Of a stretch of DNA of 64,000 nt, positions 1-64,000 are shown piece after piece (the first letter of the stretch is position 1; every line of letters starts with the position of its first letter). The stretch is from NCBI GenBank assembly GCA_902168205.1, contig CABHOK010000012.1, positions 62,001 to 126,000 of the forward strand, read 5' to 3'. Source of the stretch: an uncultured Chitinophaga sp. (GTDB lineage Bacteria; Bacteroidota; Bacteroidia; Cytophagales; Cyclobacteriaceae). Both the position numbers and the translations under genes were made by a program. Under the pieces are notes generated by a model. The model did not search any database and had not been told where the DNA came from. It saw only the letters and a list, made by a program, of their open reading frames with translations.

Positions 1-619
1 TATTGCCTTCACTTCGATTGCCGGTAATCAGCGTATTGGTAACAAACTCAAAATATATACCATCGCGGTGGCCGCGGACTTTGTTACTGTTAATGGTGAT
101 GTGATTACATTTCCAGAGGTGTATTCCATTACCGATCTGGTGTTCGGTTTTTACATCAGAATGGAGCTCGTTGTTCTCGATCCACACCTGCGATGAGTTT
201 GACAGATGTATGCCAAAGAATGTATTTTCCAGGCGATTGTTACGGATATATAAATGCTTAGAGTCGAGGACCTTGATGGCCGCCAGATCGTTTATGCTCG
301 CAACTCCTGTATTGATAAAGGCCAATCCCTGTATTGTTACATGGTGCGCATGAATGGTGAGTATCTCGAATTTATGATCACCGTCCAGCACAGGGTAATT
401 CTCTCCCAGGATAACCAATGATTTCTCCAGTACAATATTTCCCTCGCGATAGTTGCCCGGCTTGATTCGAATGGTATCGCCCGGCTGTGCAGATGCTATG
501 GCACGCTTTATACTTTTGTTTTTGCCTGAACGGTCCACTACGATGGTATGACCATAGCTGCCTAGTGTAATGAAACACCATGCCAAACTTATCAGGCTAT
601 ATCGTTGAATCAACATCAT
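1..619 (-). CDS. nosD: NosD, nitrous oxide reductase maturation protein (partial, 3' end outside window)
   Basis: My own translation of the minus strand from ATG 619 is open for 206 codons to the window edge. It begins with a signal peptide (ISLAWCFITLGSYGH), then IVVDRSG, AQPGDTIRIKPG and repeated short strands (LYIRNNRLENTFFGIHLSN, ITINSNKVRGHRDGIYF) typical of the right-handed parallel beta-helix of periplasmic NosD/CASH proteins. NosD works with an ABC transporter (NosF/NosY, presumably beyond the left edge) to mature the copper-sulfide CuZ centre of NosZ. It starts 9 nt after the stop of the NosL fusion, so the two are surely cotranscribed. A second ATG follows directly at 616. Confidence 0.93.
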   Translation of the reverse strand, partial: MMLIQRYSLISLAWCFITLGSYGHTIVVDRSGKNKSIKRAIASAQPGDTIRIKPGNYREGNIVLEKSLVILGENYPVLDGDHKFEILTIHAHHVTIQGLAFINTGVASINDLAAIKVLDSKHLYIRNNRLENTFFGIHLSNSSQVWIENNELHSDVKTEHQIGNGIHLWKCNHITINSNKVRGHRDGIYFEFVTNTLITGNRSEGN

Positions 620-628
620 CACGGCAGG

Positions 629-1645
629 TTATTTATACTCTTGTTGCAGTTCACTCCAATCCAGTATTTTACCATGCCATGCATCGTTAAAGGTTAGCAG
701 CGAAACCTCTGTCTCAAAGGCTGCTATATTGCTGGCCATCGGACTGCGAATTGCTTCCGACTTCACATATCGTGCGACCCTGGCATCGATCAGTGTTTCG
801 GGTTTTGAGAAGTCGATCACCAGAATTGTAGCCTGCTCCGGCACTTTCAATTCTTTACTGTGTAAAAAATTAAGCATGCAATTCACATCATCAAACTTGT
901 ATACTTTGCCTTTGTCGGTAATGATCTCAGCACCAAACCTGTTGTCCATTAAAGTCATTTTACAAGCGTGGCAAGCATCTTTACCATACTGAAGTGGTTG
1001 AGGTTCTATTGAGCAAGACGCCAATGTTATCATAGCGAACGCAGCGATCAATGGTGTCAGTACCTTGCCCGGCACTCGCGATGTATATAGTTCGTAAACG
1101 AGAACACCGATCACAACGATACCGATCACCAGGAAAACCCAGCCACCGGTATCCGGTCCCGAATACGCAGTAAAATTCAAAAGTTGTTTAGTTCCAATTA
1201 ACGGAGGCTGATACGACATACCGGGCACCACGATAGGTGCCGTGGGATCCAGGTTGTGTCCATAGTTATAGCCCCATATATAAAAGTCAATCAACGCGGC
1301 CACACCGCAGGCCACAATCAGAAATGTATATACCAGCAATAAAACCTTTCGATTAAAAACAGCAGTCAGTAAACCGGCTGCGATCACTGCACCAATAATA
1401 TATATCATATAGCCAAACTCGGGAAACATGCTTACTTCAATATGCTTCATGCCGATATAGTGGTTAAGGGCGCTGATGATTTTTACATCGCCCGTAATGT
1501 TATCCACCCATATCTTCATTTCAAGTCCCTCCGGATATTGCGGAGCCCACATCAGAATCTGCCACAGCGGAACATAGTATGCTGTGATCATCATGAGCGC
1601 AGACAACGCAATGACTATACGCGACAGGGGTTTCAATTTTTTCAT
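629..1645 (-). CDS. nosL: Four-TM membrane domain fused to NosL copper chaperone
   Basis: The 338-aa product has about four hydrophobic segments (roughly residues 8-28, 78-95, 101-125, 168-188) followed by a NosL domain with the copper-binding motif CHACKM (Cys225, Cys228, Met230). NosL delivers Cu(I) to apo-NosZ in the periplasm. NosL is normally a free lipoprotein. Here the hydrophobic stretch at 196-211 ends in LASC (Cys211), which looks exactly like a lipoprotein signal peptide embedded in the fusion. An internal GTG start (Val191) could in principle also yield free NosL. It lies 67 nt after nosZ and 9 nt before nosD. The NosL assignment is secure; the role of the N-terminal membrane domain is unknown. 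Confidence 0.9.
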   Translation of the reverse strand: MKKLKPLSRIVIALSALMMITAYYVPLWQILMWAPQYPEGLEMKIWVDNITGDVKIISALNHYIGMKHIEVSMFPEFGYMIYIIGAVIAAGLLTAVFNRKVLLLVYTFLIVACGVAALIDFYIWGYNYGHNLDPTAPIVVPGMSYQPPLIGTKQLLNFTAYSGPDTGGWVFLVIGIVVIGVLVYELYTSRVPGKVLTPLIAAFAMITLASCSIEPQPLQYGKDACHACKMTLMDNRFGAEIITDKGKVYKFDDVNCMLNFLHSKELKVPEQATILVIDFSKPETLIDARVARYVKSEAIRSPMASNIAAFETEVSLLTFNDAWHGKILDWSELQQEYK

Positions 1646-1712
1646 AAGCCTTTTGTTTAAATCAGGCCCTGTCCTATTACAGACAGGGCCTTCAACCTGT
1701 AACTATGAACTA

Positions 1713-3698
1713 CTACTGACCGGCACCACTTGTTTGATCGTCAGTTTTGCCGGTTGAGTATTTTAACGGAACGTTACTACCGGGCGCAGATACGCGGGCA
1801 TATCCCTGCATTTCCTGGTGAAGCGCAGAACAAAAGTCTGTGCAATAGTATGGAAACACACCCGTACGATCTGCTTTCCATTTCAGTGTTTGTGTCTCAC
1901 CAGGCATAATCAGTATCTCGGCATTGTTAGCACCTTTGATAGCAAAGCCATGTGGAACGTCCCAATCCTGCTCAAGGTTGGTTACGTGGAAGTATACATC
2001 ATCACCTTGTTTGATTCCTTCTATATTATCCGGAGTCAGGTGTGAACGTATGGCAGTCATATATACATGCACTTCATTTCCTTTACGTTCTACCTTTGTC
2101 TGGCCTTCGCCTTTTGCTACATAGGGGTGCTGATTGTCCTCCAGCCTATATATCTTGGTTGACTTCGGCATCAACATCTCAGCCGGTATAGCTTCTGCAT
2201 AATGCGGCTCTCCGGTGGTCGGAAAATCCAGGATGAGCTTCATCTTCTCACCGCTGATATCATATAACTGGGCCGATTGAGTAAGCTCAGGGCCTGTTGG
2301 CAGGTAACGATCTTTGGTAATTTTGTTATAGGCAATTACATATTTACCATGAGGTTTTTTCGTAGGACCACCGGGTACACACAAGTGTCCAATCGAGTAA
2401 TATGTAGGAACGCGATCCAATACTTTCAAATCTTTAAGATTCCATTTTACAATTTCAGAAGACACAAAAAATGACGTATACGCATTACCATTTGCATCAA
2501 ATTCTGTATGCAAAGGTCCCAGCCCCGGTTTGGTAACTTCACCGTAGAGAGCTGATTCATACTTGATAACGGGAAGACCTGCGAAGTCGCCTTCAAATTC
2601 TTTGTTAGCGATGGCCTTTTGTATTTTATCAAAAGAGAAAACCGGGATAAGAGCAGCCAGTTTTCCACTACCCACTATAAATTCACCGGATGGGTCAACA
2701 TCACAACCGTGTGGAGATTTAGGACATGGGATGAAGTAGATGATATCTTTCAGCTCGGCAGGATCAAGCTGCAATACTTCTTCCAGTATAGTAGACGTTG
2801 CCTGGTGTGTACTTTCGTTGTGTACGTTGTGGGCATAGCGCGCTTTTGTAGTTTTACCCTTGCCGGCCTGAATATACTCCTCTGCTTTTTTCCAGTTAAC
2901 AGCCATGATAAAATCTTTATCCTTCTGCGATGCATTTACTTCGAGTAATGTATAGGCTTGCTCGGTGTTATAGCACGAGAAGAAGAACCAACCGTGCGAT
3001 GGGCCTTTACCGGCACGTGCCAGATCAAAGTTTACTCCGGGCGTTACAAGTTGAAATGCAATCTTCATGTGACCGGATGTATCAACCTTTATGAAACTTA
3101 CCGTGCCTTTGAAATTCTCTTTGTAAGAACTGATCGGCACATCGGTATTGTCGCCTATCGGAATACTGAAGCGTGTGCTCGCCACTACATATTCTGTATT
3201 CTCAGTTATGTAGGGAGATGAGTGATTACCACCACTGTTCGGTAATTCCAGGATCTCAACAGTCTTGAAAGTTTTCAGATCAATACGGGCAACGCGTGGT
3301 GTGTTGTTACCATTGGCAAATGCCCAGCGCCCATCGTGTTCTCCATTCGTTGTGGACAACGATATATGGTGAAGATCATCCCATGGAACAAACCCATTGG
3401 ACGTGTTCAGCATCGGCTTGCTTTCTTCGCTATAGCCATAGCCATTCTCGGGAAAGGTAGAGAACACAGGAATAATTTTAAAGAGACGCCCTGATGGTAA
3501 TCCATATATACCGATTTGTCCGTTAAAACCTCCGGATACTATATTATAGAACTCATCGTATTTACCCGGAGCAACGTACGCTTTGGATGCGGCATCACCA
3601 GTTAACACTTTGTCAGGGCCTGCAGGCTTGCAACTATAGATCGTAAAGGCAGCACATACAACGGCCACACTATATGCCAGTTTAGTTATTGTATTCAT
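1713..3698 (-). CDS. nosZ: Nitrous oxide reductase, clade II (atypical) NosZ
   Basis: The 661-aa product reduces N2O to N2 in the periplasm, the last step of denitrification. It has a Sec-type rather than twin-arginine N-terminus (Cys23 could be lipidated), which is the hallmark of clade II NosZ. The seven-bladed propeller carries CuZ histidines such as DDLHH (His110, His111) and GEHDGRW (His121). The C-terminal cupredoxin domain has the CuA motif CTDFCSALHQEM (Cys619, Cys623, His627, Met630). All key ligands that can be checked by eye are present, so it should be functional. It is 35 nt downstream of a cytochrome c lipoprotein gene and is followed by nosL and nosD on the same strand. Confidence 0.97.
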   Translation of the reverse strand: MNTITKLAYSVAVVCAAFTIYSCKPAGPDKVLTGDAASKAYVAPGKYDEFYNIVSGGFNGQIGIYGLPSGRLFKIIPVFSTFPENGYGYSEESKPMLNTSNGFVPWDDLHHISLSTTNGEHDGRWAFANGNNTPRVARIDLKTFKTVEILELPNSGGNHSSPYITENTEYVVASTRFSIPIGDNTDVPISSYKENFKGTVSFIKVDTSGHMKIAFQLVTPGVNFDLARAGKGPSHGWFFFSCYNTEQAYTLLEVNASQKDKDFIMAVNWKKAEEYIQAGKGKTTKARYAHNVHNESTHQATSTILEEVLQLDPAELKDIIYFIPCPKSPHGCDVDPSGEFIVGSGKLAALIPVFSFDKIQKAIANKEFEGDFAGLPVIKYESALYGEVTKPGLGPLHTEFDANGNAYTSFFVSSEIVKWNLKDLKVLDRVPTYYSIGHLCVPGGPTKKPHGKYVIAYNKITKDRYLPTGPELTQSAQLYDISGEKMKLILDFPTTGEPHYAEAIPAEMLMPKSTKIYRLEDNQHPYVAKGEGQTKVERKGNEVHVYMTAIRSHLTPDNIEGIKQGDDVYFHVTNLEQDWDVPHGFAIKGANNAEILIMPGETQTLKWKADRTGVFPYYCTDFCSALHQEMQGYARVSAPGSNVPLKYSTGKTDDQTSGAGQ

Positions 3699-3733
3699 GT
3701 ATATTTAAATTAGTAGTTAGATGTATCGCTATA

Positions 3734-4225
3734 TTATTTCTGGCCATCATTCTGGCGCATGAACTCGAGCACATCGCGTGCATCACCAACGCTTACATTC
3801 TGGTTCGGCATACGAGTAAGACAGAGCTCAAGAAGTTTTTGCGCTTCGGCATCCTTATCGAGCATCACATCAACATTGGTAATCATGTTCATGATCCATT
3901 CGGGTTTTCTACGTTTGGTTACGTCTTTCCATCCCGGACCTACCACGCGCTGATCATCGATGCGATGACATGCCTGACATTTCATTTCATAGATTGCTTT
4001 ACCCCGGCCGATACGCTCCTGCTCGAGCGGTGTGTTGAGTGTAACTTCCGTTACCTGTCCAATACCTTTACCGTCATTTACATTTGCAGCAACGGCATTA
4101 GCTCCTTCATTACTGTGAATGTTCTCGTAACTATCCGAATCTTCATTCTCCGATGTCCTGGGTTTGTCGGGCCCACAGGCCACGAATATGGCGCCTATAA
4201 GCATGATTAAAAACAGCTTTTTCAT
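3734..4225 (-). CDS. c-type cytochrome lipoprotein of the nos operon
   Basis: The 163-aa protein has a lipoprotein signal (IFVAC, Cys17), a Ser/Glu/Asp/Asn-rich linker of about 50 residues, and one class I cytochrome c domain with heme motif CQACH (Cys83, Cys86, His87) and the probable sixth ligand Met139 in LTRMPNQ. It is the first gene of the operon, immediately before nosZ, as is common in clade II nos clusters. It probably passes electrons from the membrane chain to the CuA site of NosZ. The electron-donor role is inferred from position; the cytochrome identity is seen directly. Confidence 0.92.
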   Translation of the reverse strand: MKKLFLIMLIGAIFVACGPDKPRTSENEDSDSYENIHSNEGANAVAANVNDGKGIGQVTEVTLNTPLEQERIGRGKAIYEMKCQACHRIDDQRVVGPGWKDVTKRRKPEWIMNMITNVDVMLDKDAEAQKLLELCLTRMPNQNVSVGDARDVLEFMRQNDGQK

Positions 4226-4274
4226 AGTGTTACAGTTTGATTGTTTAGTGAGTTTTGTCGTCCTGTATCAGGTG

Positions 4275-4282
4275 CTAATGTA
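4275..4282 (-). promoter_or_regulatory. Putative -7 element of the nos operon promoter
   Basis: On the minus strand this reads TACATTAG, seven of eight matches to the Bacteroidota -7 consensus TAnnTTTG. The inferred start site near 4271 lies about 45 nt before the cytochrome ATG and puts the Crp/Fnr-type dyad centred at 4312.5 at about -41.5, the classical class II activator position. Inference from spacing only. Confidence 0.5.
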
Positions 4283-4303
4283 GATGACACTTGTATTCGT
4301 CCT

Positions 4304-4321
4304 TTATGATCGAAATCATAA
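4304..4321. promoter_or_regulatory. Crp/Fnr-family operator upstream of the nos operon
   Basis: A perfect inverted repeat TTATGAT-N4-ATCATAA, containing the FNR-type core TGAT-N4-ATCA, lies 79-96 nt upstream of the cytochrome start codon. Similar cores occur at 6860-6873 and 33080-33093, the latter in front of the window's own Crp/Fnr gene. Confidence 0.75.
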
Positions 4322-4520
4322 GGGACAAGTATTTTTTATCATCTGTATAACTTTATACTTTCAGTAGTATAGTAGAGAAAGCGATAAGACAGTAAGCGTA
4401 ATTGCAACAGAATCTATTGAATGAAATAGAGTAACAGGTGATATGCCTTGGCGACTCTATATATGGCCGGAAACGGTTTTGTCTGGCAAACTTTTAAATT
4501 TCAAAAAACTTACGATTGAT

Positions 4521-5726
4521 TTAAACGGACCTTTTCAAAGTCGTCCAGTATAGCATCGTAAAACCTACGGCTAACAGAGTGGAGAAGACAAAAATATAGT
4601 AGCGTGAAGGGTAAAGGAGTAACGTCTGTAGCTCAGTCCACCAGGGCGTTGCTATGAGTACGATTTCCATTCCCGCAAATGCGATCACGCAATAGATCAT
4701 CACATACATATCGTACTTTATGTTTAGCCGGTTATTCTCTCTATACCACACGAACAAAAACAGTGTGATGACTCCAACCAACATAAGATGTAAATATGCA
4801 ATGACTACAGGGCGCAGCTGATACGCCATGGCAGCAATCTCCGGAAAAGCAGAAATGCACTGCAAGAGTAATTTTATACCAAAGCAAAATAATACAATTC
4901 CCAACACCAACCGGGATGCACGTGCAAGCGAAGCATACCACACGCTATAGGATGATCGAAGTACTTTAAAAAACAAGACAATCGCATATACCTGTATGCA
5001 GGCCGCTACACCTGCTATGAGATTAAATACTATATCCAGTTGTACCCAGAGGATGCTCAGGAAATAAGCCGGTACACATGCAATAGCCATTAATCGTCCT
5101 GCCCCTATAATGCCCGCTTTGTTGATTGCTACCTGGCGCGATTCTAAAAGTTTAAAGAAGAGACTAAAGATTCCAAACGTAAAGAAGCCGTTGTATTGAA
5201 AATGAAGATAATAATATATAGAGAAGTAATACCAGTCACGATAGGCCGGACCTAACCTCATAATATACCCGAGCAAAAATGGTCCGACAGCTGACAGCAT
5301 GAAAAAGATCAGGGCAATACGAGCGAACCAATAGGATACTGTGTTTTTCACCTGGCATTTCCTAAAAAACAAAATAGCGAACAGTATCATACACACCGTA
5401 TGCAAGGAAGAAAACATTATGGAGTACAAACCATAACCCTGCAATGGAAAGGCAACGAGCATTCCTCCTATCAATACCTGCAGCACTGTAAATAACCTAA
5501 TGAATACCCGATGTTGATTCGCCTCGATATGATTATATATAAACGCCAGGTAAAGAACATTACAAACCCATCCCAGAAACATAACGTGCGAGTGCGTATG
5601 TAAAATATAGGTATAGTTAACACCTCGAACCGGTGACAGTATATACCATCGCAAAAACACCCCTAGCCAGGAAGCGATGACTAAAAACAGCAATGGAATA
5701 TTAAACAGTCTTAGCATGCTGGTCAC
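4521..5726 (-). CDS. Polytopic membrane protein, heme-copper-oxidase/NnrS-like
   Basis: The 401-aa protein is almost entirely hydrophobic, with about ten to twelve membrane segments. A histidine-rich segment HTHSHVMFLGW (His43, His45, His47) near the end of the first helix pair resembles the heme-ligand helices of heme-copper oxidase subunit I and of NnrS-type proteins. The last residues of the preceding gene overlap its first 26 nt, so the two are translationally coupled. Proteins of this kind recur beside nos/denitrification genes in Bacteroidota. No enzymatic function can be assigned; a heme- or copper-binding role in the N-oxide response is an inference. Confidence 0.6.
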   Translation of the reverse strand: MTSMLRLFNIPLLFLVIASWLGVFLRWYILSPVRGVNYTYILHTHSHVMFLGWVCNVLYLAFIYNHIEANQHRVFIRLFTVLQVLIGGMLVAFPLQGYGLYSIMFSSLHTVCMILFAILFFRKCQVKNTVSYWFARIALIFFMLSAVGPFLLGYIMRLGPAYRDWYYFSIYYYLHFQYNGFFTFGIFSLFFKLLESRQVAINKAGIIGAGRLMAIACVPAYFLSILWVQLDIVFNLIAGVAACIQVYAIVLFFKVLRSSYSVWYASLARASRLVLGIVLFCFGIKLLLQCISAFPEIAAMAYQLRPVVIAYLHLMLVGVITLFLFVWYRENNRLNIKYDMYVMIYCVIAFAGMEIVLIATPWWTELQTLLLYPSRYYIFVFSTLLAVGFTMLYWTTLKRSV

Positions 5727-6762
5727 TTCGTGCCGTTAAAATAGCCATTGAAATAAAATATCCAGCAATAGAAACTGCCGTAACGCATCCGGTTGCCCTG
5801 CGCCATTCAAAATACAGACAAGCGTCAGCTATACAACGCAACAACCAGGAGGCGTGCAGAAGAAAAAGCCAGAGGTATAGTATACGGTGAAACGGTTTGG
5901 CGACAATCCCTAACACACCTGGCAAAATGATAGGGCCATGCGCAAAGATCATCGAGAATACAAAGCCGATAAAAAAAGTATGCACTACAGCATCGTATCC
6001 CATCGTCTTCGAAACAAAAGTAATCAGGAACAATCCGCTTAGTAACAACGCTACATAACCACCGGTGAGCGCTACCGCTACGTATTGTGGTAATCCCTCT
6101 TTCTTCAGGGTAATCGCTATCAGATCGAACCGTAAGAGCCAAACGGCTATACCCATCAGCGCAACAGCGCACAGTATATTTCCATAAGAATGGAATGAGA
6201 GTATAATGCCAAGCGGAAATAAAAACAGCCATACCGAAAATATGATTTTCTGTTTTTTATTTACCGGGAGAAACTTCATCAGTTCAAGTCGCTCGGCACT
6301 GATTATAAAAAGAACAAATGCGGCCCACCAGGGAAATGCTGCCGGGTAAAATCGTTGAGACGCCAATACTATATTTCCTGTCAGCCAACCTATACTCCCT
6401 GCGAACATGAGCAGGTAAATAAAATCTCTTTGCGTCACCAGGTAATACGCGAATACCAGGCAAAGCGCTGCACTGGCAGTAACGAGCATGGCGTAAGCAA
6501 CAACGTCTTTTTGTAAAAGAAAGAACACAACACTGACACCACTCAACAGTGGTATGCTATACAACATCTTCTTTTTTAGCGGAATGATTTTCTCTAATGA
6601 GATCAAGGTTCCTAAAAAACCACCGGCCATGATAGCGCCATGATGTACGATCGATGGTAGTGCATACATAGTCCACCCTATCCTGTTCAGTCCTGCCCAC
6701 AAGCCAACCAACAAACTCAGCATGGCTAAAAATAGAAATGGCAGTCGTAACAGGCTTCTCAT
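5701..6762 (-). CDS. Polytopic membrane protein, NnrS-like
   Basis: The 353-aa protein has roughly ten membrane helices. Two conserved-looking His motifs stand out: HHGAIMAGGFLGTLISLEK (His40/His41) and GFVFSMIFAHGPIILPGVLG in the C-terminal third. Both resemble signatures of NnrS-like proteins that accompany nitric and nitrous oxide metabolism. It is the first gene of a two-gene unit with the 4521-5726 protein (26-nt overlap) and is preceded by a CTGAT-N4-ATCAG dyad. Function is unproven; alternatives are a metal transporter or a heme-storage protein. Confidence 0.6.
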   Translation of the reverse strand: MRSLLRLPFLFLAMLSLLVGLWAGLNRIGWTMYALPSIVHHGAIMAGGFLGTLISLEKIIPLKKKMLYSIPLLSGVSVVFFLLQKDVVAYAMLVTASAALCLVFAYYLVTQRDFIYLLMFAGSIGWLTGNIVLASQRFYPAAFPWWAAFVLFIISAERLELMKFLPVNKKQKIIFSVWLFLFPLGIILSFHSYGNILCAVALMGIAVWLLRFDLIAITLKKEGLPQYVAVALTGGYVALLLSGLFLITFVSKTMGYDAVVHTFFIGFVFSMIFAHGPIILPGVLGIVAKPFHRILYLWLFLLHASWLLRCIADACLYFEWRRATGCVTAVSIAGYFISMAILTARSDQHAKTV

Positions 6763-7479
6763 ATTTTAATATCAGGTATACAAATATTGTAGGGCACTCT
6801 TCGCTGGCGAAACTATGTCATACGCTGACTGAAATTTTTGATAAATATTAGGAGGCTTACTGATTTTTATCAGGAAGGATGCTTTATGTACTTATTTCTC
6901 ATTGCGCCAGTTCCGGATTAGCCTTTAAGAAACCAACGAACTGTTGAACGTTGTCAAAGACCTTTGCACACGTTCCCTACTATCGTACCAATACAATTGA
7001 ATGTCGTCTTTGAAAAAGTGAAAAAAAAGACAACATCTTAAACGAACTCTGGCTTCCCATGCCGGAAGATGTATCGTTTCTTACTCAAATAAAAATCTTT
7101 ACTTAGTGATTAGCCAGGAAAAAGCTAACACACAGTCCAGTTTAATTACAATCTGAACCTAACGCATCCCCAATACTTTGCTTTTAGCTTCCACTTTATC
7201 CCCCAGCAGTGGTATATACTCTTATAATTTTGACTTAATATAAATTACTGAGATAAAATCTGAAGTTTTACAACAGCAATACGCTAACTCACCTTAAAAA
7301 AGGTATAGGTATACCTCAGCATTACTATATACCAAGCTACACGGCAATCCACATACAGTTCTCCATCATCGATCACGAACAAAGATCAGTCAGCCCGATT
7401 TATACAGTATAGTATATATTAAAAAAATGTATGTTATTGCCTCCCAACAGATATATATTATACTTTAAACCAACATCTT
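6763..7479. other. Intergenic region, 717 bp, divergent promoters
   Basis: No convincing gene. It separates the minus-strand NnrS-like unit from the plus-strand lipoprotein gene. It holds the Crp/Fnr-type dyad at 6860-6873, a possible -7 element (TAGTTTCG on the minus strand, 6808-6815) whose start site would sit about 62 bp from that dyad, and AT-rich sequence with many TATA words between 7200 and 7470 that presumably includes the promoter of the gene at 7480. Confidence 0.5.
6860..6873. promoter_or_regulatory. Crp/Fnr-family operator upstream of the NnrS-like pair
   Basis: A perfect dyad CTGAT-TTTT-ATCAG, differing from the FNR consensus TTGAT-N4-ATCAA only in the outermost base pair, is centred 104 nt upstream of the start codon at 6762. 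It shares the TGAT-N4-ATCA core with the sites at 4304-4321 and 33080-33093. Confidence 0.7.
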
Positions 7480-8151
7480 GTGATTACACGCTTTACCCGA
7501 CTGATTACTATTGGAATAATCGCCATGGCAGCCTGCACCGACCAGGAAATGAATGTCAAGGAGAATGAATCCAGCAAAGTGAACACTGACGTTGCCAATG
7601 CCAGAACCGCTACGCCTGACTACAATCCTTTCAATAAGACAACAGGTGCTCCTATTGAAGAGAACAAGGCGCAGCAATGGATCGACAATTATAAAACAGC
7701 AAACCCGGGATGCGAGCGGAATTACCTGATCAAGTCGGGCACCATAAAAACCATTATCCAAAATAAGAAGTCCGTTGGAATCAGTCTCTTTTATGGCGTT
7801 GATTCGTACAGAAAAATCCATATTCTCCCTATAGGTATCGATGAAAAAGGGAAACAGATACAAAGCAAATATATAAGTACACAGCGCGGAGATATACCCT
7901 GGAAAACGGCCCAACAGTGGATCTCAAATTATACCGGCACTACCAGGTCTCATTTTTTCGGACTGAATACATTTTCACGCCTGTGGGAAAATGGCGTTAC
8001 TGACATCTCCATTTCTTTTGCAAGAGACGACAACAACAACGCGCAACTTTTGCTGAGTTCAAAGACTGCTGCAGGTGCAAATGGAAAGGTAGCAGCCAAG
8101 AAAGATTATGAAGATGCATCAGCAGCCTGTCCACCGGCTTGTCCGAAGTAA
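7480..8151 (+). CDS. Lipoprotein of unknown function
   Basis: The 223-aa product starts at GTG 7480. It has a lipoprotein signal with lipobox MAAC, an Asn/Lys-rich linker, and two similar segments each carrying AQQWI-x-NY (KAQQWIDNY and TAQQWISNY) about 80 residues apart, suggesting an internal duplication. The C-terminus ends in ACPPACPK, a small Cys/Pro motif. I do not recognise a family. Its stop codon overlaps the start of the next gene (TAATG), so it is cotranslated with a polytopic membrane protein. The two may form a surface/membrane unit; this is inference. Confidence 0.75.
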   Translation: MITRFTRLITIGIIAMAACTDQEMNVKENESSKVNTDVANARTATPDYNPFNKTTGAPIEENKAQQWIDNYKTANPGCERNYLIKSGTIKTIIQNKKSVGISLFYGVDSYRKIHILPIGIDEKGKQIQSKYISTQRGDIPWKTAQQWISNYTGTTRSHFFGLNTFSRLWENGVTDISISFARDDNNNAQLLLSSKTAAGANGKVAAKKDYEDASAACPPACPK

Positions 8152-8810
8152 TGAACGACATGGTACTCCTTATTTTCAAGGTACTACTATATATATCTTA
8201 CTTCTCTATAGTTGTGCCTATTTATTGCCTTTTAAAAAAGAGGCATGTTTTGAAGTTACGACAATACCAACTCCTCGGTGTTTTGTTTTTGACTAGCGCT
8301 ATTGCTGACATGGTGGGATACATTCTGATCAAGAATAGTATATCCAACCACGCAGTAAACAACATTTATTACCTGGTTAGCTTTACCGTATTAAGCTTGC
8401 TGTATTCGCGCCTCCTACCTGATGTGAGGCAGGCTATATATTCATTTGTGGGCGTTGCCTGTTGTGTATTTATCTGGGACACCTTTTGTATACAGAGCAT
8501 CACCGGTGTACAGAGTTATGTGATAACGTTCTGTGCTGTTTTGTCCATCGGGTACGCCATCATTTATTACGACCATTTACTAAACAAAAGGCCTGCACTT
8601 TATATTATGCATTATCCTTTCTTCTGGATAAACAGTGCCGTTATGTATTATTTTGGTCTCAACCTGTTTCTTTTTGCTTTCAGCAATTACATTTTTGAGA
8701 ACTTAAAAGATGAAGAAATAATAGCCGTCTGGAGCTTTCACAACGTGAATAACATCGTTAAAAATATTCTCTTTGCAACAGGCTTATCGTTCATCGAAAG
8801 TAAACGCTGA
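8151..8810 (+). CDS. Six- to seven-TM membrane protein of unknown function
   Basis: An upstream in-frame ATG exists at 8139, but the ATG at 8151 overlapping the previous stop as TAATG is the natural start and gives 219 aa. The product is hydrophobic with about six or seven helices and a C-terminal cytosolic tail (EEIIAVWSFHNVNNIVKNILFATGLSF) of a type seen in small Bacteroidota membrane proteins often encoded near sensor kinases. No catalytic residues are evident. It is coupled to the lipoprotein encoded immediately upstream and ends 6 nt before the convergent pirin gene. Confidence 0.7.
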   Translation: MNDMVLLIFKVLLYISYFSIVVPIYCLLKKRHVLKLRQYQLLGVLFLTSAIADMVGYILIKNSISNHAVNNIYYLVSFTVLSLLYSRLLPDVRQAIYSFVGVACCVFIWDTFCIQSITGVQSYVITFCAVLSIGYAIIYYDHLLNKRPALYIMHYPFFWINSAVMYYFGLNLFLFAFSNYIFENLKDEEIIAVWSFHNVNNIVKNILFATGLSFIESKR

Positions 8811-8816
8811 TATATA

Positions 8817-9731
8817 TTACGACAGCAACTGCGGAGCAGGGCCGCCCGATGGTTTGGACTTATCTTCCGGAAGCGGTATAAATTCGGTGTTGTCGTTAGG
8901 TGGCAAAATTATTCTTCCCTCCTTCCAGTCGGCTTTAGCCTGCTCGATACGTTCTTTTCGCGATGACACAAAATTCCACCAGATGTATCGTTCGCCCAGG
9001 GGTTCGCCTCCCAGCAGCATAAGTGTTGTGGGTTCCTTCGCTATAATTACCGGGTCCACACCTTTGGTAAACACAATCATCTGCCCGGTCGTATAGTATT
9101 TGCCGGAGATTTCGATACTTCCTTTCGCTATATATATACCGCGCTCGGAATGTTCTTTTGGCAACCCGAAGCGTTTGTCCTTATCCAGTATCACATGCAG
9201 GTAAAATAAAGGTGAGTGAGTTTTTACACCATTCACCAAACCGTAGGCGTTTCCTGCAATCAGTCGCATCCATATACCGGTCTCGGTAAAAACAGGCAAC
9301 TGCTTTTCTTTATAGTTCTCAAACATCGGATCAGACTCCTCATCTTTCTCCGGAAGCGCCACCCAGGTTTGTATCATTTCCAGGGAGCCTCCTGCCAATG
9401 CAGCCGGATCTTCAAAACGTTCTGAGTGCGCTATACCTTTACCAGCCGTCATCCAATTTACTTCGCCCGGACGAATTACCTGCTCTACACCAAGGCTGTC
9501 GCGGTGCGTAACCAGACCACCGAACAAGTAACTCACCGTAGATAAACCTATATGCGGATGCGGCAATACATCCATGGATGAAACTGTCTGGGGTTGAATA
9601 TTTACCGGACCTGCGTGGTCCATAAAGATGAACGGCCCCACCATTCTTCTCAAGCGAAACGGAAGAATTCTCCGGACATTCATACCGGGAGCCAATGCCG
9701 CCTGCCGCGCCTCTATTACTATATCGATCAT
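8817..9731 (-). CDS. Pirin family protein
   Basis: Pirins are bicupin iron proteins; bacterial members include quercetin 2,3-dioxygenases. The product has the pirin N-terminus (MNVRRILPFRLRRMVGPFIFMDHAGP), the metal site HPHIG followed by TVSYLFGG, and HSERF with a later Glu in SLEMIQTW. The C-terminal cupin contains GEPLGERYIWWNFVSS. I chose ATG 9731 (MIDIVIEARQ) over the ATG 45 nt upstream because pirins begin close to this point; that gives 304 aa. It stands alone, convergent with the membrane protein gene on its left. Confidence 0.88.
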   Translation of the reverse strand: MIDIVIEARQAALAPGMNVRRILPFRLRRMVGPFIFMDHAGPVNIQPQTVSSMDVLPHPHIGLSTVSYLFGGLVTHRDSLGVEQVIRPGEVNWMTAGKGIAHSERFEDPAALAGGSLEMIQTWVALPEKDEESDPMFENYKEKQLPVFTETGIWMRLIAGNAYGLVNGVKTHSPLFYLHVILDKDKRFGLPKEHSERGIYIAKGSIEISGKYYTTGQMIVFTKGVDPVIIAKEPTTLMLLGGEPLGERYIWWNFVSSRKERIEQAKADWKEGRIILPPNDNTEFIPLPEDKSKPSGGPAPQLLS

Positions 9732-9984
9732 AGGTATTTTTTTTCGTAAAGTCGGCAAATGCGCACGAATCGACAAGTAAAAACAGTCGTATCGAGTTAG
9801 AACATATTTGTTCGGTATCGGTCATACGTTCGGGCCGTGTCCTGCGAAGGAGGTTAACTATCAACCGGTTGACTTTGGCACCTTCCTTGCGCCCGTTGTC
9901 TGTTTACCTGCATATATCCCGGCTGTTAGAAATAACTTGTAACTTTTGGGAACAACCGAAGTATAGCACTAAACCCTTCTGTAT

Positions 9985-12384
9985 ATGTTTAAGAATTACT
10001 TCACCATTGCTTTGCGCGCCATCCGCCAACAACCGCTGTATGCCTTCATCAACATCTTTAGTTTGTCAGTCGGGCTCGCGGCATGTCTTATTATCTATCT
10101 CTTTGTGCAGGATGAAAAAAGCTTCGATGCGTTTCATACCAGGAGCTCTTCTATTTACAGGCTTGACGAAGTCCAGAACTTTCCGGGCACCAATGAACAG
10201 AAAGTGGCGTTGTCCATGCCCGGCATGGCGCCCGCTCTAGGTCGCGAGTTTCCCGAGATAAAGACGTATACCCGGTTGTTCATCAACGGTAAGCAGCTGT
10301 TTGTAAAGGGTGAAACACGCATGCTCGTATCGCATGTAGCTACAGCCGACAGCACTTTTTTCGACATTTTTGATTTTCAACTGGTATCAGGCGATCGTGC
10401 TACCGCACTCGATGCACCCAATACGATGGCGATTACCGAAGACCTGGCGCTGAAGTTTTTCAAGAATAAAGAAGAAGCACTTCACAATACTATTACGTAC
10501 CGCGACCAGGAATATACGATCACCGCTATACTTCAAAATATACCCGAGAATTCGCACCTGCAGTTCGATGCGCTAACTTCCATGACAACCATTACCAGTG
10601 CCGATAAAGAATATGATAATCGCTGGGGAGGTAATTCACTGAACACTTATTTAGTATTAAACCCAGGCACAGATATACCGGCTATGGAGGCGAAGTTCCC
10701 TGCGTTCATGTCACGCCACATGGACGATCCAAAGATCAACGAATACTATAAACTATATCTTCAACCGCTTGCACAAATACATTTAGGCTCCACGGATATT
10801 GAGCACGACTATAATAATTACCGCAAGTTCAATGGCGAATACCTGGATGTGTTCTATATCATCGGAGCATTCATCCTGTTAATAGCCGGAGTAAATTTTA
10901 TGAATCTTACCACGGCCCGTGCATCGCATCGGTGGAAAGAAATTGGTGTGCGGCAATCCGTAGGTGCGCGCAAGCTCCAGTTGTTTGGACAATTCATTTT
11001 TGAATCGATAATGCTGGCCATGCTGGCACTGGTGTTGTCTTGTGTCCTGGCACTGCTCAGCATTCCGCTACTCAACGATGTTATCGGGCGACAACTTGAT
11101 TTTATTTCCTTTCTGCAGCAAGGCAAACACGTGGTGGCTGTTATTATCGCCACAACTATACTGGGTATATTAACCGGTATATATCCTGCTTTCTACATGA
11201 CAGCCTTTAATGTAGCAAAAGCTATAAAGAGCAAAGGCAAGACAGAGGGGCGATCTGTATTCCGCAGCGGTCTTGTGGTGATCCAGTTTGGTCTTGCACT
11301 GGCTATGATTGTAAGTACGCTCATTGTATTGCAGCAACTTTCGTTCATGACCAATGCTGATATAGGTTTTAGTAAAGATCAGATACTACTGGTAGATATG
11401 AACCAGGAAGCTAATAAGCAGTTTGAAACAATGAAGCAGGAATTACTGCAGCAATCGGCTATCAAAGGTGTAACGGCCAGTGGACAACGTCTTGGTAACA
11501 ACCTGCATCAATGGGGTTTTAAAGTGAAGGCTGATACGGCTATACGCGAGATCACGCCTTCGAATATAAATGTTGATTACGATTTTCTGAAAGTATATGA
11601 TATTGAACTGAAGGCCGGCAGAAGTTTCTCAAAAGATTTTGCTACGGATAACGGCAAAGCTTTTATCATCAATGAAACGTTTGAGAAGGAACTTGCTCTG
11701 AAAGAAACGGTTGGTACACCGGCAGGCCATGGCTGGTATGATAAAGATTCGCTGGGTACGATTATCGGTGTAGTCAAAGATTTTAATTTCAACTCACTGC
11801 ACTATAAAGTAAATACACTGAGTATGGTGGTACACCCGGACTGGGGTTATGATGAGCTTACAGTAAAGATTGAAGCCGGAAGAACGGAAGAAGGTATAGC
11901 ACAGGTAAAACAACTGTGGGAGAAATATGTGCCGGGTTATCCGTTTGATTACTCGTTTCTCGATGAACACTTTGAAGTGCTATACCGGTCTGACAAGCAG
12001 ATGGCCACGGTAGTATCTATTATGGCCGGGCTCGCAATTATCATTGCCTGTGTAGGACTCTTTGGACTGACAGCTATCACTACAGAGAAAAAGACAAAAG
12101 AAATCGGTATACGTAAATCACTAGGCGCATCGGAGATGCAAATTCTTGTTTTGCTTTCGCGGAATTTTACGATGCTTCTCATCCTTTCATTTATACTGGT
12201 GAGTCCGGTAACGTATTACCTGCTTCACTCCTGGTTGAATAATTTTGCGTATCGCGTTCCGATCAACCCGTTATTATTTATAGGTGGTGGTGTCATTGCA
12301 TTTATAATAGCATTGGGTACAATCAGCTATCACACCATTCGATCAGCACGCGCAAATCCTGTAAAAGCATTGCGATACGAGTAA
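9985..12384 (+). CDS. MacB/FtsX-type ABC transporter permease
   Basis: The 799-aa protein has the layout of large Bacteroidota permeases: an N-terminal helix (FSLSVGLAACLIIYLFVQDE), a periplasmic MacB-PCD domain, a first FtsX domain (about residues 285-400), a second transmembrane helix and periplasmic domain, and a C-terminal FtsX domain (about 670-790) ending in ARANPVKALRYE. The internal duplication is visible in WKEIGVRQSVGA and TKEIGIRKSLGA. No ATPase gene is adjacent, so it must use one encoded elsewhere. Substrate unknown; efflux or lipoprotein handling is typical. It shares the TATA-rich composition of the window, unlike the related gene at 34301. Confidence 0.87.
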   Translation: MFKNYFTIALRAIRQQPLYAFINIFSLSVGLAACLIIYLFVQDEKSFDAFHTRSSSIYRLDEVQNFPGTNEQKVALSMPGMAPALGREFPEIKTYTRLFINGKQLFVKGETRMLVSHVATADSTFFDIFDFQLVSGDRATALDAPNTMAITEDLALKFFKNKEEALHNTITYRDQEYTITAILQNIPENSHLQFDALTSMTTITSADKEYDNRWGGNSLNTYLVLNPGTDIPAMEAKFPAFMSRHMDDPKINEYYKLYLQPLAQIHLGSTDIEHDYNNYRKFNGEYLDVFYIIGAFILLIAGVNFMNLTTARASHRWKEIGVRQSVGARKLQLFGQFIFESIMLAMLALVLSCVLALLSIPLLNDVIGRQLDFISFLQQGKHVVAVIIATTILGILTGIYPAFYMTAFNVAKAIKSKGKTEGRSVFRSGLVVIQFGLALAMIVSTLIVLQQLSFMTNADIGFSKDQILLVDMNQEANKQFETMKQELLQQSAIKGVTASGQRLGNNLHQWGFKVKADTAIREITPSNINVDYDFLKVYDIELKAGRSFSKDFATDNGKAFIINETFEKELALKETVGTPAGHGWYDKDSLGTIIGVVKDFNFNSLHYKVNTLSMVVHPDWGYDELTVKIEAGRTEEGIAQVKQLWEKYVPGYPFDYSFLDEHFEVLYRSDKQMATVVSIMAGLAIIIACVGLFGLTAITTEKKTKEIGIRKSLGASEMQILVLLSRNFTMLLILSFILVSPVTYYLLHSWLNNFAYRVPINPLLFIGGGVIAFIIALGTISYHTIRSARANPVKALRYE

Positions 12385-12486
12385 TGGTGGTTACTTATAA
12401 CGCTATAGATATACCAGCTTGATACCCACTATACGTTGTGCTATTGATCAGTAACAAAACTTACTCTGCCTAACATATTTGTTTAA

Positions 12487-12516
12487 GAAAGCCTCTTGAT
12501 GAAAGAGGCTTTCTTT
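12487..12516 (+). terminator. Rho-independent terminator
   Basis: A perfect 11-bp stem GAAAGCCTCTT / AAGAGGCTTTC with a 5-nt loop is followed by a short T-rich tract, about 100 nt after the permease stop codon. The rest of the 311-bp gap up to 12695 shows nothing else. Confidence 0.8.
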
Positions 12517-12695
12517 ATGAATATCTATATTCCCATTCAGCATACGGTATTTCGGGATCTAATAATAATACCAGTTTTTCCACAGCGAGAATTGCAGTTC
12601 ATTTCTCATATATGTAGCTGAACGCGCTACTTACAGAATTCAACCTCAAAACCTACATTTGATAGAACCAGCCGGCATTTGATCTATATCTGCAG

Positions 12696-13280
12696 ATGAT
12701 ATTGCTGCGATTCGTGCTATATTGCCAGATGATCAATGGTGTGCTTTTCTTTTTTTCGGCCCTTCTTGCTCACAACGGGGTGCCTAACAGCATGAATTTT
12801 AATGCTGCTACATCGGTGACAATCACGTTGTTGGATACCGGCAAAGTGGCTGTGGACTCGGCCAGTATTAAAAATAGTCCCGGCATGATCCGCACAGAGC
12901 TTATTGATTTTGCCAAAACACTGAAAGGAATCCGTTATAAGTATGCATCAGCCGATCCGAAAAAAGGCTTTGACTGCTCCGGCTTTGTGATGTATGTATT
13001 CAAACATTTTCAAATATCCGTACCGCGCAGTTCGATTGATTTCACAAGGGTGGGCAACGCCATAGAATTACCTTCAGCACAGCCCGGTGATGTAATTCTT
13101 TTTACCGGGGCCAACAGTAAAGTTCGAAGAGTGGGACACGTTGGTATCATTACACAAGGCGGTGACAACATCACGTTTATTCACGCCAGCTCCGGAAAAA
13201 CTTATAGCGTAACTGAAACAACACTGACCGAGCACTATAAAAAACGCTTCGTAAAGGTTGTGCGAATTCTGGAGCAATAA
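12696..13280 (+). CDS. NlpC/P60 family cell-wall hydrolase
   Basis: The 194-aa secreted protein contains an NlpC/P60 cysteine peptidase domain with the complete triad: Cys94 in FDCSGFVMYVF, His148 in RRVGHVGII and His163 in FIHASSG. Such enzymes cut gamma-D-Glu-diamino-acid bonds in peptidoglycan stem peptides. The N-terminal about 25 residues are hydrophobic and act as signal peptide; the internal Met12 (ATG 12729) would give a shorter, equally plausible signal. It is monocistronic, between two terminator-bounded regions. Confidence 0.87.
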   Translation: MILLRFVLYCQMINGVLFFFSALLAHNGVPNSMNFNAATSVTITLLDTGKVAVDSASIKNSPGMIRTELIDFAKTLKGIRYKYASADPKKGFDCSGFVMYVFKHFQISVPRSSIDFTRVGNAIELPSAQPGDVILFTGANSKVRRVGHVGIITQGGDNITFIHASSGKTYSVTETTLTEHYKKRFVKVVRILEQ

Positions 13281-13387
13281 GAAAATCTGATTGGCATGTT
13301 ACACACTGCCAGGAGAATTCCAATTTTTATTCCAAATACTTTCAACTGCCAGGTTGCTATATATATACTACACTCAGCACATGTATA

Positions 13388-13909
13388 CTATTGCAACGAG
13401 ACAATCACCGGAATGAAGATCACCGAAAGTTTCGCTATATCGGATTCATTGGACAGGTGATCGTTTACAATCCACTCGGAACCATCGTTGAACATACGCT
13501 TGATGATCATCTCACCCTCATTACCATCTGCCCGCCATTCTGAAAAGTCGTTTGTAAAAAGAGTTTTCAGATATATTAGTTTCGTATCTTCCCCGGTACG
13601 CCACTCGTTGTAGTTCTTCGGATACGACACTTCAAAAGATATATCGCTTCTGCCGTTGCTGATGCGCCACGCACTCGCATCATCCATAAAAACCTGCTTG
13701 ATGGTATAGCGCGTTGCTCCCAGTCCTGTAATACTCCATTCGCTGCCATTCGTAAATGTACGTTTCAATGTGAGCATTCCTTTACTGGTATAAATAGACC
13801 ATTCATCATTTCCGGCATAGGTTCGCTTGATGGAAGTGACGTTCAAAGTATCCTGTTGCCCTATAGAAGTAAGAACAATCACAACCCACGAAAGAAGAAA
13901 GGTTTTCAT
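13388..13909 (-). CDS. Secreted protein with six Trp-containing repeats, unknown function
   Basis: The 173-aa product begins with a signal peptide (MKTFLLSWVVIVLTSIG) and then consists almost wholly of six repeats of 21-23 residues with the pattern [IL]-K-x-x-[FY]-x(3,5)-[EA]-W, for example IKRTYAGNDEWSI, LKRTFTNGSEWSI, IKQVFMDDASAWRI, LKTLFTNDFSEWRA and IKRMFNDGSEWIV. The alternation of hydrophobic and charged positions suggests a small all-beta array. I do not recognise a named family. It stands alone with its own upstream region. Confidence 0.72.
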   Translation of the reverse strand: MKTFLLSWVVIVLTSIGQQDTLNVTSIKRTYAGNDEWSIYTSKGMLTLKRTFTNGSEWSITGLGATRYTIKQVFMDDASAWRISNGRSDISFEVSYPKNYNEWRTGEDTKLIYLKTLFTNDFSEWRADGNEGEMIIKRMFNDGSEWIVNDHLSNESDIAKLSVIFIPVIVSLQ

Positions 13910-14116
13910 ACGATAATAGTATAACTACAATGCCGGGCCTGCGTTGACCGGATACACACGCAAGTTAGCACGTGGCAGCAGAAAAAGAAGTCTTACGGTA
14001 ATCTTAGTCTACAGGCTTTCAACCACCGGAACCAATGCAGGCTCGGATGAACATACATTTTCTTTGCTACGTGAAAATTGACTACCCGCACAGCGACAGC
14101 TTATTTTATAAAATGA

Positions 14117-14148
14117 AAAAGGCTCACCGTATGAAATGCGAGCCTTTT
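14117..14148 (-). terminator. Rho-independent terminator of the subtilase operon
   Basis: The 9-bp stem AAAAGGCTC / GAGCCTTTT with a 14-nt loop and T-rich tract on the minus strand lies 134 nt past the stop of the 81-aa gene. Nothing else is seen in the 372-bp gap 13910-14281. Confidence 0.7.
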
Positions 14149-14281
14149 CTGTTTTACCTGTAAACTAACTAACCGAGTTACAAGGCTACTACAATAACAT
14201 TTAAATGACCTTAAGACGGAATTAAAATTGTATTAAAATGATTCGTTGGGTATGCAGATGTATACTCACCCTGAACGATTA

Positions 14282-14527
14282 TCACGGCTGTAATTTCTTG
14301 CGCGTGCCCGGGACCTTATAGGATTTATCCGGAGAATAGGTCCACCCATCGGAGTGGCTGGTGAGTGCATTCATCTTTTGTTTCGAGCCTTCCACGAGCA
14401 GTAACTTCGGAAAGAGGCTCATGTCAATAACATGAATAGAGTTACCTTTCAGCAGTGCATTTACTTTTGCTTTTGAAATGGAAGTGGCACTCCCTATAAA
14501 CTTCAATATCCACCTGCGATTGGCCAT
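14282..14527 (-). CDS. Small I9-inhibitor-like partner of the adjacent subtilase
   Basis: The 81-aa protein has no signal peptide. Its centre, HVIDMSLFPKLLLVEG followed by GWTYSPDKSYKVP, resembles the short alpha/beta fold of subtilisin propeptides (inhibitor I9): a hydrophobic strand, a Leu-rich strand and a Pro-containing closing strand. It follows the S8 peptidase gene by 30 nt on the same strand. A role as separate intramolecular-chaperone-like inhibitor or immunity protein of that peptidase is inferred from fold resemblance and adjacency; a plain hypothetical protein remains possible. Confidence 0.6.
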   Translation of the reverse strand: MANRRWILKFIGSATSISKAKVNALLKGNSIHVIDMSLFPKLLLVEGSKQKMNALTSHSDGWTYSPDKSYKVPGTRKKLQP

Positions 14528-14557
14528 GGTGTAAAGATACGAATAATGTAAAATATG

Positions 14558-16036
14558 TTAAACGAAAAACATTCCCTGTCCTTCATAACGGGCACCAAAC
14601 CCAAGCTGTCGAAGTTTACTGTGCAGAAACCTGATCATCTCATCCGCACGTTGTGCACTGGCTGTACGCTTTATGATCCTTCCCTCTTCGGCAAGTAACC
14701 TGGCCGCTATACCGACAGCTGCAGGACACGCCATGGATGTACCGCTAAGTACTTGAAATTTATTGCCAGGATAACAACTCATGATGCCTACACCCGGTGC
14801 CGTGATCTTTATTTCGTGACCTATATTTGAAAAGCCTGCGATAAAATTCTTCGGATCTTTTCCATAGGGAGATTTCACATCAATGAACGGCTCGGTGCCG
14901 GCCGGAAACGTACCTCTCCTTCCCATCGCGCTTACGGCTATAGCAAGACTATATGCGGCCGGGTATGATACGGCCTGACGACCATCATTACCTGCTGCTG
15001 CAAAACAGATTACACCTTTCGAGTAGGCTTCTGCAATCTGTGCATTGGTGGCTTCATCCGATTCATCGAGTGCAATACTCAAATTGATCAACTGACATCC
15101 ATCTTCAACAGCTTTACTAATGGCTTTTATAATGGAGAAACTCGATGCATCGCCACCATCTTTCGGAAATACACGATACGAATATAGCTGCACGCCCGCA
15201 GCTACACCAACCGGATCTTGCTTCGATCCAATGATACCGGCCACATGCGTTCCATGATTATCACAATCTGCGTAATCATTTTTTCTCTCCCCTGCTACTG
15301 TGCAGGCGCCTCCTTCAACATCGAGTGATGTGTGTGGTCCTATTCCTGTATCAACTATACCGATCTTAATCGTTTTACGAATGTGAGGTAGCGTTGGTGT
15401 TTTATAAAAATGCCGGAGTACATCTTCGTACGTTACATCAATAGCACGAACCTTTATGGTGATCGCATCCTCCAGCGATACGTTCTTCAAACATAACGGC
15501 CAGTACGAGTGTGGTGGGTAAACCAGCAGAACTTCCAAACGCTTTACTGTCTTGGAGAGTCTGATCTGGAGTTTACCTCTCTCATCTGTCTTACCATCTA
15601 TACCGGTCTCTTTTTCATAATCCACATACGCATATATACTTGCGTCTGCGATGGGTTCACCCTGATCATTCGTAACGGTTACGGTTGTTGATTTCCGCTT
15701 GGATGCAGCTGCAGAGAAAAGACGTGTTAAAGGAAGAGATGGCATGATCGCCTTTTTGTAAAACACTTCGGGCACCAGGCGTATACCGGGAAATGAAAAC
15801 TGAAAGTTTGCCAGGGAGTCGAGCGGAAGTTCTACAAGTTTAGCTCCGCTTTCGCTTACCGAGTCGAGAACTTTTATAGGTAACGGTTTATCGTCATCAT
15901 GAAGATGCAGCCGTTTTGTTTTAGCCGGCGATGAAAGCTTGTAGAAAAAATTCTTTACCTCCGGATTCAATGATTTGTCTTCCGATTTAAGCGCATGTGT
16001 AGTCTTGACCGGGAGTAAAATAAAGTTCTGCTTCAT
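14558..16036 (-). CDS. Subtilisin-like serine peptidase (S8), no signal peptide
   Basis: With start ATG 16036 (MKQNFILLPVKTT; ATG 16048 is also possible) the product is 492 aa. An N-terminal I9-like segment (GAKLVELPLDSL, then PGIRLVPEVFYK) is followed by a short beta-sandwich (VTVTNDQGEPIADASIYAYV) and an S8 domain with Asp229 (IGIVDTGIG), His261 (NHGTHVAG), Asn350 (AAGNDG) and Ser434 (SGTSMACPA). All catalytic residues are present. A longer reading frame upstream gives an unlikely Cys-rich leader. The absence of a secretion signal is unusual and implies a cytosolic protease, cotranscribed with a small I9-like protein. Confidence 0.88.
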   Translation of the reverse strand: MKQNFILLPVKTTHALKSEDKSLNPEVKNFFYKLSSPAKTKRLHLHDDDKPLPIKVLDSVSESGAKLVELPLDSLANFQFSFPGIRLVPEVFYKKAIMPSLPLTRLFSAAASKRKSTTVTVTNDQGEPIADASIYAYVDYEKETGIDGKTDERGKLQIRLSKTVKRLEVLLVYPPHSYWPLCLKNVSLEDAITIKVRAIDVTYEDVLRHFYKTPTLPHIRKTIKIGIVDTGIGPHTSLDVEGGACTVAGERKNDYADCDNHGTHVAGIIGSKQDPVGVAAGVQLYSYRVFPKDGGDASSFSIIKAISKAVEDGCQLINLSIALDESDEATNAQIAEAYSKGVICFAAAGNDGRQAVSYPAAYSLAIAVSAMGRRGTFPAGTEPFIDVKSPYGKDPKNFIAGFSNIGHEIKITAPGVGIMSCYPGNKFQVLSGTSMACPAAVGIAARLLAEEGRIIKRTASAQRADEMIRFLHSKLRQLGFGARYEGQGMFFV

Positions 16037-16193
16037 ATATACTTTCATGAAATAACATCGACACGGAATACAAAAATCAACAGGCTCGTTGCAGCCGCAC
16101 GTTTGTGCAAGTATACAAATGATTGCAAACAAGAACGACAGGTTCTTTCAGTATATTGTTTGCTGCAAAAAAGTATGAAAAAGGTATATATCT

Positions 16194-16739
16194 CTATCCC
16201 GAGATCAGGTAAGCCGGTGCAGATGCTGTTAAGCCTGTAATGATAGCGCGCGTGCGTTCTAACAAACTCAAATTAAGAATATCCTCGTCTGAATTATTGA
16301 CCCACTCGCCATTTATTTTTTCTTTGATAAACCTGGAATGTGCGTAAAATATTTCCACGCCACATTTTTCATAGAACACTCTGCTCACGGGTTCACAAAA
16401 ACCAATCGCTTCAATTCCTCTTTCGGTTAAGTTGTTAACAATGCTTCGAAAAAGAAGTGAGCCATGACCTTGACGTGGATTTTGAGAAACAAATCCTACC
16501 AACTCTGCAATGGTGTGAACAGAGTCTGACACAGAGATCTGAAAATTGTAATTGATGCGCGATACCGACAGTATGTTGCCATCGTCATCTGTCAACAGAT
16601 GAAACTCGTTGTTATAAAATAGCTCTTCAAATTCTTTCTTCGTCAACAGTTGCCATTCTTCAATTTGCCAGAGACGTATGATAACTTCTATTTGAGACGA
16701 AGACAATTCAGAAGGCTTCGCTACAACATACTTGATCAT
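16194..16739 (-). CDS. GNAT family N-acetyltransferase
   Basis: From ATG 16739 (MIKYVVAKPSE) the product is 181 aa; the open frame continues upstream to 16820. The GNAT core is visible: ELVGFVSQNPRQGHGSLLF contains the acetyl-CoA pyrophosphate motif R-Q-G-H-G, and FCEPVSRVFYEKCGVEI is the usual C-terminal F-Y-x-x-x-G strand. The acceptor substrate cannot be told. It stands between the subtilase operon and a divergent small gene. Confidence 0.75.
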   Translation of the reverse strand: MIKYVVAKPSELSSSQIEVIIRLWQIEEWQLLTKKEFEELFYNNEFHLLTDDDGNILSVSRINYNFQISVSDSVHTIAELVGFVSQNPRQGHGSLLFRSIVNNLTERGIEAIGFCEPVSRVFYEKCGVEIFYAHSRFIKEKINGEWVNNSDEDILNLSLLERTRAIITGLTASAPAYLISG

Positions 16740-16882
16740 ATAAGGGTAATAAAAACCGGGTGTACATATACTTTTATTCATGTCGTTACGCGCTGTAACG
16801 ACCACTGCGCCTCTAAACAACCCGAAAGATATTGATTATTCCATAAACATTATCGCCTGGCAACTGTTAATGACGGGGGCTA

Positions 16883-17206
16883 ATGGAACAAAAGCGACAA
16901 TTACGTATGACGATCGAAAAAATCAGGGAGCTGTTTACAAACAGGAAATTTGATGCCCGGCCCAATGCGGTGCGGTATATCTTTCTGGAAACCAACCTGA
17001 GAATTGCCTCTGTACCCGAATACGCAGGTACGTATCACATCTACAAAGACGAAGACAGCTTTTACCTGCGCGTGAAACCTAAAATATTAAATGAAGATTT
17101 TCTGATCACATTAAGAAATAATGAAATAATATTAACCGGCAAATCAAGCATTACAGGAATCCCCTTTGTTGTACTTACACCCGCACCAACCAGCCCTGCA
17201 AACTGA
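16883..17206 (+). CDS. Hypothetical protein
   Basis: The 107-aa product has no signal peptide and no motif that I recognise. It is predicted mixed alpha/beta with a charged N-terminal helix (MTIEKIRELFTNRKF) and beta-strand-like segments (YHIYKDEDSFYLRVKPKI). Met9 is an alternative start. It is convergent with the DUF4920 gene 15 nt away. Coding is supported mainly by amino-acid composition and the lack of a better frame. Confidence 0.5.
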   Translation: MEQKRQLRMTIEKIRELFTNRKFDARPNAVRYIFLETNLRIASVPEYAGTYHIYKDEDSFYLRVKPKILNEDFLITLRNNEIILTGKSSITGIPFVVLTPAPTSPAN

Positions 17207-17221
17207 ACTATATATACTTGA

Positions 17222-17698
17222 TTATTTCAAAACCAGAATGCCGTTCGCTGTTAACCGTATTTCTTCCTTCGATTCTTTTATGGCATCTATTTCTTCCTTG
17301 CTTTTCTTAGCGTCTTCAGCATAGTGTTTTAATTCATCTACCGAAGTCTTGATAACTTTTGCTTCAGCATCAATCACCACGGTTTTACCGATGAGTTCAA
17401 CCGGAACGAAAAAACCATAGTCTTTCATCTTAACAAAAACCTTGCTGTTACCGGGCATCTCCAGCGATATCCAGCAACCTTTCTTGGGACACACATCTGT
17501 CACCGTGCCTTTTACTTTTACGGTATGCGGCTGATCATCCTGCAATACGTTGGAGAGATCGGCTACCGGCATCGCTCCGTCTGCCGAGATTGAACTTCCG
17601 AACGTTGTTCCCGGCGTGACAGGTCCTTTCGGTGGCTGTGCTTTTACAACAACTATGGCGAGCATGAACAGCGTACACAGTATCGATAATGTTTTCAT
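17222..17698 (-). CDS. DUF4920 domain secreted protein
   Basis: From ATG 17698 the 158-aa product has a signal peptide (TLSILCTLFMLAIVVVKAQ) and a DUF4920-type beta domain with the diagnostic VCPKKGCWISLEMP and VKMKDYGFFVPVEL. The C-terminal third is a Lys/Glu-rich helix (DAKKSKEEIDAIKESKEEI). The paired cysteines suggest metal or redox chemistry, but no function is established for the family. It follows a small membrane protein gene by 53 nt on the same strand. Confidence 0.82.
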   Translation of the reverse strand: MKTLSILCTLFMLAIVVVKAQPPKGPVTPGTTFGSSISADGAMPVADLSNVLQDDQPHTVKVKGTVTDVCPKKGCWISLEMPGNSKVFVKMKDYGFFVPVELIGKTVVIDAEAKVIKTSVDELKHYAEDAKKSKEEIDAIKESKEEIRLTANGILVLK

Positions 17699-17751
17699 AA
17701 GCATGATGTACAGATGAGAGTTTTCTTCAAGTTAACAATATCATTCAATAC

Positions 17752-18027
17752 TCAAACAGCATTGTCCGTTGAATTTAAGCGGGTTTGTTTCCTGGTTTCG
17801 ATCACAAGCAACACATTGGTGGCTAAGACAAATGTAAGCAGTACAACTTGAGACAAGTCTTCTGCATTGCCCATGAGTGTTTCACCGAGATGAAAGGCGT
17901 TCAATACTCCCAGTATACTCGCCCATACAAACGAAAACCAGCGAAATACTTTACTGGTATTATACAACGTAAACAACACCAGCGTCAACGTAAATATTTC
18001 CAGCACAATGCGTATGATATACATCAC
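17752..18027 (-). CDS. Small three-TM membrane protein
   Basis: The 91-aa protein has three hydrophobic segments (about residues 3-22, 29-47, 59-77) and a basic C-terminus (ETRKQTRLNST). No family recognised. It is probably cotranscribed with the downstream DUF4920 gene. Confidence 0.6.
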   Translation of the reverse strand: MMYIIRIVLEIFTLTLVLFTLYNTSKVFRWFSFVWASILGVLNAFHLGETLMGNAEDLSQVVLLTFVLATNVLLVIETRKQTRLNSTDNAV

Positions 18028-18123
18028 CGGGGGAACTTCACCGGTGGCATGGGGAAGCTTAATATCAATACCAAATGGACTGTTGATTCCCTATTTTAAG
18101 GATATATACTTCCAGAAAATAAA

Positions 18124-18152
18124 AAGGCCTCTTGAGTTTTTCAAGAGGCCTT
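18124..18152 (-). terminator. Rho-independent terminator of the TonB receptor gene
   Basis: A perfect 12-bp stem AAGGCCTCTTGA / TCAAGAGGCCTT with a 5-nt loop and a minus-strand T tract lies 20 nt beyond the receptor stop codon. Confidence 0.88.
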
Positions 18153-18171
18153 CTTTATATACTATCATTTT

Positions 18172-20514
18172 TTAAAATCTGAATGTAACGTTTGCTATGA
18201 GGTTGATTGGTTTTTGGGGTGTTCCGTTGGAGTTCCAGTATTTTTCGTTGAGCAGGTTGTTGCCTTTTAGTGCGAAGGTATAGCGTGGCTGGCTATAAAA
18301 TATAGTTGCGTTTATCAATGTATAGGATGGTATAGCAAATGTGTTGGTGGCCTCGAACCAGGAGTCGCTTACATAATTTCCACCAACACCAAATCCAAGT
18401 CCTTTAACTTGTCCTTGTGTTATGCGGTAACTTGCCCAGATGTTGGCAACCTGTTTCGGGCTGGCCGCAAGCGATTTACCTTCGAGTGCAGGAGATGCTT
18501 TTGAATATTCATTCTCATTATAGGCATAGCCGGCAACAATGTTCAATCCGGTAACAGGACTCGCGATAAGTTCTACTTCTGCTCCTTTACTTTTTTGTGA
18601 GCCATCCTGGAACATAAATGTTTTACCTTCCACTAATTCGGTACGCGTTGAGTTTGTTACAGTGATATCGTAATAACTAACTGTAGCATTCAACCTGTTC
18701 TTTAGTATATCCAGTTTAACACCGGTCTCCCACTGATTGCCATATTGCGGCTTGAGCTTGAGCAAAGTATTGTCGGGTTGCAACACCGGTGCGAGGTTAA
18801 TGAAGCCATTGGTATAATTACCAAACACGGTTACTTTACCTTCGACCGGCTGGTATACAAAACCAAGTTTAGGCGACCACGAAGTTTGACTATATCCACC
18901 GGTATAAAGACCCGTTGCTACGGTATAGGAACCATCTGTAGTAAATCGATCCATGCGGAGACTTAACATCACCAACAGTTTGCGCGTGACGTTAAATACA
19001 TCCGAAGCATATAGTCCATAGCTTTCGGTTTTGGTAGTGCTTGCCGTAAATCCTCTCTGATATGACAGGTCATCAATTTTATCTGCACTCATCACTTTTA
19101 CCGGCTGATTTAGATTTACCGTGTCGTACGTTAATGTTACACGGTTCAGCTTGTTGTAATTGTTGTTGTAATCCAATCCGATAAGCATGCGGTTACGGAA
19201 CGAACCAATGAAGAAATCACCTATGAAATTTTGCTGGAACTGTATATTTCCAAAAGTCTCCGGCTTCTGATTTCTGACGGTGCGCGACATGGTTGAATCG
19301 GTTAACATATTCAACGTTGTCCACAGGAAGTTTTTATAAAATCCTTCTGAGTAAAGATAGTTTGTCTGCGAGGTCCACTGATCTGATATTTTATACTCGA
19401 TGCGTGCCTGAACGTTGTTTATACCGTTGGTTATGTCAAGACTGTTGTTAATATAGGAGTGCTTATAATCCAGCGGCAGATCTTTAAAGCTGCGGGCAGA
19501 TACTCGCTGCATAGACGCTATCGAAAATGTGCTGATGGTAAATGTGCTGCGCGTGAGGTCTGCATCAACAATAAACTTAAGTCGTGGATTTACCTGGTAT
19601 GAAAAACTGGGAGCAAAAGTATAATTCTTGGAATATCCCTGGTCCTGGAACGATCCTTCTGATTGCCAGCCTGTATTTAACCGAAGCAATGCTGTCTTGT
19701 CTTTATTCAAAGGTGTATTCACATCAGCTGTAATTCTCGATAAATCGAAGCTGCCCGTGGTATAGCTTACTTCACCACCGAAGTGGTCGTACGGTTTCTT
19801 TGTTATATAGTTATATATACCGCCAAAGGTTGCACTGCGATTTCCGCCGAATAAAGTTCCTGCCGGGCCTTTCACAACTTCGAGGCGTTCGAGTATAATC
19901 GGGTTCAGCGGTACAATAGCGCTGGTAACCATACCGTTGCGCATTCCTACTGTAGTAGCAAAACCTCGCAGACTCATTCCCTGCGACCCCCCTGCAAGAA
20001 AATTAGGTACAGCTCCCGGCACGTTCAGGTATATATCTGTACGTTCAAGTACTATCTGTTCCTTCATCAAGTCTTTATCAACAACAGTATATACCTGGGG
20101 ATTCTCCAGGTTCTTCAATGGCATTCTGGATACATAGTCTGTTTCTTTCTGTGCAAACTTGTTCACTGCTTCACCTATGACTACAACCTCCTGAAGTTGC
20201 TCGGATGTTTCTGCCAATACTATATTTCCGATCACGTTATCACCTGCCTGTACATCTATAGTCTTCTCTTCGGGCTGATGACCAATCATGGAAACTACTA
20301 ATACTTGTGCTCCTACAGGTACATTTTTAATAGTGAATTGCCCCGACTCGTCCGCACGGGTCCCCAGGTTTGTGCCTTTAACAACGACATTTACAGCGGT
20401 CGCGGGCTGTTCATCGGTAGTCAAAATAGTGCCGCGTATGGTACCGTTCGGAGTTTGAGCCTGCGTAAAAAGGGCAAAAAACGACAATAAGAGCAGAGTA
20501 AAGCTAGATTTCAT
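18172..20514 (-). CDS. TonB-dependent siderophore-type receptor
   Basis: The 780-aa outer-membrane protein has a signal peptide ending at AQTPNG, a carboxypeptidase-regulatory-like domain (residues about 25-105), a plug domain (about 125-240; GMSLRGFATTVG, LERLEVVKGPAGTLFGG) and a beta-barrel ending in the outer-membrane signature NVTFRF. The plug sequence and the length fit ferric-siderophore receptors rather than SusC proteins, and no SusD is adjacent. A Fur-like dyad lies 22-36 nt upstream of the start, consistent with iron control. The ligand cannot be named from sequence. Confidence 0.9.
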   Translation of the reverse strand: MKSSFTLLLLSFFALFTQAQTPNGTIRGTILTTDEQPATAVNVVVKGTNLGTRADESGQFTIKNVPVGAQVLVVSMIGHQPEEKTIDVQAGDNVIGNIVLAETSEQLQEVVVIGEAVNKFAQKETDYVSRMPLKNLENPQVYTVVDKDLMKEQIVLERTDIYLNVPGAVPNFLAGGSQGMSLRGFATTVGMRNGMVTSAIVPLNPIILERLEVVKGPAGTLFGGNRSATFGGIYNYITKKPYDHFGGEVSYTTGSFDLSRITADVNTPLNKDKTALLRLNTGWQSEGSFQDQGYSKNYTFAPSFSYQVNPRLKFIVDADLTRSTFTISTFSIASMQRVSARSFKDLPLDYKHSYINNSLDITNGINNVQARIEYKISDQWTSQTNYLYSEGFYKNFLWTTLNMLTDSTMSRTVRNQKPETFGNIQFQQNFIGDFFIGSFRNRMLIGLDYNNNYNKLNRVTLTYDTVNLNQPVKVMSADKIDDLSYQRGFTASTTKTESYGLYASDVFNVTRKLLVMLSLRMDRFTTDGSYTVATGLYTGGYSQTSWSPKLGFVYQPVEGKVTVFGNYTNGFINLAPVLQPDNTLLKLKPQYGNQWETGVKLDILKNRLNATVSYYDITVTNSTRTELVEGKTFMFQDGSQKSKGAEVELIASPVTGLNIVAGYAYNENEYSKASPALEGKSLAASPKQVANIWASYRITQGQVKGLGFGVGGNYVSDSWFEATNTFAIPSYTLINATIFYSQPRYTFALKGNNLLNEKYWNSNGTPQKPINLIANVTFRF

Positions 20515-20535
20515 GCTTGGATAAAGAGTTATTCT

Positions 20536-20550
20536 TATTTAGACTAATTA
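20536..20550. promoter_or_regulatory. Fur-like 7-1-7 dyad upstream of the siderophore receptor
   Basis: TATTTAGACTAATTA is a 15-bp odd dyad (six of seven pairs match around a central A) just before the receptor gene. Its layout resembles iron boxes. The remaining 5' gap to 20907 (about 350 bp) is AT-rich and shows no gene. Confidence 0.45.
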
Positions 20551-20907
20551 TACACAAATATACACCCGCAACAAGAAGTAGCAAGAAGAAGTTTGAACAA
20601 CTTTAATCGCTGTCTCGAAAAACAGTATGAATTAAGACAGATTATCGGGACGATCCGATCAGAACAAATGCTAAAGAAAATGTATATATCTGATATTGAT
20701 AACAATACACATTATCTATCAGACAGGCAGCGAGGTTAACATCAATTCTGAAAACGTCTCCTGTTTCTTATATAGTTTATGAAAGGCTCTCTCCTACTCT
20801 ATACCAACGTACCAAAATGCTGGCGGATGATTGCCGGGAAAGGTCGACTGAACAACCGGGTTGTATGTTATATATTCAGCAAACTATATATCCACCCGGT
20901 ACAAATC

Positions 20908-21546
20908 TTATATGATGCCGGCTGATCCGAGGTGTAACTGATGTTGAAATTGAATGGCTTTTTGTAGCGAAGCCAGGGCCAGCGGATTTTCAAACGTAAA
21001 CGCACTCGAGAAGATTGTCTTTAGAACCTGGCTGATGCTTGTATCCGTAAGATGAAACCTGATCGAAGCCTCTACGCGTTTCTCCAATCGCTCGGCTATT
21101 CGTTCTCCTATAATATTGCGGGCAAACGTGTTGGCAAGCGCCAGGTCACGATCGATCAAGGGGCGATTGTTTTGACGCATGCAAAAGTCAGACAGTGATT
21201 GTAAAAAATAGTTGGATGCATAGGCATCATCCATGATTCCAACCAAGCCATATTTATCCGGAATCATATCTTTTTGCAAAAACCAATAGGACTCCAATTC
21301 ATTTAACATAAAATTCATTTCACGTTCAATGCCCATTTCGCTTGCGCGCTTCAGTCCTGTCTCAAAAAATCCGGGCACCAGGTTTACATACGTTATACAG
21401 TAGTCTCGCAAGACGCGGGCTACATCAACATCGATCCGGTTTTTCGTCATCGCTGTAACTTTTATCAGAAGCGCTACAACGTGATCGGTTTGCTGTTCGT
21501 GGTCTACCGCGGCATCAATCATTTGCTGTATGGTTTCGATCCTCAT
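20908..21546 (-). CDS. Hypothetical protein, possible DUF1232-like helix
   Basis: From ATG 21546 (MRIETIQQMIDAAVDHEQQ) the product is 212 aa; an in-frame ATG lies 27 nt upstream. It appears all-helical and soluble. The segment PDKYGLVGIMDDAYASNYFLQ recalls the G-[LY]-[VL]-x-x-[LM]-D-D-A-Y motif of DUF1232 proteins, but the rest does not match clearly. It is monocistronic. Function unknown. Confidence 0.6.
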   Translation of the reverse strand: MRIETIQQMIDAAVDHEQQTDHVVALLIKVTAMTKNRIDVDVARVLRDYCITYVNLVPGFFETGLKRASEMGIEREMNFMLNELESYWFLQKDMIPDKYGLVGIMDDAYASNYFLQSLSDFCMRQNNRPLIDRDLALANTFARNIIGERIAERLEKRVEASIRFHLTDTSISQVLKTIFSSAFTFENPLALASLQKAIQFQHQLHLGSAGII

Positions 21547-21722
21547 AGGTATTGCCGTTTGATTTCTCCTCACCGTGTTCGTGCGTTACCAAATTTAACA
21601 AATGAACCTGGCACTCTGTATTAACAGTATATGAAATACACCATCCTGAATCTTCGAAATCAATATGCGTCACAACGGGATTTAAATCAGATTATATATA
21701 TTTCGAAGGCAACACAACCTCT

Positions 21723-22988
21723 ATGATAAAATTTTTAGTAACATTCTGCTGGTGTTTGATATTTACGTTTGCAGCGTCTGCGCAACAAAAGAAAGCTGTA
21801 TTTATTATTCTGGATGGAATCCCCGCGGATGTAATTGAGAAAGTAGAGACTCCGGTACTGGATATGATTGCTGCGCAAGGCGGCTATACACACGCTTACC
21901 AGGGGGGAACAAAGGATGGCTACAATCAATCGCCAACGATATCGGCTGTCGGGTATAATCATGTACTTACCGGAACATGGTCTAATAAACATAACGTTTG
22001 GGACAATGACATCAAGGCTCCCAACTATCACTATTGGAATATATTTCGTATAGCCGAAACAACAAATCCTGCATTGTCCACCGCTATATTTTCTTCCTGG
22101 ACGGATAACCGCACCAAGCTTATCGGGGAAAACCTGGCCGAGGCCGGAGGAATTGATATAGACTATACCTACGATGGACTTGAATTGGACACGGTTCGCT
22201 TTCCGCATACAAAGGACCGGAAGTTTATGTTTGATATTGATGAGCAAATTTCCACTGAAGCCGGCAGGTATATATTGGATAAAGGTCCGGACCTGTCGTG
22301 GGTATACCTGGAGTTTACCGATGATATGGGACACATGTATGGAGACAGTCCGGAGTTTACCGATGCCGTCAGGAAAGCCGATGTCCAGGTAGGACGAATA
22401 TGGAATGCGTTGCAGCAGCGTATGAAGACTTATGGTGAAGAGTGGATGATTGTAATAACAACAGACCACGGAAGAGATGCCCAAACCGGCAAGAATCATG
22501 GCGGGCAATCAGCGCGCGAGCGAAATGCATGGGTCGTTACGAATATAAAGCCACTCAATAAACATTTTTCGCAACCAGCCGTGGTCGATATAGCTCCGTC
22601 CATTCTGCGCTTTATGAATGTTGTGGTTCCATCTGCAGTTCAGGAGGAAATGGATGGTGCTCCATTCATTGGTAAATTGTCGATAGCCAACCTGGCGGCT
22701 ACACGTAACGGAAAAAATGCCACACTCACCTGGACACCGGTTGATGCCGATGGAAAGGTGGAAGTATGGATAACGACCACCAATAATTTCGAGACAGGCG
22801 GCAATGACAAATATCTACAGATAGGAACAACACAAACCAAAAATGGCCGCTTCACCTTCCAGTTACCTGACAAAACCGACTATTGCAAAATACTGGTGAA
22901 GGGATCTTACAATATGATGAACGTATGGCTTTTTGAGAAAGATTACATCAACAAAAAACGAACAAGACCGTTTGGAAGGCCTTACTAA
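21723..22988 (+). CDS. Secreted alkaline-phosphatase-superfamily phosphodiesterase (ENPP type)
   Basis: The 421-aa product has a signal peptide (FLVTFCWCLIFTFAASAQ) and a type I phosphodiesterase/nucleotide pyrophosphatase fold. Metal-binding motifs are FIILDG, the nucleophile region SPTISAVGYNHVLTG, DDMGHMYG and TTDHGRDAQTGKNHGG. A small beta domain follows (about residues 315-421, VEVWITTTNNF). It probably hydrolyses extracellular phosphodiesters in the periplasm. Substrate unknown. It is monocistronic. Confidence 0.85.
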   Translation: MIKFLVTFCWCLIFTFAASAQQKKAVFIILDGIPADVIEKVETPVLDMIAAQGGYTHAYQGGTKDGYNQSPTISAVGYNHVLTGTWSNKHNVWDNDIKAPNYHYWNIFRIAETTNPALSTAIFSSWTDNRTKLIGENLAEAGGIDIDYTYDGLELDTVRFPHTKDRKFMFDIDEQISTEAGRYILDKGPDLSWVYLEFTDDMGHMYGDSPEFTDAVRKADVQVGRIWNALQQRMKTYGEEWMIVITTDHGRDAQTGKNHGGQSARERNAWVVTNIKPLNKHFSQPAVVDIAPSILRFMNVVVPSAVQEEMDGAPFIGKLSIANLAATRNGKNATLTWTPVDADGKVEVWITTTNNFETGGNDKYLQIGTTQTKNGRFTFQLPDKTDYCKILVKGSYNMMNVWLFEKDYINKKRTRPFGRPY

Positions 22989-23223
22989 CCATAAACAAAA
23001 CAGAAACACGTTTCATCAATCAGGGTAATATATACATGTTCATTCACACTGTGCAGACGATATATACCTGAAATACGAATCATCCTACGGTTAAGGTCAC
23101 TGTCCCAAGTGAGAGATAAGCTCATGTGGAAAATTGAGTGTGTCGGATTTGTTCTTTTCCGACATCGCTGTGCATTCCAGGTTTGGCATAGAAGTTTATA
23201 CTTAACACAAACAAAAAACGACT

Positions 23224-23877
23224 ATGAGAAAAATCGTATGCAACACGTTTGCGACACTGGATGGAGTTATGCAAGGACCCGGTGGCCCGGAAGAAGACCG
23301 CGCTAACAATTTTAAATACGGTGGATGGTCAGTGTCCTATTGGGACGAAGCCATGGAACAGGTAATGGGGGAATTCACCAAACCTTCTTTTGATCTTTTG
23401 CTGGGCCGAAAGACTTATGAGATCTTTGCCGCGCATTGGCCTTTCGTGAAAGATGATCCCACAGCAGACAAGTTTAATAAAGCTACGAAATATGTAGCTA
23501 CCAATACGCTCACGTCATCGTTATGGCAAAACACGGTGTTCCTGAACAACGATATAGTACAGCAACTTCGTGAATTAAAAAAACAGGACGGCATCGAGAT
23601 CCAAGTGCATGGTAGCAGCGACTTGCTGCAGACGTTGCAGCGGCACAACCTGGTGGATGAATTTCATGTATGGATATTCCCGGTTGTACTTGGACAAGGT
23701 AAGCGATTGTTTGAGCCTGGAAGCATGGCATCAGGTCTTCAACTTACTGATCATAAGGTTTCAAAATCCGGAGTGATCATGGCGACCTATATTCCAAAAG
23801 GTGAAATAGAACTTGGTTCATTTGCATTGGAAAAACCCACCGAACTGGAAATCGAGCGAAGAAAACACGTTCAATAA
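23224..23877 (+). CDS. Dihydrofolate reductase family protein (RibD C-terminal-like)
   Basis: The 217-aa protein begins MRKIVCNTFATLDGVMQGPG, contains LLLGRKTYEIFAAHWP, IQVHGSSDLLQTL and VVLGQGKRLFEPG, all typical of the YyaP/YwjB-like NADPH-dependent reductases related to RibD and DHFR. Such proteins are abundant and mostly of unknown substrate. The C-terminal 35 residues are a charged extension. Confidence 0.88.
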   Translation: MRKIVCNTFATLDGVMQGPGGPEEDRANNFKYGGWSVSYWDEAMEQVMGEFTKPSFDLLLGRKTYEIFAAHWPFVKDDPTADKFNKATKYVATNTLTSSLWQNTVFLNNDIVQQLRELKKQDGIEIQVHGSSDLLQTLQRHNLVDEFHVWIFPVVLGQGKRLFEPGSMASGLQLTDHKVSKSGVIMATYIPKGEIELGSFALEKPTELEIERRKHVQ

Positions 23878-23960
23878 CAAGGTATATATAGCGATTGACG
23901 TGATGTTAACACACGTACATATACGCCAATCGCGTATTAGTAATTTTACCTCGCACCAGA

Positions 23961-24323
23961 CTATATCAAATACTTTACAAAGACACGATCAACATCCCGG
24001 TAGAAAAAATCGGAATTCTTTTCTACCAATGAAAATGTACCGGTATTCCGTACATGCGTGATCAGACCTGCGTAGTGAACGAGATCTACCGGAGAAATTA
24101 ACATCTCCTTTAGATCACGCTTGATGAATTCACGTTTTATGTTCGACAGCGGCTTGCCATATTTATTTTCATATATAGCCGCCAGGTATTCGTCCTGTAA
24201 TAAGTCTTTAACAAGATCATTTCGTACGATTCGAATGAGGTCAATCACTCTATCCACTGACAAAGGCACGACATCTTTTCCCGAATCGATCTGTTGCATG
24301 ATGTATTTTCTTCTGGCACTCAA
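23961..24323 (-). CDS. Hypothetical protein
   Basis: The 120-aa soluble protein is largely helical and rich in Arg, Lys and Asp. No family recognised. Met9 is an alternative start. It is supported by a clean frame and plausible composition only. The 377-bp gap on its right (24324-24700) contains only the large hairpin terminator at 24638-24678. Confidence 0.5.
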   Translation of the reverse strand: MSARRKYIMQQIDSGKDVVPLSVDRVIDLIRIVRNDLVKDLLQDEYLAAIYENKYGKPLSNIKREFIKRDLKEMLISPVDLVHYAGLITHVRNTGTFSLVEKNSDFFYRDVDRVFVKYLI

Positions 24324-24637
24324 GTATCGAAGAAAATCATTGCAGATAATAGTTGCTTTTCTTCAAAAAGGTGAACGTGTTCAGTATCAATTGAATTAGT
24401 TATCCACAAAAAACAGAATATGTTTTACGTAACAACTATCATCAAGTGACTCAAGCACTTGCATCTAAAAATGCTTCGACCCAAATTATATAGTTGACAT
24501 TAAGCATAGTTAAGCAACGCAGTCGCTATTAAATAAGTGAATTCAAGAACTTCATTTCATACCACATCAGCGTTTCCATGACTTAACTCTATGTGCCGCA
24601 GGGCGTCAATGCCTCTTAACCATTTCCCGTATAAAAG

Positions 24638-24678
24638 AATATGCTGTGCACAGCCATTTCAACTGTGCACAGCATATT
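24638..24678 (-). terminator. Strong hairpin terminator of the SusCD operon
   Basis: A perfect 16-bp inverted repeat (AATATGCTGTGCACAG and its complement, 9-nt loop) followed on the minus strand by CTTTTAT lies 22 nt beyond the susD stop codon. Confidence 0.85.
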
Positions 24679-24700
24679 AAAAATTTCCGACCCGGATCGA

Positions 24701-26341
24701 TCAATATCCCTGGTTCTGTTCGAGCTTGGGATTCTTGTTGCGTTCTGTTTCCGGTATAGGATATAGTGCCATATTGATGTTGGATACGCTGTGAGACAAC
24801 CATGATTTGGTATGGAATACACCGAAGCGAATCATATCCTGGCGTCTTCTTCCCTCCTGGTTAAATTCCCACGCGAGTTCATCGAGGAAACGTCCGTATA
24901 CTATATCATCACCACCTTCGGTAGTTGATTGCAAGTGATTTCGCAGACCATAATCGTATGCGCTTCCCTCCTGCAACTGGGCGCCGGTTACTATAGCTTT
25001 ATCAGGATTGGACTTAAATGCGCGCTGTCTTACCTGTGTCACCAATTCTGCCGCTTCGTCTGCTTTACCGGTGCGCAACAGACCCTCCGCTTTCATCATC
25101 AATATATCAGCATAGCGAAATACAGGAAAGTCGTTGTTCAAAATATTGGTTGACCCTTTCGCAATCTCAAACTTTCCAAAACGATAGCCATGTATTTCTT
25201 CCGACTTATCAACGCCGGGTAATTCATTCACGAATGCAAGTGGTTCACCTGCCAGGTCACCCATAGTGCATTCCAACGCCTCGCCTGCTGCGGAGTATTG
25301 TTGTCCGTAGATATAGTTCTCAGTGAGGCGTGAATCCTCGGGATCAAATGTATCGATGAATTGTGGTATAGCACACATGCCGCCCCACGGACTCTGTTGC
25401 AAATTATAGGTAGCCTGCATGGAAGGCTGCAGCGTTTGCATGTGAATATCAAACGTGTTCCAGTTCTTGGTATAATTATCATCAATCGCCAAACCAAAAA
25501 TGATCTCCGGTGAATTCTGGTTCTCGGTGATAAACACATTCTTCTGGGTTGTTTCCAGTATATATTTATTCTTCGGGCGCGTTATTACCGAATCACATGC
25601 TTCTATACACTTGGCCCATTGCGGTGTTCCGGTATAAACCTCCGAGTTCAAATATACTTTTGCCAGCAGCGTATACGCAGCCCACCGGTTGAAACGGCCA
25701 TACATCGTCATGTCGTGAGCCGTGCTGAGGTCGGGTATACTTTCGGTAAGCTCAGTCACCACAAAGTTATATACCTCCTGCCGTGAGCTTTGCTCGGGAA
25801 GAAAACCTTCCGGGACATCGAAGTCGGTAACGATCGGAACGTTGCCATATATATCCAGCAACAGGTAATAGTATGAAGCCCGAAGCGCGCGAAGTTCGGC
25901 CAGCGTCTCAGCCTTCTTCTCGTCTGTCAGCGGAATATAGTTTGTTTCGATCTGGTATATGATCTTGTTACAAACGGTAATACCGGCATAGGTGCGCGAC
26001 CATCCCTGCAGTACGTTATCATCGTTGGCAGTCCACTTGTGTTCATGAATCCTGCGGTATATACCGCCATCCACCCACCCATTGGGGCGTGCCGGAATTA
26101 CCACCTCATCACCACTCACTTCCTGTGTGCGCCATACACCGTTCCACTCCAGCATGGTTTGTCTCCACGCTACATATCCTGCACTTACGATAGCCGCTAT
26201 ATCTGATTCGGTCGGATCAAACTCGGACGATACGATGGTGCTATAGTTTTCATGTTCAAGTTCGGTACAGGCGGCCAGTGAAAGTACAAAGGCTAAAGCC
26301 GCACATTTGCCCAGGCGTATATATTTAAAGATTTCTTTCAT
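24701..26341 (-). CDS. SusD/RagB family nutrient-binding lipoprotein
   Basis: The 546-aa lipoprotein (lipobox LAAC, Cys25) has the SusD helical-repeat organisation: an N-terminal motif region with Y-A-G-I-x-x-C-N (TYAGITVCNKIIYQIE), ALRASYYYLLLDIYGNVPIVTDF, and the C-terminal ELAWEFNQEGRRRQDMIRFG followed by LYPIPETERNKNPKLEQNQGY, which is the standard ending. It binds substrate at the surface and lids its SusC partner encoded 20 nt upstream. The substrate is not evident; no glycosidase or peptidase is adjacent. Confidence 0.94.
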   Translation of the reverse strand: MKEIFKYIRLGKCAALAFVLSLAACTELEHENYSTIVSSEFDPTESDIAAIVSAGYVAWRQTMLEWNGVWRTQEVSGDEVVIPARPNGWVDGGIYRRIHEHKWTANDDNVLQGWSRTYAGITVCNKIIYQIETNYIPLTDEKKAETLAELRALRASYYYLLLDIYGNVPIVTDFDVPEGFLPEQSSRQEVYNFVVTELTESIPDLSTAHDMTMYGRFNRWAAYTLLAKVYLNSEVYTGTPQWAKCIEACDSVITRPKNKYILETTQKNVFITENQNSPEIIFGLAIDDNYTKNWNTFDIHMQTLQPSMQATYNLQQSPWGGMCAIPQFIDTFDPEDSRLTENYIYGQQYSAAGEALECTMGDLAGEPLAFVNELPGVDKSEEIHGYRFGKFEIAKGSTNILNNDFPVFRYADILMMKAEGLLRTGKADEAAELVTQVRQRAFKSNPDKAIVTGAQLQEGSAYDYGLRNHLQSTTEGGDDIVYGRFLDELAWEFNQEGRRRQDMIRFGVFHTKSWLSHSVSNINMALYPIPETERNKNPKLEQNQGY

Positions 26342-26360
26342 GGTTCAATACATTTTTAAC

Positions 26361-29300
26361 TCAGAAGCTCACATTAAATCCAATGGTATAGGTTCGTGCA
26401 GTCGGATACTTGTCACGCCCGTCATTGCCGGGGTCAAGGCCGAGTCGGTTCACTTCCGGATCTATACCTTTGTAGCTCGTCAGGATAGCTGTGTTCAGCG
26501 TTGAGATATAGATGCGTGCCGAGCGTATATACTTAGAGTTCGACAAGTTCGGTACGTTGTAACCAATCGTTATGTTATCGATTTTCCAGAAGTCACCATC
26601 TTCAATGTAGTAGCTGTTAAACTCCAGCGGTGCATTGAGTTTCGTTTTACCAAATACTTTTTCCTCCGATGACTTCAGACGGTTATAGTTGGTAATAGTC
26701 GGATTCTCCAGGTACATTCTTTCAAAGTTCAGTATCTGGTAATCAAAAGCTCCGCGCATGGTAATGCTCAGGTCGAAGTTCTTATAGCGCACATTGTTGT
26801 TCCAGCCCGCGTAGTATTTCGGAAGTCCGTTACCCAATACTTTTTTATTCTCGAACGACTTTGAAAAGGTCGCTGACGTTTCCTGTTCACCATTGGCATT
26901 CTCGTAAATCCACAAGCCGCTCTCGTCAATATCCACCGCTTTAAAGCCATGGAAGTTTCCGATCTTCTCCCCTACTTTCACCAGGTGCGTATGTGTCTGG
27001 ATGGGTTCACCCGTGCCACCGGCTGTGAAATAGTCGTTGGTGGTTTGATACAAGTCATTGGACAGTCTTACGAGCTTGTTGGAATTTGTAGAGAAGTTAA
27101 AGCTCGTGTTCCATTCGAAATCTCCTTTCTGCACCGGTGTAATGTTCAGCAATACTTCGAGTCCTTTGTTCTCCATCACGCCTACATTCGCGCGTGTAGT
27201 ACCGTAGAGGTTTGGTGGTTGAGGCACTGCGAAGTCGTAAAGCAAATCGCGAATCTCACGCTTATAGTAATCTATACTTCCGCTTACACGACTGTTGAAC
27301 AATCCGAAATCAAGCCCAACGTTTGTCTCATGTTTCTCTTCCCACTTCAGGTATGGGTTTTCATTCTGTGAAGGCACAAGCGTACGTACCCACTGTTCAT
27401 TATAGTAGAATGGATCAGCATAGCCCATCAACGCCACCGAACCAAAGCCGTTGCTATTGGGTGTGCCGGTAACACCGTAACCTGCACGAAGTTTCAGATC
27501 GTTGATCACGGTTACGTTGTCCATAAACGATTCATTGGTGATGCGCCATCCTATGGATACTGCGGGAAATGTACCCCACGGATCTTTTGTTTTATATAGC
27601 TGGCTGGCCGCTTCGTGACGCAAGCTTGCCATCAAAAGATATTTGTCCCGGAAGTTATACGTTAAGCGACCGAAGAAGCTGATAAGGTTTGTCTTCGAAG
27701 TAAAACCTTGCATAACGGCTTCTCCTTCTGCCAGTGCATTACCGAGGTCGATGTTATGATACGAGAATATATCGGTAGGAAAATCCCAGTTCTGCATATA
27801 GTAATCACGATAGTAATTATCCTGGTAACCGTATCCACCCAGTACTGAGAAGGTATGTGATCCGATCGTCTTGCTATACTGTGCTGTGAGTTCCATCAAC
27901 TTGTCTTCTGTCTCACGCGTTCCGTTCGACACATACCCGTTGAGTCCTGAACGAACGGTTGATATATGTTTCTTGGTTTCCGCATAGCCTCGTGTCTGGT
28001 TAAAGCGGTTAATGGAGAACAACGATGCCAGCGTAAGTCCTTCAAAAGGTTTATAGCTTATGCGTGTATTGATACGTGTGTTCTGCGAGCGGTTCATGCC
28101 ATCAGATTCCTGCAGGCGCGACAGCGGGTTATCATAGTTGAATTCACCGGGATATTCCTGCCAGTTTCCTTCCGCATCTTTTACAGGTGCTGTCGGGTTA
28201 CGGATCAGTGCCTGACGATACGTATACCCGTTAAAACTTGATCCATCACCGGATGTATTATAGCGATTGTCCTGACTCAGAAAACCAAAATTGAAATTTA
28301 CTTTGTCATCAAACATGCTGTGGTTTACATCGAGGCGACCTGTAAAAGTCTTGTTGTCTGACTTTAGAAATATACCTTCGAGACCTCTGTAGTTGAAGGA
28401 TGCCAGGTAATTTGTTTTACTGTTGCCACCCCGAAACGTAAGGTTGTGTATCTGGTTAAAAGGTCTCTGCATGATTTCGTCCAGCCAATCCGTTGTGGCA
28501 CCCAGGTCGGCTGAAGCGGTGCGCGTTCCATCCGCTATCTGGCGTCTATAGTCTTCAGCCGTAAGCATATCGAGCTTCCTATATATACTTTGTGTACTGA
28601 AGCTCGCAGAGTAATCAACGCGTGCTACATCTACACCGTTGGCACGTTTGGTGGTGATGAGTATAACACCGTTGGTACCACGCGTTCCATATATAGCAGC
28701 GGCAGATCCGTCTTTCAATACATCGATAGACTCAATGTCTTCCGGAGCTACCGTACGAAGATCACCGGGCACACCATCCACCAGGATAAGCGGACTCACG
28801 TTGGCGCCCAGTAGTGTTGTATTACCGCGCAGCAATATTTGCGAGCTGCTCGTAGGATCACCGCTGGGTACGGAGATGGTAAGCCCCGCCACTTTACCCT
28901 GAATGAGTTGCCCCGCATCGGTTACATTTCCTTTGTTAAAGTTTTCTGATTTAATGGACGCTACCGAACTTGTTATCTCGGCTTTATTCTGCGTTCCATA
29001 ACCAATCACAACCACTTCGCCCAATGACGTTACATCAGATTCGAGTGTAACATTGAACACCGTATTGTTACCAGGCGACAGCTCTACGGTTTTGTATCCG
29101 ATAAAGCTGAAGATCAAAGTCTCGGTACCTTCTGCCAGCGAAATGGAATATTTACCTTCTGCGTTGGTTGTTGTGCCGAGTGTGGTACCTTTCACAACCA
29201 CGTTAACACCGGGAAGCGGTGCACCGCTTTCATCGGTTACAGTGCCGGTTACAACTACAGCAACCGAAGATAAATTGCTATCCGCAGTTTGTGTTGTGTC

Positions 29301-29699
29301 CGGTACAATCCGCTTCCGCAAAATGATATACTCACCGGAAAGCTGATACTGGATGTTGAGCGGACCAAAAATACCTGCGAGTACATCGGATAATTTTTGA
29401 TGACGATAGTCAATAGAAATGCGTTGGTCGATCGCTATCGTTTGTGGGTTATAGGTAAATTTTATAGGGACTGATTTTTCGATCTCTGATAAAACATGCT
29501 TTATCTTCTTCTCTTCTGCATTGATGGAAATGACTTCATCCAGAACCGTTTGTCCGAAGATGTCAGAAGGTGTGGCTGTAACAGCACCTGAGATAACAGT
29601 TAGCAGGAGGATCTGAATTCCGGTAAATCTCATAATCGATAAAATCAAACTGCAAAGCGTCTGACGTTTTTTCATAAATTTGTTAGGTTTTGGTTCCAT
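26361..29699 (-). CDS. SusC/RagA family TonB-linked transporter with STN domain
   Basis: The 1112-aa protein has a long N-terminal leader and signal, an STN signalling domain (about residues 55-130, IKFTYNPQTIAIDQRISIDY), a carboxypeptidase-regulatory-like domain (GTVTDESGAPLPGVNVVVKG), the SusC plug with IDVLKDGSAAAIYGTRGTNG, and a barrel ending YTIGFNVSF. STN-bearing SusC proteins pass a substrate signal to a FecR anti-sigma factor, and exactly such a gene lies upstream. Met9 may be the true start. Together with SusD it imports an unidentified oligomer. Confidence 0.94.
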   Translation of the reverse strand: MEPKPNKFMKKRQTLCSLILSIMRFTGIQILLLTVISGAVTATPSDIFGQTVLDEVISINAEEKKIKHVLSEIEKSVPIKFTYNPQTIAIDQRISIDYRHQKLSDVLAGIFGPLNIQYQLSGEYIILRKRIVPDTTQTADSNLSSVAVVVTGTVTDESGAPLPGVNVVVKGTTLGTTTNAEGKYSISLAEGTETLIFSFIGYKTVELSPGNNTVFNVTLESDVTSLGEVVVIGYGTQNKAEITSSVASIKSENFNKGNVTDAGQLIQGKVAGLTISVPSGDPTSSSQILLRGNTTLLGANVSPLILVDGVPGDLRTVAPEDIESIDVLKDGSAAAIYGTRGTNGVILITTKRANGVDVARVDYSASFSTQSIYRKLDMLTAEDYRRQIADGTRTASADLGATTDWLDEIMQRPFNQIHNLTFRGGNSKTNYLASFNYRGLEGIFLKSDNKTFTGRLDVNHSMFDDKVNFNFGFLSQDNRYNTSGDGSSFNGYTYRQALIRNPTAPVKDAEGNWQEYPGEFNYDNPLSRLQESDGMNRSQNTRINTRISYKPFEGLTLASLFSINRFNQTRGYAETKKHISTVRSGLNGYVSNGTRETEDKLMELTAQYSKTIGSHTFSVLGGYGYQDNYYRDYYMQNWDFPTDIFSYHNIDLGNALAEGEAVMQGFTSKTNLISFFGRLTYNFRDKYLLMASLRHEAASQLYKTKDPWGTFPAVSIGWRITNESFMDNVTVINDLKLRAGYGVTGTPNSNGFGSVALMGYADPFYYNEQWVRTLVPSQNENPYLKWEEKHETNVGLDFGLFNSRVSGSIDYYKREIRDLLYDFAVPQPPNLYGTTRANVGVMENKGLEVLLNITPVQKGDFEWNTSFNFSTNSNKLVRLSNDLYQTTNDYFTAGGTGEPIQTHTHLVKVGEKIGNFHGFKAVDIDESGLWIYENANGEQETSATFSKSFENKKVLGNGLPKYYAGWNNNVRYKNFDLSITMRGAFDYQILNFERMYLENPTITNYNRLKSSEEKVFGKTKLNAPLEFNSYYIEDGDFWKIDNITIGYNVPNLSNSKYIRSARIYISTLNTAILTSYKGIDPEVNRLGLDPGNDGRDKYPTARTYTIGFNVSF

Positions 29700-29870
29700 G
29701 TAATAGTGGACTAAATCCGGGACCTTGTTACTGAGTGCGAATCATCTCAAGGTCGGGATTGCAAAATCAGATCGGTGGTCTCCCAACATCACCGATCGCT
29801 TTTTATACGCTGTTTGTATTCTTACTTCATAGGCGCTGGTGTTAATGTCTCTATATATACCATCACATTT

Positions 29871-30944
29871 TTAGCAACCCGAGCTGTTGATGATAATCCG
29901 GGTATCGATTACTTCATAGTTCGCTCCGATCGTCTGGCAAATGATCTTGAGCTTTTCAAATAAAGGCTCAGATCCAAGTGGCGCTGTGATAAAACATTTC
30001 TCCATCAGTTCTTCGTTGTATAAGATCTCGACACCGTAGGCATCTTCGAGTACTTTGAAGACTGTGCGTATAGGGGTGTTATCGAAATTAAAGTCGGTTG
30101 ACTTTACCGCAGGGTTTACTACTTCAGGTATTTCAACAAGCTCCTTGTCGAACAGCTGCTCCGCGCGTTCATACTTCACCCGCTGGTTTGGCAGCAAAAT
30201 CACGCCTTCTTTTGTATCATCAGCTTCTGCATCTTCGCTGGCAGTATATACCGACACCTTGCCGGTTTTTACAGATACAATAATGTTCCTCGCTCCTTCC
30301 GGTGCCTGTATGCGAAAGCTCGTTCCCAATACTTTGGTGAGTACCTCGTTGGTATGTACAATGAATGGTCTGTACGGATCTTTGGTTACTTCAAAGAATG
30401 CATCTCCCAGCAAGTATACTTCACGGACCGTAACGTTGGTATAGTCTGATTTATACTTCAACCGGCTTTTATCCTGCAACGTCACAATACTGCCATCAGC
30501 AAGCTGAAGGCGCAGCGGCTTGCCTGTTTCGTTTATCTGCTCAGCATAATTGTCTTTCTTATTCTGATAGGTATATAGATCCGCAGCCGGTGATGAATCA
30601 CCTGTTTGTAACTGCCACCAGATACCAGCACTAACGACTATAATTACAGAGGCGAGTATCGCTATGCGGGTACGATTCGATGAGACTCGCGTTTGTTTAT
30701 GCTCTACACGTGCTTCAATCTTTGCCCAGATCGATTGGATCTGTGTGTCATCTTCGGGTATATCTTCCGTGCGCTTCAGGTTAATCACCAGCGTACGTGC
30801 TTTCTCTACAACCGGAGCAATCTCCGGGTGCCCGGCAATATATAGTTCCCAATACTTTACTGCTTCCGGGTCGGATTGATTTACCCAGTCAATAAAGCTT
30901 TCATTGGCGGCAAAGTCTTCAACACTAAATTTGGTATAGTCCAT
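29871..30944 (-). CDS. FecR-type anti-sigma factor
   Basis: The 357-aa protein has a cytosolic N-terminus, one membrane helix (about residues 93-111, ILASVIIVVSAGIWW), a FecR domain (about 140-240, LADGSIVTLQDKSRLKY and VLGTSFRIQA) and a C-terminal DUF4974/STN-like domain (about 280-350, FNFDNTPIRTVFKVLEDAYGV). It holds the ECF sigma factor encoded 50 nt upstream until the STN domain of the SusC receptor signals substrate. The order sigma, FecR, SusC, SusD is the textbook trans-envelope unit. Confidence 0.93.
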   Translation of the reverse strand: MDYTKFSVEDFAANESFIDWVNQSDPEAVKYWELYIAGHPEIAPVVEKARTLVINLKRTEDIPEDDTQIQSIWAKIEARVEHKQTRVSSNRTRIAILASVIIVVSAGIWWQLQTGDSSPAADLYTYQNKKDNYAEQINETGKPLRLQLADGSIVTLQDKSRLKYKSDYTNVTVREVYLLGDAFFEVTKDPYRPFIVHTNEVLTKVLGTSFRIQAPEGARNIIVSVKTGKVSVYTASEDAEADDTKEGVILLPNQRVKYERAEQLFDKELVEIPEVVNPAVKSTDFNFDNTPIRTVFKVLEDAYGVEILYNEELMEKCFITAPLGSEPLFEKLKIICQTIGANYEVIDTRIIINSSGC

Positions 30945-30994
30945 GGTATAAGATTGCTAACGCTATCATATACTAATGCACAAAGACTTGGTTT

Positions 30995-31609
30995 TTAATC
31001 CATATAGATTGAAAAAAAATTCAGAAAAATTAAAAAAGATGAGAAAGAAACGCGGAGAGTCACTTTAAGCGTGCGCAACGCGGTATAAATAAACTTGCAG
31101 GCCGATTGATAATTTACACCCATGATGTGCGCAACCTCTTCGTTTGAAAAGTTATGATAGTACCGCAGGTTGATAGCTTCCTGCTGGCGCTTGGGCAATT
31201 GGCTGATGCTGCTCTTTAAATGATTCGCCTGTAAAGCCTGTACTTCAAGACCTATGAAGAAATTCTCTATAGAAGCAGCGTGATCAAAATGTTCAGACGT
31301 GTTATCGATGTCTTCAAAATTCAGAAACTCATTTTGATGGATGTTCCTGCAGATCTTATAACGCAGCGCCCGGAACAGGTAAAATTTGATTGAGGTTGTT
31401 TCACTGATCGTTGCCCTGTTCTGCCACAACTCCACAAAGAGATCCTGGATGCTATCTTCAATAACCGTTTTGTCTGACGTTACCTTGTTACCATAGTTCA
31501 GCAACAGCTTTGCATACTCTTTATAGATACGCGCAAAAGATGCCTTATCGCCATTCTTAAATGCGTGCCATAGCGGATCGCCGGGAAGGTTTTCAGGTTT
31601 AGTGTACAC
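30995..31609 (-). CDS. ECF RNA polymerase sigma factor
   Basis: The 204-aa protein shows region 2 (EDSIQDLFVELWQNRA, IKFYLFRALRYKICRNIH) and region 4 (LPKRQQEAINLRYYHNFSNEEVAHIMGVNYQSACKFIYTALRTLK). It belongs to the Bacteroidota FecI-like group that pairs with FecR and SusC. It heads the four-gene operon 31609-24701. The unusual C-terminal hydrophobic tail (FSSFLIFLNFFSIYMD) is typical of this group. Confidence 0.93.
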   Translation of the reverse strand: MYTKPENLPGDPLWHAFKNGDKASFARIYKEYAKLLLNYGNKVTSDKTVIEDSIQDLFVELWQNRATISETTSIKFYLFRALRYKICRNIHQNEFLNFEDIDNTSEHFDHAASIENFFIGLEVQALQANHLKSSISQLPKRQQEAINLRYYHNFSNEEVAHIMGVNYQSACKFIYTALRTLKVTLRVSFSSFLIFLNFFSIYMD

Positions 31610-31752
31610 CGTGTCAGTGGGTTTTGCATCGAAAAATTAGAATTAAAACCCAATCAATGCAAACGATTGAGATAAAAAATGTACGAAATACACTTTTTAA
31701 ACACAAGTATGGGGCTGCGAAGTAAGGAGTAAAGAAGTGAGAAGTAGAAAAA

Positions 31753-32616
31753 CTATCCGAGATAGTCTTTCAGTACTTTGCTCTTTGAGGTTTGCCGGAG
31801 TCTTCGGATGCCTTTCTCTTTTATCTGTCTCACGCGTTCTCGTGTCAGGTTAAATCGCTCACCTATCTCTTCTAATGTCATGGCCGTGCGGTCATTAAGT
31901 CCATAGTAAAGTGATATAACATCGGATTCGCGCTGCGTCAATGTAGCGAGTGAGCGCTGCACATCATATCGCAATGAATTACTGATGAGTGAAGAATCCG
32001 GTGTTCCTTCAGATTCATCTTCCAACACATCCAGCAAAGCATTCTCTTCTCCATTCACAAAGGGAGCGTTGATAGAGAGTTGGCGACTTCCCATTTGTGC
32101 TGTATTCCTGACTTCTTCCGGAGCGATCGCCAGTACCTCTGCTATTTCTTCATCCGAAGGATCTCGCTGAAATTTCTGTTCCAGCAGGGAGAACGTCTTG
32201 TTGAGTTTATTCAAAGAGCCTACCTGGTTCAAGGGAATGCGAACAACCCTGGATTGCTCCGCTACGGCCTGCATGATGGCTTGTCGTATCCACCACACAG
32301 CATAAGAAATGAATTTGAATCCACGTGTTTCATCAAACCGCATAGCAGCTTTCACCAATCCTATATTGCCTTCATTGATCAAGTCGCCTAACGACAAGCC
32401 CAGATTCTGATATTGCTTGGCCACTGAGACAACAAATCTCAAATTCGCTTTCACCATTTTTTCAAGGGCCTGCTGATCACCTTCCCTGATGCGTTTGGTT
32501 AATGTAACTTCCTCTTCGGCAGTAATCAGGTTTACTCTTCCAATCTCCTGCAGGTATTTGTCCAATGACTGTGTCTCACGATTTGTGATCTGCTTCGTTA
32601 TCTTAAGTTGCCTCAT
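31753..32616 (-). CDS. rpoD: RpoD-type sigma-70 factor
   Basis: The 287-aa sigma factor has the short form of Bacteroidota primary sigma: region 1.2 ([13 protein letters not shown]), region 2 ([49 protein letters not shown]), region 3 and region 4 ([29 protein letters not shown]). Small departures such as [13 protein letters not shown] instead of the more usual LPLNRVG leave open that it is a second group 1/2 paralogue rather than the housekeeping copy. It is monocistronic, followed by the ECF gene on the same strand. Confidence 0.87.
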
Positions 32617-32744
32617 GATGTTTTCGAGTGCGTTAAATACAAAAATATACCGATGGCGTTTTGTCCTTCATACGTTGCTCTTCAATTCATCCAGCGTCAA
32701 GGTATATTTACCCGGATGTATAGCAATGAATGGGGTAAACGATT

Positions 32745-33005
32745 TTAGGAAATCCGCTCGGAGTTCTCCTTCAGGAATTGTCTCAAAATAGCAATGGCAA
32801 GTTTGATGTTGTTAGGAGTATCCGGTGCCACAGCCAGGTCTATATTTCTGAGCGCACCGATTATATCGTTTATATAACGGAATTCATGTTCAGTATTTTT
32901 GTCGTGACGAATCCGCGACATGGAATAGCTGATGACCTTTATTAATTCAGCTTCATTTTTAGCAGCTTTGATGTCTGCCACAACTTCGTTACAAAAAGTC
33001 TTCAT
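32745..33005 (-). CDS. Small helical hypothetical protein
   Basis: The 86-aa protein has no signal peptide and looks all-helical (VVADIKAAKNEAELIKVISYSMSRIRHD, NNIKLAIAILRQFLKE). No family recognised. It is divergent from the Crp/Fnr gene and shares that intergenic region of 128 bp, including the FNR-type dyad. Confidence 0.55.
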   Translation of the reverse strand: MKTFCNEVVADIKAAKNEAELIKVISYSMSRIRHDKNTEHEFRYINDIIGALRNIDLAVAPDTPNNIKLAIAILRQFLKENSERIS

Positions 33006-33079
33006 AGAACTTCGTTCGTGATGGGAAGCAAGTTATGGCACCTCACGGTAATTAAAATTGAATATGATCATCTGGAGAA

Positions 33080-33093
33080 TTGATTATAATCAA
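33080..33093. promoter_or_regulatory. Perfect FNR-consensus operator before the Crp/Fnr gene
   Basis: TTGAT-TATA-ATCAA matches the consensus TTGAT-N4-ATCAA in every defined position. Its centre (33086.5) lies 47 nt before the ATG of the Crp/Fnr gene and about 41.5 bp before the start site predicted from the -7 element at 33116-33123, indicating autoregulation. Confidence 0.8.
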
Positions 33094-33115
33094 CACTCAT
33101 ACTGATCAGGATGTG

Positions 33116-33123
33116 TAAATTGG
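33116..33123 (+). promoter_or_regulatory. Putative -7 element of the Crp/Fnr gene
   Basis: TAAATTGG matches TAnnTTTG in five of six defined bases. Its distance from the centre of the FNR-type dyad (29.5 bp) is nearly the same as at the nos operon (30.5 bp). The inferred leader would be only a few nucleotides long. Confidence 0.45.
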
Positions 33124-33133
33124 CCACCTTTAT

Positions 33134-33877
33134 ATGGATCTGATAGTTATGATTAGCAACTTTCTATCTGAAAATTTTCGTCTCAAGACCGATCAGCTCT
33201 TTGAAGGGCTAACACGGGAAGAGCAGCAATTCCTGACCAAAGCCGGGGTTACACATCTCTACAAGAAGGGAGAAATTATATTCCGGGAAGGCGGCATCCC
33301 CACCGGTATATTTTATATACAATCAGGAAAAGTCAAGAAGTACAAGCCTACGGCAAAAGGTGGTGAACAAATATTTTACCTGTGCAGTGATGGCGAGTTA
33401 CTTGGATATCACGCGCTGCTCAGTGGTGAATTTTATCCGGACTCTGCTGCCACGATTGAAGATTCCGAAATTACTTTTATCTCGAAAGACGATTTCATGA
33501 AAGTGCTTCACAGCTCAACGGTGCTATCCTATAATCTTCTGAAAGCACTGGGCCATGAATTCAGCTTGTTCATTAACTCGATCACCAACCTGGCAACGAA
33601 GTCTGTGCGGGAAAGACTTGCCTTCAACTTGTTGATGCTCGATGAAAAATTCAAATCTCGTGATACTCCGGATATAGCCGGTGAAATAAAACTCTCGCGG
33701 ACGGATCTCGCCAACATGGTAGGTACAGCGAAAGAGACTTTAGTCAGACTCCTGCAGACGTTCAAAGAAGCGGGACTCATTGAGAAAAATGATAAAGTCA
33801 TTCGCATTATTGACCGTGAGAAAATGATACGGGAAGCGAACCTGATGGGATTAAATCGTAAAGAGAATCTGCTCTAG
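33134..33877 (+). CDS. Crp/Fnr family transcriptional regulator
   Basis: The 247-aa protein has a cyclic-nucleotide-binding-like sensor domain (about residues 20-140; KKGEIIFREGGIPTGIFYIQSGKVKKY), a long dimerisation helix and a Crp-type winged helix (about 170-235; IKLSRTDLANMVGTAKETLVRLLQTFKEAGLI). In the recognition helix Glu and Arg of K-E-T-L-V-R correspond to the residues that read the TGA half-site. The N-terminus has no cysteine cluster, so it is not an Fe-S oxygen sensor like E. coli FNR. It may sense NO through heme, a small ligand or redox state. The dyads at nosZ, the NnrS-like pair and its own promoter fit it as regulator. Confidence 0.9.
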   Translation: MDLIVMISNFLSENFRLKTDQLFEGLTREEQQFLTKAGVTHLYKKGEIIFREGGIPTGIFYIQSGKVKKYKPTAKGGEQIFYLCSDGELLGYHALLSGEFYPDSAATIEDSEITFISKDDFMKVLHSSTVLSYNLLKALGHEFSLFINSITNLATKSVRERLAFNLLMLDEKFKSRDTPDIAGEIKLSRTDLANMVGTAKETLVRLLQTFKEAGLIEKNDKVIRIIDREKMIREANLMGLNRKENLL

Positions 33878-34300
33878 GAAATTCAATTTCTAATTCTTCT
33901 CCGCTGCGTGCCCGCCTGATCGCAAGACCTTTAATTTGACTAACGGAGGAAAAGTGTATTCACTCAAACCGCTATATGAAAAACGAGGAGTTACGGAGTG
34001 TATGCATCTCCTATGGTTATTTATGAACATTAGAAGTATGACTGCTTCAAATATTCAACTTACAATGAATCACGAAGATGTTATTTATGACGTTTCTTCC
34101 ACCTATACCGATGAAGTCGAAACGCAGCCAGGCAGAAACAGACACGTAAGGAAACCAGCAAAAGACCATGTCCACCACCGATCACCAAACCTCACAACTG
34201 AACGGTAAATCTTCAAAATACCTTAATAAACCTCCAGTAATTTCAAGTTTTACACACTGGCCCGAAAATGGCAAAGGCATCGGAACCCTTACCCTTACTT
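33878..34300 (+). other. Intergenic region, 423 bp, with a doubtful short frame
   Basis: An open frame runs to 34208. Its best start is a GTG at 33954 preceded by the Shine-Dalgarno-like GGAGGAAAA, or ATG 34038 (MTASNIQLTMNHEDVIYDVSS). The C-terminal part is rich in Arg, His and Pro and unlike a folded protein. I cannot decide whether it is a small gene, a remnant, or chance. Confidence 0.25.
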
Positions 34301-36718
34301 ATGATCATCAATTATTTAAAGATCTCGCTTCGCAATCTGCTCAAGAACAAGTATTACAGTCTCATTAACATTCTGGGGCTTGCTTTGGGTATCACATGCG
34401 TGTTCCTAATCAATCAATATCTTAGCCGAGAGCTTGCATACGATAAATTTCATGAAGGTTCAGAAAATATCTATCGCGTAATCTGGGAAAACGATAATCC
34501 ACAAACACGAACTCCTCACCCGCTTGCACAGGCGATGGTGCACGACTTTCCTGAAGTAGAGAATGCTGTAAGTCTTTCTCCCCTCTGGGGCCCCGGCCTT
34601 ACACGCGAGACGTTCTCCATCCGCAACCCTCAGAAAAATATTCAATACGATGAAACCGGTGTGCTGGCAGTTGACACCACATTCTTCAAAGTTTTTTCAT
34701 TTCCGATCGTCAAAGGTGATCCCGACAAGGCGTTGAAAAAAATGGGTGGCTTGCTGATCTCAGAAAAAGCCGCACACAAATATTTCGGTGATGAAGACCC
34801 TATCGGGAAATTTCTCTCAGTCAATGACGACAAAACGCTTACCGAAGTAGTAGCGGTATTCAAAGATGTTCCGGACCTCTCGCATTTTCATTTCGACTTT
34901 CTAGTTTCCTATGTTCTTGAAAAGGCAGACGAAGATCCGCAAAGTCGGTACTACACCTGGGCAGATTTCGGACACTATAATTATGTAAGACTGAAACCTG
35001 GAGCAGATGCAAAAAAACTTGAAAGTCAGTTAATGCCCTGGCTCAAAAATTATGTGGATTGGTCAGCTGAAGATTTCAAATACTTTGAGGACAATCATTA
35101 TGGACTGAAACTTCAACCTATTACTGATATTCATCTCAAATCAAATGTTCGCTGGGAACTGGAGGGCAATGGCAACATCGATTATGTGTACATGATGATT
35201 GCTGCTGCAATTCTGATTCTTGTCATCGCATGCATCAACTTCATTAATCTTACTACCGCACAATCAGCAGAGCGTGCCAAGGAGATTGGTATACGCAAAT
35301 CACTTGGCGCTTTAAAACGGCAACTCATCATTCAGTTCACTGGTGAATCTGTACTGGTAGCTTTGGCAGCGATGCTCGTGTCGCTCGCTATGATTCAGAT
35401 ACTGGTTCCAATGTTCAACTTTATGACGGAAAGTACAGTTCAGTTTTCGATGATCTTATTGATCGCGATTCTGACAGCGATCGGAATAATGGTTGGACTT
35501 GTTGCCGGTATTTATCCGTCACTTTACTTGTCGTCAGTAAAACCAACCGCAGCGCTGAAAGGCAAATTTCTGCAAAGTCCAAAGGGAACTTCGATTCGCA
35601 AGGCCTTTACTGTTTTCCAGTTCAGTGCATCGATGGTACTGATTTGTGCTGCAGTGGTAATCTTCAATCAGCTTCAGGCAGTTCAAAACAGATCTGTTGG
35701 TTTTAGCAAGGAAGAAGTGATTGTAATACCTGTAAAAAATCAGGATGCATTGAGAGATCGCTTCGCAGACGTGGAGACAGCATTCAGGCAGCTTGCCGGC
35801 GTGAAAGAAGTTTCAGCAGCTTCCAACATTCCGGGTCGATCATTCAATCAAAATGAAATTTTTGAATCGACTCATCCTGAAAATGACATTGATGCTTCTG
35901 AACTCGTTGTTGATCACGATTTTCTTAAAGTATTAAACATTTCGCTGGTAGAAGGACGTGATTTCCTAAGGGAGAATCCTGCGGATGCAGACAATGCATT
36001 TCTGATTAACGAAACTACTGCGCGCAATCTTCAGCTCGACCATCCGGTTGGGAAGCAAATTACCTGGGTTCGAGATGGCGATCCCCTGAATGCGACTGTG
36101 ATCGGTATTGTGAAAGATTTTAATTTTCAATCCCTGCATCACACAGTAAAACCATTGCTGATCAAATTGGGAAATAATGGTTTCAATTACATCATTCTAA
36201 AACTCAACACCAATGATTTCAACAAAACGATTAGGGAAATAGAGGGAACCTGGAAAAAATTCGACAACAGGTTTACGTTCGAGTTCTTTTTTCTGACTGA
36301 TAATCTTAACCAACAATATCGCAATGAACAAAATATCAATCGCGTTATCATTGCATTCTCAGGAGTAGCCATTTTGATTGCCTGCTTTGGACTGCTGGGA
36401 ATCGCAGCGCTCACATTCCGCAACAAGACTAAAGAAATCAGTGTAAGAAAAGTTCTCGGTGCTGAGTTCGGCAATCTTGTGGTTTTGTTGCTTAAGGATT
36501 TTACTATTCTGATTTTGGTTGCCGTAGTCATCGCTACACCGGTAGTAATCTGGATCATGCAAAACTGGCTTCAGAATTTCGCTTATCGCGTTACATTGAA
36601 TCCACTCATTTTCATTGGCGCGGGAATGTTTTTGATTTTACTATCGTGGATTACATTAGGCTACCTCACGCTGACAATGGCAAGAATCAACCCGGCCACT
36701 ACGTTGAAGAGTGAATAG
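34301..36718 (+). CDS. MacB/FtsX-type ABC permease with atypical composition
   Basis: From ATG 34301 (MIINYLKISLRNLLKNK) the product is 805 aa with the same two MacB-PCD plus FtsX modules as the gene at 9985 (RAKEIGIRKSLGA; TKEISVRKVLGA; ending MARINPATTLKSE). No ATPase is adjacent. By eye the gene contains only two TATA tetranucleotides and no TATATA, whereas its neighbours and the homologue at 9985 have one every 100-150 bp. This marks it as a likely recent arrival from another Bacteroidota lineage, or a gene under different codon pressure. The upstream ATG at 34268 would add eleven non-homologous residues. Confidence 0.87.
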   Translation: MIINYLKISLRNLLKNKYYSLINILGLALGITCVFLINQYLSRELAYDKFHEGSENIYRVIWENDNPQTRTPHPLAQAMVHDFPEVENAVSLSPLWGPGLTRETFSIRNPQKNIQYDETGVLAVDTTFFKVFSFPIVKGDPDKALKKMGGLLISEKAAHKYFGDEDPIGKFLSVNDDKTLTEVVAVFKDVPDLSHFHFDFLVSYVLEKADEDPQSRYYTWADFGHYNYVRLKPGADAKKLESQLMPWLKNYVDWSAEDFKYFEDNHYGLKLQPITDIHLKSNVRWELEGNGNIDYVYMMIAAAILILVIACINFINLTTAQSAERAKEIGIRKSLGALKRQLIIQFTGESVLVALAAMLVSLAMIQILVPMFNFMTESTVQFSMILLIAILTAIGIMVGLVAGIYPSLYLSSVKPTAALKGKFLQSPKGTSIRKAFTVFQFSASMVLICAAVVIFNQLQAVQNRSVGFSKEEVIVIPVKNQDALRDRFADVETAFRQLAGVKEVSAASNIPGRSFNQNEIFESTHPENDIDASELVVDHDFLKVLNISLVEGRDFLRENPADADNAFLINETTARNLQLDHPVGKQITWVRDGDPLNATVIGIVKDFNFQSLHHTVKPLLIKLGNNGFNYIILKLNTNDFNKTIREIEGTWKKFDNRFTFEFFFLTDNLNQQYRNEQNINRVIIAFSGVAILIACFGLLGIAALTFRNKTKEISVRKVLGAEFGNLVVLLLKDFTILILVAVVIATPVVIWIMQNWLQNFAYRVTLNPLIFIGAGMFLILLSWITLGYLTLTMARINPATTLKSE

Positions 36719-36802
36719 TCTTTAAGGTGATATAGAACCAGAAACAAGGTACTAGTACCTCGTCATTGAAGGAACTGAAATTTAAAATTTCCTTCGATCC
36801 AC

Positions 36803-37255
36803 TTATTCTGCCTGTATCATCTCACGAATCAAAGCCCAACCAGACGGGCTTTCCTTATACCTTATATATAAGACCAAAGAGCGTCCCTTAAAAATAAAAG
36901 GCTTGCCATCACCCTTGGGTGTTCCTTCAATAGTAAAGGTTGATATTTCGGTTGCTGTTTCGCCATGAATCTCGAAGCTCTCTATTTTATGTTCCTTGAA
37001 TTTCATACTGTACGATTGGAGCGTTCCTTTCAGCTCCGAGATATTGGCATCACGACCGATCAGTAGTCTATCAAACGCAAGCGCCTTGACAACATTGGGA
37101 TGATGATAAGCTGTTATCATCTGAACGTCACCCGCGACAAAAGCTTGTGCTAGGTCAGCGCGTAACTTGTTAAATGCCTCCGTATCTTTTTCTTGTGACG
37201 AGGCTGTAGTGATGGTGAACAAAACGAAGATGAGTACACAAATCTTTTGTTTCAT
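36803..37255 (-). CDS. Secreted SnoaL/DUF4440-like protein
   Basis: From ATG 37255 the 150-aa product has a signal peptide (CVLIFVLFTITTASS) and a single NTF2-like cone fold: helix with LRADLAQAFVAGDVQMITAYHHPNV, then strands ending WALIREMIQAE. The DUF4440/SnoaL families have no common reaction. It is convergent with the permease at 36718. Confidence 0.65.
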   Translation of the reverse strand: MKQKICVLIFVLFTITTASSQEKDTEAFNKLRADLAQAFVAGDVQMITAYHHPNVVKALAFDRLLIGRDANISELKGTLQSYSMKFKEHKIESFEIHGETATEISTFTIEGTPKGDGKPFIFKGRSLVLYIRYKESPSGWALIREMIQAE

Positions 37256-37630
37256 TGAATAGTTTAGTTTGAGGATGAATCTACAAGGTAGAAATACAAT
37301 CCAGACAATCCGCACATAGAAAGTTAAACCGGACAGATAGAGTATACTTTATATCTGGTGTGATATGTTGTTGGGGATTGTAAAATGTAGCCGATAGGTA
37401 GAGAGAACCAAGACACCGAGTACTAACGGCCAAAATTTCTTTAGGGATGTTCAGTTTAGAGATATTGAGGCAATTACATTTTATGTAATTCTTGTTCCCA
37501 TTTTGTTACTCACAGTACGCAAAGTACTGACTATCAAAGAAGGGCACATTTTGTATCAGTAACTATCATTCAGAAAGATTGAATGACGATCGTTGATGTT
37601 CAGTTGTCACTCCCTAATGGAGCAAAAAAC
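37256..37630. other. Intergenic region, 375 bp
   Basis: No gene seen. It contains one perfect AT-rich dyad, AATTACAT-TTT-ATGTAATT at 37472-37490, which could be an operator or part of a weak terminator for the TetR gene on the right. Confidence 0.4.
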
Positions 37631-38212
37631 CTAATTCAATACCGACAAGGCAGTTTTAATGATGTCATCAAAAAAGGCTTTGTCAGTCGTTGACTTCGCA
37701 GATACCTGTATACCTTTTATAGTAGTCAGGAAAAAACGTGTGAGCGCACGAGCATCCTGTTTGTTGGTTACTTCACCACTCTCCTGTCCTTTCTGTATAG
37801 CCAGATGAAAAGCCTCTTCAAGTTGCTTTTCATTTCTGCACACCATATTCCGTACTTCAACATCGTGCGGAGCTAGCTCCACTTCTGCGTTCACCATAAA
37901 ACAACCTTTATGCTGTTTGTCTCGAAGCAGGTTACTGGCAATCATTTCCAGAAGTTGTCTGATGGCGTCTATGGCAGACGTTGTGTTAGCTACTATACTA
38001 TACATCTGACTCCCGGAAGTATTTTGATAAAACTCCAACGCCTTCAGAAACAACGTATGTTTGTCGCCATAGGTATCATATAGACTTGACCGGCTTATAC
38101 CCAGCGAGTCCACCAGATCCTGCATAGACGTACCGTTGTATCCCTTCAGCCAGAAAAGAGACACAGCTTTATTCAATACTTCGCTTTCATCAAAATCTTT
38201 TGTTCGCGCCAT
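37631..38212 (-). CDS. TetR/AcrR family transcriptional regulator
   Basis: The 193-aa protein has the TetR N-terminal helix-turn-helix (LNKAVSLFWLKGYNGTSMQDLVDSLGISRSSLYDTYGDKHTLF) and a helical ligand domain with KGCFMVNAEVELAPHD, as in regulators of short-chain dehydrogenases and efflux genes. It follows the SDR gene by 97 nt on the same strand and probably represses that promoter through the two dyads at 39082-39130, thereby also controlling itself. Inducer unknown. Confidence 0.9.
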   Translation of the reverse strand: MARTKDFDESEVLNKAVSLFWLKGYNGTSMQDLVDSLGISRSSLYDTYGDKHTLFLKALEFYQNTSGSQMYSIVANTTSAIDAIRQLLEMIASNLLRDKQHKGCFMVNAEVELAPHDVEVRNMVCRNEKQLEEAFHLAIQKGQESGEVTNKQDARALTRFFLTTIKGIQVSAKSTTDKAFFDDIIKTALSVLN

Positions 38213-38309
38213 AACAGAAAAAGCTTTACCTGTTTAAAGGCAAAGCTATTCATTTTTTGATATACGGTAGGCACCCGCCTTTTAACGAGCTGTTGTTCCT
38301 GTGTGCAGA

Positions 38310-39059
38310 TTATCGCACGCCACCGCTGGCAATAATTGTTTCGCCTGTTAACCAGCGTGAATCATCGGATGCTAGAAAGACCGCGATGGGTGCAATGTCA
38401 TTCGGCTGTCCTGTGCGTCCAAGTGGTGTGGACTTTACTGCATTGGTATGGAATTCACTTCCTATAAAGCCGGCAGAATGTGTGCCTTCTGTTTCTACAA
38501 TGCCCGGGTTAATGGCGTTAACGCGAATGTTTCTCGCGCCCAATTCTTTTGAAAGAACCTGCGTGATTGAATCCACCGCTCCTTTAGTCGCGGTATAAAT
38601 AGAACTGCCGGGAGGTGTAATACGTGTTACCGTAGAACTGATGTTAATGATGCTTCCGCCTTTGTCACCAAATTGTTTCACCGCTCCTTGCGTAACCAGT
38701 AGCAAGCCCAACACATTGGTATTAAACTGTCTGTTAAACTCTTCTACGGTTACGTCTTCAATGGGAGTAAACTGATATACACCGGCATTGTTCACGAGTA
38801 TATCTACACCACCAAAAGCTTTCCTGGCTTCATTAAAGATTTGGTCAACATCGGCTTGTTGCGAAACATTACCTTTAACAGCAATGGCCTTACCTCCGTT
38901 CTTCACAATTTCGTCAACCACTTTTTCTGCTCCTTCTTTTGCAGAAGCATAGTTTACAACAACGGCTGCACCTTCTGCTGCCAGGCCTTTAGCGATCTCT
39001 GAGCCAATTCCTTTAGAAGCTCCGGTAACTACTGCTACTTTGTTTGTTAGCTTTTTCAT
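38310..39059 (-). CDS. Short-chain dehydrogenase/reductase (SDR), FabG-like
   Basis: The 249-aa Rossmann protein has the cofactor motif TGASKGIGSEIA, NNAGVY, the catalytic Ser (INISSTVTRI), YTATK (Tyr-x-x-x-Lys) and NAINPGIVETEGTH. It is a classical NAD(P)H-dependent reductase of the FabG/glucose-1-dehydrogenase type; the substrate is unknown. It is followed by a TetR gene, as in stress- or electrophile-responsive units. Confidence 0.92.
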   Translation of the reverse strand: MKKLTNKVAVVTGASKGIGSEIAKGLAAEGAAVVVNYASAKEGAEKVVDEIVKNGGKAIAVKGNVSQQADVDQIFNEARKAFGGVDILVNNAGVYQFTPIEDVTVEEFNRQFNTNVLGLLLVTQGAVKQFGDKGGSIINISSTVTRITPPGSSIYTATKGAVDSITQVLSKELGARNIRVNAINPGIVETEGTHSAGFIGSEFHTNAVKSTPLGRTGQPNDIAPIAVFLASDDSRWLTGETIIASGGVR

Positions 39060-39081
39060 TTTTGTTTAATTAAGTTGTTTC

Positions 39082-39130
39082 TGGAATATTCATTCCAAAA
39101 TAAAAACAACAATTCGGAATAATCGTTCCG
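39082..39130. promoter_or_regulatory. Two tandem TetR-type operators
   Basis: Two copies of GGAAT-N4-[AG]TTCC: TGGAAT-ATTC-ATTCCA at 39082-39097 and CGGAAT-AATC-GTTCCG at 39115-39130. Their centres are 33 bp apart, three helical turns, so two dimers would bind the same face. They lie 23-71 nt upstream of the SDR start codon and appear nowhere else that I noticed. Confidence 0.75.
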
Positions 39131-39188
39131 GAATTAAAAAAATAAATTGAAAATCTTGAAAAACGGTCTTCCGGGCTTGCCTGAGGCT

Positions 39189-39617
39189 TTATCTTATAAA
39201 TCGCTGGGGTTCGTGATAGATATTCTCCAGGTAATCCTGCAGCGTGCAGGGAGGATATATTTCGATGAAGTCCACAACACCTTTGTTTATGGAAGCGGTA
39301 ATACCTTTACCGGCAAAGATCAACTGGTTGGAAGTTTTACCGGCACGCGATCGAACGGTCTCATCCGGTACCTGCCGGGCAGAGCTGTTGAATTCATCCC
39401 ATAGCTTCTTCGCCAACACGTCATCGGAAATGTAAATCACCCTCAACGTACCATTCTGAAAAAAGAAAAACTGACGGTTGCGCATATCAACCCGGCATGC
39501 GTTTGTTACTTTTTCATAGCGAACATTTTCATGTATCCGGTCAATGGGAATGTTATGCTGTGCTATAAATTGATCATAGCTTAAACTGAAACACGTTTGA
39601 TAATCGCCTATATTCAC
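39189..39617 (-). CDS. Hypothetical protein
   Basis: The 142-aa protein has no signal peptide. It seems alpha/beta with a strand-rich centre (RNRQFFFFQNGTLRVIYISDD) and ends LENIYHEPQRFIR. No family recognised. The gap 39618-39841 to its right contains no gene. Confidence 0.5.
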   Translation of the reverse strand: MNIGDYQTCFSLSYDQFIAQHNIPIDRIHENVRYEKVTNACRVDMRNRQFFFFQNGTLRVIYISDDVLAKKLWDEFNSSARQVPDETVRSRAGKTSNQLIFAGKGITASINKGVVDFIEIYPPCTLQDYLENIYHEPQRFIR

Positions 39618-39841
39618 TTGTTAGGGTTGCTGTATGGAGCACACAAGTTACAGAGTTTAATAGCACCATGCTTGCCGTACGCGATTAATGAGCGGGAATC
39701 TTCACCCTGCGCGATTCTTTATGTGACCGAAACAACCCTATCCCTATGCGCAATACAGGCCGGGTACCAGAATTGCTTCTGTTGAGGCTTTAAAACAGCA
39801 TTAATACACTGCTGATACTTCGTGAACCAACTCCTTGTTTC

Positions 39842-41035
39842 CTAATCGGCAAGAGTAGTCTGGATGGTGAGGGGCTGTAGCGCGAAGACATCTTCAATTC
39901 GATCATCCGGCGGCCAGTATGAAATCCTGCGTGTGTCGAAGCTGAATGTCGGTGCAAAAACCGCTGTGGTAGTATATACACCTGCAATTTGGGAACGTTT
40001 TACCCGCACATTGATCTCTCCCTTTTCACCCGGAAGTACACCCATCGTACCTCCCGTTGGATTTGTTAGTGAAGCCGTGATCACATTAGCATTCCCCGGA
40101 TAGTTGGGAATTGGATATGTTTTGTCTTTATACTCTCCGGGCACCATACCAGTAATCGGATGGTTTCCCTGGTTTGTCCACGTTGCTATAGCGAAGAAAT
40201 CTTCAATGGCAACGCCATCACCAGTCGCTACTTCTTCCGTTACTATCGGAGAATCAAAACGAATCGGATTGGCTACATCCACAATAACATTATATACTCT
40301 TGACTTCGACCCCAGCGAGTTCTCGGCCTGCAGGTAAAAATGTTTAGGATATGTAAAGTCTACTGCTAAGCCGTTCGCAGGATATAGAATAAAATCATTG
40401 TCTATAGTATAACGGATGAGCGCAGCATCGTACGTTATCGTAGGCGTAAGCTGACTAAAATTGGTTCCTTCCGGAACAATAACATAGATCGCATTTTCCG
40501 TGTAGTTCTCGTATTCAGCTATTTTAACGGCTTCGATCGTAGCAGCCAGTGCCGGGTTTTTACTTTTCTCAAATTTAAACCCGGTAATTTTTGCATTCGT
40601 GAAAAAGGGTTCACCTCCATATACAACGGTTACATCATAGTGAACGGCCTTTGTCTGAGAAGTAGTGGATGAAATTGTGTACGTTACCGGATCAAGGGAA
40701 AAATCCTGCGGCTCACCAGGCAAAGGTGAGATCTGATATTTATTATTGTCCAGATTAAATTGCTTCAGACTAAGCATCAGGCTTGTTTGTGAATGAGGAA
40801 TCGTTATTTCTATTTTCCCGAACCTGGTCTCTACTCCGTTTGTGATTTCCGGATGAACTATATCAATATCCAGGTATGCTACTTCAGACAATGGAAAATC
40901 GTTCAGCTTTGCTTCACTCCAAAAAACATTGTCAATATTTTCTTCTGTATCGTCTGACGAGCAGCCAGCAAATAGGACTGCTCCTAAAAGAATATAGTAT
41001 AAAAAGAATTGCTTTGAACGAAACGGTGTACCCAT
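39842..41035 (-). CDS. Lipoprotein with tandem beta-sandwich domains
   Basis: From ATG 41035 (ATG 41050 is also possible) the 397-aa protein has a lipoprotein signal (LLGAVLFAGCSSDD), then repeated beta domains of the type in DUF5018-like Bacteroidota lipoproteins, seen in paired phrases such as KQFNLDNNKYQISP and VYGGEPFFTNAKITGFKFEKS, TPTITYDAALIRYTI and VYNVIVDVANPIRF. It is probably surface-exposed. No partner gene is adjacent. Confidence 0.65.
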   Translation of the reverse strand: MGTPFRSKQFFLYYILLGAVLFAGCSSDDTEENIDNVFWSEAKLNDFPLSEVAYLDIDIVHPEITNGVETRFGKIEITIPHSQTSLMLSLKQFNLDNNKYQISPLPGEPQDFSLDPVTYTISSTTSQTKAVHYDVTVVYGGEPFFTNAKITGFKFEKSKNPALAATIEAVKIAEYENYTENAIYVIVPEGTNFSQLTPTITYDAALIRYTIDNDFILYPANGLAVDFTYPKHFYLQAENSLGSKSRVYNVIVDVANPIRFDSPIVTEEVATGDGVAIEDFFAIATWTNQGNHPITGMVPGEYKDKTYPIPNYPGNANVITASLTNPTGGTMGVLPGEKGEINVRVKRSQIAGVYTTTAVFAPTFSFDTRRISYWPPDDRIEDVFALQPLTIQTTLAD

Positions 41036-41377
41036 GACGGTGGTTAACATTGGGGGCAAAGATTGTTGATTGACTCGTGCGTGTACGCAATACGTTGTGA
41101 CAAGGTTGCGCTGGGCAGACAAATTACTATAGAACATGAAGACATAGGCTGATAACTTATTTCTCCACTATTGTTGTCTTTGTATTAACTATTCAAATGC
41201 TTGGGTCGCATATATACATGCTCGTTCCTCTCACCCCGAATGTATATCAATCGCCATTGATCTGATCCACCGACCGCTGATCTACATTTACCCCTCTCGC
41301 GTTAGCAAAAATCTTTTGCATGTCAGTTGCACCTTAGTACATTGGTTCTTCTATCTTTGATAATAACCCCGAAGCAA

Positions 41378-41620
41378 ATGAAGACAATGACTTGTAAACA
41401 ATTAGGCGGAGCCTGTGACCAAACGTTTAGCGCCAACACGTTTGATGAGATCGCGATGATGGTAAGCAAGCACGCACGTGAGCAAGTTCAGCAAGGCGAT
41501 CCGGCTCATATCGAAGCCATGAATGCGATGCGCAACAGCATGACCTCTCAGGAAGCAATGAATGCCTGGATGAATGAGAAAAGGAATGCATTTGATAGTT
41601 TGCCAGATGAAAACAGGTAA
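41378..41620 (+). CDS. DUF1059-like small protein
   Basis: From ATG 41378 (MKTMTCKQLGGACDQTF) the 80-aa product has the N-terminal Cys-containing motif and the AHAREQ-type helix (MMVSKHAREQVQQGD) of DUF1059 proteins, followed by AMNAMRNSMTSQEAMNAWM. The longer frame from 41327 adds a non-homologous hydrophobic leader. Function unknown; the two N-terminal cysteines hint at metal binding. Confidence 0.7.
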   Translation: MKTMTCKQLGGACDQTFSANTFDEIAMMVSKHAREQVQQGDPAHIEAMNAMRNSMTSQEAMNAWMNEKRNAFDSLPDENR

Positions 41621-41790
41621 TTGGTAATACTACAATGCTAATCGTTGGTTGCTATTCAAGATCCGAATCCAACCACAAGCCGTTTTTATATTTATTAGCT
41701 GACAACATATAGCAATCAAATCTTGCAAAAAAATCACTCGCTATAGCTATATTGACTGGTCGATCTGTTAAAAATTCTTTCCCCTCTCCT

Positions 41791-43278
41791 ATGAAAAAAA
41801 TATGCATCCCGGTTATTTGTTGTTCGCTCGCCTTAACGGTTGCCTGTGGAAAAAAAGTTAAAGAGACATCAGCCAATGCAGAAAGTCGCATGAGGCAAGT
41901 GGAACAAAGCCTTGAAGGTGTAGTTCCTGTAGAGGGTGAAGGAAAATGGACTATTGAAGAGCGCATGGCTTTTTATAAGGTTAAAGGATTGAGTATTGCC
42001 GTAATCGACAACTTCAAAATTGATTGGGCTAAAGGTTATGGATTTGCTGATGCTGAAGAGCAGCGAAGGGTAACTACCGAAACATTATTTCAAGCTGCAT
42101 CAATCAGTAAATCACTGAACGGTGTAGGCGTTTTAAAACTGGCACAAGAAGGTAAAGTAGAACTAGGCACGGACATCAACACCTACCTGCGTTCGTGGAA
42201 ATTTCCATACGATGATGTTTCAAACGGGAAGAAAATTACCTTGGCAAATATACTCTCGCACACAGCCGGTCTCACTGTCCATGGCTTCCCCGGGTATCAA
42301 CAAGGCGACTCGTTGCCTGCAATCATTGAAATTCTCAATGGTACAATGCCAGCCAACTCTCCTGCTGTTCGCTCTAAATTAGAACCGGGATTGCGCGTTG
42401 AGTACTCCGGTGGTGGCACTACTATATCGCAATGTATCGTACGTGATGTTACTCAATTGCCCTATGAAGAGTACATGAGAACAGCTGTATTGGAGCCAAT
42501 GGGAATGTCAGGCAGTTTTTACAATCAGCCACCCCCGGAATCGAGAGCAGCATTACTCGCCACGGGATATGATTACAACGGCAACGTATTAAACGGAAAA
42601 TACCATATATACCCTGAGCAAGCCGCTGCGGGTCTTTGGACAAACCCCACTGACCTGGCAAAGTATATAATTGAGACACAACTTTCCTGGGCAGGAGAAT
42701 CGTCTAAGGTACTTTCCAAAGAATATACCCAGAAACGGCTCACAGCGATACAAGGTATTGCCGGCCTGGGAGTTTTTCTTCCAACGCATGGCCATGATAA
42801 ATACTTTGAGCATGGCGGATCGAACGCGGGTTTCCGAAGTATATATATGGGTGGTATAGAAAATGGGAAAGGTTTGGTGGTCATGGTAAATTCTGACAAT
42901 GATGCTATTCTGCAGGAAATCGTAACGAGCATTGCAAATGTTTATGGATGGGATGGTTTCCAAAAACCTGAACCTAAAAAAATTGTCACGCTGCAACCAG
43001 AGCAACTACAAGTATTGGAAGGATATTATCAATTGGCGGGTAAAAAAGATGCTTATCTTAATTTCAGGGTATCCGGCAATCAATTGATCTTGAAGCAGCT
43101 TTGGGACGGCAGAGAAGTAACCTTCGATCCTGAATCCGATACAGAATTTTTCAGTCGTCAGTTTCCTTTTCCTTTGAAATTCACGAAAGATGCGAAGGGA
43201 AATGCAGTTCAGGTACTTGCCTTCGAGAAAGATATCTGGAATAAAGTTGTAAACTATGACTCAACAAAGTCGTATTAG
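41791..43278 (+). CDS. Serine hydrolase, beta-lactamase class C family lipoprotein
   Basis: From ATG 41791 the 495-aa product is a lipoprotein (LALTVACGKK). The class C/esterase fold shows the S-x-x-K nucleophile motif (AASISKSLNGVG), the Tyr motif in VEYSGGGTTISQ, and HGGSNAGFRS in place of the KTG box. A C-terminal lipocalin-like beta domain (about 400-495) follows. Members are esterases, D-aminopeptidases or penicillin-binding-like enzymes; the substrate is unknown. It is monocistronic. Confidence 0.87.
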   Translation: MKKICIPVICCSLALTVACGKKVKETSANAESRMRQVEQSLEGVVPVEGEGKWTIEERMAFYKVKGLSIAVIDNFKIDWAKGYGFADAEEQRRVTTETLFQAASISKSLNGVGVLKLAQEGKVELGTDINTYLRSWKFPYDDVSNGKKITLANILSHTAGLTVHGFPGYQQGDSLPAIIEILNGTMPANSPAVRSKLEPGLRVEYSGGGTTISQCIVRDVTQLPYEEYMRTAVLEPMGMSGSFYNQPPPESRAALLATGYDYNGNVLNGKYHIYPEQAAAGLWTNPTDLAKYIIETQLSWAGESSKVLSKEYTQKRLTAIQGIAGLGVFLPTHGHDKYFEHGGSNAGFRSIYMGGIENGKGLVVMVNSDNDAILQEIVTSIANVYGWDGFQKPEPKKIVTLQPEQLQVLEGYYQLAGKKDAYLNFRVSGNQLILKQLWDGREVTFDPESDTEFFSRQFPFPLKFTKDAKGNAVQVLAFEKDIWNKVVNYDSTKSY

Positions 43279-43527
43279 TATAAGCCACAAAATATGCAAA
43301 AATGCATCACTCAATAAATGGCTGGCCAGTATCCGTCTTTCAAACCTATCAGAGTTATACAATCCGCAACTATATATATCAGAAGACACCGGTGTGTTAT
43401 AACATAAATTATCACAACTCTCAAGTTACAGCATTTTATAATCGATAACTTATACACTTTATCGGATCAGATATCCATATTGTTTACACTAACTCCATTC
43501 GATCTTTGATGTATATACGCAAAACTA

Positions 43528-44033
43528 ATGGAAAGTACATTTGATGTGATTGTGATTGGATCTGGTCCCGGTGGATATATAGCCGCTATACGTGCAGCGC
43601 AATTGGGATATCGAACCGCTATAGTCGAAAAATATAGCAGCCTGGGAGGAACCTGCACCAATGTTGGTTGTATTCCCGCGAAAGCACTTCTCGACAGTAC
43701 AGAGCATTTTCATACTGCAAGCGAAAAATTCGGCACACACGGCATTCGTATCCACGGTCTTGCGTTAGACTTTCAGCAACTCATCAAACGAAAAAGCGAA
43801 GTTGTCAGGCAGAATGTCAACGGTATAAAATACCTGATGAACAAGAACAAGATCGAGGTCATCAACGGTCTCGCTTCTTTTACTTCTGCAAAAACCATAT
43901 CCGTAAAGAAAACGGACGGAACATTCCGTTTGGCAAAGATGTCGCCCGTTTTACTTTACAGACATCAACACACCCACAGCGATTAGTAAAAACTTTGGCT
44001 GTGAAAGACGGGAAGATTCAAACGGACACGTAG
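43528..44033 (+). pseudogene. lpd: Truncated dihydrolipoyl dehydrogenase joined to another gene's 3' end
   Basis: The first about 130 codons are a perfect Lpd N-terminus: FAD motif VIGSGPGGYIAA, redox disulfide GGTCTNVGCIPAKALL, and the usual ASFTSAKTISVKKTDGT. Real Lpd proteins are about 465 aa. Here the homology breaks near 43920, and the frame ends at 43986. From about 43922 another frame reads IPFGKDVARFTLQTSTHPQ and stops at 44033 with KTLAVKDGKIQTDT, which looks like the C-terminus of an unrelated protein. A deletion that fused two genes is the simplest reading. NAD-binding and interface domains are missing, so it cannot be an active Lpd. Confidence 0.8.
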
Positions 44034-44149
44034 TGTCTTAAAATTAAAGTTTGTTAAGTATATTTAAGAACGATTAGGTTGCAAGAATATCATTTTTGTT
44101 ACCTTTTATTAAACAACAATCCGTAAACCCATACTAACAAAAACAACCC

Positions 44150-44575
44150 ATGAAATTAAGGCTCATCGTATCAACGCTATTGCTGATTACATGTTTTGCT
44201 TCGTTTGGTCAGGACAAACAAGCAGATTCTAAAAAACACTATTCGGGTATCGCAGAAAAGGGATTGGTTAAAGTTTCTGTCATGTACCCGTATGCAGAGG
44301 GCAAGACCTTCAACATGGAATATTATGAAACCAAACACATGCCGATGGTAGCAGCATTTTTAGGTTCCAACCTGGTGAAATATACCATTGAAAAAGGAAT
44401 TGCCAGCGGTATTCCTAACCAGCCATTATCGTATATGGCCATTGGAACTTTCTATGTAAAGAACCTTAGTGACTACCAGGCGGCAATTGCTCCCAACCGG
44501 GAGGCTATACGCGCTGACTTCCCGAATTATACCAATGCAACTCCCATAATCCTGGTCAGCGAAGTAGTCAGATAA
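44150..44575 (+). CDS. Secreted EthD family protein
   Basis: The 141-aa product has a signal peptide (LIVSTLLLITCFASFG) and an EthD dimeric alpha-beta barrel domain with VSVMYPYAEGKTFNMEYYETKHMPMV. EthD proteins are usually cytosolic accessory or degradative factors of about 100 aa, so export to the periplasm is noteworthy. It ends 54 nt before the convergent DUF4249 gene. Confidence 0.82.
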   Translation: MKLRLIVSTLLLITCFASFGQDKQADSKKHYSGIAEKGLVKVSVMYPYAEGKTFNMEYYETKHMPMVAAFLGSNLVKYTIEKGIASGIPNQPLSYMAIGTFYVKNLSDYQAAIAPNREAIRADFPNYTNATPIILVSEVVR

Positions 44576-44603
44576 CGACTGAATGAAATCTCCCATCTCA
44601 AGT

Positions 44604-44632
44604 TAGCGACTCAGGTCCGCCTGAAGTCGCTA
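44604..44632. terminator. Bidirectional terminator between convergent genes
   Basis: TAGCGACT-CAGG-TCCG-CCTG-A-AGTCGCTA forms a 12-bp stem with a one-base bulge and a 4-nt loop. It overlaps the stop codon of the DUF4249 gene and is followed by ATTTTCTTCC on the plus strand. Confidence 0.55.
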
Positions 44633-45568
44633 TCTGAATTTTCTTCCCAGGCCGGATACAGAAGCTACATTAAAGAAACCAACCACTGGTGAGCCATTGG
44701 CATTTAGATTAACCATATTGGTTGATACGTTCGTGAGCGGTGTTGATGTAAACAATTCTGAAAGTCCGCCATTGCGATCCGTTTGATCAATGACCTCATT
44801 GAGGTAGTTAAAAGACGCGAGCGTTATGGAATGAATCTCCACATAAACCGAGTCACCGGGATCAAGCGAAGAGACAGGTTCCCCTTCCTCATCCTCATCG
44901 TTGGCATTTATACCCTTGCGAATCGGAGTAATAAAAGTAACTCCGTCAAATTCGCTGCCTGCGGACTGAGCTGCGTCATAGGCAATATTTATCTCACTGG
45001 CCTTATTGAGTAAAGAACCATTTTTATACGTGCGGATCCAATATGTATCACCTGTACCGGCTATATCTTTTGCCCAGAATTCCGCCTGATAGAAATCTTC
45101 ATTACTTCGTGGTCCCATATCATCCTGTTTCGAAAACGTAATGCTGTCGACAGCGGGCACGCGTCCCATTTTACTAGAGGCCACAAATGTCTCTCCGTTA
45201 TACTCAACGGTAAGTGTATAGCTGGTTCCTGTTCTACCCAGAGACATTCCGGGATCAGGTCTCCACCGGTACGATCCGTCATCGGATGCAGTATCTTCCT
45301 GAAATATATATACTCCTCCCTGATCATCTGTGAGCGTAACACTCGCGCCACGTACACCCGGGACGGGTGATGTGTTATCAAAGTAATCCTGCGTAAACGT
45401 GAGCGTAATAACTTGTGTTTCTTCTTTATCGTTAACCCACGCATCGATGTTCAATACAGGTTCGGATGTGCCGGTATCAACCTCTATTATATCATCGCAT
45501 GCCACTAACAGCACCGCAGCGATCATGAAGGAACAAAAAGTATATATATAGGTTCGAATGAAAAGCAT
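44630..45568 (-). CDS. DUF4249 lipoprotein, partner of the TonB receptor
   Basis: The 312-aa lipoprotein (LLVACDDIIEVD) has the DUF4249 pattern: PVLNIDAWVND, GVRGASVTLTDDQGG, YTLTVEYNGETFVASSKM, VDSITFSKQDD and the C-terminal PVVGFFNVASVS. DUF4249 lipoproteins accompany FecA/CirA-like TonB receptors in Bacteroidota, presumably as surface substrate-binding partners. It starts 8 nt after the receptor stop codon. Confidence 0.88.
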   Translation of the reverse strand: MLFIRTYIYTFCSFMIAAVLLVACDDIIEVDTGTSEPVLNIDAWVNDKEETQVITLTFTQDYFDNTSPVPGVRGASVTLTDDQGGVYIFQEDTASDDGSYRWRPDPGMSLGRTGTSYTLTVEYNGETFVASSKMGRVPAVDSITFSKQDDMGPRSNEDFYQAEFWAKDIAGTGDTYWIRTYKNGSLLNKASEINIAYDAAQSAGSEFDGVTFITPIRKGINANDEDEEGEPVSSLDPGDSVYVEIHSITLASFNYLNEVIDQTDRNGGLSELFTSTPLTNVSTNMVNLNANGSPVVGFFNVASVSGLGRKFR

Positions 45569-45575
45569 AGCTGAA

Positions 45576-47966
45576 TCAGAATTTAAAGTTGTAGGATACC
45601 GAGGGCACCATAGTGCCGATGATGGATACTTTATGCGCTTCCGCCTGAATGGGCTGACCGACTACGGCACGATCATCGGACTGTGAGAAATAGGTAGAAA
45701 AAGCATTTTTCCTGGCATATATATTATATACCGAGAACACCCAGTAATCATGGTTCTTCCGTTCCTTTCCGCTGCGCCTGTGTGTTCGGCCTTCCATGCG
45801 AATAGAAACATCTAATCGGTGATAATTACTAATGCGCTGGTCGTTGCGTGAGCTTGTGGAGTTATAGGGTATCAAAAGTCCCTGCGAAGTATATCGCTGG
45901 TCGGGATATGTAGTGGGAGTTCCGGTAGTGAAAACAAAATCGGCTGTAGCCGACCAACGTTTGTTGATCTCCACCATTCCTATCACTTTCAGATTATGTG
46001 TTTGATCATATCGCGTAGGATACCATTTCCCCCGGTTAATGCCCGTTACTTTTAATTCCGAACGACTTAAGGTATAGCTTACCCAGCCAGTAAGTCTGCC
46101 GGTTTTCTTTTGTATATAGAGTTCAAGCCCGTAGGCACGTCCCTTACCATTCAGCAAGTCACCTTCCAGGTAACGGTTGCTGAGAAGGTCAGCACCGTTA
46201 ATATAGTCTACTTCGTTGTTCGACTGGCGGTAGTATACCTCTGCCGATGCTTCATATTGACTTTTCCCTTCGAACGTGCGGAAGTAACCAGCTGTAAATT
46301 GATTCGAAACAGTGGGCTTCAGGTTGTTGGTACTGGGGGTCCAAACGTTCAAAGGATTGGAAGCCGTTGTATTGGAAATATAGTGTACGTATTGTGATGT
46401 TCGGGTATAGCTTGCTTTTACGGAGCTGTTGGCATCGAGTTCATACTTGAAGGATGCGCGGGGCTCAGGCGTGGTATAGGAGGCGATTGTCTCACCGCTG
46501 CGATAATAAGTTTCACTTAGCACGGAACGTCTTTTGCCCGGAATCGTATCGTTATAAGTATACGCTGTGCCTGCTCCCAGGTAGCGGAAGTTTGATACAC
46601 GTAAACCATACTGCACTTCCGCTCGCGATGATAAAGTAAGCTTGTGACTTACATACGCAGACGACTCCAGGGCATATTTATACTCAAGGCTGTTGTCAAC
46701 CGCTTCTCCATTGGTAACGCCTTTCGTACGTGATGGATTAAACCGGTAGTAGGTAAGCTCGGCACCAAAATTCAATTCAGATTTATCGCTTATATAATAA
46801 CTGAAATCAGGTTTGAAGACATAATTGGTCACAGCTGAGTTCCAATCGTATGAATTATTCTCGTCTTCATCAAAGCCAAGCTTGTAATCGTACTGACTAT
46901 AAATGCCTGAAAAATTAGCAAAGAGTTTACTGGCAATAATGCTATTCCACCGAATGGTAGCGGTCTTATTTCCCCAGTTGAATACGGCATCATCTGACAG
47001 GCTGAAATTATCACGACCGAGGTATCCGGAAATATATAGCCTGTTTTTCTGATTGAAAGTATAGTTTGCTTTGGCCGTAAGATCGTAAAAGTTCAGTCCG
47101 AAATCGCCATCCAGAAAAGGGCTGGCGAGTACATCGATATAGGACCTTCGCGCGGCTACTATGAACGAACTCTTCTCGGGTATCAGCGGTCCTTCAACCG
47201 ATAGTCTTGAGAAAATGAGGCCGATGCCTCCGTTTACTTCTACGTCTTTGCTATTTCCATCCTTCATGCGTACGTCCAGTACACCGCTGGTGCGACCTCC
47301 ATACATAGCGGGTATAGCACCTTTATATAGCTTTACATCTTTTACAGCATCGGGATTGAACACCGAGAAGAAACCAAGCATGTGTGAGGAATTATATACC
47401 GGGGCTTCATCCAGTAACACCAGGTTTTGACCGGTGCTACCACCCCGCACATTAAAACCCGATGACCCCTCACCTACCTGGCTTACACCGGGAAGAAACT
47501 GAAGACTCTTGACGATATCTGTTTCCCCCAGCAATGCAGGTAGTTTCTGAATGGTCTTAATATCCAGTTTGTTGGTACTCATTTCAACACTTTTAATATT
47601 GAGTGACCGTCCTTCATTCTCACCAACAACGGTGATCTCCTGCAACTGCGATGATTGCTCCTGCAGGTCTACCGGTAATTTGGTATTTTTTATCAGGGTT
47701 ATAGGATGAACAACTTTATCATAACCGATAAAGGTGAACTCCAGCGAATAGGTACCTTCCGGAAGTGTAATCGAATAAAATCCATAGGCATTGGTAACGG
47801 TGCCCTGACCGGTTTCAGGAACGTACACATTAACACCAATCAGCGTTTCGCCATTCGCGATGTCTTTTACCGTTCCGTCAATGGTATACTTACTTTGCGT
47901 ATAGGCATATCGTGGCAACAATATTGAAAGGATAAGAACTATCCATTTCCAATGAGATTTATTCAT
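45576..47966 (-). CDS. TonB-dependent receptor (DUF4249-associated)
   Basis: The 796-aa protein has a signal peptide, a carboxypeptidase-regulatory-like domain (about residues 27-110), a plug (SVEMSTNKLDIKTIQKLPALLGETD, GFNVRGGSTGQNLVLLDEAPVYNSSHMLGFFSVFNPDAV) and a barrel ending MVPSVSYNFKF. It belongs to the group whose plug contains the long L-D-E-A-P-V-Y-N loop and which pairs with DUF4249. It sits in a five-gene string downstream of a LytS/LytTR pair, suggesting peptide or metabolite sensing. Confidence 0.92.
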   Translation of the reverse strand: MNKSHWKWIVLILSILLPRYAYTQSKYTIDGTVKDIANGETLIGVNVYVPETGQGTVTNAYGFYSITLPEGTYSLEFTFIGYDKVVHPITLIKNTKLPVDLQEQSSQLQEITVVGENEGRSLNIKSVEMSTNKLDIKTIQKLPALLGETDIVKSLQFLPGVSQVGEGSSGFNVRGGSTGQNLVLLDEAPVYNSSHMLGFFSVFNPDAVKDVKLYKGAIPAMYGGRTSGVLDVRMKDGNSKDVEVNGGIGLIFSRLSVEGPLIPEKSSFIVAARRSYIDVLASPFLDGDFGLNFYDLTAKANYTFNQKNRLYISGYLGRDNFSLSDDAVFNWGNKTATIRWNSIIASKLFANFSGIYSQYDYKLGFDEDENNSYDWNSAVTNYVFKPDFSYYISDKSELNFGAELTYYRFNPSRTKGVTNGEAVDNSLEYKYALESSAYVSHKLTLSSRAEVQYGLRVSNFRYLGAGTAYTYNDTIPGKRRSVLSETYYRSGETIASYTTPEPRASFKYELDANSSVKASYTRTSQYVHYISNTTASNPLNVWTPSTNNLKPTVSNQFTAGYFRTFEGKSQYEASAEVYYRQSNNEVDYINGADLLSNRYLEGDLLNGKGRAYGLELYIQKKTGRLTGWVSYTLSRSELKVTGINRGKWYPTRYDQTHNLKVIGMVEINKRWSATADFVFTTGTPTTYPDQRYTSQGLLIPYNSTSSRNDQRISNYHRLDVSIRMEGRTHRRSGKERKNHDYWVFSVYNIYARKNAFSTYFSQSDDRAVVGQPIQAEAHKVSIIGTMVPSVSYNFKF

Positions 47967-47976
47967 GTATTTTTGT

Positions 47977-49200
47977 TTAATGATTGTGTTTCTGCTTCAG
48001 GCGGTTGGCTCCGAATATATAGCCGATGGAAGCACTGCCGGTAAAACCGCGAATAGCTTTAACGGCTCCTGCAGATTCAAATTCAGACGAATGTATATAG
48101 CGGAAATGGGCACCAGTGAGTATACGTTTTCCCAACCGGTAGTCGAAGCCTGTGCCGATGGTTGTTTGAAAAGCCATTCGTGCTTCAGCCTCGATTTTTG
48201 TACGGATATACTCCGGATCTATGTTGGTACCGAAGCGTCCTCCGAAAACAATTACAGGCATGGGTCCGGTACCCAGCAAAATATAGGGACGTGTTTTATA
48301 GCGATAAAAGGCGTAGCGGAAGCCAATGGTTATGGGTAAAATCATTCCACCGCCTGCTTCAATGCGCACGCCATCCATCTCCTGCTTTTGCGGGACTTTG
48401 ATCCATCCTATATCGAAGAACCATGCCATCGAATCGTTCATCCAGGAAGTGATGTGTAAGTCCAGCACAGAACGCGCATCACTGATGTCCATATAGGTTT
48501 TGTCTTTTTTGGTGCGTACGCCTGGCAACAAATAAAAGCCACCGGTGCGGAATTCTACCGATACACGCCTTTCCCAACGAACGCGTTTGATGGAATCTTC
48601 CATTTCAATCCTGTGTACTTCTTCATTGTATAGTGGATTCTTCCACATGGCGTAAACAGGTGTGACGTTGGTCTTCTGTTCAAGTACAGTACCAGCCAAG
48701 TCAATCATCTGCTGCACAGATATACCCGATTGTACCTGCTGCCGGCTTAGTATAGCCTCTTTGGAAAATGCTGCTGTATATTTCTCTGCCAGACATCGGC
48801 TGGCTGCATCGGTAACGATATATACCCGGTTGCGATCAATATGAAAATTATCATACACTTCCCGGAGTATGGTATGAAGGAATGTGATGTCTTCGTTGTG
48901 TGATACGCTATCACATTTCCATGAATCTTTTGCGGGCAACGGAAAAATCATAACGGCCGGTGTATTTACTTTTTTCCAGACAGAGTCATGATTAACGACT
49001 GTGCGTATATCTTTTACACCGCTGTAAAGCCAAAGAATAACGGGAGCATTGGTAACCTGTGCATCGGTATAGGCATGAGACAAGTGGTAGATTCGGTTCT
49101 TGTCTCCGATGCCTGTCAAAAAAACACGCTGTCCATTGGAAGGCTTCGCTGTAAACGTTATGATACTTATAAAAAAGAAAACAATCCCACGTCCCCGCAT
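47977..49200 (-). CDS. Inactive esterase-like domain fused to an outer-membrane beta-barrel
   Basis: The 407-aa secreted protein has an N-terminal alpha/beta-hydrolase-like half (about residues 25-190) resembling PHB-depolymerase esterases: PVILWLYSG, VMIFPLPAKDSW, DITFLHTILREVYDNFHIDRNRVYIVTD. The expected nucleophile elbow G-x-S-x-G reads TDAASRCLA, so catalysis is probably lost. The C-terminal half (about 225-407) is a small beta-barrel (GFRYAFYRYKTRPYILLG, ending FTGSASIGYIFG). It precedes the TonB receptor gene by 10 nt and may act as an accessory of that system. Confidence 0.7.
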   Translation of the reverse strand: MRGRGIVFFFISIITFTAKPSNGQRVFLTGIGDKNRIYHLSHAYTDAQVTNAPVILWLYSGVKDIRTVVNHDSVWKKVNTPAVMIFPLPAKDSWKCDSVSHNEDITFLHTILREVYDNFHIDRNRVYIVTDAASRCLAEKYTAAFSKEAILSRQQVQSGISVQQMIDLAGTVLEQKTNVTPVYAMWKNPLYNEEVHRIEMEDSIKRVRWERRVSVEFRTGGFYLLPGVRTKKDKTYMDISDARSVLDLHITSWMNDSMAWFFDIGWIKVPQKQEMDGVRIEAGGGMILPITIGFRYAFYRYKTRPYILLGTGPMPVIVFGGRFGTNIDPEYIRTKIEAEARMAFQTTIGTGFDYRLGKRILTGAHFRYIHSSEFESAGAVKAIRGFTGSASIGYIFGANRLKQKHNH

Positions 49201-49319
49201 AGTTAAACGATTACGGGGCTAAGTTGCAGAATCAGAAAAAAGCAATTCTGAAAAACAGACCGATCCTGAAATCAGGCAGACTCACAGGCTTTATTAACCG
49301 ATGAAAGATATGCAGGTAA

Positions 49320-50015
49320 CTAATATAATCTCCCTTCGATCACCAATTGCTGGAATTGCTCGCTATAAGATTCACCAACCGGTATATAACGGTCGCGGAT
49401 GTATACTTTTGAATTTCGGAAAGAGACAATTTTATCCACCGATATTATATAGGACCGGTGTACACGCAGAAAACTTTCGGGCAACAATTCTTCAATGGCT
49501 TTGAGTGTTGATTGCGTCAGAACAGGATTACCGTTGTTGGTATAGATTTTCACATAATCCTTATAACCTTCTATAAAATAAATGGAGTCGAATGAAATTT
49601 TTACGGAACTTCGGTCTGTCTTAACAAATATATAATTCTCGGTAAAACTTGTCTTTTGCCGGAGTGCAGTCAGTACGCGATCGGATGCTTTTAAAAACCT
49701 GCTGAACGATACCGGTTTAAGCAGGTAGTCTATTGCGTTCATTTCGAAACCCAGTATAGCAAACTTGTCGTGTGCAGTAACGAAAACAAAGCGAGGCAAT
49801 ACTTCAAGACTCTTCAAAAATTCTATTCCCGATATATCCGGCATGTGAATATCTATAAACACGAGGTCCACTTTCCCGGAACGAATCACCTCGAGCGCAT
49901 TGCACGGATCATGATATAGTCCTTTAAGACTCAGGTAAGGTATGCGTTTAATGTACGATTCAAGCAGCTCCAGTGCGAGCGGCTCATCATCTATTACTAT
50001 ACAATTTATTTTCAT
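49320..50015 (-). CDS. LytTR family response regulator
   Basis: The 231-aa regulator has a receiver domain (VIDDEPLALELLESY, phosphoacceptor Asp in LVFIDIHMPDISG, VFVTAHDK, LLKPVSFSRF) and a LytTR DNA-binding domain (IFVKTDRSSVKISFDSIYFIEGYKDYVKI, FLRVHRSYIISVDKI). It overlaps the kinase gene by 29 nt, ensuring stoichiometric synthesis, and probably controls the downstream OM-protein, TonB receptor and DUF4249 genes. Confidence 0.93.
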   Translation of the reverse strand: MKINCIVIDDEPLALELLESYIKRIPYLSLKGLYHDPCNALEVIRSGKVDLVFIDIHMPDISGIEFLKSLEVLPRFVFVTAHDKFAILGFEMNAIDYLLKPVSFSRFLKASDRVLTALRQKTSFTENYIFVKTDRSSVKISFDSIYFIEGYKDYVKIYTNNGNPVLTQSTLKAIEELLPESFLRVHRSYIISVDKIVSFRNSKVYIRDRYIPVGESYSEQFQQLVIEGRLY

Positions 50016-51132
50016 TCTCGATTTTCTCAGATGCCTCCCTATATTTCACCGGTCTTACCCAATCATCTTCTTCAAGCAGGTAAATACTGAGCTGAACAGT
50101 AAACAGGTCAGGGGCATCATTGATTTCCAATGTATACCGTCCCTTATAGGCCAACTCAAATCTTCTTTTTGTATTCGCGATACCAATGCCAAAGCAGTTC
50201 GAGTCAGCGCTGATATTTTCCTTCGTCATGCGTTTTGTATTGACGGCTTTGAAGAGTAATTGTTCATCATTAACATGCAGGTCAATAACGATGCTGCAAG
50301 GCTGGCTATAGGAAAGTCCATGCTTAAAAGCATTTTCAATAAAGGGGATCAAAAGCAGCGGTTCAATTTTAGCGAACATGATGTTACCGTCATAAGTAAA
50401 GAAAACCGATATATTCCGGCTATTTGAAATCCGCAGTTTCTGCATCTCGATATAATTCTCGGCATGACGGATCTCTTTGAGCAATGATATTTTTCCATGG
50501 CCCGTCTCATACAATATATAGCGGATCAGATGCGACAAGAGCAGTACGGACTCGGCTGTCTTTTCTGATTTTTTCTGTGCCAGCGAAAAAATATTATTCA
50601 GTGCATTGAACAGGAAGTGTGGATTGATCTGATTTTTGAGGAATGATAATTCGGCAAACATCTTTTCATGCTCCAGTTGCTCTTCGCGTTGTCTTCGTCT
50701 TTCGGCATGGAGGATCAGCTCAAAGCTTGTGCCCAGCCCGAGGAGCAACAGCATCGGAAACATATTCATAGGAATACGATTAAGATCGAACGGAGGCAAC
50801 ACCCCGACTAACCCGACAACCATCGCATGCCCCCATGTACGGAGCACGATGTTAGCCAATAAACAGCTTGCTATAAGCAGAATATATAGTTTGTATTTAC
50901 GCTCAGCGAGGTATAGTGGCACCAGGCCATAACAATTGATAAAGTAAAAAGGTATAGTAGTAGCCATCATCATCACCCAGTATACTGATGCAAATTCGGC
51001 AGACCATTCGGGATTGCCTGATCCGATCAGTGGCCACGGAAATACAAACAAGACTACGATCAGCGCATGAAAGAGATGACGATATAGTCCTACTGTTGAT
51101 TTCATGCACGTACTCCGGTTTACCCTCTTCAT
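49987..51132 (-). CDS. LytS-type sensor histidine kinase
   Basis: The 381-aa kinase has four membrane helices (about residues 15-140), then the His_kinase domain with the phosphoacceptor in QINPHFLFNALNNIFSL and an ATPase region (LLLIPFIENAFKHGL, FGIGIANTKRRFELAY). No extracellular sensor domain is present, so the signal is probably sensed in the membrane. Met10 is an alternative start. Confidence 0.92.
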   Translation of the reverse strand: MKRVNRSTCMKSTVGLYRHLFHALIVVLFVFPWPLIGSGNPEWSAEFASVYWVMMMATTIPFYFINCYGLVPLYLAERKYKLYILLIASCLLANIVLRTWGHAMVVGLVGVLPPFDLNRIPMNMFPMLLLLGLGTSFELILHAERRRQREEQLEHEKMFAELSFLKNQINPHFLFNALNNIFSLAQKKSEKTAESVLLLSHLIRYILYETGHGKISLLKEIRHAENYIEMQKLRISNSRNISVFFTYDGNIMFAKIEPLLLIPFIENAFKHGLSYSQPCSIVIDLHVNDEQLLFKAVNTKRMTKENISADSNCFGIGIANTKRRFELAYKGRYTLEINDAPDLFTVQLSIYLLEEDDWVRPVKYREASEKIENENKLYSNR

Positions 51133-51253
51133 TCTTTCAGCATTTAATATCCGTAGAACCGCGTGAGTTACGAATCGGAGTAGACCAACGCTGCAATTGT
51201 ATCTATCAGCATGGCAAATTTGACTTCAAAGAATTTTGTAAAAAAACAAAAAA

Positions 51254-51292
51254 GCAAGACCTCCCTTCGCGTAGACACGAAGGAGGTTTTGC
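51254..51292 (-). terminator. Terminator left behind by the eroded susD gene
   Basis: A stem GCAAAACCTCC-TTCG with its complement (one bulged base, 8-nt loop) followed by a long T-rich tract on the minus strand lies 30 nt past the stop of the susD remnant. It is flanked on the left by the divergent start region of the kinase gene. Confidence 0.72.
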
Positions 51293-51321
51293 ACTTTACT
51301 ATGTTAAACTATATATACCGG

Positions 51322-51530
51322 TTAATATCCCGGGTTCTGTGTCAATGCTGAGACACCACCAGAAGTACTCAAGTCAATCTGGCGTTGTGGAATCGGGAAG
51401 TAATCGCTCTTCCATCAACGAATGTCCCTCCTACTATGTCTGTAGTAACTGTACTTTCGTAGGCAAAAAATTTATTCAGTGTTTCTGCAGCTATACCCCA
51501 CCGCACCAGGTCAAAGAACCGATATAGGTA
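51322..51530 (-). pseudogene. Remnant of a SusD C-terminus, frameshifted
   Basis: Two minus-strand frames join to a canonical SusD ending. The first reads RFFDLVRWGIAAETLNKFFA and VDGR. After a one-base shift near 51395 the second reads KSDYFPIPQRQIDLST and ends LTQNPGY with a stop at 51322-51324. Everything upstream of about 51530 (some 450 residues of SusD and any SusC) is gone. It is therefore a decayed end of a former SusCD operon, still followed by its terminator. The 651-bp gap 51133-51783 holds nothing else but terminators. Confidence 0.82.
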
Positions 51531-51722
51531 TATATACCTTAATTGTGGGCGAACCATGAAAATTTTTACCGACCTACAGTCGCATAAAAACCAACAAAAC
51601 GGGAATAATTACCGACTACACAATTTTGATATAGTATATACCACGCCATTCGAGTGTATTGTAATGTTGATGAAAAAACTAACAATTTCTATTACGATGC
51701 TGGATGCCCCTATAAAAAAAAA

Positions 51723-51740
51723 CCAGCGATATATCGCTGG
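51723..51740 (-). terminator. Terminator of the M57 metallopeptidase gene
   Basis: The perfect palindrome CCAGCGATATATCGCTGG is followed on the minus strand by nine or more T, 44 nt beyond the peptidase stop codon. Confidence 0.85.
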
Positions 51741-51783
51741 CTTAAAAGGAGATTAATCTTCCGAGAAAAATGACCGATGACTA

Positions 51784-52869
51784 CTAATGCCCTGTTATCT
51801 GGAAGTTATTATCACTTATATCATAGCTATTCGGATTATTAACATCGGTGACTTTTATTTTATATACATTAAGGCCTGCCCCCGGGAATGCAGAGACAAA
51901 CGACACCGTGCCGTTAACAACGTTATGTACCCCATAGTAATAAGCCCTGTCGTTCTGAAATAAATCAACAGCAACCTGGGTAGGATTAAATACAGCTGTA
52001 TTAAGCACTATCTGCATTTGAAATATAGCAGAGCCGCCACCTTGTGTTCGTCCATGAAAACTTTCACCTCCATTGGGGCTGATCAGTCCATTTGAAATTA
52101 AGTTATTCTGAGGATAAAGCGTTTGAGCCGCTAAAATATCATTGGATGAAAAACCATTCCAACTGAAATTAGCGGTGCCTCCGTTCATGACAGAATTAGG
52201 ATCTGATGTAGGAGTTCCCGGCACTGTGTTGGCGCCATCAGGGTCGGCCTGTTCACCTCTTTGAGACCAGTTAGTATGTCTGAAACCAATACAATGTCCA
52301 AGTTCATGAACTAAATTATATCGCATCTGGCCAGCGCTTATCGAACCATTGTTGAAATCCGGATTAACATTAATTATAGCACCGGCATTTCCGCCCTGTG
52401 GCGGAGTGGCACCAGCAATTACATTCGGTGGCAACATACCACCATCGTTTTGAATGATGATATCAGCATTATTGGAACTTGTTACATACGAAAAACTAAT
52501 GCGACAATTGGTGATGTTAGTCCAATCATTGGTTGCGTTGACAATCTCAGTATACCAGGCTGCCGGCAAAAAATTAGAACTCGTATTCAGAATATGAACG
52601 CGTATAGTAGGCTGCGAACTATAGCTAACCAAATTGTACGTGCTCGCTTGTTCTGTTCGTCCATTTTCTCCTGCGAATGATTTCGGAATTAAGATATCAC
52701 CTTCCACCAGATAGTAATCTTCCAATTCAATTGTTTCGGGAATAGCGTTTGCATCCGTATTATTTTTCACTCCCTGATCTTCATCCTGACAGGAGATAGC
52801 GATTGCTAAAATCAACAAAAGAGACATAAGGGATTTTCGTAGAGAAAGAACGGGCATTTGCGTTTTCAT
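51784..52869 (-). CDS. M57-type (dual-action HEIGH-like) metallopeptidase lipoprotein
   Basis: The 361-aa lipoprotein (LAIAISCQDED) contains a metzincin zinc site HELGHCIGFRH with a following TNW, the signature of Bacteroidota M57 peptidases, preceded by TIRVHILNTSS and NVNPDF. The PNSVMNGG segment supplies the Met-turn. A C-terminal Ig-like domain starts at LISPNGGESFHGRT and ends NNFQITGH. It is the only gene downstream of the cobalamin riboswitch on this strand (226 nt away), which is an unexpected pairing. The target protein is unknown. Confidence 0.87.
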   Translation of the reverse strand: MKTQMPVLSLRKSLMSLLLILAIAISCQDEDQGVKNNTDANAIPETIELEDYYLVEGDILIPKSFAGENGRTEQASTYNLVSYSSQPTIRVHILNTSSNFLPAAWYTEIVNATNDWTNITNCRISFSYVTSSNNADIIIQNDGGMLPPNVIAGATPPQGGNAGAIINVNPDFNNGSISAGQMRYNLVHELGHCIGFRHTNWSQRGEQADPDGANTVPGTPTSDPNSVMNGGTANFSWNGFSSNDILAAQTLYPQNNLISNGLISPNGGESFHGRTQGGGSAIFQMQIVLNTAVFNPTQVAVDLFQNDRAYYYGVHNVVNGTVSFVSAFPGAGLNVYKIKVTDVNNPNSYDISDNNFQITGH

Positions 52870-53094
52870 AACTTTTGTTTTTGGGTTTAGTAACTGTATA
52901 ATATAAGCGTAAGCTAATAGTACGATCCCCGCTGAAAGTTTTGTACTGGTCCGTGTTCATGCTCTCTATAGGTCAGAGTGATAAGCAGCAACGAACCACG
53001 AGCCGAAATCTTTCAGTCGTTTTTAAATCTAAAAATAGATGAATGCAACAGGGCTATATTTCCCTTATCCCGAGAGAAGTTATACCTGTTTTGT

Positions 53095-53270
53095 TTGGCA
53101 GGTCTCCTGGCTTCGTGTCTCGTTACCAGTCTTCCCGTGCCGCGAAGGCGACAGTGACTAAGATTCAAGGGGTAACGAATTTCAATAACACTTTCAGTAG
53201 CGGGTACTGCTCCGGAATTTCACCGGATTCCCTTTTCATTGCGCGAACCGATTATAGGTACTTGCAAAAC
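53095..53270 (-). promoter_or_regulatory. Cobalamin (B12) riboswitch
   Basis: On the minus strand the conserved elements appear in order: GGGAATCCGGTGAAATTCCGG, GCAGTACCCGCTACTG, then CACTGTCGCC, GCACGGGAAG and finally GAAGCCAGGAGACCTGCC. These are the core of the adenosylcobalamin aptamer including the B12 box. Size and order are complete. Such elements normally switch off btuB-type receptors or B12 synthesis genes when the vitamin is plentiful. Here the next same-strand gene is the M57 peptidase 226 nt downstream. The rest of the 513-bp gap 52870-53382 shows only a promoter. Confidence 0.93.
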
Positions 53271-53279
53271 CAATTGAAA

Positions 53280-53287
53280 CAAATGTA
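53280..53287 (-). promoter_or_regulatory. Promoter -7 element for the riboswitch transcript
   Basis: TACATTTG on the minus strand matches the Bacteroidota -7 consensus TAnnTTTG exactly and lies just upstream of the aptamer 5' end, placing the start site near 53275. No well-spaced -33 element was found. Confidence 0.55.
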
Positions 53288-53382
53288 ATATTCCGCACAT
53301 AAATACTTTCCTCAAATGCGTACTTGTTGAATATTTATTTACGAGTTACTACAATTAAAATACATTTCCTTTGATCTTTCTT

Positions 53383-54171
53383 TCATTTCAAATCTGCAAC
53401 GAAGTATGTATACATTCTAAGCTCACTCCCATCGGCATTCCAACCGGATTTATACATTTTCAAATAGAATGTCGTATCATCCTTCCACCTGATTTCTTCA
53501 ATGGATAATTCGCCCTCTATAAAACAACTTGAATACTCTTTCAAAAAATGTCCCGAGTGTCTCTGTCCTATTTTTAAAACGGCAATGCTCAATGTCCCCG
53601 ATTCATACTCCGGATTCTGATAATACACCATGTACTTGTAATTCACAGAAGGCTCCGGCAGTGAAACACTGTAGTCACCCAGGGATATCAATTTATACTG
53701 ATCATTCGTGACGCTATCAATCAACATCATCTCGCCAAAACCCAAGCCTTCTGCCGTTGAATTATTTCGAATCGCGAATATTTTCATTCGTGAATTATAC
53801 CCGAGATACTCACTCCCGCTCCAGCCCGTTTCACCTCCGTAATTCTTATACTCCTTAAACTCAAGTTTCTCCCTTGACGTTCGGATAACGAGATTACCTC
53901 CCCTCCTTTCAATATTCGTTTTATAGAATGCATCGCGTGAAGGTATCTTCAGGAAATCACGTTCATTGACAGAATCTATTCGGAATTTTGGCAACCGCTC
54001 GTAAATCTCATAGTAACCGATTTCAACTACCTTCGTATCGTCAACATTTTCATCGGAGATTTCGATGGTGTTGATTCCTATATTCTGTGTATTCAGGAAA
54101 GCAGTTTCAGGATATATAAAATTGCATGGATCTATAATCAGAAATAGTAAAAGTGCGGCAAATACTGGCAT
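53383..54171 (-). CDS. Exported hypothetical protein
   Basis: The 262-aa product starts with a signal peptide (FAALLLFLIIDPCNFIYP) and is otherwise beta-rich and acidic (YYEIYERLPKFRIDS, SLPEPSVNYKYMVYYQNPEYESG, IEEIRWKDDTTFYLKMY). No family recognised. It follows the lipoprotein gene at 54222 by 50 nt, so the two likely form an operon. Confidence 0.6.
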   Translation of the reverse strand: MPVFAALLLFLIIDPCNFIYPETAFLNTQNIGINTIEISDENVDDTKVVEIGYYEIYERLPKFRIDSVNERDFLKIPSRDAFYKTNIERRGGNLVIRTSREKLEFKEYKNYGGETGWSGSEYLGYNSRMKIFAIRNNSTAEGLGFGEMMLIDSVTNDQYKLISLGDYSVSLPEPSVNYKYMVYYQNPEYESGTLSIAVLKIGQRHSGHFLKEYSSCFIEGELSIEEIRWKDDTTFYLKMYKSGWNADGSELRMYTYFVADLK

Positions 54172-54221
54172 CGTTAACTCCTTATAATTTCCTACTTACA
54201 CTCAATGAAACCATTAAAAGA

Positions 54222-55094
54222 TTAATCGGTTGTCAATTCCAATTCGTCTAAGGTTCCCCTTACAGTTTTCAATTCTTTTATTCTTTCTTCCTTCACGTCA
54301 ATCAATGACTCAATTTCTTCTGCCGTCAGTTTTGGTCTCTCAACTTTATATCCATTAAGAACCAGGCTCACAACGGTAACTTTCAATTCCAGATTAAAAT
54401 CAGAAAGGTTGGGGTTCTCCATAGGATATCTGGAAGCGTTCCACAACCTCGGATTCGTTTCCTGGGTTTCACTCAATATAAGATGTTCATCAAACGACTC
54501 CTGTGCGCCTATCAAACTCGTCTCATCTCCGATGGTAATGATTTGGGACTTGATTACTTCTCCCGTTAGGCGTTGCAAAAGTTCAAACTGAAACGTCATC
54601 GGTCCTTGCAAGGGCGATGCTCCTATATATTTATACTCTACTTCCAGTTCCGGAACCATCCGGTCAAAAAAGTCAACGCGATTAATTTTGACAGAGCTCA
54701 CTTTAAACAGATCAAGTCGCTTTTCAATGTTTACAGACTTACCCTTCAGACTGTCCAGCCGGGCTATCTCTCTCGTTGCTTTTTCTATTTCTCTCTTGTT
54801 AGTCGCCTTTAAAATATCTTCTGCTAAATCGACAACAGAAGTATAGGTCTGTCCATCTACCATTGACAGGGATATATCATCAAGCGATTTACCTTTATAT
54901 TCCTCTCTCGAATCCCACTTAAGCCGCATAGCCTCCAGGGCGACAACACGTAACGCTTTCTCCAGGTTTACCCGCTCTCTCTCATCCAATTCATCTTCAA
55001 CTTTTTTTCGCGAACTATCAAAATCATTTCCATCCAATTTTTCCTGGCACGAAGCCATCATCAACAAGATAAATAGTACTATACTCCTTCTCAT
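54222..55094 (-). CDS. Lipoprotein with coiled-coil region
   Basis: The 290-aa lipoprotein (LLMMASCQEK) has a helical N-terminal half (KKVEDELDERERVNLEKALRVV, IEKATREIARLDSLKGKSV), a beta-rich centre (VPELEVEYKYIGASPLQGP) and a charged helix at the C-terminus. It resembles DUF6694-like lipoproteins with which the N-terminal FDSS-x-x-K pattern agrees, but I hold this loosely. First gene of a two-gene unit with the exported protein at 53383. Confidence 0.6.
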   Translation of the reverse strand: MRRSIVLFILLMMASCQEKLDGNDFDSSRKKVEDELDERERVNLEKALRVVALEAMRLKWDSREEYKGKSLDDISLSMVDGQTYTSVVDLAEDILKATNKREIEKATREIARLDSLKGKSVNIEKRLDLFKVSSVKINRVDFFDRMVPELEVEYKYIGASPLQGPMTFQFELLQRLTGEVIKSQIITIGDETSLIGAQESFDEHLILSETQETNPRLWNASRYPMENPNLSDFNLELKVTVVSLVLNGYKVERPKLTAEEIESLIDVKEERIKELKTVRGTLDELELTTD

Positions 55095-55198
55095 ATTTTC
55101 AGATTCTATTCATTATGATATCTAGTAATCAAGTTCAAATCGCCTAAGTCTTATTGAATCATTGCAGCAACTAAGTATTACTTCTTTACGATCACACT

Positions 55199-55960
55199 TC
55201 AATCCTCCAGGGAAGATTGCTGTACAATCTCTTGCAGGCACTCATTGTAATCGAAGTGCTCAAAACTGGTTGCTGATTTTAGCTGTATAGGCCAGGTGGC
55301 ATTTTCGGAGGGCATGTCTTCATCCATGGTATGGATAAGAATTTCCTTTACAGTTCCTTTTCCCTCCGTTGTAGCCAGATACGTAAATGAACTGTGAGAA
55401 CCTGCGCCCATAAAGTAACCCGTCAGTTCATGCAACGTCATCCGGCCATCCTTCCAGGCGTAGTCGAAATATATATGCCCGTTCGGGCCGACCGCATATA
55501 AATCGAATGAGACTTTACCTTCTTCAATCTTTACCGTTTCGGTATCAAATTGTTTATAGCCATCACCATTATACTCTGCCGGCATAATGGTTTTGCTTTC
55601 GCTGAAAATACTGAAGCCGTTTTTCTTTCCCAGGAGTATAATTGCGCTACGCGGAAGATATTTACCTTCGTCACGGTTTGCCTGCAACACCAATACTTTG
55701 TCTTTAAAATTATCTTGGTTGATATACCCGGAATCGATATACTGTACCTGGTAATTATATACTTCCAAAAATTCGTTCAGATTGAAATCAGGAATAAGGG
55801 CATCACCATGATGAATAGACGTGCTGGTATCGCTGACGGCCGGCAATACCGATGGTTCACCTTTTTTCTTTGCAGAGCCAGACTCTTTACCCTGCCAGCA
55901 CGCGCACAGGTATATCGGCAGCCCTAAGAGCAGGCAACAAACGAGTTTTCTATTAATCAT
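55199..55960 (-). CDS. Lipoprotein of unknown function
   Basis: The 253-aa lipoprotein (LPIYLCACWQGK) has a beta-rich domain with YIDSGYINQDNFKDKVLVLQ and SFTYLATTEGKGTVKEILIHT. The first phrase resembles the calcium-loop-like D-x-N-x-D repeats of periplasmic proteins reporting on substrate, but no family is assigned. It lies downstream of the TPR kinase gene by 100 nt. Confidence 0.6.
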   Translation of the reverse strand: MINRKLVCCLLLGLPIYLCACWQGKESGSAKKKGEPSVLPAVSDTSTSIHHGDALIPDFNLNEFLEVYNYQVQYIDSGYINQDNFKDKVLVLQANRDEGKYLPRSAIILLGKKNGFSIFSESKTIMPAEYNGDGYKQFDTETVKIEEGKVSFDLYAVGPNGHIYFDYAWKDGRMTLHELTGYFMGAGSHSSFTYLATTEGKGTVKEILIHTMDEDMPSENATWPIQLKSATSFEHFDYNECLQEIVQQSSLED

Positions 55961-56060
55961 CTTCTCTGAATTCAGCTTTGAGATGTAAAGCTCAGGAAGA
56001 AAATGATTTCAATTTAAATGGATATAAATCCGCAGTGATTGGTTAAACATTTGCGGCCGG

Positions 56061-58004
56061 TCATTTCAAATTTGCGCGGGCATACCCAACGCTTTTTACC
56101 GGGAGTGTAAGCAGTACAGAGGTTCCGTTATTGGTTGAATTGATTTCAACGTGTGCGCTTGTCTTGTTTTCTCTTGCCAGAATTTCAAGTCTTTCCCTGG
56201 CGATCGTTCCTGAAAGTGATTGACGATTGGCAGCACTTTTCGATGCACCGATACCTTTACCGTTGTCCATCACCTTCACCTGTAACTGCTTTTCTTTGAG
56301 CAAGATCTCCAATACAATTCTGCCATTGCCGGAACGATTGCTAAAGCCATGAATGATGGCGTTCTCGACAAACGGCTGTATCAGCATGGGCGGTATTAAT
56401 ATCGTTGACGTGTCCGTATCCGGCACAGCGATCTCATACGAGAAGCTGTCTTCAAAACGCATCTGCTGCAAGCTCAGGTAATTTTCAAGTGCTTCCAGTT
56501 CTTCACTGAGCGGAACATAGTTCTGCCTGCTAAGTTCAAGACTGCTGCGGAGAAGTCTGCTAAACTGGTTGAGGTATTTTATCGATTTCTCCTTCTGATC
56601 AAAGCGGATAAAACTTTGCAATGCGGATAGTGTGTTGAAGATAAAGTGAGGTTCCATCTGTGTTCTTAATAGCTGCTGCTGCAGTAAAGTTCTTTCCTGT
56701 TCCTGTCTTTGTTTTCGCTGGCGTTGAATAAAGAAAAGCAACACGATCCACGAAGCTGCCAGCAACACTACCAACCCGATAATATATAGCAGCAGTTTGT
56801 TCTTTTGCGTAGTGGTATGGACTGTCTGACTAAGGCTGGTGATCGATTTATCTTTAACCTGAAGCTGGTAAAGCGTAGTCATCTCTTCCGTGGCCTGTAT
56901 ACCGGCATTCTTCAGAATGGCATCTCGTAAATCCAGAAGCCCCTGCGTTTCGTCTTGCGCCTTTGCTATATTGTGAGTAGCAAAATAGTAGTGTGTCTTA
57001 GCCTGCTTGTTCATTGCCCTTTCGTAAAAGGACAATGCCTGAGAATATTCCCTTTCAATAAACGCTGCTTCCTGAATTAACACTTCTGCTTCCGGATATT
57101 GCCTGGTCTGAACATACAAGTCAATGAGGTTGGCCATGGTGATGTAAACATTCTTCGCAGCACTTATCTTTTGCGGATTGGCCACCAGGTTTTCTTTATC
57201 GTAGTCTTCTACCAATTTATAGTAAGGTATCGCTGTACTATATTGTGTGGTGAGTGAATAATAGTTCCCGGTATGTTCATTTGTAAATCGCACTTGCAAC
57301 GGGTCATTCGTTTTGCTGGATATAGTCTGCAACTGCTGCAAATAAGAATGGAGTGAATCAACACTATAGCTCCCGCTTTCGACATACGCTGTAAAAAGTT
57401 GAGAATAGGCTCTGAAGCTATATTTATAGTTGTTGTTTGGAATTCTCTCTAAGAATGTAAGCGCCAGCTTGTTCTGTTGAATGGCTTTTTGGTATTGGTG
57501 GATTTTGTTGTTGTCCTGGGCCGCGTTGAGGAGACAGATTACTTTTGCGAGCGGTTTACTTCGCAGCGAATCATCGCTCATGATAATGGCTGCTGATTTA
57601 TTGAAATAATAAACAGCCTGATAAAATTTACCTTCCGATTCTGCGATCAGTCCTGCACCGTTATATACTGTAAATTTCACCTCGTTAAGTTCAGGTTCAC
57701 GTCCTGACAGATCAACGGCTATATTGATGTGATGCCGGGCACTGTCGATCGATTCACGTACCAGGTTCTTGGCAATCTGGTAATGTATAAACGCCTGGGC
57801 CGCATTGCTGCGTGAGAGGTCTTTCTGCCGGAGTTGTGTGTTCCAAAACTCAAGCTTATCAACCTGCTCATGCTGGTCTAAACTATCCGTAAGATTGTTC
57901 AGGTTCTCCAAAAGATCTTTAGAAGAAATAGTTGTGGCTACTTCCTGTTTTGGCCGGCACGCGATCAACACAAACAAAAGCGAAACAAAAAAAATCCTGC
58001 TCAT
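56061..58004 (-). CDS. TPR-containing sensor histidine kinase
   Basis: The 647-aa kinase begins like a lipoprotein (VLIACRPK), then has a periplasmic region of TPR-like helical repeats (about residues 60-380), one membrane helix (about 404-424, LLLYIIGLVVLLAASWIVLLF), and a LytS-type His_kinase domain with QMEPHFIFNTLSALQSF and the ATP lid region MLIQPFVENAIIHGF and DNGKGIG. The partner regulator overlaps its start by one base (TAATG). TPR sensor kinases of this type often sense surface or metabolite signals in Bacteroidota. Confidence 0.91.
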   Translation of the reverse strand: MSRIFFVSLLFVLIACRPKQEVATTISSKDLLENLNNLTDSLDQHEQVDKLEFWNTQLRQKDLSRSNAAQAFIHYQIAKNLVRESIDSARHHINIAVDLSGREPELNEVKFTVYNGAGLIAESEGKFYQAVYYFNKSAAIIMSDDSLRSKPLAKVICLLNAAQDNNKIHQYQKAIQQNKLALTFLERIPNNNYKYSFRAYSQLFTAYVESGSYSVDSLHSYLQQLQTISSKTNDPLQVRFTNEHTGNYYSLTTQYSTAIPYYKLVEDYDKENLVANPQKISAAKNVYITMANLIDLYVQTRQYPEAEVLIQEAAFIEREYSQALSFYERAMNKQAKTHYYFATHNIAKAQDETQGLLDLRDAILKNAGIQATEEMTTLYQLQVKDKSITSLSQTVHTTTQKNKLLLYIIGLVVLLAASWIVLLFFIQRQRKQRQEQERTLLQQQLLRTQMEPHFIFNTLSALQSFIRFDQKEKSIKYLNQFSRLLRSSLELSRQNYVPLSEELEALENYLSLQQMRFEDSFSYEIAVPDTDTSTILIPPMLIQPFVENAIIHGFSNRSGNGRIVLEILLKEKQLQVKVMDNGKGIGASKSAANRQSLSGTIARERLEILARENKTSAHVEINSTNNGTSVLLTLPVKSVGYARANLK

Positions 58005-58753
58005 TATTTCAGCAGGTTTAGCTGGTCGAGAACATATTCCTTTCTGCGGGTAGCAACCGGAATTTCAGAAAGGTCTTTCATCACCATTACTCCTGTCTTC
58101 AGGTATTTATCGATAAAATTTTTGTTCGCTATATAGGATTGATGCGTGCGGATAAAGAACTCCTCCGGTAAAAGCTCTTCATAGTATTTCAACGGTTTGG
58201 ATGCCGTTACGATCCTGTTATTCTCCAAATGTATTTGGGTATAAGAACCTTCACCCGACAAGTACACAATCTCGTTCAACCGGACAATCTGCAGGCAATC
58301 CACCGAAGTGACACACAAGTTGGAAGTCATGCTGATAGCTTTTGCATCGCTCTGCTTTTTTGCAATGGAGATCTGGTTGGAATGATCTGACTTTTTTGTT
58401 TTGTTCAATCGTTGAATTGCCACCGAAAAATCTTCCTGGTCTATTGGTTTAAGAAGATAATCCAGGGCACCAAACTTGATAGCCTTGATGGCAAAGTGAT
58501 CAAACGCTGTGACAAAGATGAGATGAAACGCTGGGTCTTCCAGTGCATTCAGAATATCGAACCCCGTACCATCGGGCAACTGAATATCCATCAGCACCAA
58601 ATCCGGGTTTATATCACGGATGATTTGCAGAGCGCTCTGCACCGAACCGGCTGTTGCCTCAAGCTTCAGACTTTTTTCCCGGACAACAAGCCACTCCAAT
58701 TCTTTTCTTACCGCAGGCTCATCTTCAATGATCAAGGTTCTCAACAGGGGCAT
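58004..58753 (-). CDS. LytTR family response regulator
   Basis: The 249-aa regulator has a receiver (IEDEPAVRKELEWLV, phosphoacceptor Asp in LVLMDIQLPDGTG, VTAFDHFAIKAI, LLKPIDQEDF) and a LytTR domain (LNEIVYLSGEGSYTQIHLEN, FFIRTHQSYIANKNFID). It is translationally coupled to the TPR kinase. Its targets may include the TonB receptor 0.9 kb away, which is transcribed divergently. Confidence 0.92.
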   Translation of the reverse strand: MPLLRTLIIEDEPAVRKELEWLVVREKSLKLEATAGSVQSALQIIRDINPDLVLMDIQLPDGTGFDILNALEDPAFHLIFVTAFDHFAIKAIKFGALDYLLKPIDQEDFSVAIQRLNKTKKSDHSNQISIAKKQSDAKAISMTSNLCVTSVDCLQIVRLNEIVYLSGEGSYTQIHLENNRIVTASKPLKYYEELLPEEFFIRTHQSYIANKNFIDKYLKTGVMVMKDLSEIPVATRRKEYVLDQLNLLK

Positions 58754-59667
58754 TACAAACTTTCTTTATCAACCTCAAAACTAAAGAATTCAACGGCAAG
58801 TTGAAAAGATCTTGAAAGACGTCTGAAGCGATGTCTTTGATGGGTCAACCTTGACAATCCGGAATCCGGGTTGAGGATTCGTGGCCGAAGGTCGGGTTGG
58901 TGTTATCTCCAGTTAAGATGCGGATTATAGCTATATATCACCAGGATCTTCTTTGCTTATTATATCGTACGTATGGGAGGCAGAACCATTCTTTCAAGAT
59001 AATAAAATTATAGCTATAAACTAAACATCTCAGTAAAAATACCATACATTAAATTTTATACCCTCAGCATGTAAGTCAAATGACACCTAAATATCCCCCA
59101 AAAAATTTCGACAAAAGTTATCCTGCTATACATCAAACGTTACCAGCCTTACTATATACATTGTAAGTACGTTTCCCAATCCCCCAATTTTAATTACATG
59201 TTCCATCACACATACCTATAGATATAAATATATATCTTCATAAATACGATTCTATATCTATATAATATACCTATATTCACCTCTATAAAACATATTTTCA
59301 GCCGGAGCGCCATAGACGTAGAAACAAAAGGTATATTAAATGTTGAAACACACAGAAAACAACGACCGTAATAAGTATATAATTTTCGCAGAGCTTGTGC
59401 AGATTTTTTAACAGGAAGGGCGTGACGTAAAACTCACGCCTTTTTTTATGATAGCTTACGGATGCGCTACAGAACAGAGCACTTAAATGAATAACCCTAT
59501 ATCAACCTAAACTTAATAACCTATATGAATAATTCCTCGTGAGTTCCGAGCGCGTATACTTCTGTCCCAGGTGATACGAAGATAAAAGGTGCCTGCCACT
59601 CCGACTGCCATCGGGCAGCAGGCTGTTTTAAAATAATTAGACAATCATTTAAAACATTTTCTTACTT
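58754..59667. other. Intergenic region, 914 bp, with AT-rich TATA cluster and long leader
   Basis: No gene seen. From 59216 to 59292 the sequence is almost pure TATA/ATAT words. It is followed by a transcribed-looking segment ending at a strong plus-strand terminator (59419-59447) and a second hairpin at 59591-59623 (GCCTG / CAGGC enclosing CTGCC-ATCG-GGCAG, then TGTTTT) before the TonB receptor. These could be an attenuated leader or a small RNA. Confidence 0.45.
59419..59447 (+). terminator. Rho-independent terminator in the receptor leader
   Basis: GGCGTGA / TCACGCC, a 7-bp GC-rich stem with an 8-nt loop and seven T, lies 220 nt upstream of the receptor gene with no gene before it on this strand. 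It must end a small RNA or attenuate the leader. Confidence 0.8.
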
Positions 59668-62607
59668 ATGATTTTAACTGCTACAAACGTAGAACGGTAT
59701 TATTATGTCCTCAAATTAAATATTCTATCAACACTCGGTACATTCACTCACCTGGCAAAAGCCTCGCTCTTTTTCATTGCGCTTTTTGCGTGTAGTGCAG
59801 TTAACGCACAAAACACTAAAACAGTTTCGGGTACTGTAACCGACAATGAAGGTGTTCCGATCCCCGGTGTAACGGTTTCAGCAAAGAAGTCCGGAGCAGG
59901 AGTCAATACAGATGCTCAGGGTAAATTCACGCTCCAGGTTCCTGAAACAGTCACGCATTTAGTATTCTCCATTATCGGGTATGCATCGCAGGAAGTAGAG
60001 GTACCGGCATCCGGAGATATAGCGATAAAACTTCAGGAATCATCCAGTCAGTTAGAGGAGATTGTCATCATCGGGTCACATGCCAGTGGAAGAACCGTAT
60101 TGGAAACGCCTGTGCCTGTCGATATCATTGATCTGAAGGAAATATATAAAACCACCCCCCAGATATCCATCAGCCAGATATTGAATTATGTAGCACCATC
60201 GTTCTCATCAAACGCTCAATCTATACAGGATGGTACGGATCACATTGACCCGGCAAGCTTACGCGGAATGGGCGTGGACCAGGTGCTGGTATTAATAAAC
60301 GGTAAGCGCCTGCACCAGACTTCACTGGTAAATTTTCAGGTTGGCCCGGGTCGCGGCCAGGTTGGTACAGACTTGAACCAGATTCCGGTTTCAGCGATAT
60401 CTAAAATTGAAATCTTACGCGATGGTGCTGCCGCTCAATACGGCTCGGATGCCATTGCCGGTGTAATCAATATTATATTGAAAGAGTCAACGGGTGTGGT
60501 TGAAGTTTCTGCTACAACGGGGGCTTACTTCACAGGCGATAAAAGTCTGAAAGAGCAGGATAAAAATTACGATGGCCAGCAATTCCTCACTACATTCAAC
60601 TATGGGATTCCGCTAAATGCCAACGGTGGCTTTATCAACTTCAGTGGTTCGATTGAAGACCGGAAAAGAACGAACCGGGCTTCTGATTATGAAGGAACTA
60701 TATTTAGGGATTACAACGCGACTGATGGTAATGGAAACCTTCTCTATGATATCACACAGTTCTCCACAGACGCAACGGATGATAATGCGTTAGCCTACTT
60801 TCAAGCGAACAATTTAACCGGTGCCGACATTACCGATGCAGAATTGGCAAGAAGAGGAACCACGCGCAGAGATTATACCATGTATGTAGGCCAGGCACAG
60901 CTGAGAGATGCCAAAGGCTATTTCAATGCTGTACTTCCGATTAACGAGAATTTTGAATTCTATTCTTTCGGAGGTATAGGATTTCGTCAGGGTCGATCTT
61001 CCGGGTATTCACGTCTTCCGTCCAATCCTTCGCGATACCTTCCGGAAGTATATAAAGATGGTTTCCTGCCACACATCAATTCGAAGATCGCTGACAAGAC
61101 TTTTGCTGTAGGTATACGCGGTACTGCAGGTACATGGAAAGTAGATTTCAGCAATATATATGGATCGAATCAGTTTCTGTTCTTCATCGATCAGTCCATT
61201 AACTTTTCACAACTGACCGCATCTCAAACCAGCTTCGATGCCGGTGGACATGCCTTTAGCCAAAATACAACAAACTTTGACCTCAGCCGGAAATTCGATG
61301 TGATGGAAGGACTGAACATCGCGTTCGGAGCGGAGCACCGCTATGAAAATTTTAAAATCATTGCAGGTGAAGAAGCATCGTGGCGAAACTATGGATTGGA
61401 TGCCAACAATCAGCCGACCGTATTTCTCAGAACTCCTACCCTTGATGCTAACGGAGATATAGCAGTCGATACACAGATTCGTCCCGGAGGTTCACAGGTA
61501 TTTCCCGGCTTTAAATCAAATGTAAATCAGTATCGAAACAGCTATGCGTTCTACGGAGATATAGAGCTGGATGTAACTTCGAAATTCCTGGTAGGCGGTG
61601 CTATACGTTACGAAAACTATAGCGACTTTGGCAGCACTACAAATTTTAAAGCGGTATCCCGTTATAAGCTGAACAACAACTGGACTGCACGCGCTGCCTT
61701 TAACACGGGCTTCAGGGCACCTTCGCTACACCAGGTATATTTCCAGACTACCACTACGCAGTTGGTGAACGGTACATTATCGGAAGTGGGTATATTTTCG
61801 AACACCAGCAAGCTGGCCCAGATATTAGGTCTTCCTAAATTAAAAGCAGAGCAGTCGAGAGGCTTTACCGGTGGTATCACAGGAACCTTTCTCGATAATT
61901 TCAGTCTGAGCATCGACTACTTCTACATCAAGGTAAAAGACCGAGTTGTATTTACGGATGCTATATCCGGAGACCCTGCAGGAACACCGAGCCAGCAGCA
62001 GATCTATAATTTACTGCTGCAGGCCAATGCTTCTGTAGCACAGTTCTTCGTAAATGCAATAGATACCAAGACACAGGGATTGGATGCGGTGCTTTCGTAT
62101 GCAGACCGCCTGGGAAGCGGATCGTTGAAAGTTGATCTGGCGGCTACATTTTCAAAAACAAAACTCGATGGAGATGTAAAAGTGCCGTCCACATTTGAAG
62201 GAAATGAAAGCTTCTTCTTCCCGAAGAGCAGCAAGACTATATTGGAAAATATATCGCCCGTGCAAAAGCAAAATCTGATTTTGACCTATGCGTTGAACAA
62301 CTGGAATTTCTTCCTGCGCAATGTACGGTTCGGAAGTGTAGTAGATCCGAATATAGCCGATAATGATGGTAACTATATGAAGTTTGATCCTAAAATTGTT
62401 ACCGACCTCTCGGTAAGCTATAGCATTACAAAAGCAATTCAGTTAACAGTCGGCTCCAACAACTTGCTGGATATATACCCAACAAAGGTAGACAAGAACA
62501 AATATCCCGGTGGCTATGATGACGGACGCTTCCGTTATCAAAATGCTGCTTCTCAATTCGGATACAACGGACGTTTTCTTTTTGCCCGTTTAAATCTGAC
62601 ACTGTAA
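59668..62607 (+). CDS. Large TonB-dependent receptor
   Basis: The 979-aa protein has a long 35-residue N-region before its signal peptide core (LFFIALFACSAVNAQ), a carboxypeptidase-regulatory-like domain (about residues 55-135, GTVTDNEGVPIPGVTVSAK), a plug (about 150-270, LRGMGVDQVLVLINGKRLH, ILRDGAAAQYGSDAIAGVIN) and a barrel ending FLFARLNLTL. The plug signature is that of the outer-membrane receptor group without SusD. Ligand unknown. A structured leader and two hairpins precede it. Confidence 0.9.
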   Translation: MILTATNVERYYYVLKLNILSTLGTFTHLAKASLFFIALFACSAVNAQNTKTVSGTVTDNEGVPIPGVTVSAKKSGAGVNTDAQGKFTLQVPETVTHLVFSIIGYASQEVEVPASGDIAIKLQESSSQLEEIVIIGSHASGRTVLETPVPVDIIDLKEIYKTTPQISISQILNYVAPSFSSNAQSIQDGTDHIDPASLRGMGVDQVLVLINGKRLHQTSLVNFQVGPGRGQVGTDLNQIPVSAISKIEILRDGAAAQYGSDAIAGVINIILKESTGVVEVSATTGAYFTGDKSLKEQDKNYDGQQFLTTFNYGIPLNANGGFINFSGSIEDRKRTNRASDYEGTIFRDYNATDGNGNLLYDITQFSTDATDDNALAYFQANNLTGADITDAELARRGTTRRDYTMYVGQAQLRDAKGYFNAVLPINENFEFYSFGGIGFRQGRSSGYSRLPSNPSRYLPEVYKDGFLPHINSKIADKTFAVGIRGTAGTWKVDFSNIYGSNQFLFFIDQSINFSQLTASQTSFDAGGHAFSQNTTNFDLSRKFDVMEGLNIAFGAEHRYENFKIIAGEEASWRNYGLDANNQPTVFLRTPTLDANGDIAVDTQIRPGGSQVFPGFKSNVNQYRNSYAFYGDIELDVTSKFLVGGAIRYENYSDFGSTTNFKAVSRYKLNNNWTARAAFNTGFRAPSLHQVYFQTTTTQLVNGTLSEVGIFSNTSKLAQILGLPKLKAEQSRGFTGGITGTFLDNFSLSIDYFYIKVKDRVVFTDAISGDPAGTPSQQQIYNLLLQANASVAQFFVNAIDTKTQGLDAVLSYADRLGSGSLKVDLAATFSKTKLDGDVKVPSTFEGNESFFFPKSSKTILENISPVQKQNLILTYALNNWNFFLRNVRFGSVVDPNIADNDGNYMKFDPKIVTDLSVSYSITKAIQLTVGSNNLLDIYPTKVDKNKYPGGYDDGRFRYQNAASQFGYNGRFLFARLNLTL

Positions 62608-62634
62608 AAGAGTTTCCGGTTATTACTATATAAA

Positions 62635-62672
62635 AGAGGCTGTCTCAAAAAATTGAGACAGCCTCTGATTTT
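62635..62672 (+). terminator. Strong terminator of the large TonB receptor
   Basis: A perfect 14-bp stem AGAGGCTGTCTCAA / TTGAGACAGCCTCT with a 4-nt loop followed by GATTTTTAT lies 28 nt past the receptor stop codon. Confidence 0.9.
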
Positions 62673-63399
62673 TATCCGCACCCGCAACCCCATCATCATA
62701 ACATTCCGATAGAATTCAGTAAACATTGTCCGGTCTTTTGAAATGCAGTGGTCGTGAAATTCAGTCGAAGCTTCTTTTTTCATTTTCTGGCAGGTTTGTT
62801 CTTACTAACTCGTGCACTCGCGGGCGAAGTATTTTTTTCACCGGGGCTTCTACCCGGAGGCACTCAACCACCTGCAACAAGCGGAGACTATATATGGGCT
62901 TTCTTCACAAACAGACTTTGCATCATGTAGCCACGACTTACATCAACAATTTCTATAATCCAAGCAACCTGAAATCAGTATAGCAACGAGAGAGACTTAT
63001 CCAACCTATATAATCAGCGACTGACACATTGGATGTATACTAATATCGAGAACAGTCAATATGGATATCGTACCTGCAAACACTCGATCCTACACTGCAG
63101 GTGATTTTTAAGTCAGAGACAATCATTGCTTTGCGTTCTGCTTTCATTTTCTCATGATCAGCGGCAAGCCACGCAAAAAACCACGGCACCGCCCCAGGCA
63201 ATAGCAAAATAGTTGAAGATCGTATCTCAGTATACTTCAGACAGACCTTTTTACATCGAAAGAGGTCTATTTTTTTGTTGATACACAGCGGCATATGCTA
63301 AATTGGATTGTGGCTAAGGATAGCACGGAAACAACGCCACCTCTATACGCGCGACAACTTCATACCTATAAAACAAACCTTCCGGGGCGCACAATAGTA
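62673..63399 (+). other. Gene-poor region with a possible decayed exported-protein gene
   Basis: Frames here are short. The plus-strand one at 62748-62930 starts like an exported protein (FFFHFLAGLFLLTRALAGEVFF) and then PGLLPGGTQPPATSGDYIWAFF before a stop; an adjacent frame continues with NNFYNPSNLKSV. This may be the decayed start of a larger gene, but no family is recognised. A minus-strand frame at 63040-63294 looks spurious. Confidence 0.25.
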
Positions 63400-63768
63400 T
63401 TATCGGTTACCTTCCTGAACCGTGGATTTAATAACAAATGCCGTCAGTTCCACCATCTTACCCTCGCGAAATCGCCATACATCGCAGTATGCGTAATGAG
63501 CATCTCTCCCGTCTTCGTCCTTCATGGTTATGCTGCCGAGTGCTGTAACGAAATCATCCTCAGCGATTAAGTTCGTGACCTTGAACCTGGGCGGTGCCTT
63601 ATAGGTCTCTGCTATCCACTGACGAACGGCTTCTTTCCCGCGCAAGGTCTTGTCGCCTACAAATGTCCATACCGTATCGTCCGTGCAAAACAAGAGAAAC
63701 CCTTCATAATCACCTGCCGTAATGACTGCGTTAGCCTTCGTCAATATTTCTTTATTAGTCTCTGGCAT
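63400..63768 (-). CDS. SnoaL-like (NTF2 fold) protein
   Basis: From ATG 63768 (MPETNKEILTKANAVITAGDY) the 122-aa product matches the SnoaL-like NTF2 fold: GFLLFCTDDTVWTFVGDKTLRGKEAVRQWI, then VTNLIAEDDFVTALGSITM and YCDVWRFREGKMVELTAFV. Such small proteins are isomerase- or hydrolase-like or non-catalytic; the reaction is unknown. The ATG 21 nt upstream is in frame. The remaining 232 bp to the window end show no gene. Confidence 0.82.
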   Translation of the reverse strand: MPETNKEILTKANAVITAGDYEGFLLFCTDDTVWTFVGDKTLRGKEAVRQWIAETYKAPPRFKVTNLIAEDDFVTALGSITMKDEDGRDAHYAYCDVWRFREGKMVELTAFVIKSTVQEGNR

Positions 63769-64000
63769 CGAAAAATCTTTATGTTTCAAATTGCGTATAA
63801 GGTGAAACCATTTACGCTGATATTAAATTATGTTGAATTCCGTATGAAGATTAATCACCTAAAACTATACCATGCGTCTGGGCTCCCCAATCTGTTGACC
63901 TATAGTGCATTCTTTTTGATTGAGACTTCTGAGCAACATCAATATATATAGATTGAAAGCTGTCGGATGGTGCATTAAAAATCATTTCCGGAATTTATAT

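Follow-up and report, generated by a model that had tools for sequence, protein, structure and literature searches.

What is a complete cobalamin riboswitch doing in front of a gene for an M57 metallopeptidase? The pair lies in the window, the 64-kb stretch of DNA analysed here, and the initial annotation had left two branches open: either the peptidase is B12-regulated and a new member of the regulon, or the riboswitch is an orphan after gene loss. This odd pairing probably arose by accident in the genome and probably does not mark a new enzyme under vitamin control.

The riboswitch itself is real. Its match to the Rfam family RF00174 (Cobalamin) on the minus strand reaches 99 bits (E 1.6e-23, gathering score 31.5) and covers model positions 1-189 of 189, which is not due to chance, and it is the sole Rfam match at gathering threshold within the window. 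The initial annotation had called a complete cobalamin riboswitch at 53095-53270, a span that lies inside the full-length match at 53289-53080; counting the L13 hairpin, the element runs from 53289 to about 53060 (Table 1). The B12 box is exact (GCCAGGAGACCTGCC), and so is the -7 box of that annotation, but the -7 box falls inside the 5' edge of the Rfam match and not just upstream of it. The sequence TAnnTTTG is reported as the sigma-A -7 consensus of Flavobacterium psychrophilum (PMC9723704). It occurs exactly near the aptamer start in 32 of 60 family riboswitches as against 122 of 2,950 random stretches, and the position of the box in these relatives matches its position in the window. A -33 element, read as TTG 18-22 nt 5' of an exact -7 box, is found in 10 of 42 riboswitches, with 9.4% for control positions; the window riboswitch has TTG only at a spacing of 25 and is without it at the usual distance, like the 32 of 42 riboswitches that have the exact -7 box alone.

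Both elements of the L5-L13 kissing loop are present. L5 has a published consensus of UCCCG (PMC10653944), and its CCCG in the window (53204-53201) is complementary to CGGG in L13 (53072-53069), so that the two loops could be expected to pair; the L13 loop motif lies 23 nt past the B12 box, a spacing shared with relatives. The bases reported to have mattered in a corrinoid riboswitch of Priestia megaterium, CCG in L5 and CGG in L13 (PMC10653944), are both there. P13 forms a 6-bp hairpin, and since the 39-nt stretch that holds it folds no better than shuffles (z 0.48), the L13 hairpin rests on comparison with relatives and not on energy. Two further RF00174 matches occur in the host genome (G000:C20 and G000:C3, 94.2 and 91.9 bits), one of which leads a TonB receptor gene followed by cobU-, cobT- and cobS-like genes, and the other a btuC-like transporter gene (all named by eye).

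Table 1. Features at and around the riboswitch, in window coordinates.
Feature	Coordinates	Strand	Basis or remark
SusD-like gene 3'-end remnant, frame broken, rest missing (named by eye)	51322..51521	-	82% identity, about 200 bp
M57 metallopeptidase, 361 aa, ORF intact	51784..52869	-	PF12388
Leader between P13 and peptidase start	52870..53059	-	Pattern scans
P13/L13 hairpin UUCUCU-CGGGAUA-AGGGAA, expression-platform half of kissing loop	53060..53078	-	Comparison with relatives
Cobalamin riboswitch aptamer RF00174	53080..53289	-	Rfam, full length
U-to-A change (CUGU to CUGA)	53194	-	A here; U in 79/79 other aligned aptamers, Rfam consensus U
L5 kissing-loop sequence ACCCG	53201..53205	-	Sequence reading
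-7 box TACATTTG (consensus TAnnTTTG)	53280..53287	-	Exact match, 5' edge of aptamer, within Rfam span
262-aa protein, no Pfam or NCBIfam match, upstream of riboswitch	53383..54171	-	1/295 family genomes
290-aa lipoprotein-like protein, weak DUF6694 match (PF20404 E 9.1e-6)	54222..55094	-	1/295 family genomes

The gene behind the riboswitch is also what it was taken for. Residues 68-252 match PF12388 (E 5.4e-14, 52.8 bits against a cut-off of 21), and HELGHCIGFRH at residues 188-198 fits the pattern HExGHxxGxxH. The protein starts with a lipoprotein-like signal, ILAIAISC (judged by eye), and has a further C-terminal region. Pfam gave only PF12388 and a sub-cut-off M10 match and NCBIfam gave none, and neither collection relates the sequence to known proteins of corrinoid uptake, corrinoid synthesis or B12-independent bypass. 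The peptidase was described as the only same-strand gene downstream; it is indeed the first gene-like ORF on that strand, but the SusD remnant (51521-51322) and a histidine kinase gene (51132-49987) follow on the same strand.

We looked at what lies behind cobalamin riboswitches across the family. The survey took in 80 places, comprising 17 in the genus (all but the window's own), three of the four in G008, and 60 hand-chosen among the matches listed, the last of which are mostly high-scoring and well-flanked; one of the 80 (L143) runs off its contig, leaving 79 riboswitches. Genes were named by phmmer similarity to references that were themselves named by eye, with 15 proteins checked by Pfam; short or overlapping mechanical ORFs were passed over in some rows, and the set holds near-duplicates from sister species (L155/L156, L157/L172, L169/L170 and L154/L159). 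With these limits, the first same-strand gene encodes a TonB receptor in 41 of the 79, a btuC, btuF, cob or ECF-type protein in 10, MetE in 9, a lipoprotein or YncE-type protein in 10, and a 2Fe-2S thioredoxin-like protein in 2. Single cases are a 4HBT thioesterase gene followed by a cobW-like gene (L124, G058:C5) and a sulfatase-modifying-factor-like gene with a TonB receptor gene 2 kb further on (L150). PAS and/or thioesterase genes stand first without an intact metE in four (L164, L175, L049, L052), and one riboswitch (L178, G165:C1:1171796-1171977) is followed over the next 4 kb by no same-strand ORF of 80 aa or longer. What follows this aptamer in relatives, a comparison that the initial annotation had named, is thus mostly TonB, btu/cob/ECF, metE and lipoprotein genes, and a peptidase-like first gene, M57 included, was found at 0 of 79. 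A search with the window protein likewise found no M57 relative among the 388 ORFs of at least 80 aa near the surveyed riboswitches.

The converse comparison gave the same answer. The closest relatives of the peptidase, in G005 and G019, share 50-52% identity over the peptidase domain; no closer one was found in 148 family, 390 order and 395 class genomes, nor in a scan of genome contigs, which returned five loci with M57 relatives at 28-31%, matching mostly in the C-terminal region. With Rfam applied to the matched stretch plus 1.5 kb on each flank, a cobalamin riboswitch was found at 0 of 42 other M57 loci (20 + 11 + 11), a set outside which lie many weaker M57 matches and in which two loci are shortened by contig ends (L061, with about 0.5 kb upstream, and L066, cut downstream). 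The window's own M57 locus gave its riboswitch when scanned alike. A literature search turned up no paper that places an M57 peptidase after a B12 riboswitch, which is not proof of absence; searches on M57 gave nothing on topic by title or abstract start, and those on riboswitches with gene loss, hijacking or rewiring found no paper.

The riboswitch has a broken gene nearby, and the stretch that holds both has no equivalent in the genus as sampled. When compared with six congeners at E 1e-10, the window matches G004:C4 and G005:C32 at 44.6-50.8 kb, and G005:C53, elsewhere in the G005 genome, at 55.2-58.8 kb. For the interval of 51.1-55.2 kb, none of the six has a syntenic counterpart: at that threshold the matches are confined to the riboswitch core and the SusD piece, and a laxer one adds 200 bp of the peptidase gene, which match G005:C6 at 68%. 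The two adjacent genes upstream of the riboswitch (53383-55094) were found in the host only, that is, in 1 of 295 family genomes. The SusD remnant matches the 3' end of a 600-aa ORF that is intact in G005:C47, and as no riboswitch lies at that locus (L114), the SusD piece is uninformative about the former target of the window riboswitch; a SusCD system as the lost target is unsupported for the same reason.

The aptamer carries small marks of its own. An alignment of 80 aptamers (the window's and 79 others) has 45 columns conserved at 95% or more, chosen without the window sequence, which by construction biases the counting against the window aptamer. It agrees at 43 of these columns and deviates at two, and one of the deviations, the U-to-A change at 53194, is unique to it; the equivalent base is U in 24 of 29 further pattern-readable loci, which partly overlap the aligned places. 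Across the 80 sequences, 61 deviate nowhere, 15 at one column and 4, including the window aptamer, at two. A second mark lies beyond the aptamer: an ATG stands 14-40 nt after the start of the L13 loop motif in 52 of the 70 relatives with a placeable L13 loop (in 10 others it could not be located), as against 172 of 560 control stretches from 5' flanks, and the window riboswitch has none at this place, a lack that it shares with 18 of the 70.

On balance, we think that the riboswitch has probably been parted from its own gene by rearrangement, leaving the M57 peptidase behind it as a passenger. We count for this reading, and for gene loss as the better supported branch of the initial annotation, the completeness of the riboswitch, the missing counterpart of its segment, the host-only genes upstream, the broken SusD frame, the bare M57 loci, the lack of M57 genes near other riboswitches, and the two deviating columns with their changed invariant base. 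The family also holds precedents. PAS and/or thioesterase genes follow metE in L160 and L171, and in L175 (by phmmer) and L164 (by eye) what appear to be scraps of a metE start precede PAS or thioesterase genes, while L049 and L052 have solely PAS/thioesterase genes, without metE. In these four the riboswitch was apparently handed over after gene loss, and L178 is apparently another orphan. At least 5 of 79 (L164, L175, L049, L052 and L178) are thus without an intact B12 gene first, a rough base rate for the family by which hand-over or stranding would not be unique to the window.

In the sequence of events that we favour, a once-ordinary cobalamin riboswitch would have lost its gene by rearrangement, with the segment either inserted in this genome or lost from the others. 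The original target was presumably an uptake or related gene, since the L5 and L13 letters are those of btuB, btuC, cob and lipoprotein switches and not those of metE switches. Riboswitches of uptake-type genes (L033, L034, L125) read CCCG in L5 and CGGG in L13, and several of metE genes (L160, L171, L177, L180) read CGCG in both; the rows of the metE group have L5 CGCG, or CCCGCA one base shorter, with L13 UCGCG or UCGUG where found (it was not found for L037 and L041). The window riboswitch, with ACCCG and CGGG, was accordingly rejected as a member of the metE group. RNA from the riboswitch promoter probably still reads into the peptidase gene, as no terminator-like site lies between, and B12 control of the peptidase is probably weak, absent or incidental, given the missing ATG after L13 and a peptidase start about 190 nt past the hairpin. 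With 99 bits for the window aptamer against 94.2 and 91.9 for the two host copies before B12-type genes, any decay would be slight or recent.

Several observations count against this orphaning, the higher score of the window aptamer among them. Relatives without the ATG (18 of 70) are not rare, the sequences with two deviating columns do not include L178, itself an apparent orphan, and the choice of columns is biased as stated above. Nor is there a trace of the lost gene in the leader: with 545 ORFs of the surveyed loci as queries for a TonB, cob or metE remnant, the best per-query E was 0.001, which is chance, and better matches in a wider region hit the aptamer itself, so that such a remnant was rejected. 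The gap, finally, is within the normal range. Counted from the end of the B12 box, the peptidase start is 228 nt away (211 nt from the end of the Rfam match), and the box-to-gene distance in the family (from mechanical ORF starts) has a median of 131 and is 228 nt or more in 9 of 71 riboswitches, a set that leaves out L124, L143, L158, L173, L178, L181, L037, L043 and L052, where the box was unclear, a gene was lacking or the ORF start overlapped with the aptamer. Distance was therefore rejected as an anomaly, and the gap carries no weight.

That normal spacing belongs equally to the case for a peptidase under working B12 control, the other branch of the initial annotation, which we consider unlikely. 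In such a scheme, bound B12 would let L5-L13 pairing stabilise P13 and repress the gene, and without B12 a surface lipoprotein protease would be made, perhaps freeing protein-bound corrinoids. Position and strand suit it, a simple pattern scan of the minus strand found no terminator-like site between riboswitch and peptidase, the catalytic motif and ORF of the peptidase are intact, and L5 CCCG and L13 CGGG retain the core pairs reported as important in the Priestia megaterium riboswitch (PMC10653944). Lipoprotein or YncE-type genes moreover lie behind 10 of 79 family riboswitches, and one of their families is DUF4465, which is discussed together with the cobamide-binding BtuJ lipoproteins of Bacteroides (PMC12751083). 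Against B12 control stand the association kept at none of the 42 other M57 loci, the absence of a start codon directly after L13, the U-to-A change in an invariant aptamer column and the rearranged segment. The more specific idea of a surface metallopeptidase captured by the B12 riboswitch, made under B12 lack and freeing protein-bound corrinoids nearby, is quite doubtful. Were the peptidase B12-controlled, vitamin B12 scavenging would come to include the breakdown of proteins, and the captured peptidase would place a proteolytic step of that scavenging under direct RNA control.

It is also improbable that the peptidase has a promoter of its own in the 190-nt leader while the riboswitch drives a short orphan RNA and the two are functionally unconnected. 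The leader holds no exact TAnnTTTG and folds no more stably than shuffles (z -0.72 and -0.67). Its two overlapping one-mismatch -7 boxes (53037-53024) could serve as such a promoter, but they are at about the level of mononucleotide shuffles (mean 1.3), and a short RNA is also disfavoured by the absence of any terminator-like site on the minus strand past the riboswitch. The missing exact box before 52869 says little, because an exact TAnnTTTG lies within 250 nt upstream of just 1 of the 13 window genes examined, and the other 12 make a non-consensus promoter plausible. An assembly error joining riboswitch and peptidase is very unlikely, for although about 51.1-55.2 kb is without syntenic counterpart in the genus, the site lies deep within its contig of 182,550 bases, one of 20 in an assembly rated 99.47% complete.

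A riboswitch that has been orphaned, as we think this one probably was, can be set beside known systems. With the btuB/btuC group of RF00174 in the same family it shares the full-length aptamer, the -7 box at the 5' edge, L5 CCCG, an L13 about 23 nt after the B12 box and a gap within range; those riboswitches precede a TonB receptor, transporter, cob or metE gene, whereas the window copy precedes an M57 peptidase, lacks an ATG directly after L13 and has the U-to-A change at 53194. The metE-group cases L164, L175, L049 and L052 resemble it in that the riboswitch was kept while the usual first gene is gone or reduced. They differ in keeping genes found behind metE in other family genomes, whereas the gene behind the window riboswitch occurs in no surveyed B12 operon, and the L5 and L13 of that riboswitch are not of the metE type. 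In Mycobacterium tuberculosis, a B12 riboswitch is reported before ppe2, whose function is uncertain and which is followed by cobQ and cobU; the ppe2-cobQ RNA is reported to fall with B12, with binding shown (PMC11260477). There, too, the gene next to the riboswitch has no obvious tie to B12, but cobQ and cobU follow and the response was measured, whereas the window riboswitch has no B12 gene behind it and is described here from sequence. Riboswitch loci of Bacteroides are reported to encode the corrinoid-binding lipoproteins BtuG and BtuJ (PMC6143338, PMC12751083), so that a lipoprotein gene behind a B12 riboswitch has company in Bacteroidota; BtuG and BtuJ are described as binding corrinoids and lie in uptake loci, whereas the window protein is a metallopeptidase with only M57 and a sub-cut-off M10 in Pfam. 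The locus offers a natural case for asking whether a riboswitch parted from its gene decays, keeps working, or comes to serve a newly placed gene.

Two minor observations arose from the survey. The ATGs after L13 open frames of fewer than 40 codons in 36 of 52 riboswitches (for example L153, L154, L034 and L044), and these short frames are possibly leader ORFs tied to the switch, such as have been reported for M. tuberculosis B12 switches (PMC11260477). Behind other B12 riboswitches (L039, L040, L042, L155, L169, L170) lies a secreted family with a PAPGQF motif, whose members at L169 and L039 have no Pfam match and which is a candidate family of corrinoid-binding proteins.
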